A model generated the notes under the pieces. It saw nothing but the letters and a program-made list of their open reading frames with translations. It was not told the DNA's origin and searched no databases. A stretch of DNA of 33,619 bases from Deltaproteobacteria bacterium (lineage in GTDB: Bacteria; Desulfobacterota; Desulfuromonadia; Geobacterales; DSM-12255), in contig JAJZTK010000030.1 of NCBI GenBank assembly GCA_021849045.1, positions 1 through 33,619 on the forward strand. The letters run 5' to 3'. A program made the translations under genes and the position numbers. Of the stretch, positions 1 through 33,619 are shown piece after piece (within the stretch, counting starts at the first letter, position 1; each line of letters starts with the position of its first letter).

Positions 1-990
1 TTCGCCGTGCAGACGACCGACGCGTTGACGGTGAAGCCGTTGGTCAGGATCGCCGACTGGGTATCCGGGTTGGTGACCGTGATGTTACGGGCGCCAGTGG
101 TGGCGCCAGCGGCAATCGTGATGTTGGCGGTCAGTTGGGTAGCGCTGACAAAGGTGGTGGAGTTGACGGTGATGCCGGTGCCGCTGAAGGCGGTCGTGGC
201 GCCGCTCACGAAGTTCGTACCACCGATGGTGACGCTCAGGCTCGTGGCCCCCTGCGTGCCACTGTTCGGGGTGGCCGTGGTGACGGTCGGGGCCGGGTTG
301 CTCACGGTGGTGGTGGCCGTGATGTTGGCCGGTGCGGTATGTCCGGTGGCTGAGACCCCCAGGGTGGTGACATTGGAGGCGCCGTTGGCGGCCCCGGCCG
401 GGGCCGAGACGGTGAAGGTGGCGGTGCCGTTGGCACCGGGGGCAAGGGTCAGGGTCGTCGGGCTCAGCAGGCTGCTGGTGAAGACACCGGCGTTGTTGTC
501 CGATTTGGTCAGGGTGAAAACCGTGCTGGCGCAAGCAGCCGTATCGTTGTTGGTTACCGTGACTGTGTAGGTGGTGGCAGCGCCGCCGGAGGTGACCGTC
601 GACGAGGTCGGGGTCACCGAGATGGTCGGCGTGTTCGCCGTGCAGACTGCTGCCGGGTTGACGGTGAAGACGCCGGTGCCGGTGCCGGCCCCTGCATCCG
701 GATTGGTGACCGTTACGTTGAGTGCCCCGGTGGTGGCTCCGGCGGCAACAGTAACGGGAACCGTGATGGTTGTTGCGTTCACGACCGTGACAGCGCCGGT
801 GGTGACCCCGGTACCGCTGAAGGCGACCGCGGCACCGGACTGGAAGCCGGTGCCGGTTATGGTTACCGTGGTCGGGCCGGTTCCTTGCGCCATATTGTTC
901 GGCGATGTAGAGGTGACCGTGGGAGCCGGGGCTCCGGCCGCCGGCTTGAACACGGCGATGGCGCCGGCCCACCAATCGTTGGCGCCGGTA
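1..990 (-). repeat. In-frame 633-bp domain repeat inside the surface-protein gene
   Basis: The stretch beginning TTCGCCGTGCAGAC occurs at position 1 and again at 634, an offset of 633 bp or 211 codons. Similarity continues for more than 100 bp on both copies. Each unit encodes one TIG plus one NEW3-like domain. The copies have diverged (about two thirds identical by eye), so this is an old duplication, and the array probably continues left of the window. Confidence 0.7.
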
Positions 991-1688
991 CACCCCATGG
1001 TTGCCGGCCCGGCGGAGTTCGTGATGGAGTCGGCAAGACCGAGCTGCGTACCAAAGGCGGCAGTTTGCGCGTACATGGAGGCGTTGGTTCCGGTAACGGC
1101 ACTGAACGTTGAGGACGTGTTGTCGCCAAAGGCACCGATCCAGAGTTCGTTGGCCGCACTGCTCGTGGCCGTGCCGGTGCTGAGGGTGCTACTTGTGGAA
1201 CTGCTTCCGGCAGAAGCCGTAACGTCAAGCGGGCTCGTGGTGGCAATCCCCGAGTATTCAGCGACAACAGCGCCGTTATCCACCGCAGTACTGGTATAGG
1301 TCACCGTTGTCTGCCCGGCGGGGATGTTTGCCAGGTACCAGATCGAGACATACTGCGGACCACCGCTGACAACTATGTCTTTTGCCAGTGTCAGAGGCGT
1401 TGACCCGAGCTTAACGTTGGACACGTTGCCGGTCGTGGTCTGAATCCCGCCGATTACGACGACCAGAAGGTTTCCGGCATGGGTGGGCGCAATGGTGATC
1501 GTCCCAGCGGTGTTGGACCCGTTATTCAGAGTCACCGACTGTACCCGGGCAATCGCCGCCTCAGCATTCAGTGGCTTGTACCACCCCTTGTACATGAAGA
1601 TACTGGTCAGCAGGGTGAAGAGCAGAACGATGCTCCACTTGGCCCAGCGGCTCATCCCCCCGATCTTCCTGGCGATCACTTTTCCCAT
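1..1688 (-). CDS. Exported repeat surface protein with jelly-roll-like, TIG and NEW3-like domains (3' end missing)
   Basis: The frame opens at ATG 1688-1686 behind AAAGGAG and stays open for 562 codons to the left edge, so the C-terminus is outside the window. A basic N-terminus (residues 1-17) is followed by a hydrophobic segment (about 18-33) and an AEA motif near 42-44, which suggests a signal peptide or signal anchor. Residues about 46-250 form a Ser/Thr/Gly-rich beta domain with motifs such as VAEYSGI and ANELWIGAF, resembling lectin-like jelly-roll domains. Residues about 253-343 look like an IPT/TIG domain (SGAAVAFSGTGV). A NEW3-like segment follows (about 350-460, with a VCTANTP/TAAC cysteine pair), then a second TIG domain (about 462-555), then the start of another VCTA unit. 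It is probably a cell-surface or adhesin-like protein; ligand and function are unknown. Composition is typical of repeat surface proteins: very low in charged residues and rich in Thr, Ala, Gly and Val. Confidence 0.85.
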   Translation of the reverse strand, partial: MGKVIARKIGGMSRWAKWSIVLLFTLLTSIFMYKGWYKPLNAEAAIARVQSVTLNNGSNTAGTITIAPTHAGNLLVVVIGGIQTTTGNVSNVKLGSTPLTLAKDIVVSGGPQYVSIWYLANIPAGQTTVTYTSTAVDNGAVVAEYSGIATTSPLDVTASAGSSSTSSTLSTGTATSSAANELWIGAFGDNTSSTFSAVTGTNASMYAQTAAFGTQLGLADSITNSAGPATMGCTGANDWWAGAIAVFKPAAGAPAPTVTSTSPNNMAQGTGPTTVTITGTGFQSGAAVAFSGTGVTTGAVTVVNATTITVPVTVAAGATTGALNVTVTNPDAGAGTGTGVFTVNPAAVCTANTPTISVTPTSSTVTSGGAATTYTVTVTNNDTAACASTVFTLTKSDNNAGVFTSSLLSPTTLTLAPGANGTATFTVSAPAGAANGASNVTTLGVSATGHTAPANITATTTVSNPAPTVTTATPNSGTQGATSLSVTIGGTNFVSGATTAFSGTGITVNSTTFVSATQLTANITIAAGATTGARNITVTNPDTQSAILTNGFTVNASVVCTA

Positions 1689-1747
1689 GACATCAACTCC
1701 TTTACTTTACCGCAAGATATCCGTCTATGCATCATTGACCTGCCTGT

Positions 1748-1795
1748 GCCGGAACTCTAATGGCCAACAGACGGCCTTGCTGCAGAGTTACCGGC
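1748..1795 (-). other. Bulged hairpin in the leader of the surface-protein gene
   Basis: GCCGG-AACTCT (1748-1758) is complementary to AGAGTT-A-CCGGC (1784-1795), giving 11 base pairs with one bulged base. An inner GGCC (1762-1765) pairs with GGCC (1773-1776) around a 7-nt loop. It lies in the 117-bp gap between the DUF5659-like gene and the surface-protein gene, about 60 nt upstream of the latter's start. No T-run follows on either strand, so it does not look like an intrinsic terminator. It may be a regulatory or RNA-stabilising leader structure. Confidence 0.45.
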
Positions 1796-1805
1796 GACGT
1801 TGCAA

Positions 1806-2120
1806 TCATCTGAACCTGTTTCCACGCTGGCTGCTCCGCAGAGCGAAGATGGCCGAACGACAGGCCTTCAGGTTGCTGATATAGGTCGACAGCGAGGCGC
1901 TCTCGCCGGAGTAGAGCCGACCCATTTCGTCGGAGATCTTCCCGTGCACCTGGAAGGAGACCTTGCCGTCGGCCCCCTGCACCGGCTTGTATTTTATGCT
2001 CGGATCGAGGGTCACCAGTGCGGCTACCAGATAGCTGTCCTCAATGATGGATGTTTCCTGATCCTTGATAATGATTGTCTTGAAGCGTTTAGCTGTTTCC
2101 AGTTGCTCTGTGTTACCCAT
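1806..2120 (-). CDS. Small DUF5659-like protein
   Basis: This 104-residue protein starts at ATG 2120 behind GGTGAGG. It has no signal peptide. A central segment (SYLVAALVTL, then FQVHGKISDEMGRLYSGESA, then YISNLKACRSAIF) resembles the short DUF5659 domain, in which an aliphatic start is followed by an F-x-F-type strand and a terminal helix with a conserved R/K-S pattern. The match was made by eye and is tentative. It is 117 bp upstream of, and co-oriented with, the surface-protein gene, so co-transcription is possible. An operator-like dyad sits just upstream. The function is unknown. Confidence 0.65.
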   Translation of the reverse strand: MGNTEQLETAKRFKTIIIKDQETSIIEDSYLVAALVTLDPSIKYKPVQGADGKVSFQVHGKISDEMGRLYSGESASLSTYISNLKACRSAIFALRSSQRGNRFR

Positions 2121-2139
2121 GATGACCTCACCTTTTCCC

Positions 2140-2155
2140 GGAACGGAACCGTTCC
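2140..2155. promoter_or_regulatory. Operator-like palindrome upstream of the DUF5659-like gene
   Basis: GGAACGG-AA-CCGTTCC is a perfect 7-bp dyad around a 2-bp centre. It lies 20 bp upstream of the start codon at 2120 and just upstream of the ribosome binding site. It could be a repressor site or a short leader hairpin. No strong sigma-70 promoter was found beside it. Confidence 0.35.
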
Positions 2156-2301
2156 CGTAACTAACGATTATCTCTCAGCGAACACGAAGCCCGGAAGGTG
2201 ACTTCGTAATCGCAACGGATGCGACTCCATGTAACGAAACGCGTCACGAATGCTCTGCACGCCTTGGACGGAGCCGTGAAGAGACCGTCGTCAAATGATT
2301 A

Positions 2302-2479
2302 CCTGATTAGCACTAATCTTCCGCCCGCTTGAAAAAAATCCCCTCCCCCCTGGCGGGGGAGGGTGATGGTGGGGGGGAAGTTGCCACGAAGTCCGCTGGT
2401 TGCAGCTTCACCCACCCCCCCGCCCCCCTCCCGTCAAGGGAGGGGGAGAGTGTGTTGCGGAAGATTGGTACTAATCAGG
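2302..2479. mobile_element. MITE-like element with terminal inverted repeats and 8-bp target duplication
   Basis: The left end (2302-2324, CCTGATTAGCACTAATCTTC then CGC) and the reverse complement of the right end (2457-2479) match at 21 of 23 positions. The element is flanked by an exact direct repeat, AATGATTA, at 2294-2301 and 2480-2487, which is what an 8-bp target-site duplication would look like. The 178-bp interior has no coding capacity. It holds GC-rich arms (CCCTCCCCCC at left, GGGAGGGGGA at right) that are themselves inverted repeats, so the whole element can fold into a long hairpin. Mobilisation by an unlinked transposase is inferred. Confidence 0.7.
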
Positions 2480-2524
2480 AATGATTATGATTCAATGCGG
2501 ATTTTTAGTTGGAAAAACCTGGGA

Positions 2525-2857
2525 TCAAGCTGGTGGTGCCCGGGCGGGCAGTGATACGGGGGACGTTACTGATGCACAGGCAAAATGGACAACTTCATGC
2601 GGTGCAGGTGCAACCGGCGGCAGGAGAAGCTGCCATTTCAATGGGACAAGATTGACGAGTGCCTGAACCTTGTGCTTCGAATCATCGGCAACACAGGCCG
2701 AATTGTCGCTGCTCTCCAGGTGGGATTTCTTGAAATCGAAATGATAGTCGGAAAAATCGCAGGCATCCGCCAGCCTCCCGCCCAAAAAGGCGAGAACTAA
2801 CAGGAGCGGGAGAAACCAGTTTTTGAAGATACGTTGGGACATTGTGCGTGTGTCCAT
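2525..2857 (-). CDS. Small secreted protein of unknown function
   Basis: This 110-residue ORF begins with a convincing Sec signal peptide (NWFLPLLLVLAFLGGRLADA, cleavage near residue 32). A short mature region with CDFSDYHFDFKK follows, then a proline-rich tail (LLPPVAPAPHE, PARAPPA). There are three cysteines and several histidines in the mature part, so metal or redox binding is conceivable but not shown. Starts at ATG 2857 and ATG 2842 both lack a clear ribosome binding site. It ends 45 bp from the MITE-like element. No family was recognised. Confidence 0.5.
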   Translation of the reverse strand: MDTRTMSQRIFKNWFLPLLLVLAFLGGRLADACDFSDYHFDFKKSHLESSDNSACVADDSKHKVQALVNLVPLKWQLLLPPVAPAPHEVVHFACASVTSPVSLPARAPPA

Positions 2858-3027
2858 CGATTGCTGGCCGCTTTTGCGGGCCTATCGGGCAAGGCATTTT
2901 GCAAAAAATGCGCCACTCATAACGGGAGCCATCGAGAATCTTTCGTTAAAAAATCTGAAAGGAAAACGAATCGTACACCTTCGTTAGAGAAAAAACTACC
3001 CGGTTTACCACAACTGATTTCTGACGC

Positions 3028-3059
3028 TATCGGTCCTCGGCATCGAGTTCTGACCGATA
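3028..3059. repeat. Short inverted repeat upstream of the small secreted protein gene
   Basis: TATCGGTC (3028-3035) and GACCGATA (3052-3059) form a perfect 8-bp inverted repeat around a 16-nt centre in an AT-rich gene-free stretch (2858-3131). It could be a regulator site for the gene at 2857 or be fortuitous. Nothing else was recognised in this gap. Confidence 0.25.
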
Positions 3060-3131
3060 TACGCCAATTGGCAGATTATGAAAACACACTAACCGTTTTT
3101 TCGCCAAAAGCATGAAAACAGCCATGACCAT

Positions 3132-3482
3132 TCAATGAAACGTCGCCCGATAGGCCCACCAGCCCCCCATCCCGAAGATGGCCAACAGGACGATATGCTT
3201 GATGATCAGCATATTTCTCCGGGTTACTTCGGTCTGCTCGCCAAAAACATTGTCCACGTAGGTGAAGGTACGGCCGGCACCGGTAGCCAGGATCACGACA
3301 GCTGCAGCAAGCGAGTTCCAGAAAAAAAACCGCTCGATAACATTCAGCTGTGAGGAAAACTCCGGATACCTGGCCTGATATCCATGAAGAAAGTAGATCG
3401 CAATCAGGTCGGACACCCAGTAACCGGTCATGAAATCGTGAATAAATCCGTTCAGAACGATGGCGCTTTTTTTCAGGTTCAT
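3132..3482 (-). CDS. Small integral membrane protein, distantly CopD-like
   Basis: From the start chosen at ATG 3482 (MNLKKSAIVLNGFIHDF) the protein has 116 residues and about three membrane segments: around residues 5-30, a central ERFFFWNSLAAAVVILATGA and the C-terminal KHIVLLAIFGMGGWWAYR. Histidines lie at the edges of helices (FIHDF, FLHGY, IKHIV). This recalls CopD-like or cytochrome-b-like membrane proteins, but the resemblance is weak. The frame is open upstream to 3608 only through a TTG, and that extension is Pro-rich and not membrane-like. ATG 3497 is an alternative start. The ribosome binding site is weak for all of these. Confidence 0.55.
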   Translation of the reverse strand: MNLKKSAIVLNGFIHDFMTGYWVSDLIAIYFLHGYQARYPEFSSQLNVIERFFFWNSLAAAVVILATGAGRTFTYVDNVFGEQTEVTRRNMLIIKHIVLLAIFGMGGWWAYRATFH

Positions 3483-3915
3483 ATGCTGACCATCCATTTC
3501 TATTTCAAAATATTCCACAGGGATGGAGGTCCCCGGTAGGAAGCAACGAAGGGGCACCGATGAAGGCAACGATGGAATACCAGGCAGCCACCCTGGATCA
3601 GAGAGCAATCTTCCAAATCCCGGCAGCGGTTGTCAACGTAAAACCTTTCCTCCGGCAGATTACACGGCTGTCAAAATCCAGATTGCTCTTTACAAACGGC
3701 CCGGGCATGACTACGTTATTTAATGAGCAGTAGCCTCACCAGATACCACCGAGACCGCCATTCCTTTTTCGACCTCGCCACCTCTTCCGAGCCAACTACA
3801 TGCACTATATACATACACCGTATTGCCCAATTAATCGGCAACCGAGTACCCATGCAACTACCAGGGACTAATCATGTCTCGCTTATCAGCGCCGTCATGC
3901 ACCACAGCGCCTGAC
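3483..3915. other. Gene-free stretch
   Basis: About 430 bp separate the membrane-protein gene (leftward) from the LuxE-like gene (rightward). The short open frames here have no ribosome binding sites and no plausible protein character. It probably holds divergent control regions. The only signal recognised is the sigma-54-like site at its right end. Confidence 0.5.
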
Positions 3916-3929
3916 GGCACAAATATTGC
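3916..3929 (+). promoter_or_regulatory. Candidate sigma-54 (-24/-12) promoter of the LuxE-like gene
   Basis: The sequence CGGCACAAATATTGCG has GG at 3916-3917 and GC at 3928-3929, separated by exactly 10 bp. It fits the TGGCAC-N5-TTGC consensus except for C instead of T before GG. Transcription would start near 3941, about 50 nt before the start codon at 3992. No sigma-70 promoter of similar quality was found. An activator-binding site was not identified. Confidence 0.5.
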
Positions 3930-3991
3930 GTAGTTGGCACAAGTCATCAATCCAGCCACATCAACGAGTTGCTTGAACAGGAGATGTATCC

Positions 3992-5470
3992 ATGTCCACG
4001 AGTAACAGCACAAGTCATCGTCTGACCGAGGAGATCCTCGGCTTCATCGAAGCAGGGGTCGATGCCGAGCTTTCCGATGCCACGTTCAACGATTACTGCA
4101 TGCAGTTGTTCGCTCTGCACTACGAAACCAACAAGATTTTCCGGGAATTCTGCGATATCAAGAAAGTGGGGCCGGGCGACATCAATCGCTGGCAGGATGT
4201 CCCCATGGTCTACAACGACGTCTTCAAGACCCATCTGGTCGCCTCCTTCCCCCTGGAACAGTCGGTCATGGCCTGCCTGACAGGCGGCACCACCAGCCTC
4301 ACGCAGAGGGGACGCATCTTCCGTGACGAGGACGGCAAACGCCTGGTCTTTGGTGCCAACAGGATGATGACCGGGTCATATCTGTTCCCCGATTTCGAGG
4401 AGGGGAAGCGGTGCCGCATCCTGATCCTCGCCCCAAGTCCTGAGTTGGCCCCCTCCATGGGGATGGCAATCGGCATGGACCAGACGAGACAGGCATTCGG
4501 CACGACTGACAGCATGTTTCTCCTGGGCAAGACCGGCATCGATGTCAAGAATCTAATCAAGGCGTTACGCGAGGCGGAGGCGACCGGCGTGCCGGTGGCA
4601 CTGATCGGCGCCACGGCTGCCTACGTGTATTTCTTCCAGTCCTGTCGTCGCAAGAAGATGAAATTCAAGCTGCCACCCGGAAGCCGGATCTGCGATGGAG
4701 GCGGCTATCGGGGCCGTTTCGGCGTCGTCACCCGCGACGACTACTATGCCATGGTAAAGGAGATTCTCGACATACCGGAGACCCACTGCGTCAACGTGCT
4801 GGGAGAAGCGGAAACCGCCACCAACCTGTTTGACGATGCCCTGCGCCGCCATGTCAAGGGTCTCCCCCCGCGCAAACGCACCCGGCCGGTCCCTCCCTGG
4901 TCCCGCGTGCTGGCCATGAATATCGATGACCTGAGCCCCCTCCCGGATGGCGAAGTCGGCCTGCTGGCCCACTGGGATCTGGCCAACGTGCCGACGGTTC
5001 TGGCGGTCATCACGGACAACCTGGGGTACACGACCGACAACGGTACCGGCTGCGAAATGGTGGGCCGGGCCAAGATCGAGAACGGCAAGGTCTCGCCACT
5101 CCCTGACGAGGAACGCACCATGGGGCCGATGGGAGACTCGGGAATCTTCCGCATGCTGGAGGCGTACACCAACTTCTCCATTGACCTGAAGATGCGTTTC
5201 GCCAAGGATCTCAAGATGGAACCCGCTGTCCGTGAAGAGATCGAGGCCCGCCCGGGGTCAGTTGCCTCCTGCCCGCAGGTGGTGGACGAAATCCTGGTTG
5301 CGCAGGCCGACGCAGAAGCCGCCAAACTGCGCGACGCATCCCTGAACACATTCAAGGATCAGACCGAACGACCACTGGAGTGGTACGTCAAGGAAGCGGA
5401 GAAGCAGAAGCTGACGGACCATCCGGCAGGCCTGCAGTCGGAAAAGCAGGCGCAGCAAAAAAAGAAGTAA
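3992..5470 (+). CDS. LuxE/PaaK-like acyl-protein synthetase (adenylate-forming enzyme)
   Basis: This 492-residue protein starts at ATG 3992 behind ACAGGAGATG. It resembles the LuxE acyl-protein synthetase family, whose members activate a carboxylic acid with ATP and pass it on. Features seen are an N-terminal RWQDVPMVYNDVFK segment, a TGGTTS nucleotide loop (near residues 98-103) matching the SSGTTG motif, a VLGEAETATNLF segment at the YGxTE position, and GEVGLLAHWDLAN followed by TDNLG at the hinge motif. The C-terminus is lysine- and glutamine-rich. Canonical LuxE works with a LuxC acyl-CoA reductase and LuxD; neither is nearby, so the substrate is unknown. It may be co-regulated with the cheB gene 207 bp downstream, though a separate promoter is possible there. 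Confidence 0.75.
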   Translation: MSTSNSTSHRLTEEILGFIEAGVDAELSDATFNDYCMQLFALHYETNKIFREFCDIKKVGPGDINRWQDVPMVYNDVFKTHLVASFPLEQSVMACLTGGTTSLTQRGRIFRDEDGKRLVFGANRMMTGSYLFPDFEEGKRCRILILAPSPELAPSMGMAIGMDQTRQAFGTTDSMFLLGKTGIDVKNLIKALREAEATGVPVALIGATAAYVYFFQSCRRKKMKFKLPPGSRICDGGGYRGRFGVVTRDDYYAMVKEILDIPETHCVNVLGEAETATNLFDDALRRHVKGLPPRKRTRPVPPWSRVLAMNIDDLSPLPDGEVGLLAHWDLANVPTVLAVITDNLGYTTDNGTGCEMVGRAKIENGKVSPLPDEERTMGPMGDSGIFRMLEAYTNFSIDLKMRFAKDLKMEPAVREEIEARPGSVASCPQVVDEILVAQADAEAAKLRDASLNTFKDQTERPLEWYVKEAEKQKLTDHPAGLQSEKQAQQKKK

Positions 5471-5586
5471 TAAGGCAGAGCAACCTCCCGCTGATCAGCA
5501 CCCCGCACCGCTCCCACCAGCTGGATGCTGATCAGCTTTCCCGTCACTCAACATTTTCGGTTGTTGCCCCTCCCGGTTCGTACCTT

Positions 5587-5615
5587 TTGACCGTCACTGT
5601 AAAATAGATTACAAC
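5587..5615 (+). promoter_or_regulatory. Candidate sigma-70 promoter of cheB
   Basis: TTGACC (5587-5592) and TACAAC (5610-5615) are separated by 17 bp and lie about 60 bp upstream of the cheB start. If used, cheB is at least partly independent of the LuxE-like gene. Confidence 0.4.
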
Positions 5616-5677
5616 TGACTAACAAGTCTGCCGATAAGAAGAACTCTGTACCGACCAGATGAGGAGGGCAGGTCCTT

Positions 5678-6757
5678 TTGAAAAAGATCAGGGTGCTCAT
5701 TGTCGATGATTCGTTTCTCGTGTGCAAAACGCTCAGCGAGATCCTCACCTCGGACCCCCATATTGAGGTCATGGCGACCGCCGGCGACCCCATCACGGCA
5801 GCCAACAAGATCCGCGACGAACTGCCGGATGTCATGATCCTTGATGTGGAAATGCCCCGGATGGATGGCCTGACCTTTCTCCAGATGATCATGGCCCTCA
5901 GGCCGATCCCGGTGGTGATGTGCTCAAGCCATGTGGAACAAGGCTCGAAAACCGCGTTCAGGGCCATCGAGTACGGTGCGGTGGAACTCATCCACAAACC
6001 GCGCCTCGCTGTCAGACAGTTTATCGAAGAAGCGAAAATCAGGATCTGCGACATCGTCAAGGCAGCAGCCCAGACAAGGCCAACCTCAGCACTTCCCCAC
6101 TTTCCGCGCATGGAAGGGGAACCCAAGCTGACCGCAGATGTCATGCTCGACAAACCTGCCGCGCACGTTGTCCCCTTGATCAGCACCACAGAGAAAGTGG
6201 TGGTGGTCGGTGCATCAACCGGCGGCATCGATGCACTGCGGGCCGTTCTCCAGGAATTGCCCGCCGATGCGCCGGGGGTCGTAATCGTTCAGCATCTGCC
6301 GGAGCACTTCACCCACGACTTCGCCGCCCGGCTCGACTCCCTCTGTAAAATAAAGGTCAAGGAAGCCGAAAACAACGACCGGGTAATCCGGGGCCACGCC
6401 CTCATCGCCCCCGGCAACAGGCACACCCTGCTCAAGGAGGCCAGCGGCACCTATCACGTTGAGGTAAAAGACGGGCCACTGGTCTCGCGGCACCGGCCAT
6501 CGGTCGATGTACTATTCCGTTCTGCCGCCCGCTACGCCGGAAGCAATGCCGTGGGGGTGATCATGACCGGCATGGGAGACGATGGGGCAGCAGGCATGCG
6601 TGAGATGAAGGATGCCGGCGCCGCCACCATAGCCCAGGATGAAACGAGCTGTGCCGTCTTTGGTATGCCAAGGGAAGCGATCGCCCATGGCGGCGTTGAT
6701 ATCGTCGTGCCGCTGGAGCGGATCTCCAAGGAAGTCCTGCGGCTGTGCGCAGCATAA
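5678..6757 (+). CDS. cheB: CheB protein-glutamate methylesterase / response regulator
   Basis: This 359-residue protein starts at TTG 5678, eight bases after AGGAGGGC. CheB removes methyl groups from chemoreceptor glutamates (and deamidates glutamines) when phosphorylated by CheA. The N-terminal receiver domain (1-120) has D10, D11 and phospho-acceptor D56 in [13 protein letters not shown]. The C-terminal esterase domain keeps the triad: S180 in VVGASTGG, H206 in VQHLPEHF and D302 in [10 protein letters not shown], spaced as in the enteric enzyme. Both domains look intact. No cheA, cheW, cheR or receptor gene is in the window, so it is an orphan whose partner cluster lies elsewhere, or it acts outside chemotaxis. 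The neighbouring acyl-protein synthetase is an unusual companion. Confidence 0.92.
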
Positions 6758-6823
6758 AGGGCCGACACAACTCCCCCACGATCAACCATATGCAGCACCG
6801 TTCCATCATCCTCAGGAGGAGAC

Positions 6824-7249
6824 ATGTCCGCGGCTTCTCTGGCTATTCTCACCGGCGCCCTCTTTCTTGCCGCCGCGCCTCACTCCGGTGAAATCGAGCA
6901 GCATATCGACCCGCAGTTGGCCTCCAGAGCTGAACGTATAGAAATTGTCAACGTCAATGGCACCTTCTCCCATATCGAATACCAAACAACGCCAAACCCC
7001 ATCGTTCCGGTAACGCCACCCCTCTCCGGATACACCATCGTCGATTCCAAGCTGATACCGTTCGGTCCATGCCCAGTCAACGGGCCAGAGCTGAGCCGCC
7101 CTGACAACCGTCCGTGCGGCTTTCTGCTTGATCTCGGCCGGGAAACCGCAGCACTCAACATCCTTCCTTTCGACAGGCTGGAGCTGGTCGGCACCGTTAC
7201 CGGCAGTTGGCAGATAGCCATGGCAGACACCAACCTTGCGCTGAAGTAA
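6824..7249 (+). CDS. Exported protein, probably a truncated remnant
   Basis: ATG 6824 follows a strong CAGGAGGAGAC ribosome binding site, 66 bp after cheB. The 141-residue product has a short signal peptide (SLAILTGALFLAAAP), then a beta-rich segment ending in FDRLELVGTVTGSWQIAMAD. That ending resembles the middle of a carbohydrate-binding-type fold rather than a natural C-terminus. The stop at 7247-7249 falls within a reading frame that continues one base over as a TPR protein (AEVKNAIAGKKYTRAELLL). The likeliest history is a deletion that joined the 5' part of one gene to the body of another. It may still be expressed as a short secreted protein. Confidence 0.5.
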   Translation: MSAASLAILTGALFLAAAPHSGEIEQHIDPQLASRAERIEIVNVNGTFSHIEYQTTPNPIVPVTPPLSGYTIVDSKLIPFGPCPVNGPELSRPDNRPCGFLLDLGRETAALNILPFDRLELVGTVTGSWQIAMADTNLALK

Positions 7250-8193
7250 AAAACGCAATCGCCGGCAAAAAGTACACGCGCGCTGAACTCCTTCTCAACC
7301 AATTGCGCCGCCGCGAGCCGCGCGACCAGGAACTGGCCGCCATGGCAGCTCGGGTGCAACTGTGGCAGGGCCGGCACCAGGCCGCGATCCTGCTCTTCCG
7401 GGAGTCGCTGGCAATCCGGCCGAACCGGCAGCTGCAAACTGAATTGGAACGGGTGGAAGCACTGGATGCCCTGGCACAGGTCGACCGGCTGCTTGCCGCC
7501 GGCAGGGATGATGAGGCGGAAACCAGGCTGTCCGATCTCTACCAGAGTGGCAGGAGCCTGCCGAACAGGCGGAACTCCGTGCCGAACTTGACGCAATCTC
7601 CGGGAATCGGTCAGTTTCGGATCATACTTCGCGCACCTCTTACGGTGCAGAACTGACCAAGGCTGAGGTGCTGGTTCAGAACGGCTCCACAGCTGAAGCG
7701 GAACAGCTGCTGCGCACACTTATCGACAGTGGCCGAAACCGCTACGAAGCCGGCCATCGCCTGGGCTACCTCTACCGGAAACGGGGCGACAACGCTGCTG
7801 CCCGCGATCTCTACGCCGAGCTGCGCCGCAGCGCTACGGCTACTTTTCCCTGGAGGTCAGCACGTTCTTCCCCGGACAAGGGTAGGCGGCGAGCTGTTCC
7901 AGGCACACGGCCCTGTCGAGTATTCTCTCGGCTACTTCCGGATGGATTATTCGGACTCGGCAACGAACATCATCGTCCCCGGCGTCATCCTCCCCCTGCC
8001 GGCCGGCCTGTCCCTGAACGAACGGTTATACCTGGTTGCGGATAACGACGGTTTTTCCTTTCTGACCAACCGGCTAACCCTGGAATACCGGCCCGACCCT
8101 TCCTACAGCTGCGGCACCGAACTGGGCCACGAGCACCGGGCCGGGCAGTACGACAAGGCCGGGGCTACCCTTTTCTGCCGGTACTGGTGGTAA
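7241..8193 (+). pseudogene. Broken TPR / outer-membrane beta-barrel gene (YaiO-like)
   Basis: Recognisable protein runs through three frames. The first (from about 7241) gives TPR helices such as RAELLLNQLRRREPRDQELA. Near 7545 the sense frame shifts by one base and continues (AEQAELRAELDAIS, then TAEAEQLLRTLIDSGRNRYE, YLYRKRGDNAAARDLYAEL). Near 7830 it shifts again to RYGYFSLEVSTFFPGQG and stops. Downstream, another frame encodes beta-strands (VEYSLGYFRMDYSD, LSLNERLYLV) ending in aromatic RYWW, as outer-membrane barrels do. TPR plus C-terminal barrel is the layout of YaiO or PgaA-like polysaccharide export proteins. At least two frameshifts and probable deletions make it nonfunctional. Independent small genes are a less likely reading. 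Confidence 0.65.
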
Positions 8194-8194
8194 G

Positions 8195-8660
8195 ATGTAC
8201 GATATCCTGGCCCGCATCCTCTCACCGTTTCTCTCCAAACCGTTGCTGTCGGCAACCATCAGGGGCATCCTGGTCATGACCATTGTCATGACCGTTGCCA
8301 TGATCGGCCACAAACTGCTGGTGGAGCATCGCGAACGGCATTCCCGGCGGCTCTGGAACCGTTATCTCGCCTTCTTTCTGAGCCACGGCGTCAACCCGCC
8401 TTGCGACCAGGTTGAACCGACCGACCGGATCAGCTACATCGCCTGTGCCGATGTGGCGATCTACCTCTGCAGCAACGTGCGGAGGAATGAGCGGGACCGA
8501 TACCGGAAGATGCTGCAGGAACTGGGGGTCCTGGAGCTGATCAGGCGCGATGCCGTTGCCAGGTCGTGGACGAAACGGTACAAGTCGGTGGAGAAACTGG
8601 GATTTCTTCTTTTTCCCGAACTGGCGCCGTTTTTCCGTGGGCGCCTGACGGAAGAGCGGG
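8195..8660 (+). pseudogene. HEAT-like membrane protein, 3' part frameshifted
   Basis: ATG 8195 begins one base after the barrel remnant's stop. The product has one N-terminal membrane helix (TIRGILVMTIVMTVAMIGHK) and then basic helical repeats of HEAT type (RLWNRYLAFFLSHG; RNERDRYRKMLQELGVLELI; YKSVEKLGFLLFPEL). Near 8660 the sense frame shifts; the following repeat (TVRLNAAVALGTLGE) reads in a different frame. The original frame continues to 8920 as an Arg/Gly-rich nonsense tail. The upstream part could still be made as a membrane-bound fragment. The family role is unknown; it was probably part of the same decayed locus. Confidence 0.55.
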
Positions 8661-8920
8661 ACGGCAAACACGGTCAGACTCAATGCGGCGGTGGCGCTCG
8701 GCACCCTGGGGGAGATCGGCCTGAACATCAGCCCGTTTCCCTTGGGCTACCTGCCGGTGAACAGCGCCGCCAACCGGACAATGGCCGCTCGACTGGCCGA
8801 CTTCGTGGCCGCACACCAAAAGGAGAAGATCTATATCCACTGCTACCTGGGAAGACACCGGGTGGTTTTGTGCGGGACACGCTGATCAGGCGCGGGCTGG
8901 CTGCGCCGGGACCCGGCTAG
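8655..8920 (+). pseudogene. Remnant of a dual-specificity/tyrosine phosphatase fused to HEAT remnant
   Basis: In the frame of position 8691 the protein runs from a HEAT-like helix into MAARLADFVAAHQKEKIYIH and then CYLGRHR, which is the HC-x5-R phosphatase P-loop (near 8837-8860). Soon after the loop this frame ends (VVLCGTR, stop near 8885). The natural continuation (VRDTLIRRGLAAPG) is found one frame away, ending at 8920. The N-terminal half of a phosphatase domain is missing, so an internal deletion must have joined it to the preceding HEAT gene. The catalytic motif survives, but a functional enzyme is very unlikely. Confidence 0.6.
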
Positions 8921-8964
8921 TACCCCGTAGGTTGATCATGAAGAATGGGGTGAGCTACGATCGC

Positions 8965-8993
8965 TTGACAATACTACCGCATCTCATTACTAT
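8965..8993 (+). promoter_or_regulatory. Strong sigma-70 promoter of higBA
   Basis: TTGACA (8965-8970), a 17-bp spacer and TACTAT (8988-8993) form a near-consensus promoter. The expected start of transcription (about 7 bp after the -10 box) coincides with the ATG of higB at 9000. The palindrome CATATATG (8995-9002) overlaps the start and may be part of the HigA operator. Confidence 0.65.
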
Positions 8994-8999
8994 CCATAT

Positions 9000-9281
9000 A
9001 TGATCCGGTCGTTCTCCTGCAAAGAAACGGAAAAACTCTTTCACGGCCGCTTTTCCTCCGGACTGCCGCCGGACGTACAGCGGATCGCCCAGCGCAAGCT
9101 GAAGCAGCTCCATGGCGCAGCCACCCTCGACTTCCTCCGCGTACCGCCCGGCAACCGACTGGAGCAGCTCTCCGGCAACCGTGCCGGTCAGCGGAGCATC
9201 CGGATCAACGATCAGTGGCGCATCTGCTTCCGCTGGGAAGATGGCAACGCATTGGACGTTGAAATCGTCGATTATCACTAA
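9000..9281 (+). CDS. higB: HigB-type toxin (RelE superfamily mRNA interferase)
   Basis: The 93-residue product matches the HigB toxin family over its whole length, from MIRSFSCKETEKLFHGR through RLEQLSGNRAGQRSIRINDQ and WRICFRWEDGNALDVEIVDYH. Family members cleave mRNA at the ribosome. The Arg-x-x-Trp-Arg-Ile core (NDQWRICFRW) and the C-terminal DYH are kept. The toxin precedes its antitoxin, as is normal for hig loci, with 13 bp between the genes. No ribosome binding site precedes ATG 9000, and no alternative in-frame start is close by. The predicted promoter places the mRNA 5' end at the ATG, so translation may be leaderless. Confidence 0.9.
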   Translation: MIRSFSCKETEKLFHGRFSSGLPPDVQRIAQRKLKQLHGAATLDFLRVPPGNRLEQLSGNRAGQRSIRINDQWRICFRWEDGNALDVEIVDYH

Positions 9282-9294
9282 CGAGGAACCTATT

Positions 9295-9600
9295 ATGAGC
9301 ACTCGCGACCTGCCGCCGGTCCACCCCGGCGAAATACTGCTGGAAGACTTCCTCACCCCAATGGGGATCAGCCGCTATCGGCTGGCCAAGTCCATCGGCG
9401 TACCCCAGCGGCGTATCGATGAAATCTGCGCCGGCAAGCGGTCCATCACCGCCGACACCGCCCTGCGCCTCGCCCGCTTTTTCGGCACCGATCCCCAGAG
9501 CTGGATGAACCTCCAGGCAGAGTATGATCTGGAAGTCGCTGCCGCCACACTCAGCGAACGGATCGAACGCGAAGTCAAGCCGTGGAGAGAAGCCGCATGA
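9295..9600 (+). CDS. higA: HigA-type antitoxin (XRE helix-turn-helix)
   Basis: This 101-residue protein starts at ATG 9295 behind ACGAGGAACC. It shows the HigA signature: VHPGEILLEDFLTPMGISRY, then a helix-turn-helix (LAKSIGVPQRRIDEICAGKR), then ITADTALRLARFFGTDPQSW and MNLQAEYDLE. It neutralises HigB and represses the shared promoter. A longer open frame reaches back into higB, but the ribosome binding site and family alignment support 9295. It ends 24 bp from the convergent mutM gene. Confidence 0.93.
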   Translation: MSTRDLPPVHPGEILLEDFLTPMGISRYRLAKSIGVPQRRIDEICAGKRSITADTALRLARFFGTDPQSWMNLQAEYDLEVAAATLSERIEREVKPWREAA

Positions 9601-9624
9601 CCGTTATCCCCCCCGGATGGGTGA

Positions 9625-10440
9625 TTACCTCTGACAGACAGGACACCAGCAGGTGGACCTGCCGCCGAGGCGGTTTGAGAGGATCACCGCTCCGCAGCGG
9701 GGGCAGGCCTCCCCGGCCCGGCCGTAAACCGCCAGCCTGAGCCGGAAATAACCGGGACGCTCCTCGCCGACCAGGAACTCGTTCAGCGTGGTTCCCCCCT
9801 CTGTGATCGCTTCTTCCAGCACCGACCGCACCGCCTCCACCAGCGTGGTACACTCCCTATCGGACAAGGCCCCGGCCGGTCTGGCCGGATCGATGCCGGC
9901 CCTGAACAGCGCCTCGCTGGCGTAGATGTTCCCCACCCCCACCACCACCCGGCTATCCATCAGGAACGGTTTTATCGCCACCCGCCTGCCGCTGCTGGCC
10001 GCACGGAGGTATGCCCCGTCAAAGCCGCCCTCCAGCGGCTCCGGTCCCAGTGAGGCCAGCAGCGGATGTTGCAGCGGCTCACCGGCGGTCCAGACGAGCG
10101 TCCCGAACTTGCGCGGATCGGTCAGCCGCAGCAGCAGGCCGTTGTCCAGCGCCAGGTCGACGTGATCATGCCTCCCGGCCGGGGTATCCGTCGGAACCAC
10201 CCGCAGATGCCCGGTCATCCCCAGGTGCATGATGAGGCACCCGGCGCTGCAGCGCACCAGCAGGTACTTGCCGCGTCTCACGACCTCGGCGACCCGCTGG
10301 CCGACGAGCTGCCCGCTAAGGTCCTCCGGCAGCGGAAGCCGCAGCTTCGGGGTCCGGGCCGTGAAGGCGGTTATGGTCCGCCCGACGAGGTGCGGCTCGA
10401 TGCCGCGCCGGGTGGTCTCTACTTCGGGTAACTCAGGCAT
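9625..10440 (-). CDS. mutM: Formamidopyrimidine-DNA glycosylase (Fpg/MutM)
   Basis: This 271-residue base-excision repair enzyme removes 8-oxoguanine and formamidopyrimidines and cleaves the resulting abasic site. The N-terminus MPELPEVETTRRGIEPHLVG carries catalytic Pro2 and Glu3. The central LTDPRKFGT and VVVGVGNIYASEALFRAGI motifs are present. The C-terminal zinc finger has CPRCG and CWCPVC. The ribosome binding site GAGGAG precedes ATG 10440. Length is normal. It is divergent from the ABC-F gene and convergent with higA. Confidence 0.97.
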   Translation of the reverse strand: MPELPEVETTRRGIEPHLVGRTITAFTARTPKLRLPLPEDLSGQLVGQRVAEVVRRGKYLLVRCSAGCLIMHLGMTGHLRVVPTDTPAGRHDHVDLALDNGLLLRLTDPRKFGTLVWTAGEPLQHPLLASLGPEPLEGGFDGAYLRAASSGRRVAIKPFLMDSRVVVGVGNIYASEALFRAGIDPARPAGALSDRECTTLVEAVRSVLEEAITEGGTTLNEFLVGEERPGYFRLRLAVYGRAGEACPRCGAVILSNRLGGRSTCWCPVCQR

Positions 10441-10481
10441 GATGACTCCTCGTTAAATACGATTGTTCAGGATAAATTAAG

Positions 10482-10510
10482 TTGTCACCCTCTGCCCGTC
10501 GTGCTATCAG
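10482..10510 (+). promoter_or_regulatory. Candidate sigma-70 promoter of the ABC-F gene
   Basis: TTGTCA (10482-10487), a 17-bp spacer and TATCAG (10505-10510) lie about 40 bp upstream of ATG 10548, in the 107-bp divergent gap with mutM. Confidence 0.4.
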
Positions 10511-10547
10511 GCAACGTTTACCATGACATCCAGAACGGGGCAGACCG

Positions 10548-12179
10548 ATGATCCACCTTTCCAATATCGTTAAACAGCACGGCTCGCAACTCCTTTTCCG
10601 CGACGCGAGCTTCCAGATCCTTCCCGGCACGCGGACCGGCCTGGTCGGTCCCAACGGAGCCGGCAAGACCACGATCTTCCGGATTATCACCGGCGAGGAA
10701 GAGGTGGACAGCGGTGAGATCACCTGTGCAAAAAGGACCACCATCGGCTACTTTTCCCAGGACGTGGGAGATATGGCGGGCTGTTCGGTCCTGGAAGAGG
10801 TCATGGCCGGCGCCGGCGATACGGTCAGGCTCGGTGCCGAGCTCAAGGTGATGGAAGAGGCCATGTGCCAGCCGATGCCGGACGACGAAATGGCTGCCCT
10901 GCTGGAGCGATACGGGACTGCCATGGAGGAGTTCGAGCACAAGGGGGGGTACGACCTGGATGTCCGGGCCCAGACCGTGCTGACCGGCCTCGGTATCGGC
11001 CCGGACCGGTTTCACCATCCGGTGGAGTCGTTCAGCGGCGGTTGGAAGATGCGGATCGCCCTGGCCAAGATCCTGACCCTGAAGCCGGACGTAATCCTCC
11101 TGGACGAACCGACCAACCACCTGGACGTGGAGTCGATCATCTGGCTGGAGGAATGGCTGGCCGACGAGTTCGACGGCGCCCTGCTGATGACGAGCCACGA
11201 CCGCGACTTCATGAACCGGGTCGTCACCCGCATCATCGAGGTGGCCAACAAGACGGTCACCACCTATGGCGGCAATTACGACTTCTACGAACGGGAGCGG
11301 GATATCCGCCGCGATCAGCTTCTGGCCAGCCACAAGCGGCAGCAGGAGATGCTGGCCAAGGAGGAGGAGTTCATCGCCCGCTTCGCCGCCCGGGCATCCC
11401 ATGCCGCCCAGGTGCAGTCGCGGGTGAAGAAGCTGGAAAAGATCGACCGGATCGAGATCCCGGCCGAAGAGCGGGCCATCCGTTTTGAGTTCAATGAACC
11501 GCCCCGCAGCGGCGAAGACGTGGTGGCTATGGAGGGTCTGGGTAAAACCTGGCAGACCCCGGACGGCCTGGAGAAGCGGGTCTTTTCCTGCGTTTCCGGC
11601 ATCATCCGCCGCCAGAGCAAGATCGCCGTGGTCGGGGTGAACGGTGCCGGGAAATCGACCTTCCTCAAGATCCTGGCCGGCCAGACCGCCCCCGGTGAAG
11701 GGAGCGTCACCCTCGGGGCCAACGTGGAGCTCGGCTATTTCAGCCAGCATGCCATGGAGATCCTGGACCCCGTGAAAACGGTCTTCGAGACTCTGCAGGA
11801 CGCCATGCCGCTGGCAACCATCGGCGTGATCCGCAACCTGCTCGGCGCCTTCCTCTTTTCCGGGGATGCGGTGGACAAACGGGTCGCTAACCTCTCGGGC
11901 GGGGAAAAGAGCCGCGTCGTGCTCGCCACCCTCCTGGCGCGGCCGGTCAACTTCCTGGTGCTGGACGAGCCGACCAACCACCTGGACATCCGGTCGCGGG
12001 AGATCCTGCTCGACGCCCTCCGCAACTTCACCGGCACAGTGGTGCTGGTCAGTCACGACCGCCACTTCCTGCGCCTCCTGGTGGACCGGGTGTTCGAGAT
12101 CGACCACGCGGAGATGCGGGTCTACGAGGGAAGTTACGACTACTATCTGGGAAAGGTGCATGAGCGGGCGGGGGAGTGA
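10548..12179 (+). CDS. ABC-F family ATPase (YbiT-like, ribosome-associated)
   Basis: This 543-residue protein has two ABC ATPase domains and no membrane segments, the hallmark of ABC-F proteins that act on the ribosome. Domain 1 has Walker A GPNGAGKTT, signature SFSGGWKMRIALAK and Walker B VILLDEPTNHLD. A charged alpha-helical linker (about residues 240-310, YDFYERERDIRRDQLLASHK onward) corresponds to the P-site tRNA-interaction motif. Domain 2 has GVNGAGKST, NLSGGEKSRVVLA and FLVLDEPTNHLD. Length and the absence of a C-terminal coiled coil favour a YbiT-like over a Uup-like member. The family regulates translation or relieves stalled ribosomes; a few members give antibiotic resistance, for which nothing here argues. 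The ribosome binding site is weak. Confidence 0.92.
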   Translation: MIHLSNIVKQHGSQLLFRDASFQILPGTRTGLVGPNGAGKTTIFRIITGEEEVDSGEITCAKRTTIGYFSQDVGDMAGCSVLEEVMAGAGDTVRLGAELKVMEEAMCQPMPDDEMAALLERYGTAMEEFEHKGGYDLDVRAQTVLTGLGIGPDRFHHPVESFSGGWKMRIALAKILTLKPDVILLDEPTNHLDVESIIWLEEWLADEFDGALLMTSHDRDFMNRVVTRIIEVANKTVTTYGGNYDFYERERDIRRDQLLASHKRQQEMLAKEEEFIARFAARASHAAQVQSRVKKLEKIDRIEIPAEERAIRFEFNEPPRSGEDVVAMEGLGKTWQTPDGLEKRVFSCVSGIIRRQSKIAVVGVNGAGKSTFLKILAGQTAPGEGSVTLGANVELGYFSQHAMEILDPVKTVFETLQDAMPLATIGVIRNLLGAFLFSGDAVDKRVANLSGGEKSRVVLATLLARPVNFLVLDEPTNHLDIRSREILLDALRNFTGTVVLVSHDRHFLRLLVDRVFEIDHAEMRVYEGSYDYYLGKVHERAGE

Positions 12180-12194
12180 TCTACCCGCTCCACC

Positions 12195-12223
12195 TTGCCG
12201 ACCACCGCAAAATGCAGTATAGT
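12195..12223 (+). promoter_or_regulatory. Sigma-70 promoter of the second toxin-antitoxin operon
   Basis: TTGCCG (12195-12200), a 17-bp spacer and TATAGT (12218-12223) lie 20 bp upstream of the antitoxin start, just after the ABC-F stop codon. Confidence 0.55.
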
Positions 12224-12243
12224 TCCGGCAGTGAGGTACCGTG

Positions 12244-12432
12244 ATGAACATCGACAAAACCGCTCTTGAGTCATGCATAGCCGACATGCCCGATCCGGTG
12301 GACATAGAAGAGGTTATGTACCGCCTGTATCTGCTGGAGAAAATTGAGGCCGGCGAGGCCGACATCAAGTCGGGGAGAACCCTCTCGCACGAGGAGCTTA
12401 CCGATCGGCTTGCCCGCAGATGGTCAGCCTGA
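12244..12432 (+). CDS. Antitoxin of a RelE/ParE-type system
   Basis: This 62-residue acidic protein starts at ATG 12244, seven bases after GAGG. A GTG directly before it is possible but poorly spaced. The sequence (DPVDIEEVMYRLYLLEKIEA, then GRTLSHEELTDRLARRW) is typical of short antitoxins found before RelE/ParE toxins. The C-terminal helix would bind the toxin. It overlaps the toxin gene by 13 bp, which implies translational coupling. The N-terminus probably dimerises and binds the operator. Confidence 0.85.
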   Translation: MNIDKTALESCIADMPDPVDIEEVMYRLYLLEKIEAGEADIKSGRTLSHEELTDRLARRWSA

Positions 12433-12722
12433 TCTGGTCGGAAAAGGCGGTTGCCGATCTGGAGCTGATTCACGATTTCATCGCCACAGACTCCCCATTC
12501 TATGCCCGCGTCCAGGTTGAGCGGCTGATAACCGCCACAGGACGGCTTGTGCATTTCCCCGAATCCGGCCGCTCCCTGCCGGAATTTCCCCATTTTCCAC
12601 ACCGTGAGCTGATTGTCGGTTCCTATCGCATCATCTATCGTTATGAGCCTGCTGCCGAAGCGGTAATGATCGTCACCGTTGTCCATTCAGCGCGACTTCT
12701 CCAGCAAGATCGGATCGCCTGA
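12420..12722 (+). CDS. RelE/ParE-family toxin
   Basis: This 100-residue protein has the RelE/ParE fold pattern: WSEKAVADLELIHDFIATDS, then LVHFPESGRSLPEFPHFPHR, then ELIVGSYRIIYRYEP and the closing VHSARLL. The SGR-x-x-PEF and YRIIYR motifs are characteristic. Whether it acts on mRNA (RelE) or on gyrase (ParE) cannot be told; the PEF/RELIVGSYRIIY pattern is commoner in ParE-like members. Its ATG lies inside the antitoxin gene. No separate ribosome binding site was seen. Confidence 0.88.
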   Translation: MVSLIWSEKAVADLELIHDFIATDSPFYARVQVERLITATGRLVHFPESGRSLPEFPHFPHRELIVGSYRIIYRYEPAAEAVMIVTVVHSARLLQQDRIA

Positions 12723-12792
12723 AACTGCGAAGATGCTTCGCCTGGCAAGGGACGGAATTGCACACCACACGGGGCGACGCTGTATATAGTCC

Positions 12793-12821
12793 TTGACACA
12801 CTACGTTTTTCTGGTTACTCT
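12793..12821 (+). promoter_or_regulatory. Candidate sigma-70 promoter of glyQS
   Basis: A consensus TTGACA (12793-12798), a 17-bp spacer and TACTCT (12816-12821) lie about 100 bp upstream of the glyQ start. The leader of about 90 nt shows no T-box specifier or antiterminator and no tandem glycine-riboswitch pattern. Confidence 0.45.
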
Positions 12822-12918
12822 ATCGCGCCTAACCCATTGGATTGCGTAGGGTTTTCAGCCCCACCAAATCACCTTTACTGTAATTAACATATTTAGGCTT
12901 TCCCAAGGAGGGCAACTC

Positions 12919-13796
<878 letters not shown>

Positions 13797-13797
<1 letters not shown>

Positions 13798-15863
13798 TGA
13801 GCACGAAAGAACTGTTCCTCGAAATCGGCACCGAAGAGATCCCGGCCGGCTTTCTCCCCAAGGCTATGGCCGACATGGAAGCGCTCATCCGCAAGGAGCT
13901 GGAGAACGCCCGGCTCGGCTTCGGCGAGATCAGAACCCTGGCGACCCCGCGCCGTCTGGCCCTCTCGGTCAAGGATATCCCGGCGATCCAGCCCGATGCG
14001 GAGATCACCGCCATGGGGCCGGCGAAAAACATCGCTTTCGGCCCGGACAACAAGCCGACCAGGGCAGCCGAAGGTTTTGCCCGGGGCCAGGGGGTCGATG
14101 TGACCTCGCTGCAGTTGATCGCCACCGACAAGGGCGAGTATGTGGCCGCCGTCAAGAAAGAGACCGGCCGGCCGACACCCGATCTCCTTGCCGAGATACT
14201 GCCCCGCCTCATTGGCAACATCCCGTTCAAGAAATCCATGCGCTGGGGGGACTTCGACGTCCGGTTCGCCCGGCCGATCCACTGGATCGTGGCCCTGTTC
14301 GACAAGGTCGTGGTGCCGTTCACCTTCGGCCCGATCGCAAGCGGCGATATCTCCCGCGGCCACCGGTTCATGGCCAACCAGCAGTTCCCGGTCCGCGACT
14401 TCGTCCACTATGTGGAGGAGTGCGAGCGCCACTTCGTCATCCCCGACCCGGAACAGCGCAAGGAGACCATCCGCCGGGAAATCCACCGGGTGGCCAAGGC
14501 CGCCGGCGGCCACCTTCTCCCTGACGAGGGGCTGCTGGACGAGGTGACGTACCTGGTGGAGTACCCGAGCGTGGTGCACGGCACCTTCCCGGCCGACTTC
14601 CTCAAGGTGCCCAAGGAGGTGCTGATCACCTCCATGCGGAGCCACCAGCGCTATTTTTCCATAGTCGACGACAACGGAAAGCTGCTGCCCGGCTTCATCA
14701 CCATCAACAACACCCTGACCGAGGACCCGACCGTGGTGGTGAAGGGGAACGAACGGGTACTGCGCGCCCGTCTCTCCGATGCCCGCTTCTTCTTCGACGA
14801 GGACCGGAAGGTCAAGCTGGAAACACGCGTCGAGGCCCTGAAATCGGTGGTCTACCAGCAGAAGCTCGGCACCTCCTTCGAGAAGATGGAGCGTTTCCGG
14901 GCACTGGCCGAGGGGCTGGCCGACCGGCTCAACCCGGCAGTGAGGGCCAAGGCCTCCCGGGCCGCCTTCCTCTGCAAGGCCGACCTGGTGAGCGGCATGG
15001 TGGGTGAGTTCCCCGAGGTACAGGGGATCATGGGCCGGGAATACGCCCTCTTGGAGGGTGAGGACGCGGCGGTGGCCACGGCCATTGCCGAGCATTATCT
15101 CCCCACCCAGGCCGGCGGTGACCTCCCCGCGTCCGACATCGGCGCCTTCGTCTCCATCGCCGACAAACTGGACACCATCTGCGGCTGCTTCGGTGTCGGC
15201 CTGATCCCCACCGGTTCAGCCGATCCCTACGCCCTGCGGCGCTCGGCCCTTGGGGTCATCAACATCATTCTCGACCGGGAATACCGGCTCGCCCTGGAAC
15301 CCCTTACTGATGTCGCCCTCGGCCTTCTGGCCGCCAAGCTGACCCGCCCGCTAGCCGACGTGAAGACCGACGTGCTGGAATTCTTCAAGGGGCGCTTCGT
15401 CAATCTCCTGACCGACCGCTACCCGACCGACGCCGTGGATGCGGCGGTTGCCGCCGGCTGCGACGACCTGGTGGACACGACGGCCCGGATCGGCGCCCTG
15501 GCAGCCTTCAAAGGGCGCGACGATTTCGAGCCGCTGGCAGTGGCCTTCAAACGGGTCGGCAACATCGTTAAGGACGGTACCGACGCAGCGGTGCAGACAG
15601 ACCTCTTCCAGGACGTTGCCGAAGGGGAGCTGCATGCTGCCTTCCTGGAGGTGCAGGACAAGGTAGTCGCTGCCGTTGCCAGCCGCGACTACGTGGTCGC
15701 CCTGGCCGAGATTGCCACCCTGCGTGGCCCGGTTGACCAGTTCTTCGACAAGGTCATGGTCATGGCCGAAGATGAACAGGTCCGCACCAACCGGCTGGCA
15801 CTGCTGACCAGCATAGCCAGACTGTTCGGCGGCATCGCCGACTTCTCCCGCATCACCACCTGA
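13797..15863 (+). CDS. glyS: Glycyl-tRNA synthetase beta subunit
   Basis: This 688-residue tRNA-binding subunit starts at ATG 13797 behind AAAGGAGGTG, which lies inside glyQ. Typical motifs are ELFLEIGTEEIPAGFLPKAM, TPRRLALSVKDI, FKKSMRWGDFDVRFARPIHW and MRSHQRYFSIVDDNGKLLPG, with an HD-like region (VSGMVGEFPEVQGIMGREYA) and a C-terminal DALR-type anticodon-binding domain (VMVMAEDEQVRTNRLALLTS). Length is normal. An intrinsic terminator follows within 10 bp, closing the glyQS operon. Confidence 0.98.
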
Positions 15864-15868
15864 CACGA

Positions 15869-15895
15869 AAGCCGCCCACTGGGCGGCTTTTTTCT
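15869..15895 (+). terminator. Intrinsic terminator of glyQS
   Basis: AAGCCGCCC (15869-15877), loop ACT and GGGCGGCTT form a 9-bp perfect stem followed by a T-run (to 15893). It begins six bases after the glyS stop. Confidence 0.9.
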
Positions 15896-15995
15896 TTGCC
15901 GATTTTATTGCCATTAAACCGACGTGAGTTTTATTAAACTTATTTTAATATCCTTAAACAGAGTTCAGCAACAGTAAATATGAAGGAGGCACATC

Positions 15996-18659
15996 ATGGC
16001 AGCGAAGTACGTCTACTTCTTCGGCAACGGTACGGCCGAAGGAAACGCGGAGATGAAAAATCTCCTCGGCGGCAAGGGAGCCAACCTGGCGGAAATGACC
16101 AGCATCGGTCTGCCGGTACCACCCGGCTTCACCATCTCCACCGAAGTCTGTACCGAGTTCTACAGGAACGACAGTCAGTATCCGGCTGGGCTCACGGCCG
16201 AGGTTGAAACACACCTGCGGAAGGTCGAGGAGTTGATGGGACGCAGATTCGGCGACGCGAAGAACCCGCTCCTGGTCTCGGTCCGCTCCGGCGCACGGGC
16301 ATCCATGCCCGGCATGATGGACACGATCCTCAACCTGGGACTGAACGACACCACGGTCCAGGGAATCATCGCCCAGAGCGGCGACGAGCGCTTCGCCTAC
16401 GACGCCTACCGCCGCTTCGTGCAGATGTATTCCGACGTGGTCATGGGGATGGAAAAGGATATCCTGGAGCACCTGCTGGAGCAGAAGAAGGACGAAAAGG
16501 AGGTCCATCTCGACACCGACCTGACCGCAGCCGACTGGCGGGACCTGGTGACCAAGTTCAAGGCGAAGATCAAGGAGACCCTGGGCAAGCCGTTTCCGGA
16601 CGACCCACAGGAGCAACTCTGGGGCGCCATCGGTGCCGTGTTCGGCTCCTGGATGAACCAGCGGGCCATTACCTACCGGCGGTTGAACAGCATCCCGGCA
16701 GACTGGGGGACCGCGGTCAACGTCCAGTCCATGGTCTTCGGCAACATGGGGGACGACTGCGCCACCGGCGTCGCCTTCACCCGCGACCCTTCCACCGGCG
16801 ACAACTACTTTTACGGCGAGTACCTGGTGAACGCCCAGGGTGAGGACGTGGTGGCCGGCATCCGCACCCCGCAGCCGATCAACAACCACCAGAAAAAGCC
16901 GGGCGATCTCCCCTCCATGGAAGAGGTGCTCCCGGAGTGCTACGCCCAGTTGGCAAACATCCGGCAGATCCTGGAAAAGCATTACAAGGACATGCAGGAC
17001 ATCGAGTTCACCATCGAGAAGGGTAAACTCTTCATGCTCCAGACGAGAAACGGCAAACGGACCGCCAATGCGGCCATCAAGGTTGCCGTTGACATGGTGC
17101 AGGAAGGGCTGATCGACGAAAAGACCGCCGTGCTCCGCGTCCAGCCGTCCCAACTCGACCAGCTCCTCCACCCCTCACTCGACCCCAAAGCGGAAAAGAA
17201 CATCATCGCCAAGGGGCTGCCAGCCTCGCCGGGCGCTGCCAGCGGGGCAGTGATCTTCACCGCTGATGAGGCGGAGGCTGCTGCCAAGATCGGCCTCAAG
17301 GTGATCCTTGTTCGGGTGGAAACCAGCCCGGAGGACATCCACGGCATGCATGCCGCCCAGGGGATACTTACGGCCCGCGGAGGCATGACCTCCCACGCGG
17401 CGGTCGTGGCCCGCGGGATGGGCAAGTGCTGCGTGGCCGGCTGCGGCGACATCAAGGTCGACTACGCCAGCGACACCTTCATTGCCAAAGGTGGCGTGGT
17501 GGTCAAGAAGGGGGATGTCATCACCCTGGACGGCTCCACCGGCGAAGTCATGCTGGGCCAGGTGCCGACCGTCCCCCCCCAGTTGACCGGCGCCTTCGGC
17601 GTTCTGATGGGATGGGTGGACAAGTTCCGGAAACTGAAGGTCCGGACCAACGCCGACACCCCCAACGACTCCCGGGTGGCGCGGGAGTTCGGGGCCGAGG
17701 GGATCGGCCTGTGCCGGACCGAGCATATGTTCTTTGAAGCCGACCGGATCGCCGCGGTCCGGGAGATGATCCTGTCCGAAGAGCTGGAAGGACGGAAAAA
17801 GGCGCTGGCCAAGATCCTCCCGATGCAGAAGGGGGACTTCATCGGCATCTTCCGGGAGATGAAGGGGCTGCCGGTCACCATCCGCCTCCTCGATCCGCCG
17901 CTGCATGAGTTCCTCCCCCAGGAAGACAGGGAGATCGAGGCGCTCTCCCGTACCATGGGGGTTTCTGCCCAACAGCTGAAGCACAAGGTTGAGTCGCTGC
18001 ACGAGGTAAACCCGATGCTCGGCCACCGGGGATGTAGGCTGGGCCTTACCTACCCGGAGATTTACGACATGCAGGTCCAGGCCATCATGGAGGCGGCCTG
18101 CGAGCTGGTCAAGAACGAAGGGTTCAGTATCGTGCCGGAGATCATGATCCCGCTCATCGCTACGGTCAGCGAGCTGAAGGCGCTCAGGGCCAATGCAGTC
18201 ACGATCTGCGACGAGGTCATTGCCCGCTATGGCGTCAAGGTCGAATACCTGATCGGCACCATGATCGAACTGCCGCGGGCAGCCCTCACTGCCGACGAGA
18301 TCGCCACCGAGGCGGAGTTCTTCTCCTTCGGCACCAACGACCTGACGCAGACCACCTTCGGCCTCTCCCGCGACGACGCCGGCAAGTTCCTCCCCTTTTA
18401 CGTGGAGAACAACCTGCTGCCGGAAGACCCGTTTGTCTCGCTCGACCAGAGCGGCGTCGGCAAACTGGTAAAGATGGCCTGCGAATTGGGGCGCTCCACC
18501 CGTAAGCATATCAAGCTCGGCATCTGCGGCGAGCACGGCGGCGATCCGGCATCGGTGATCTTCTGCCACAACGTCGGCCTCGACTATGTTTCCTGCTCAC
18601 CCTTCCGGGTTCCCATCGCCAGGCTGGCCGCAGCCCATGCGGTGTTGGCCGGGAACTGA
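15996..18659 (+). CDS. ppdK: Pyruvate, phosphate dikinase
   Basis: This 887-residue enzyme interconverts ATP, phosphate and pyruvate with AMP, pyrophosphate and phosphoenolpyruvate, and can feed gluconeogenesis from acetate-derived pyruvate. The N-terminal ATP-grasp domain contains KNLLGGKGANLAEMTSIGLP and VRSGARASMPGMMDTILNLG. The swivelling phosphohistidine domain has ARGGMTSHAAVVARGMGK with H467. The C-terminal PEP/pyruvate barrel contains EGIGLCRTEHMFFE, EIMIPL, FSFGTNDLTQTTFG and the catalytic C844 in GICGEHGGDP. Length is normal. The start has a strong GAAGGAGGCAC site. An AT-rich 90-bp leader precedes it, but no clear promoter could be fixed. It stands alone between two terminators. 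Confidence 0.98.
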   Translation: MAAKYVYFFGNGTAEGNAEMKNLLGGKGANLAEMTSIGLPVPPGFTISTEVCTEFYRNDSQYPAGLTAEVETHLRKVEELMGRRFGDAKNPLLVSVRSGARASMPGMMDTILNLGLNDTTVQGIIAQSGDERFAYDAYRRFVQMYSDVVMGMEKDILEHLLEQKKDEKEVHLDTDLTAADWRDLVTKFKAKIKETLGKPFPDDPQEQLWGAIGAVFGSWMNQRAITYRRLNSIPADWGTAVNVQSMVFGNMGDDCATGVAFTRDPSTGDNYFYGEYLVNAQGEDVVAGIRTPQPINNHQKKPGDLPSMEEVLPECYAQLANIRQILEKHYKDMQDIEFTIEKGKLFMLQTRNGKRTANAAIKVAVDMVQEGLIDEKTAVLRVQPSQLDQLLHPSLDPKAEKNIIAKGLPASPGAASGAVIFTADEAEAAAKIGLKVILVRVETSPEDIHGMHAAQGILTARGGMTSHAAVVARGMGKCCVAGCGDIKVDYASDTFIAKGGVVVKKGDVITLDGSTGEVMLGQVPTVPPQLTGAFGVLMGWVDKFRKLKVRTNADTPNDSRVAREFGAEGIGLCRTEHMFFEADRIAAVREMILSEELEGRKKALAKILPMQKGDFIGIFREMKGLPVTIRLLDPPLHEFLPQEDREIEALSRTMGVSAQQLKHKVESLHEVNPMLGHRGCRLGLTYPEIYDMQVQAIMEAACELVKNEGFSIVPEIMIPLIATVSELKALRANAVTICDEVIARYGVKVEYLIGTMIELPRAALTADEIATEAEFFSFGTNDLTQTTFGLSRDDAGKFLPFYVENNLLPEDPFVSLDQSGVGKLVKMACELGRSTRKHIKLGICGEHGGDPASVIFCHNVGLDYVSCSPFRVPIARLAAAHAVLAGN

Positions 18660-18720
18660 CTCAAACGGCTCTGGCCGAATTTCGAGGTAGTCAAGGGGAA
18701 CACAAAGGGCTGGACAACGA

Positions 18721-18753
18721 AAAGCCCCGGAGAACCGCTCCGGGGCTTTTTTT
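18721..18753 (+). terminator. Intrinsic terminator of ppdK
   Basis: AAAGCCCCGGAG (18721-18732) pairs perfectly with CTCCGGGGCTTT (18738-18749) around a 5-nt loop and is followed by a T-run. It ends 15 bp before the next ATG, so that small gene either depends on read-through or has its promoter within or before the hairpin. Confidence 0.92.
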
Positions 18754-18768
18754 GCAAAGGAGACAAAA

Positions 18769-18996
18769 ATGACGCATCGCCTGACAGCTGCACTGCTACT
18801 CGCAATCTGTCTTGCTGCGACCGGTTGCAGCGGCGACAAGGGAAAGGAACTGTTCGACACCGCCCAGTTCGAGGAGAAGCAGAATAATCGGGAGCACGCA
18901 ACGAAACTCTATGAGGAGATCGTCCGAAAGTACCCGGACAGCCCGATGGCAGCCAAAGCGAAGGAGAGGCTGAACGCTCTAACGGTCAAGCAGTAA
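18769..18996 (+). CDS. Small TPR-like lipoprotein
   Basis: ATG 18769 follows GCAAAGGAGAC. The 75-residue product has a lipoprotein signal peptide (LTAALLLAICLAATGC) with the modified cysteine at about residue 20. A single helical-hairpin unit follows (ELFDTAQFEEKQNNREHATK, then LYEEIVRKYPDSPMAAKAKE), similar to the TPR/BamD-type repeat motif. It is probably anchored in the envelope as a small interaction module. Only one repeat is present, far shorter than BamD or CpoB. The partner is unknown. Confidence 0.8.
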   Translation: MTHRLTAALLLAICLAATGCSGDKGKELFDTAQFEEKQNNREHATKLYEEIVRKYPDSPMAAKAKERLNALTVKQ

Positions 18997-19055
18997 GGGC
19001 AGGCACAAGGGAAAAGGATTGACAACAAACCCCGATCCTCACTCCTTGACCTGTC

Positions 19056-19619
19056 TTATCTGACCAGTTTGGACAGCTTCTTGAACTCTTCGGTGCCCGC
19101 CACCCGAAGCAGCTGGAACAGGGCCGCCTCGGTGGAGGTTATGACCGCACCGGCGTCCCGCGCAGCCTCCAGCCCGATGAACCAGTTCTCCTTGCGCCGG
19201 CTCATGACCGCATCGCGAACAACGTGTACGACAAAGCCCGCATCGAGCAGCTGCAGGACGGTCTGGAGCACGCAGACGTGGGTCTCCATCCCCGTGATGA
19301 TCACCTGCCTGCGGCCAAGGATCTTCAGTTTTTCCACAAAGGTATCGTCGCCACAACAGCTGAAGGTCATCTTCTCCAGCGCGGCATCGGTGAGCCGTTC
19401 CGCGAGAACCGGCAGGGTCTCGCCCAATCCCTTCACATATTGCTCGGTAGCCACCATCGGCAGCGCAAGCTCACGGGCCGTCTCCTGAAGGATGACGACA
19501 TTGCCGGTCAACCGCTCCAGAATCTTCTCGTTCATTGCCCGGCAGAGCTTTTCCTGCACATCGATCACCACCAGTACGGCCTGGCTCCTGTCCAGCATGA
19601 ACTTTTCCGCAACACTCAT
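19056..19619 (-). CDS. Isochorismatase-family cysteine hydrolase (YcaC-like)
   Basis: This 187-residue protein starts at ATG 19619 behind AAGGAGAAAG. It belongs to the isochorismatase-like hydrolases, small alpha/beta amidases with a D-K-C triad. Here the triad is D20 (VVIDVQEKL), K83 (LEKMTFSCC) and C116 (GMETHVCVLQTV). The family includes nicotinamidases, N-carbamoylsarcosine hydrolases and YcaC-type enzymes of unknown substrate. Length and the MSRRKENWFIGLEAARDAGA region favour the YcaC-like group. It starts only 30 bp after the NtrC-like gene, so it is probably the last gene of that operon. The substrate is unknown. Confidence 0.88.
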   Translation of the reverse strand: MSVAEKFMLDRSQAVLVVIDVQEKLCRAMNEKILERLTGNVVILQETARELALPMVATEQYVKGLGETLPVLAERLTDAALEKMTFSCCGDDTFVEKLKILGRRQVIITGMETHVCVLQTVLQLLDAGFVVHVVRDAVMSRRKENWFIGLEAARDAGAVITSTEAALFQLLRVAGTEEFKKLSKLVR

Positions 19620-19649
19620 GGCTTTCTCCTTGGTTGATTGTTGAGTGGT

Positions 19650-21089
19650 CTAGTCTTTCTTCACCGGAATCCCCAGTTCCGTAATCCTCTTCCTCAGGGT
19701 ATTCCGGTTGATGCCGAGTATCGAAGCCGCCCGGACCTGGTTCCCCCGCGTCTTTTCCAGTACGAACCTGATAAGCGGCCTCTCCACCTGCTCCAGCACC
19801 ATGGCGTGAACATCGCCGCTCTCCAGCTTGTCCAGATTGATAAGACTGCTCCTGAGTTTCGTCTCCACCAGGCTTTCCAGGGAAAGCTCCTCGCTTGGGG
19901 CCTGACTGCTCCCCTTTTCCCGGCGGAGCCCGGGGAAGTCCGCCACGGTCAGCAACGGGTCGGCAGACAGGATGATTGCCCGCTTGATGGTGTTTTCAAG
20001 CTCCCGGACGTTGCCGGGCCACGAGTAGCCCATCAGGAACTGCATCGCCTCGCCGTCGATCTGCTTGGGCGGAATCTCCAGCTCCGCAGAGGTCTTCTTC
20101 AGGAAGAAATCGGCCAGGAGCGGGATATCTTCGGACCGTTCCCTAAGCGGCACCAGCTGGAGCGGCACCACGTTGAGGCGATAGTAGAGATCCTCCCGGA
20201 ACCCCTTTTCCCGCACCAGCTGTTCCAGCTCCTGGTTGGTCGCCGCCACGATCCGGACATCCACCCTGAGGCTCTGGTTGCCGCCGGTCCGGGTAACCTC
20301 CCGCTCCTGCAGCACCCGCAGGATCTTGGCCTGCAGATCCAGCGGCATGTCGCCGATCTCGTCCAGGAAAATGGTGCCGCCGTTGGCCTGCTCGAACTTG
20401 CCGAGCTTCCGTTCGGTGGCGCCGGTGAACGACCCCTTCTCGAAGCCGAACAGTTCGCTCTCCAGGAGCTCCTTGGGGATGGCGGCGCAGTTGAGGGCGA
20501 TGAACGGCTTGCCGATGCGGCGCGAGTTGAAATGGATGGCCCGGGCGATCAGCTCCTTGCCGGTGCCGGACTCCCCCTGAATCAGGATGGTCATGTCGCT
20601 GGGGGCCACCTTGCCGATGGTCTTGTAGATCTCCCGCATGGCCGGCGAGTTGCCGATGATGTTCTTTTCCAGTTGATAGCGGTCCTTCAGCTCCTCCTTG
20701 AGGACCGCCACTTGGGAAGTCATCTCCCGTGCCCGGCTTACCTTTTCGATCAGGGCGTCAATCACATCCAGATCGAACGGCTTGGTGAGATAGTCGTAGG
20801 CGCCCCGCTTCATCGCCTCCACAGCGTTACGCATGCTCGCTTCGGCGGTCATGATCACCATGAGAAGGTCGCTTCTCACCTCCCGAGCCTTTTCCAGGAG
20901 ATCGAGTCCGGAGATGCCAGGCATCTTGATATCCAGGATGGCCAGGTCGTAGCTCGCCGCCTGGATCAGGCGCAGCGCCTCGTCCCCGTCCCTGGCGAGA
21001 TCCACCGTATACCCTTTTTTGCGCAAAGCCTTGGAAAGGACCCAGCGCATGCTCTCTTCGTCGTCGGCAACTAAAATACGGTTAATCAT
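19650..21089 (-). CDS. NtrC-family sigma-54-dependent response regulator
   Basis: This 479-residue activator starts at ATG 21089 behind CGAGG. A receiver domain (about 1-120) has the phosphorylation site in YDLAILDIKMPGISGLDLLE. The AAA+ domain (about 137-370) has Walker A GESGTGKE and Walker B GGTIFLDEIGDMP. The sigma-54 contact loop reads GSFTGA instead of the usual GAFTGA. A C-terminal Fis-type helix-turn-helix reads VRAASILGINRNTLRKRITE. An extended open frame upstream (to 21158) runs through the intergenic inverted repeat and is not coding. The cognate kinase is directly upstream. By gene order it resembles NtrC, but the regulon (nitrogen or otherwise) cannot be read from the sequence. 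Confidence 0.93.
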   Translation of the reverse strand: MINRILVADDEESMRWVLSKALRKKGYTVDLARDGDEALRLIQAASYDLAILDIKMPGISGLDLLEKAREVRSDLLMVIMTAEASMRNAVEAMKRGAYDYLTKPFDLDVIDALIEKVSRAREMTSQVAVLKEELKDRYQLEKNIIGNSPAMREIYKTIGKVAPSDMTILIQGESGTGKELIARAIHFNSRRIGKPFIALNCAAIPKELLESELFGFEKGSFTGATERKLGKFEQANGGTIFLDEIGDMPLDLQAKILRVLQEREVTRTGGNQSLRVDVRIVAATNQELEQLVREKGFREDLYYRLNVVPLQLVPLRERSEDIPLLADFFLKKTSAELEIPPKQIDGEAMQFLMGYSWPGNVRELENTIKRAIILSADPLLTVADFPGLRREKGSSQAPSEELSLESLVETKLRSSLINLDKLESGDVHAMVLEQVERPLIRFVLEKTRGNQVRAASILGINRNTLRKRITELGIPVKKD

Positions 21090-21099
21090 AAGAACCTCG

Positions 21100-21150
21100 G
21101 TTCGATGTTCGATGTTCGACGTTATAAAACTCGAACATCGAACATCGAAC
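21100..21150. repeat. Perfect 20-bp inverted repeat between kinase and regulator genes
   Basis: The left arm 21100-21119 consists of tandem GTTCGAT-like units and is the exact reverse complement of the right arm 21131-21150, around an 11-nt loop (CGTTATAAAAC). It begins four bases after the kinase stop codon and ends right before the regulator's GAGG ribosome binding site. The transcript would form a 20-bp hairpin with no T-run. Confidence 0.9.
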
Positions 21151-21154
21151 AGCT

Positions 21155-22249
21155 TCATTGAATTAACGGCAGCATCACCGTAAACGTCGTTCCCCTGCCA
21201 AGGTCGGACTCCACCTTCAGCATCCCCCGGTGTTCGGCCACGATCTTCTGACAGATGGCCAGGCCGAGGCCGGTCCCTCGCGCCTTGGTGGTAAAGAACG
21301 GGGTAAACAGGTTGTCCAGCACCTCCGGCGGAATCCCCGGCCCGTTATCGCTCACATCCAGGGCCACCATCCGGGAACGACCCTCCCCCTTCTGGGTCAT
21401 GCTGTAATCGGCCACGATCCGGCTCGTGATCCTGACCATCCCCTCCTCGGCAACGGCCTCCACGGCGTTTCGGATCAGGTTCAGCAGGAGTTGGGTGATC
21501 AGCCCCTCGTCCACCAGGACAGGCGGGATACTCGGGTCCAGGTGCTGCTGGAAGACAATGCTCTTACCAACGACTGCCCGCTTCTGGAGCAGCACCAGAT
21601 CGCCCAGTACCTTGTGGATATTGACCCGCGACAACTGCAGCTTGCGGGGCGCGGCCAGGTGCAGCAGCTCTTCGACTATCCGGTTGACCCGCTTGACCTC
21701 CTTGAGCACCACCCGGATATGCTCCTGAAGTTCCGAATCATCCGACAGCTCCATCTCCAGGAGCTGGGCCGCCCCCGTTATCCCTCCCAACGGGTTCTTG
21801 ATCTCGTGGGCCAGACCGGCGGCCAGGGTACCCAGCGACGACAACCGGTCGGAGTGGCGGACTGCCGCCTCCAGTTCCCGGATGCTGGTCAGATCCCGCA
21901 GCACCACGATGGTCCCGACCCGCTCGCCGCTGCTCATCAGGAGCGGCGAGGTGATGACGCTCACCGGGGTGATCTTTCCCAGCTTGCGCAGCACCACATT
22001 CTCGTGGTCGGCAACGCTCATCCCGGTGGCGGCGGTCTTTTGGACCATCTCCAGCAGCGCCCCCTCCCCCTTGAACAGGGTGGTGAACGGGGCACCATAG
22101 GCCTGACGCCGTGAGACACCGGCAATCTCCTCGGCCGCCGGGTTCATAAGCGTCACCAGACCATCGCGGTCGATGACGACGACGCCGTCGCCCACGCTGT
22201 CGATGACGTTGGAAAAGAACTCCTGGCTTGTGTCAACCCGCTGTGTCAT
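21155..22249 (-). CDS. NtrB-like PAS sensor histidine kinase
   Basis: This 364-residue kinase is soluble, with no membrane segments. It has a PAS domain (about 10-120, VGDGVVVIDRDGLVTLMNPA), a HisKA dimerisation domain with the phosphorylated His in GLAHEIKNPLGG, and a HATPase domain with N-box LIRNAVEAV, G1 DNGPGIP, F-box FTPFFTTK and G2 GTGLGLAI. This is the NtrB/GlnL architecture. Its ATG overlaps the dusB stop codon by four bases, so they are translationally coupled. It should phosphorylate the NtrC-like regulator downstream. The signal sensed by the PAS domain is unknown. Confidence 0.93.
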   Translation of the reverse strand: MTQRVDTSQEFFSNVIDSVGDGVVVIDRDGLVTLMNPAAEEIAGVSRRQAYGAPFTTLFKGEGALLEMVQKTAATGMSVADHENVVLRKLGKITPVSVITSPLLMSSGERVGTIVVLRDLTSIRELEAAVRHSDRLSSLGTLAAGLAHEIKNPLGGITGAAQLLEMELSDDSELQEHIRVVLKEVKRVNRIVEELLHLAAPRKLQLSRVNIHKVLGDLVLLQKRAVVGKSIVFQQHLDPSIPPVLVDEGLITQLLLNLIRNAVEAVAEEGMVRITSRIVADYSMTQKGEGRSRMVALDVSDNGPGIPPEVLDNLFTPFFTTKARGTGLGLAICQKIVAEHRGMLKVESDLGRGTTFTVMLPLIQ

Positions 22250-23211
22250 TGGCCGAAAAACTCCTCCATGGCCGCTATCAGCTCATCGACCGTGGCCAAT
22301 CGATTCACCCGATCCCGAAACTGGGCCGCGCCGGGAATCCCCTTGGCATACCAGGCCGCATGCTTGCGCATCTCCAGCACCGCCACCCGTTCACCGGCCG
22401 TGGCCACAAACAGTTCCAGGTGACGCCGGGCCACGGCCAGCCGCTCGGCCGGGGTCGGCACGGCAGGCTCCTTACCCCGGAGGAGGGCCAGCGACTGGCG
22501 AAACAGCCAGGGGTTCCCCAACCCGCCCCGGGCGATCATCACCCCGTCGCAGCCGGTCTCCGCCAGCATGGCCGTCACGTCGCCCGGCCGGAACAGGTCC
22601 CCGCTGCCGATCACCGGAATGGCGAGGGCCTTTTTCAGCTCCCGGAGACGGCTCCAGTCGGCGCGCCCCTCGAACATCTGGGCACGGCTCCGGGGGTGCA
22701 GGGTCACGGCATCGCACCCCTCTTCCTCGGCGATCCTGCCGATCTCCAGAAAGGTCGGCTCCTCGCAGGTCCAGCCGGTGCGGATCTTGATGGTCAACGG
22801 GAGGCCGGTGGCCCGCCGCACCGCCCTGACGATCGCCCGCACCTTGGCCGGCTCGCGCAGCAGGGCGCTGCCGGCACCGCTCCCCACCACCTTGCGCACC
22901 GGACACCCCATGTTGATGTCGATCAGTTCCCCGTGCCCCTCCACGAGCCGCGCCGCCTCTGCCAGGAGCGACGGGTCGTCGCCGAAGAGCTGTATCCCCA
23001 GGGGCCGGTCCTCGGGGGTGCCGACAATGAGGGCGAAGCTCTTCTGCCCCTCCCGGACCAGGCCGTTCACGCTCACCATCTCGGTAAAGCAGAGCGCTGC
23101 CCCTTCCTCTCGGGCAATGAGCCGGAACGGAAGATTGGTGATCCCGGCCATGGGGGCGAGCAGCAAAGGATTGGTCAGGACCAGGGAACCTATTTTGAGT
23201 GGTTGTGTCAT
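22246..23211 (-). CDS. dusB: tRNA-dihydrouridine synthase (DusB/NifR3 family)
   Basis: This 321-residue FMN enzyme reduces uridines in the tRNA D-loop. The TIM barrel starts with PLLLAPMAGITNLPFRLIAR. The catalytic cysteine is in DINMGCPVRKVVGSGAGSAL. FMN and RNA-binding motifs KIRTGW, TLHPRSRAQMFEGRADW, VIGSGDLF and VMIARGGLGNPWLF are present. ATG 23211 fits the family start, but no ribosome binding site is visible. The open frame extends upstream to a TTG at 23304 without family-like sequence. A hairpin occupies the leader. The dusB-kinase-regulator order matches the nifR3-ntrB-ntrC operons of alphaproteobacteria. Confidence 0.94.
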   Translation of the reverse strand: MTQPLKIGSLVLTNPLLLAPMAGITNLPFRLIAREEGAALCFTEMVSVNGLVREGQKSFALIVGTPEDRPLGIQLFGDDPSLLAEAARLVEGHGELIDINMGCPVRKVVGSGAGSALLREPAKVRAIVRAVRRATGLPLTIKIRTGWTCEEPTFLEIGRIAEEEGCDAVTLHPRSRAQMFEGRADWSRLRELKKALAIPVIGSGDLFRPGDVTAMLAETGCDGVMIARGGLGNPWLFRQSLALLRGKEPAVPTPAERLAVARRHLELFVATAGERVAVLEMRKHAAWYAKGIPGAAQFRDRVNRLATVDELIAAMEEFFGQ

Positions 23212-23228
23212 GGAGCAGAATAAAAGAG

Positions 23229-23261
23229 AGGTGGGGCTCCATTGTATGCGGCTCCCCACCT
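23229..23261 (-). promoter_or_regulatory. Stem-loop in the dusB leader
   Basis: On the minus strand AGGTGGGG (23261-23254) pairs with CCCCACCT (23236-23229) around a 17-nt loop, followed by TCTCTTTTATTC and then the dusB ATG 18 bp on. It may be a terminator for the upstream receiver-domain gene or an attenuator of dusB. Upstream of it, TTGCCT and TAACAT with a 16-bp spacer are a weak promoter candidate (near 23280-23307). Confidence 0.4.
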
Positions 23262-23359
23262 GCTTAATTTTTGGGCATGTTATCACAGCGGAGAAAAAAG
23301 GCAAGATTTTTTCCGCAGCGGTACGCTGAAGAAAAAATGTTTGAAATCAACAGATTGGT

Positions 23360-24097
23360 TCAGGAGCGCCGGCGCAGATAGGCGAGAAACTCGTCGCGGC
23401 TGAGGTCCTTTTTCCGCACCAGGTGCTCCACCTCGCGACTCATGGCGAGTCGCTCCCCCTCCTTCATGGAATCCTTCAGCAGCACGAAGAACGGGATTTT
23501 CCCGGTCTGGGGAAAGAGCTGAAAGCGCTCCAGGAGCTCGAATGCGGACATATCCGGTAGCATGAGGGCCGAGAAGACAAGATAGGGATGGGTGGTAGTG
23601 GCGAGGGCAAGACCCTCTTTACCGGTATAGCCGTTCACCACGCTGAAGCCGAGATGATCGAGTGCCCGGGTTACCCGCTCCTCCCCTTTGCGGGTTACGA
23701 CGAGGGTCTGGAGATCGTAGTCTTCGGTGTCCTCGGTGAGTCCGAACACCGCAAGACGCTCGGCCATATGCTCCGGATCAACCGGGAGAAGAAAGAAGCC
23801 GGCCACCGGAAAGACCCCGCCCACCTTCCCCTTTTCACTGAGGAACACGGGAAGGACCGGAATATTGCGGGTTTCCGGATTCCCCTTGAGGGTCAGAAGC
23901 GTTCCCCAGCCGTCGGCAGAATGGGGCGACAGATCGAGGACAATTCCCAGCGGGCGCTCCTCGGCCAGTTCTTCAATCCGGGCTGTGCGCGCTCGATATC
24001 CTCCTTCGGCCAGATAGCTGCAGATCACCGCACCGCGCTCGATCTGCTCGCCCAGCCCCATCAGCCAGAGTTCCCGTTCGTTGACGGTATCCCTCAT
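23360..24097 (-). CDS. Protein with two degenerate response-regulator receiver domains
   Basis: The start ATG 24097 follows ATGGAGGGG; the open frame continues upstream without a better start. The 245-residue product appears to be two tandem receiver-like folds without an output domain. The first (about 15-120) keeps an aspartate in GIVLDLSPHSADGW, but the usual KP-loop reads LPVDP. The second (about 128-240) has FSALMLPDMSAFELLERF, with Ser where the phospho-Asp should be, although KKD remains near the end. The double acidic pocket is missing in both, so phosphorylation is doubtful. It probably acts as a protein-interaction module. It is upstream of, and co-oriented with, the dusB operon. 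Confidence 0.75.
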   Translation of the reverse strand: MRDTVNERELWLMGLGEQIERGAVICSYLAEGGYRARTARIEELAEERPLGIVLDLSPHSADGWGTLLTLKGNPETRNIPVLPVFLSEKGKVGGVFPVAGFFLLPVDPEHMAERLAVFGLTEDTEDYDLQTLVVTRKGEERVTRALDHLGFSVVNGYTGKEGLALATTTHPYLVFSALMLPDMSAFELLERFQLFPQTGKIPFFVLLKDSMKEGERLAMSREVEHLVRKKDLSRDEFLAYLRRRS

Positions 24098-24183
24098 AGC
24101 GGTGTCACCCCTCCATGCATAACGCTTATTGAATCCTTTATCATACTTTCGGCGCACTGCAACCGAACTTGACCCGTGAGCCG

Positions 24184-24212
24184 TTGAAAATTGGCGTTTT
24201 GTGTGATAGCGT
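24184..24212 (+). promoter_or_regulatory. Weak candidate promoter of the DUF362 gene
   Basis: TTGAAA (24184-24189) and TAGCGT (24207-24212) with a 17-bp spacer lie about 33 bp before ATG 24245 in the divergent gap. The -10 match is poor. Confidence 0.3.
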
Positions 24213-24244
24213 CCTACAATCACCCCGCTATGGAGGAACGCACC

Positions 24245-25351
24245 ATGACAAACAAGGTCTTTTTTGCCGACCTGCGGACCGGTCAAAGGGAAAACCTCTT
24301 CGGGAAGATCGGTCGCCTGATGAAGAGCTGCGACCTCTCAAACCGCATTGCCGCCGGCGACCTGGTGGCCGTGAAGGTCCACTTCGGCGAAAAAGGGAAC
24401 CATACCTTTATCCGCCCTATCTTCATCCGCCGGGTGGTGGACGAGATCCGGTCGGTCGGCGGCCGGCCGTTCCTCACCGATTCCTCCACCCTCTATGTGG
24501 GCGAACGGAAAGAGGCGGTTTCCGCTTTGTCCTGCGCTATCGAGAACGGGTTTGCCTATGCCGTGGTCAACGCCCCGCTGATAATGTGCGACGGGCTCAG
24601 GGGCCACACGGCCGTGGATGTGCCGTTGAACGGTGAGATCCTCAAGAACGTCAGCATCGGCGCCGAAATCATCGAGGCCGACGTCCTGGTGGCGGTCTCC
24701 CACTTCAAGTGCCACGACCTGACCGGTTTCGGCGGCGCCCTCAAGAACCTGGGGATGGGGTGCGCCAGCCGGACCGGCAAGATGCAGCAGCACTCCACCC
24801 TGGCCCCGACCGTGACGGCCGCGTTCTGCAACGGGTGCGGCGCCTGCCTCAAGACCTGCGCCCACAACGCAATAGCCATCATCGAAGGGAAGGCCGAACT
24901 CGATCCGGTCGACTGCGTCGGCTGTGGCCGCTGCGTGACCGCCTGCCAGCAGAAGGCGATCAACGTCCAGTGGAACGAGAACAGTTCGCTGATCATGAAA
25001 AAGATGGCCGAGTACGCCACCGGTGCCGTTGCCGGCAAGGGCGATAAGCTCCTGTTCATGAACTTTATCACCCAGGTGTCGCCGTCCTGCGACTGCTATG
25101 GCCATGCCGATGCGCCGATCGTCAACGACATCGGCATCTGCGCCTCCTGCGACCCGGTGGCCCTGGACCAGGCCAGCGCAGACCTGGTGAACGCGGCCCC
25201 CGGCAACGCCAACACAGCCCTGGCAACCGGGCATGAGCCTGGCGGCGACAAGTTTCGGGGGGTCCATCCGGAAATCGACTGGGAGGTCCAACTGGCCCAT
25301 GCGGAAAAGATGGGGCTGGGAAGCAGGCGGTATGAACTGGTGAAGATCTGA
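24245..25351 (+). CDS. DUF362 protein with two 4Fe-4S ferredoxin clusters
   Basis: ATG 24245 follows TGGAGGAACG; an upstream in-frame extension lacks a ribosome binding site. The 368-residue protein has an N-terminal DUF362 domain (VAVKVHFGEKGNHTFIRPIF; HFKCHDLTGFGGALKNLGMG) and, in the middle, two cluster motifs, CNGCGACLKTC and CVGCGRCVTAC. Both are complete CxxCxxCxxxC sets, so two [4Fe-4S] clusters are expected. A further Cys-rich stretch (SPSCDCYG, GICASCDP) follows. It is soluble and presumably an electron carrier or oxidoreductase; no substrate is known. It may be co-transcribed with hpt 42 bp downstream. Confidence 0.9.
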   Translation: MTNKVFFADLRTGQRENLFGKIGRLMKSCDLSNRIAAGDLVAVKVHFGEKGNHTFIRPIFIRRVVDEIRSVGGRPFLTDSSTLYVGERKEAVSALSCAIENGFAYAVVNAPLIMCDGLRGHTAVDVPLNGEILKNVSIGAEIIEADVLVAVSHFKCHDLTGFGGALKNLGMGCASRTGKMQQHSTLAPTVTAAFCNGCGACLKTCAHNAIAIIEGKAELDPVDCVGCGRCVTACQQKAINVQWNENSSLIMKKMAEYATGAVAGKGDKLLFMNFITQVSPSCDCYGHADAPIVNDIGICASCDPVALDQASADLVNAAPGNANTALATGHEPGGDKFRGVHPEIDWEVQLAHAEKMGLGSRRYELVKI

Positions 25352-25393
25352 CGGTGCGAGCCCACACACTGAACATCTGCGAATGAGGTTGCC

Positions 25394-25948
25394 ATGAAGC
25401 CGGACATGAATGAGATCAAGCAGGTTTTCGCCGAGGCAGACTGCCTCTTCACCCCTGCCGAGATAGAGGCGGCCCTGGACCGGATGGCCATTGCCATCAC
25501 CGAGCGGCTGGCCCACACCGACCCGGTGGTGCTCTGCGTCATGCACGGCGGCCTGATCGTCACCGGCCGCCTCCTCCCCAAACTCGCCTTCCCCCTGGAA
25601 ACCGGCTACCTGCACGCCACGCGCTACGGCCACGACTTCTGCGGCAGCCACCTGGACTGGCGGGTCAGGCCGACCGAAGATCTGCGCGGACGCACCGTGC
25701 TCCTGATGGACGACATCCTTGACGAGGGGACGACCCTGGCGGCGATCATCGACTACTGCCGGGAGGAGGGAGCCAAGGAGGTCGTCACCGCCGTCCTGAT
25801 CGACAAGGACCACGACCACAAGGCGCCCGACCTGACCGCCGATTTCGTCGGCCTGGTATCGCCCGACCGCTTCCTGTTCGGCTGCGGCATGGACTATCGC
25901 GGCTACTGGCGCAATGCTCCCGGCATCTATGCCGTGAAGGATCTATAA
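25394..25948 (+). CDS. hpt: Hypoxanthine-guanine phosphoribosyltransferase
   Basis: This 184-residue type I phosphoribosyltransferase uses PRPP to salvage hypoxanthine and guanine to nucleotides. Seen are the N-terminal segment with VVLCVMHGGLIVTGRLLPKL, the PRPP-binding loop VLLMDDILDEGTTLAAIIDY, and the base-binding VLIDKDHD and VGLVSPDRFLFGCGMDYRGY motifs. The ribosome binding site is GAGG before ATG 25394. Length is normal. The start of the zinc-ribbon gene follows after one base. Confidence 0.93.
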   Translation: MKPDMNEIKQVFAEADCLFTPAEIEAALDRMAIAITERLAHTDPVVLCVMHGGLIVTGRLLPKLAFPLETGYLHATRYGHDFCGSHLDWRVRPTEDLRGRTVLLMDDILDEGTTLAAIIDYCREEGAKEVVTAVLIDKDHDHKAPDLTADFVGLVSPDRFLFGCGMDYRGYWRNAPGIYAVKDL

Positions 25949-25949
25949 C

Positions 25950-26264
25950 ATGGAGACCGACGACGTTGCTATCGCTTCCGGGTTGCGCGCCCTGCGGAGG
26001 AGGAGATGGTTCCTGTGGGGGGTCATCCTGATCTATGTGCCGGCGATCTGGCTCTCACTTGCGCTGACCGGGTCGGACCGGAAAACCGGCTACGTGTTCT
26101 GCGTCTGGCTGGTCTTCGTCTGCATCGCCGTCTTACGGGCCGCCTTTGCCCGCTGCCCCCGCTGCGGCAACACGTTCCACATGCACGGCTTCATCCCGAT
26201 GTACCTGCGCCAGTGCCTGCACTGCCAGCTTCATGTCTGTGCGGACAAGAAAAAGCGGGCCTGA
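25950..26264 (+). CDS. Small membrane protein with zinc ribbon
   Basis: This 104-residue protein has two membrane helices (about 20-42 WFLWGVILIYVPAIWLSLAL and 48-64 GYVFCVWLVFVCIAVL), followed by a cytoplasmic-type zinc-ribbon with CPRCG and CLHC and His/Met-rich sequence between. GAAGGA precedes ATG 25950, one base after hpt, so the genes are co-transcribed and probably coupled. No function could be assigned. It ends 51 bp from the convergent polA. Confidence 0.75.
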   Translation: METDDVAIASGLRALRRRRWFLWGVILIYVPAIWLSLALTGSDRKTGYVFCVWLVFVCIAVLRAAFARCPRCGNTFHMHGFIPMYLRQCLHCQLHVCADKKKRA

Positions 26265-26315
26265 CCGGCGGGGGCAGACCAATCTTCTTTGAACGCTGCT
26301 CCAGGAGTTTTGCCA

Positions 26316-28994
26316 TCAGTGCGCCTCGCTCCAGTTCCTGCCGTAACTCATGTCCACCTTCAGCGGCACCCTGAGCGGCACGGCATGCTCCATCTCATGG
26401 GCCACCAGCTGCTCCATGGCCACCAGCTCGTTCTCCGGCACCTCGAAGACCAGTTCGTCATGGACCTGCATGATGAGCCGGCTTTTGAGACCGTCCCGCC
26501 GGAGCCTCGCCGCGATGTTCACCATGGCCTGCTTGATGATGTCCGCCGCCGACCCCTGGATCGGGTAGTTGATGGCGTTTCGCTGGGCAAAGGCCCGGAC
26601 GTTGAAGTTGCTGCTGGCGATATCGGGGATCGGGAGCCGCCGGCCGAGCAGGGTGGTGACGAACCCCTGCTCTCCGGCAAGGTGGATGCACCGGTCGAGG
26701 AAGGCGATGGCGCCGCTGTGGCGGGCCTTGTAGCTGTCGATGAAATCCTCGGCCACCCGGCGTGCCACCCCCAGCTGCCTGGCCAGGCTGAACGCCCCCT
26801 GGCCGTAGATGACGCCGAAGTTGATGGTCTTGGCCTGGCGGCGCATCTCCGGGGTGACCATCTCCGGGAAGAGGCCGAACACCTCGCTGGCGGTCCGGGT
26901 ATGGATGTCCTCGTCCCGGGCAAAGGCGTCGCAGAAGACCCGGTCGTCGGAGAGATGGGCCAGGACCCGGAGCTCGATCTGGGAATAGTCGGCTGAAAGG
27001 AGCAGGTGCCCCGGCTCGGCGATGAAGGCGTGGCGGATCAGGCGCCCCTCTTCGGTGCGGACCGGGATGTTCTGCAGGTTCGGCTCGGACGAGGAGAGGC
27101 GGCCGGTGGCGGTCACGGTCTGGTTGTAGGAGGTGTGGACCCGGCCGGTGACCGGGTCGACCATCTTGGGCAGGGCATCGGTGTAGGTGGACTTCAGCTT
27201 GGCCATGCTCCGGTACAGGAGGATCTGGCGGGCGATCTCGTGCCCCGCCTCGGCCAGCCGCTCCAGCTCCTCCACATTGGTGGACCAGCCGGTCTTGGTT
27301 TTGGTCTTCTTCCCGGTGGGGAGCTTGAGCCGTTCGAACAGTATCTCCCCGAGCTGTTTGGGAGAATTGATGTTAAACTGGCCACCGGCCAGGGCGCAGA
27401 TGGACTCTTCCAGTAGCGCCAGCTCCCCCCCGAAGCGGGCCGACAGCTCAGCGAGGAGTTCCAGGTCGAGCCGCACGCCGGCCAGTTCCATCTCCGCCAG
27501 GATCGTCACCAGCGGCATTTCCAGCTCCCTGAAGAGACCGGTCATCCCCTCCTTTGCCAGCATGGGGAGGAAGAGCCGGTGCAGCAGGAAGGTGGCATCC
27601 GCATCCTCGCACGCATAGCGGCTGGCCGCGGCCACCTCCACGTCGGCAAAGTTCTTCTGCTCCTTTCCCTTCCCGGTCACCTCGGCATAGCTGATCATCT
27701 TGTGGTCCAGGAACTCGACTGACAGCGAGTCGAGCCCCTGGCTCTGGCGGGACGGGTTGTGCAGGTAGGCGGCCACCATGGTGTCGCACCAGACCCCGGC
27801 CAGGGTGACACCGGCGCGGCGCAGCACCTGGTAGTCGTACTTGATGTTCTGGCCGACGATCCTGCGCTCCGGGTCAGTGAACAGCGGCCTGAAGGCGTCG
27901 AGGCCCGTGGCGAGGGGGAGCTGTTCGCCAGCGCCGGCGCCGCGGTGGCCGACCGGAATATAGTACGCCTCGTGCTCCCGATGACTGAAAGAGAGACCGA
28001 CGATATCGGCCTCCAGCGGGTTGAGGCTCGTGGTCTCCAGATCGAAGGCAAAGGCCTCGGCCCCGGTCAGTCCCGCCACCAGCCGATCCAGTTCCAAAGC
28101 GGTCGTCACGGTCCGGTACTCCTCCGTGCTCAGGGTGGCCTGGCTGGTCAGCTCCCGCATCAGGGTGGTGAAACCGTACTCCTTGAACAGTTCGGCCAGC
28201 CGCCGGTTATCCGCCGCACAAGCCGCAAAGTCGGCCAGGGCAAAGGGGATGGGGGTATGGTCATCGATGGTGGCCAGCTGCCGGGAGAGCCGCGCCTGGT
28301 CGCTAAACTCCCTCAGCCGTTCGCCGGTCTTCCCCTTAACCTCGCCGGCCCTGGCGAGGAGCTCGTCCAGGGAGCCGAACTCCTGGATCAGCTTCATGGC
28401 GGTCTTCTCACCGACGCCGGGGACGCCGGGGATATTGTCCGAGCTGTCACCGGCCAGCCCCAGGATGTCGATAACCCGCTCCGGGCCTACACCGAACCGC
28501 TCCACCACCTCGGGCGGGCCGCTCTCCTTGTCCTTCATGGTGTCCAGCAGCCGGACCGAATCGGTTACGATCTGCATCAGGTCCTTGTCGCCGGTCACCA
28601 CCATCACCGCCAGCCCCTCCTCCCGGCTGACCCGGGCAATGGTGCCGATGATGTCGTCCGCCTCATAGCCGGGGAGTTCCAGGGCCGGAATATTAAAGGC
28701 CCGCACCATCTCCTTGATGGGGGCGATCTGGGGTACCAGGTCGTCGGGCATGGAGGCCCGGTTGGCCTTGTAGTCGGGATAGAGGGCGTTGCGGAAGGTC
28801 GTGCGGCCGGCGTCGAACACCACGGCCACGTGCTCGGGCCGGCGGTCCTTGAGGACCTTGAGGAGCATCTGGGTGAAGCCGTAGAGGGCATTGGTCGGAA
28901 AGCCGCTCGGCGAGGAGAGGTGGCGGATCGCATAGTAGGCCCGGTATATGTAGGATGAGCCGTCGATCAGGTAGAGGGTGGGGCGGTCGGCCAT
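26316..28994 (-). CDS. polA: DNA polymerase I
   Basis: This 892-residue enzyme fills gaps and removes RNA primers. The N-terminal 5'-nuclease domain (about 1-290) has LIDGSSYIYRAYYA, ELPGYEADDIIGTIAR, VTGDKDLMQIV and LGLAGDSSDNIPGVPGVGEK. The 3'-5' exonuclease domain keeps its acidic residues (FAFDLETTSLNP near 316; NIKYDYQVLR; YACEDADAT), so proofreading should be active. The polymerase domain has TGRLSSSEPNLQNIPVRTEE (motif region), LLSADYSQIELRVLAHLS (motif A), RRQAKTINFGVIYGQGAF (motif B) and MQVHDELVFEVP (motif C). Length is normal. ATG 28994 is directly adjacent to the stop of the DUF4177 gene, so the two are likely coupled. Confidence 0.98.
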   Translation of the reverse strand: MADRPTLYLIDGSSYIYRAYYAIRHLSSPSGFPTNALYGFTQMLLKVLKDRRPEHVAVVFDAGRTTFRNALYPDYKANRASMPDDLVPQIAPIKEMVRAFNIPALELPGYEADDIIGTIARVSREEGLAVMVVTGDKDLMQIVTDSVRLLDTMKDKESGPPEVVERFGVGPERVIDILGLAGDSSDNIPGVPGVGEKTAMKLIQEFGSLDELLARAGEVKGKTGERLREFSDQARLSRQLATIDDHTPIPFALADFAACAADNRRLAELFKEYGFTTLMRELTSQATLSTEEYRTVTTALELDRLVAGLTGAEAFAFDLETTSLNPLEADIVGLSFSHREHEAYYIPVGHRGAGAGEQLPLATGLDAFRPLFTDPERRIVGQNIKYDYQVLRRAGVTLAGVWCDTMVAAYLHNPSRQSQGLDSLSVEFLDHKMISYAEVTGKGKEQKNFADVEVAAASRYACEDADATFLLHRLFLPMLAKEGMTGLFRELEMPLVTILAEMELAGVRLDLELLAELSARFGGELALLEESICALAGGQFNINSPKQLGEILFERLKLPTGKKTKTKTGWSTNVEELERLAEAGHEIARQILLYRSMAKLKSTYTDALPKMVDPVTGRVHTSYNQTVTATGRLSSSEPNLQNIPVRTEEGRLIRHAFIAEPGHLLLSADYSQIELRVLAHLSDDRVFCDAFARDEDIHTRTASEVFGLFPEMVTPEMRRQAKTINFGVIYGQGAFSLARQLGVARRVAEDFIDSYKARHSGAIAFLDRCIHLAGEQGFVTTLLGRRLPIPDIASSNFNVRAFAQRNAINYPIQGSAADIIKQAMVNIAARLRRDGLKSRLIMQVHDELVFEVPENELVAMEQLVAHEMEHAVPLRVPLKVDMSYGRNWSEAH

Positions 28995-29171
28995 CTATGC
29001 ACCCTCTTCCGTGGTGAAGAGCACAAAGGCCATGGACGGCCGTTTCTGCGACTCCCTCATGGCGAAATGGATGCCGTCGAAGCACCACCCCTTTGCGGTC
29101 CACTCGTTCAGAATCTCTTCCAGCATATCCTCGGAAACCGTGCTCACCTCCACCACCTTGTAACGCAGCAT
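28995..29171 (-). CDS. Small DUF4177 protein
   Basis: The 58-residue product starts at ATG 29171 behind an excellent AGGAGGGAG site. It reads MLRYKVVEVSTVSEDMLEEI then LNEWTAKGWCFDGIHFAMRE, matching DUF4177, in which a KVVEV strand is followed by a helix and a GW motif. No base separates its stop from the polA start, which implies translational coupling and one transcript. DUF4177 has no assigned function. Confidence 0.85.
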   Translation of the reverse strand: MLRYKVVEVSTVSEDMLEEILNEWTAKGWCFDGIHFAMRESQKRPSMAFVLFTTEEGA

Positions 29172-29245
29172 CTCTCTCCCTCCTACCCCATGATGCGGCC
29201 ATAGTAGCCGAGTTACCCCCACCCTTCAAGGGGATTCGTCGCAGG

Positions 29246-29273
29246 TTGCATCCCTTGTCCCTTGTGGTATCGT
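29246..29273 (+). promoter_or_regulatory. Weak candidate promoter of the 57-residue ORF
   Basis: TTGCAT (29246-29251) and TATCGT (29268-29273) with a 16-bp spacer lie 50 bp upstream of ATG 29323. Both boxes match four of six consensus bases. Confidence 0.3.
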
Positions 29274-29322
29274 TTGTTCACCCGCCACATGTCTGGCAAC
29301 CATGGCGAAAAGGAGCGTGCAC

Positions 29323-29496
29323 ATGACAGAGAAGGAGATTGCAGTGCTGGAGCAGTTGGCAGAAGAAAAGGAGCTGGCACTGGAAAGCGACTGTAGCCGC
29401 AAGGACCTGAAGGAACGCCGGGCAGTCGCCAAGACCATGCTCTACGACGGCTCCAAGAAGTTGAAACACAGTGTCCCCAAAGGCAAAAAAATCTAG
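29323..29496 (+). CDS. Small charged hypothetical protein
   Basis: The start ATG 29323 is seven bases after AAGGAG; an earlier in-frame ATG at 29302 lacks a ribosome binding site. The 57-residue product is mostly alpha-helical and highly charged (MTEKEIAVLEQLAEEKELAL) with a basic C-terminus (KLKHSVPKGKKI). There is no signal peptide, membrane segment or known motif. Good translation signals and its own terminator support a real gene. Function unknown. Confidence 0.6.
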   Translation: MTEKEIAVLEQLAEEKELALESDCSRKDLKERRAVAKTMLYDGSKKLKHSVPKGKKI

Positions 29497-29526
29497 TCAG
29501 CGCACGGCACCATACGCCAATCCATC

Positions 29527-29563
29527 AGGCGGGAGCAGAATGACTGCTCCCGCCTTGACTTTT
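29527..29563 (+). terminator. Terminator after the small ORF
   Basis: AGGCGGGAGCAG (29527-29538) and CTGCTCCCGCCT (29544-29555) form a 12-bp perfect stem with a 5-nt loop. The tail TGACTTTT is only moderately T-rich. Confidence 0.65.
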
Positions 29564-29582
29564 CCAATGTCATGATTATGTT
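29555..29582 (+). promoter_or_regulatory. Candidate promoter of the Hsp20 gene
   Basis: TTGACT (29555-29560), a 16-bp spacer and TATGTT (29577-29582) lie about 40 bp upstream of ATG 29621. It begins at the foot of the preceding terminator. No sigma-32-type boxes and no CIRCE or ROSE-like element were found. Confidence 0.4.
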
Positions 29583-29620
29583 GTTGGCAACAAGAGACTG
29601 TTCGGAAGGAGGAAACAACC

Positions 29621-30064
29621 ATGGCGATCGTCAAGTACAATCCGTTTCGGGATCTGCGGGCCATGCAGGAGCAGATGAACCGGCTCCTCGACATGGCGTG
29701 GAACCGGGAGATCGGTGAGGAGTTGAAGGAAGGAATCTGGCAGCCACCGGTTGACATCTATGAAGACGAGAATTCAGTGGTGATCAAGGCGGAACTCCCC
29801 GGCGTCGACCAGAAGGAGATCGACATCCGGATCGAGGACAACACCCTGACCCTCCGGGGCGAACGGAAACACAGCCAGGAAGTGAAGAAGGAAAACTACC
29901 ACCGGGTCGAGCGCTTCTACGGCACCTTCCAGCGCAGCTTCTCACTCCCCCACACCATCGACCAGGAGCATGTCAAGGCGACCTGCGACCAGGGGGTGCT
30001 CACCATCACCCTGCCGAAACGGGAAGAGAAGAAGCCGAAGCAGATCAATGTGGAAGTGAAATAA
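29621..30064 (+). CDS. Small heat-shock protein (Hsp20 / alpha-crystallin)
   Basis: ATG 29621 follows GAAGGAGGAAAC. The 147-residue chaperone holds unfolded proteins in the cytoplasm without ATP. The N-terminal arm (NPFRDLRAMQEQMNRLLDMA) is followed by the alpha-crystallin domain (about 42-135): WQPPVDIYEDENSVVIKAEL, then PGVDQKEIDIRIEDNTLTLR, GERKHS, YHRVERFYGTFQRSFSLP and the A-x-x-x-x-GVL signature in ATCDQGVLTITLPK. The C-terminal IxV anchor is present as INVEV. Length is typical. It is a single-gene unit. Confidence 0.96.
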   Translation: MAIVKYNPFRDLRAMQEQMNRLLDMAWNREIGEELKEGIWQPPVDIYEDENSVVIKAELPGVDQKEIDIRIEDNTLTLRGERKHSQEVKKENYHRVERFYGTFQRSFSLPHTIDQEHVKATCDQGVLTITLPKREEKKPKQINVEVK

Positions 30065-30140
30065 TACGGGGACTGGGGAGGGCTGATTCACTGCAAGCAG
30101 CCTGTCAAGATCTTACCGGTCCCGCAGGAGATCGAACTCA

Positions 30141-30280
30141 GGTTGCTAAAAAATAGTCAGATCGTCGCACCCGCAGCACGCTCCGCGGAGGCGTAGTACC
30201 CAAACACCGGGCATAAACAGCGCTACGCCGCACAAGGAAGCTTGCGAGGACGGCGGCGAGATGGCTGTTTTTCAGCAACC
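30141..30280. repeat. 140-bp inverted-repeat element (MITE/REP-like)
   Basis: GGTTGCTAAAAAATAG (30141-30156) and CTGTTTTTCAGCAACC (30265-30280) are inverted repeats with 14 of 16 matches; weaker complementarity continues inward. The interior has nested dyads (CTCCGCGGAG; GGCGTAG with CTACGCC) and no coding capacity. The whole unit could fold as an extended hairpin. No target-site duplication was seen, so insertion is less certain than for the 2302-2479 element. It separates the convergent Hsp20 and larE genes. Confidence 0.6.
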
Positions 30281-30289
30281 GCCCCTCTT

Positions 30290-31087
30290 TCAATTCATGC
30301 TCCCGGTCCGGTACCCTTCCAGATCTAGGGCAACGTACTTGAACCCCGCCGCTTTGAATGCCCCGACGAGTTCGTACCGCAGGTCGGGTTCCAGAAGACG
30401 GCCCATTTCCTCCGGTGCCAGTTCGATGCGGGCGGTCTCGCCGTGGTAGCGCACCCGGTAGACCCGGAACCCCCGCTCCCGCAGGAAATCCTCCCCCTGC
30501 CCCACCATACCGAGCCGCTCCCGGGTAATGGCCGTTCCATAGGGAAAGCGGCTGGAAAGGCAGGCGAACGGCTGCTTGTTCCAGGTCGGCAGCCCCAGCT
30601 CCCGGCTCAGCTCCCGGATGTCGGCCTTGCCGAGCCCGGCCTCCAAGAGCGGGCTCCGCACGGCCAGCTCCCCTGCCGCCGTGCGGCCCGGCCGGTAATC
30701 GCCAAGATCGTCCGTGTTGCTGCCGTCAACGACCCAGGCAAGACCCAGTTCGTCCGCCTTGGCCCGGCAGAGGGAGAACAGCTCCTTCTTGCAGTGGTAG
30801 CAGCGGTCCCGGGGGTTGTCCGCAAAGCCGGGGATCTCCAGTTCGTTGGATTCGATCACCACCTGCCGTACCCCCGCCAGCTCCGCCAGCGCCACCGCCT
30901 CCCTGAACTCGTACTCCGGGTAGGTGGGAGAGGTGGCCGTCACCGCTACCACCCGGTCGCCCAGCAGTTGATGGGCCACCGCAACGAGAAAGGTTGAGTC
31001 GACGCCGCCGGAAAAAGCCACCAGCATCGACCCCATATCCTTGATGATCGCCTTGAGCGTGGCGAGTTTTGTGTGCAGTTCGTCCAT
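30290..31087 (-). CDS. larE: LarE-type ATP-dependent sacrificial sulfur transferase
   Basis: LarE donates sulfur to the pyridinium dicarboxylate precursor of the nickel-pincer cofactor. The PP-loop SGGVDS is at residues 26-31. The CYHCKKELF motif is at 96-104. PFACLSSRFPYG places a cysteine at residue 176, the position of the sacrificial Cys of the Lactiplantibacillus enzyme, so a Cys-sacrificing mechanism is expected. ATG 31087 is six bases after AAGGGG; the ATG at 31093 abuts that site and is less likely. The 265 residues are of normal length. No larA, larB or larC is present in the window. A terminator lies just upstream, between this gene and the Rrf2 regulator. Confidence 0.9.
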   Translation of the reverse strand: MDELHTKLATLKAIIKDMGSMLVAFSGGVDSTFLVAVAHQLLGDRVVAVTATSPTYPEYEFREAVALAELAGVRQVVIESNELEIPGFADNPRDRCYHCKKELFSLCRAKADELGLAWVVDGSNTDDLGDYRPGRTAAGELAVRSPLLEAGLGKADIRELSRELGLPTWNKQPFACLSSRFPYGTAITRERLGMVGQGEDFLRERGFRVYRVRYHGETARIELAPEEMGRLLEPDLRYELVGAFKAAGFKYVALDLEGYRTGSMN

Positions 31088-31099
31088 TTGCATCCCCTT

Positions 31100-31127
31100 A
31101 AAAAAACAAGGCCCGCCAAAGCGGGCC
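31100..31127 (-). terminator. Intrinsic terminator between the Rrf2 gene and larE
   Basis: On the minus strand GGCCCGC, loop TTTG and GCGGGCC (31127-31110) are followed by TTGTTTTTTT. It sits 22 bp after the Rrf2 stop and directly before the larE ribosome binding site, so larE expression may depend on read-through. Confidence 0.88.
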
Positions 31128-31149
31128 GCGTACCCCTCAATTGAGCAGG

Positions 31150-31617
31150 TCAGATGTAGTACACGAAGCGGTGATCCTGTTCCCTGGTCACCCCCATGGC
31201 CACCCCTCGGTCACAGAGGGTCTTCAGGGTGATCTCGTCAAAGTAGCCGTTCAAAAGGGTGCTGGCTTCCTGCCAGATGATCTGGGTGACACAGGCGCCG
31301 TCAAAGGTACACTCACCCGTTTTTTTGCGTTTGGTAGTATTGCACTCCACCAGCACCAGATCCCCCTCAGTCGCCTGGATAATCTGCTTCAGGGTGATCT
31401 CCTCCGGCTTTTTGGCCAACATGTATCCCCCTTGGGGACCACGTTTGCTCTTCAGGATGCCCGCTTTCTTCAGGGATTGGAATATCTGCTCCAGGTAGCG
31501 CGGCGAGATCTGCTGGCGCCGGGAGATGTCCTGGATCTGCGCCGGGAGGGTACCGGAGTTGTAGGCAATGTCAAAGAGCGCCCGCAGACCGTAACGGCTC
31601 TTGGTGGAAAGACGCAT
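31150..31617 (-). CDS. Rrf2-family regulator with Fe-S-type cysteines (IscR-like)
   Basis: This 155-residue winged-helix regulator starts at ATG 31617 behind CGAGGAG. The N-terminus (MRLSTKSRYGLRALFDIAYN) and the helix-turn-helix/wing (QQISPRYLEQIFQSLKKAGI, then LKSKRGPQGGYMLAK) are typical of Rrf2 proteins. Cysteines at 92, 103 and 109 (spacing x10, x5) correspond to the Fe-S ligands of IscR (92, 98, 104), so a [2Fe-2S] or [4Fe-4S] sensor is likely. CymR-type members lack these. It has a strong promoter with an overlapping near-palindrome, suggesting autoregulation. The neighbouring larE hints at sulfur or Fe-S control. No isc genes are in the window. Confidence 0.92.
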   Translation of the reverse strand: MRLSTKSRYGLRALFDIAYNSGTLPAQIQDISRRQQISPRYLEQIFQSLKKAGILKSKRGPQGGYMLAKKPEEITLKQIIQATEGDLVLVECNTTKRKKTGECTFDGACVTQIIWQEASTLLNGYFDEITLKTLCDRGVAMGVTREQDHRFVYYI

Positions 31618-31646
31618 TGTTTTCTCCTCGTGCGATAAGATACATC

Positions 31647-31675
31647 ACTATAGAAAACTCTAGCGCTTTTGTCAA
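31647..31675 (-). promoter_or_regulatory. Strong sigma-70 promoter of the Rrf2 gene with candidate operator
   Basis: Read on the minus strand, TTGACA (31675-31670), a 17-bp spacer and TATAGT (31652-31647) are near consensus. CTAGAG-TTTT-CTATAG (31663-31648), a 5-of-6 dyad, overlaps the -10 box and spacer and could be the regulator's own site. Confidence 0.75.
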
Positions 31676-31742
31676 AAATAACCTGATGAATAACCAACCA
31701 TTCCCCGGTCTTTTCCATGAGGTCATCCACGCACCGTTGGCA

Positions 31743-32108
31743 TCAGATCTGATGGCAGGCGAGACAAAGGGAACTCTGGGTCATACCGACTGGCAGATGC
31801 CACGGTTCCCGGTTGTGCAGATCATGGCAGGTAAGGCAGGTGAGTTCACCCTTTTGCACGTCAATACCCCGTGCCGCCAGCTGCGGCACTGGAGCGTAGC
31901 GCTGCTCGCGCCCCGGCGGTGGATAGGGAACATGGGACGGGTGATGACGGTTTTTTTCGAAGGTATGACATTCAACACAGACCGCCTGCCGATCCATACC
32001 GACCAGAGACCGACCGTGGTGCTCCGAAGAGCCGAGCCCCTGGGCACTGACGCAGGCAGCCACCGGCACAACCAGTATCCCGACCAACACCATTCGCATG
32101 CTCGCCAT
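31743..32108 (-). CDS. Small triheme c-type cytochrome
   Basis: The start ATG 32108 follows GTGGGGG; an upstream GTG at 32120 is possible. The 121-residue product has an export signal (RMVLVGILVVPVAACVSAQG) with VAAC as a possible lipobox. It carries three CXXCH heme sites: CVECH, CLTCH and CLACH, the last three residues from the C-terminus. Additional histidines (RHHPSHV, DLHN, EPWHLP) can supply distal ligands. It is probably a periplasmic or lipid-anchored electron carrier. The gene is 33 bp downstream of the 68-residue ORF, and the two probably form an operon. It matches no named family that I recognise. Confidence 0.85.
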   Translation of the reverse strand: MASMRMVLVGILVVPVAACVSAQGLGSSEHHGRSLVGMDRQAVCVECHTFEKNRHHPSHVPYPPPGREQRYAPVPQLAARGIDVQKGELTCLTCHDLHNREPWHLPVGMTQSSLCLACHQI

Positions 32109-32141
32109 GATTACCCCCACACGTTCACTGCACCCCGACCA

Positions 32142-32348
32142 TCACTCCGCCGGCTCGCCGCTGCCACGCTCCAGCCGTACGATCTCGTCGTTCTCCACCC
32201 GGAACCGGGCACCGAACTGATTGGTCCAGCTGTCCCCCTCGTCCAGCGGATAGGGAACCTCCCTGCGACCGAGAAACACTTCCTCGTCACCGATATAAGC
32301 AAACCAGTCAAGGTTGCCGGTCATCCAGATCTTGTTCTTTATCGCCAT
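32142..32348 (-). CDS. Small acidic protein upstream of the triheme cytochrome
   Basis: ATG 32348 follows AGGGGGAACC. The 68-residue product (MAIKNKIWMTGNLDWFAYIG, EEVFLGRREVPYPL, FGARFRVENDEIVRLERGSG) has a beta-strand pattern, no signal peptide and no cysteines. An overlapping open frame extends far upstream antisense to dapF, but only this C-terminal part has its own ribosome binding site and protein-like composition. Function unknown. It is the first gene of a probable two-gene unit with the cytochrome and is divergent from dapF. Confidence 0.7.
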   Translation of the reverse strand: MAIKNKIWMTGNLDWFAYIGDEEVFLGRREVPYPLDEGDSWTNQFGARFRVENDEIVRLERGSGEPAE

Positions 32349-32420
32349 GGTTCCCCCTGAATGTATTTGCTGTATTGAAACATAAACCGGGCAGCTGTTC
32401 AAGCGCTCCTGTGTTTTTGC

Positions 32421-32449
32421 TTGTTGGTTGTCGGCAATTTTGCTATGTA
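32421..32449 (+). promoter_or_regulatory. Candidate promoter of dapF
   Basis: TTGTTG (32421-32426), a 17-bp spacer and TATGTA (32444-32449) lie about 50 bp upstream of ATG 32502 in the 153-bp divergent gap. Confidence 0.4.
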
Positions 32450-32501
32450 TTTGCAATTCTAGCCCGGAAACGATCCCCATTGCACCAAAGGAGCCAGACC
32501 C

Positions 32502-33350
32502 ATGAAATTCACCAAGATGCACGGTGCCGGCAATGATTACGTCTATGTGAACTGTTTTGCCGAACCGGTTGAGAATCCCGCAGGCACCGCCATCAAGGTT
32601 TCCAACCGCAACTTCGGCATCGGCTCCGACGGCCTGATCCTGATCCTTCCCTCTGACAAGGCAGATGTGCGGATGCGGATGTTCAACAGCGACGGCTCGG
32701 AATCGGAAATGTGCGGCAATGGTATCCGCTGCGTGGCAAAATACGCCTATGACCACGGCATCGTGAGCAAAAAGGAAATCACCGCCGAAACCGGTGCCGG
32801 CATCCTGACCCTGCAGCTCTTCACCGGCAGCGACAACAAGGTGGAGCGGGTACGGGTCAACATGGGCAAGCCGCGGCTCACCAAGGCGGAGATCCCGATG
32901 ATGGGTGAGCCGCAGGGGGAGCAGACCGTCAACCAGCCGCTGAACATCCTGCATACCACCTTCAACATCACGACCGTTTCCATGGGGAATCCGCACTGTG
33001 TCATTTTCGTGGATGACGTCGAAACCTTCCAGGTGGAGAAGTACGGCCCGCTCATCGAGAACCACGACCTCTTCCCACGGCGGACCAATGTGGAGTTCGT
33101 CCAGATCATCTCCCGCACCGAGGTGCGCCAGCGGACCTGGGAGCGCGGTGCCGGCGAGACCCTGGCCTGCGGCACCGGCGCCAGCGCTGTCTGCGTGGCC
33201 GGAGCCCTCAACGGCCTGACCGAGAAGAGGATACGCAACCACCTCTCCGGCGGCGACCTGGAGCTGGAATGGGCCGAGGATGGCCACCTGTATATGACCG
33301 GTCCGGCAACCGAGGTCTTCTCCGGCGAAATCGACCTGACCAGGCTGTAA
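32502..33350 (+). CDS. dapF: Diaminopimelate epimerase
   Basis: This 282-residue PLP-independent epimerase converts LL- to meso-diaminopimelate for lysine and peptidoglycan synthesis. The N-terminus [19 protein letters not shown] is typical. The two active-site cysteines are C71 ([10 protein letters not shown]) and C223 ([11 protein letters not shown]). The MGNPHCV and RRTNVEFV motifs are present. The ribosome binding site is AAAGGAGCC before ATG 32502. Length is normal. It is a single-gene unit ended by a hairpin, with a HIT-family gene next. Confidence 0.97.
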
Positions 33351-33381
33351 TCCCTGGCAACGACGTGATGTATCATCTCAG

Positions 33382-33412
33382 AGGGCTAAAGGCGATTGCC
33401 TTTAGCCCTTTG
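33382..33412 (+). terminator. Hairpin terminator after dapF
   Basis: AGGGCTAAAGGC (33382-33393), loop GATT and GCCTTTAGCCCT (33398-33409) form a 12-bp perfect stem. The following TTGCCG is T-poor, so termination may be partial. It lies 18 bp before the next gene. Confidence 0.6.
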
Positions 33413-33429
33413 CCGTTCAGGAGGCGACA

Positions 33430-33619
33430 ATGACCGACTGCCCAATGTGCCGCAAGTGGAGTGACGACGCCGATCTCAGGATCGCGGAACTGGAGCGGTG
33501 CTATGTCCTCCTGAACCGCGACCAGTTTTTCTCCGGCTATACCTTTGTTTTTACCAAGCAGCATGTCACGGAGCTGTTCCACCTGGACCGCTCCACCCGG
33601 ATAGCCGTCATGGAGGAGG
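33430..33619 (+). CDS. HIT-family nucleotide-binding protein (3' end cut by window)
   Basis: ATG 33430 follows CAGGAGGCGAC and the frame is open for 63 codons to the right edge. The protein begins MTDCPMCRKWSDDADLRIAE and continues LERCYVLLNRDQFFSGYTFV then FTKQHVTELFHLDR. The CPMC pair, the LLNRDQFFSGYTFVF strand-helix and the KQHVTELFHLD segment match bacterial HIT proteins, which hydrolyse or transfer nucleotides. The HxHxH catalytic triad would be beyond the edge and could not be checked. Confidence 0.8.
   Translation, partial: MTDCPMCRKWSDDADLRIAELERCYVLLNRDQFFSGYTFVFTKQHVTELFHLDRSTRIAVMEE

Follow-up and report, generated by a model that had tools for sequence, protein, structure and literature searches.

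A hairpin between an NtrB-like kinase gene and an NtrC-type regulator gene belongs to a REP-like family of dispersed GTTCGAN palindromes

The hairpin that separates an NtrB-like sensor kinase gene from an NtrC-type response regulator gene in the 33,619-nt stretch of DNA analysed here (the window) is a member of a dispersed, non-coding repeat family that resembles REP elements. As the somewhat favoured explanation, we propose that members of this heptamer family arrive by insertion or template switching, are tolerated behind stop codons and drift by slippage, and that the hairpin may slow the ribosome and/or block exonucleases. Small intergenic repeats abound in Geobacter genomes, and new testable rules are added here: placement a few nucleotides after stop codons, slippage of heptamers independently in each arm, and replacement of one palindrome by another at the same junction between sister species.

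Structure of the kinase-regulator junction

The genes and sequence elements of the junction, all on the minus strand, are as follows.

19650..21089, minus strand: downstream gene, NtrC-type response regulator (receiver, sigma-54 activator and Fis-type HTH; domain matches)
21094..21098, minus strand: GAGGT, Shine-Dalgarno-like sequence of the regulator (by eye), outside both exact arms
21100..21119, minus strand: palindrome arm, the 3' arm in the direction of transcription, NTCGAAC heptamers
21120..21130, minus strand: 11-nt stretch separating the exact arms, holding part of a third, imperfect heptamer pair
21131..21150, minus strand: other palindrome arm, the 5' arm in the direction of transcription, GTTCGAT twice followed by GTTCGA
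21155..22249, minus strand: upstream gene, PAS-HisKA-HATPase sensor kinase, NtrB-like (domain matches)
22246..23304, minus strand: dusB/nifR3 homologue upstream of the kinase, overlapping the kinase start by 4 nt

The regulator scores 546.2 bits against NCBIfam ntrC, just below the cut-off of 558.6, and the dusB/nifR3 homologue scores 350.5 bits against its NCBIfam family, above the cut-off of 293.3; the kinase reaches no cut-off among the 25 NCBIfam families shown. The gene order nifR3-ntrB-ntrC occurs in other proteobacteria, and the similar order found here suggests that kinase and regulator form a nitrogen-type two-component pair.

The hairpin takes up most of the 65-nt spacer between the two genes. 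An inverted-repeat search confirmed the perfect 20-bp repeat of heptamer units described in the first-pass annotation: the two 20-nt arms are 100% complementary and enclose a loop of 11 nt. The hairpin lies 4 nt (21151-21154) from the kinase stop codon (TGA, 21155-21157, minus strand) and 10 nt (21090-21099) from the regulator ATG (21087-21089). Read in the transcribed direction, each side of the hairpin consists of three heptamers; the third pair, GTTCGAG/GTCGAAC, is mismatched at the seventh base and lies partly inside the "loop". The spacer folds with -35.1 kcal/mol, which none of 200 dinucleotide shuffles equals, and the 121 nt around the hairpin with -53.2 kcal/mol (z -8.2; 0/200 shuffles as low). 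The period-7 score of the spacer is likewise reached by 0/200 shuffles. Since no shuffle matches the fold or the periodicity, the hairpin is not a product of chance.

The script found four inverted repeats in the window, and apart from this hairpin none has arms that are periodic throughout. Another long one lies at 2302-2479 of the window, with arms of 23 nt, two mismatches and a separation of 132 nt. An Rfam search gave seven matches up to E 1, all below the gathering threshold; six of them fall at the hairpin itself, all to miRNA families.

A dispersed family of GTTCGAN palindromes

The first-pass annotation had suggested a REP-like element and had proposed looking for further hairpins of this kind in the genome. 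Both suggestions were borne out. The pattern GTTCGANGTTCGA, in which the seventh base is free, matches 78 times in the window genome (reversed control 0), clustering into 26 sites in all, and the exact 13-mer GTTCGATGTTCGA occurs 37 times (reversed control 0). G. argillaceus (strain ATCC BAA-1139), the sister species and sole genome of the same genus among the 58 searched, has 51 matches to GTTCGANGTTCGA (control 1) at 18 sites. The palindromes mostly measure 40-85 bp, and their arms are tandem GTTCGAN heptamers paired on opposite strands. We take the unit to resemble the T-loop of tRNAs.

Across the order, the exact 13-mer is present in 8 of 58 genomes, the window genome counted. The palindromic pattern was found in 74 stretches of a collection of 84,980 species, against a rough chance expectation of 0.03; by our own count 29 of the 74 come from records titled Geobacter or other Desulfuromonadia, and the remaining ones come from, among others, Nitrospira, Omnitrophota, Acidobacteria, Peptococcaceae, Chloroflexi and Bacteroidota. 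A full-text search of the paper collection used here found no occurrence of GTTCGATGTTCGA. Two further observations were made. The sequence GTTCGATGTTCGATGTTCGA is carried by 29 viral-contig stretches (L031-L059), several times in some contigs, and these may be host DNA or proviruses. The Omnitrophota chromosome CP070780.1 (L186, L195, L212, L222, L232, L242, L245) holds about ten near-alike palindromes of the form GTTCGAGGTTCGACCTC...GAGGTCGAACCTCGAAC, a different-looking dispersed element.

Repeats of a similar kind have been described within the same bacterial group, namely classes 1-3 and a heptanucleotide family in G. metallireducens and palindromes in G. bemidjiensis (PMC2700814, PMC2996986). 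In the sections of these 2009 and 2010 genome papers drawn on here, multicopy repeats are reported, part of them built of 6-8-nt units and part arranged as opposite-strand pairs, and their function is left open. Like the present family, they have many intergenic copies, differ in their families between species and consist of units of 7 or 8 nt in tandem, which in class 1 form pairs on opposite strands; the window genome holds 26 sites of the intergenic type with tandem units paired on opposite strands. The units quoted in those sections differ, being GGACCGG, GTTGCTYN, MTYCTGA and others rather than GTTCGAN. Hence, GTTCGAN may be a further multicopy repeat of the Geobacter type, and the family may already stand in the supplementary alignments of the two papers.

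The REP/BIME elements of enterobacteria are, in the part of the source considered, also short extragenic palindromes in polycistronic mRNAs, some of them close after stop codons (446 of 4,072 within 15 nt in E. coli; PMC12306157). The present family shares the multicopy extragenic palindrome; by eye it lacks the GTAG/GGAG foot. It further differs in having no RAYT link at the loci examined, in arms made of tandem heptamers with a free seventh base, and in that 27 of 32 sites lie between co-directional genes and one between convergent genes. Heptanucleotide tandem units in intergenic positions are also found in the unrelated Beggiatoaceae and cyanobacteria as TAACTGA arrays; these are direct arrays, which in BOGUAY mostly stand shortly before start codons, and not palindromes behind stop codons (PMC4679880).

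Placement relative to genes

We pooled the sites of the window genome and G. argillaceus into 32 non-redundant ones and placed them relative to gene calls from a home-made finder. Beside the 27 co-directional sites and the convergent one, there are one divergent site and three inside an ORF call, so that 29 of 32 lie outside ORF calls. Twenty of the 27 co-directional sites begin 1-15 nt past the upstream stop codon, mostly at 4-6 nt. As to the other seven, two overlap an ORF end and five lie at 42-651 nt; one of these distant sites is a GTTCGAN palindrome between two tRNA-Ser genes, present in both species (L166 1416-1481, L075 1975-2019). The window genome also carries copies inside the mraY-murD and nuoD-nuoE operon junctions.

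The proximity to stop codons is independent of the gene finder: a long ORF ends within 15 nt at 19 of 31 sites, compared with 146 of 3100 random places. The same holds for other genomes, where an ORF end falls within 15 nt of 29 of 59 elements and of 122 of 2950 random places. This proportion is 13/18 in Desulfuromonadia and near groups, including records titled Desulfobulbaceae and Deltaproteobacteria, and 16/41 elsewhere. In three samples of 40-300-nt spacers, inverted repeats were found in 1/7, 7/18 and 6/60 co-directional, 0/2, 1/2 and 3/5 convergent, and 0/2, 0/1 and 0/8 divergent spacers, counts too small for comparing spacer types.

Independent evolution of the two arms

The seventh base is informative about how the arms evolve. 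Between neighbouring heptamers within an arm it is identical in 73 of 142 cases, against a shuffle mean of 48.2 (1/5000 as high; 32 elements), and between arms it matches in 24 of 90 cases, against a shuffle mean of 30.5 (4762/5000 as high; 32 elements), a test that uses the outer register and fails where one arm has an extra unit, as in L161. A best-register comparison of 30 elements gave 7.0 for an element's own arms and 11.5 for arms dealt among elements (1647/2000 as high); both tests cover the window genome and G. argillaceus and count shared sites twice. As judged from these patterns, the arms in this genus evolve apart by heptamer slippage, gaining and losing whole units independently. 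Heptamers that evolve by slippage, also inside stem-loops, are known from the STRR repeats of heterocystous cyanobacteria.

Because the seventh base is homogenised within arms and uncorrelated between them, exact arms are no evidence of recency, and those of the kinase-regulator hairpin look like chance rather than recent arrival. This copy has two matching GTTCGAT heptamers per arm, which is expected for about 7% of elements (the between-arm match rate squared). The gene conversion that the first-pass annotation had read from the exact arms does not stand either, as own arms are no more alike than those of other elements in the two genomes; with outer- and best-register comparisons in agreement, recent gene conversion between arms is ruled out for both. 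The outer-register comparison found no compensatory change in the core (0/24 deviating unit pairs matched; it fails with an extra unit in one arm), and wobble pairing of the seventh base, which would point to selection on RNA, gave no signal (6 G-U and 8 A-C of 85).

One of the 30 elements, L161 1532-1603 of G. argillaceus (G001:C1:6538), has four identical heptamers in both arms, a variant core included, and is possibly a recently born copy. Since its arms agree in all four heptamers, an element may begin with one arm copied from the other. Beyond the genus, an element's own arms resemble each other more than arms dealt among elements do (46.5 vs 9.9; 0/2000 as high), and the statement on independent arms is therefore limited to this genus. 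We think that this likeness stems partly from mixed lineages and near-identical Omnitrophota copies.

Turnover of sites between sister species

Twelve of the 26 window-genome sites are occupied at orthologous places in G. argillaceus, and the kinase-regulator copy is among them. The surrounding 3-kb stretch is 96% identical between the two species, and the G. argillaceus copy has one mismatch between its arms. The check whether relatives lack the hairpin thus came out negative for the sister species, and the recent acquisition deduced in the first-pass annotation from exact arms lost its footing. Because the same junction is occupied in both, the copy probably predates the species split. In the alignments inspected, which cover most of the shared sites, arms often differ between the species by whole heptamers gained or lost.

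Other sites have turned over. Six are specific to G. argillaceus, and of two examined, one is empty and one degenerate in the window genome; at the empty site CAG stands on both sides of the G. argillaceus element, and the difference may reflect either insertion or deletion. Fourteen sites are specific to the window genome. The two examined are those at mraY-murD and nuoD-nuoE (gene names checked, with NuoD above one of its cut-offs only), where G. argillaceus carries other palindromes, by eye of the GTAGGGGCG and CCCCTCC types, which escape the strict inverted-repeat test. Hence, the counterpart of a site in the sister species can hold the repeat, lack it or carry a different palindrome. The mraY-murD spacer in a wider set of species (L257-L286) contains, by eye, unrelated palindromes of the GTAGGGGCG, CCCCCCTTTGCG and CACAGAG types in different species, and in others of this set it measures 2-40 nt and holds no palindrome.

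The same junction across the order

The kinase was found in all 58 genomes of the order, the window genome counted, and the junction spacer is readable in 56, since two loci stop at contig ends. Eleven spacers are shorter than 40 nt, five of them 4-5 nt long. In 25 of the 56, window genome counted, fold and periodicity are each reached by at most 1/200 shuffles; both tests are run on the spacer as a whole, and the period may lie outside the arms in L106 and L133. Ten of the 45 spacers of at least 40 nt fold like ordinary shuffles (88-176/200 as low), and another ten are intermediate or pass one test only. By eye, the units of the 25 hairpins comprise GTTCNAN (including GTTCGAN), GGGCAAT, GGGTCAA and the hexamer AGGTNN, at least four clearly different ones. 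The distance from the kinase stop codon to the hairpin is 0-7 nt in all 25, although any fold in a short spacer tends to begin close to its end.

The tested units are amplified in particular lineages. AGGTTG arrays number 52 in G019, 4-12 in G013, G016, G021 and G039, and 0 in the window genome; GTTCTAC arrays number 71 in G029, 1 in the window genome and 0 in three g7 genomes.

Alternative explanations

An alternative to a tolerated family member is a post-stop hairpin selected at this very junction for the kinase:regulator ratio, such that any palindrome serves and the unit turns over. The 25 spacers that fold and are periodic beyond shuffles while their units differ by eye speak for it, as does the strict inverted-repeat test, with 13/56 positives at the kinase junction, 1/29 at mraY-murD and 3/21 at nuoD-nuoE (the latter two in the 30 best-matching genomes), a test blind to a mismatch at every seventh base, as in the window genome's own mraY-murD copy. 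However, 11 of the 25 hairpins come from one genus (g14) and largely reflect descent, like elements occupy unrelated operons, and the short spacers and the ten that fold like shuffles indicate that the junction hairpin is dispensable in relatives. We thus regard selection at this junction as rather unlikely. It is similarly doubtful that, in post-stop spacers across the order, hairpins persist while their sequence is replaced, with position and fold selected and the sequence not; and we would give little weight to the related idea that hairpins at ntrB-ntrC-like junctions are repeatedly rebuilt from different 6- or 7-nt units as sequence-free post-stop elements that tune operon expression. An array of sites bound by a protein, DNA-bending or otherwise, has been suggested for paired tandem-repeat sites in G. 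metallireducens (IHF/HU); here it would fit the mostly kept GTTCGA core and the free base between cores, which is unpaired between arms, and a similar architecture is called "global regulator binding sites" in the part of the source drawn on (PMC2700814). Such an array is nevertheless quite unlikely, as one and the same site carries different units in different genera, copy number is lineage-specific for the tested units, and placement tracks stop codons and not promoters, with a single divergent site among 32.

Movement by a RAYT (Y1) transposase would suit an extragenic, multicopy and palindromic family, and Y1 transposase matches exist in 50 of 58 genomes; the window genome has five. Yet GTTC-unit arrays occur at none of the 16 Y1 loci examined, which comprise four of the five in the window genome and 12, a small share, of those in relatives. 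REP elements carry a GTAG/GGAG foot beside the stem; the flanks here show no constant foot of this kind (by eye, no formal count), and the copies vary in length and loop, which makes RAYT movement very unlikely. The first-pass annotation had further proposed that the hairpin could block readthrough. The high stability of the stem (spacer -35.1 kcal/mol) would agree with an intrinsic terminator or attenuator between kinase and regulator, but a T tract is absent, 21090-21154 contains no terminator-like match (the one match in 19400-24500 is at 23504), and termination at the copies within mraY-murD and nuoD-nuoE would shut off genes presumed to be required. As the hairpin does not show a GC-rich stem followed by a T run, the terminator reading was rejected, and an intrinsic terminator or attenuator seems extremely improbable.

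Possible function of the post-stop hairpin

In the favoured explanation of a tolerated, slipping repeat family, copies would arrive via some insertion or template-switch event, be tolerated mainly in the gap between stop codon and Shine-Dalgarno sequence, and then drift through heptamer slippage. No enzyme or insertion mechanism was found for the family. According to the part of the source considered, ribosomes stall in E. coli at REPs that lie no more than 15 nt from a stop codon, and exoribonucleases can be blocked by stable REP structures (PMC12306157). The kinase junction, at 4 nt, and 20 of the 27 co-directional sites fall within this distance. Following the E. coli precedent, the hairpin 4 nt past the kinase stop would slow the terminating ribosome and/or block 3'-5' exonucleases, so that kinase output might be mildly adjusted, being either lowered or sustained by protection of its mRNA. 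The ribosome binding site of the regulator would be left largely open, and transcription would continue past the hairpin instead of being stopped. "Open" is approximate, because in the predicted fold some bases near the regulator start pair with sequence further upstream.

Our best functional guess is post-stop ribosome stalling as in E. coli, with passive tolerance close behind in likelihood: copies may sit near stop codons simply because a short spacer tolerates nothing else. The hairpin is intercistronic, and an effect on the kinase:regulator balance is possible. A special role for the kinase-regulator operon is weakened, because the family also occurs in unrelated operons and between tRNA-Ser genes. 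If the E. coli mechanism applies, the repeats would alter the output of the upstream gene in numerous operons, those for respiration and the cell wall among them.

An in-frame ATG overlaps the kinase stop codon (ATGA), and its frame passes through the hairpin into the regulator (window 21089-21158, minus strand). Counted from this ATG, the regulator would have 502 aa instead of 479 aa, and by eye the frame also looks open in G. argillaceus.
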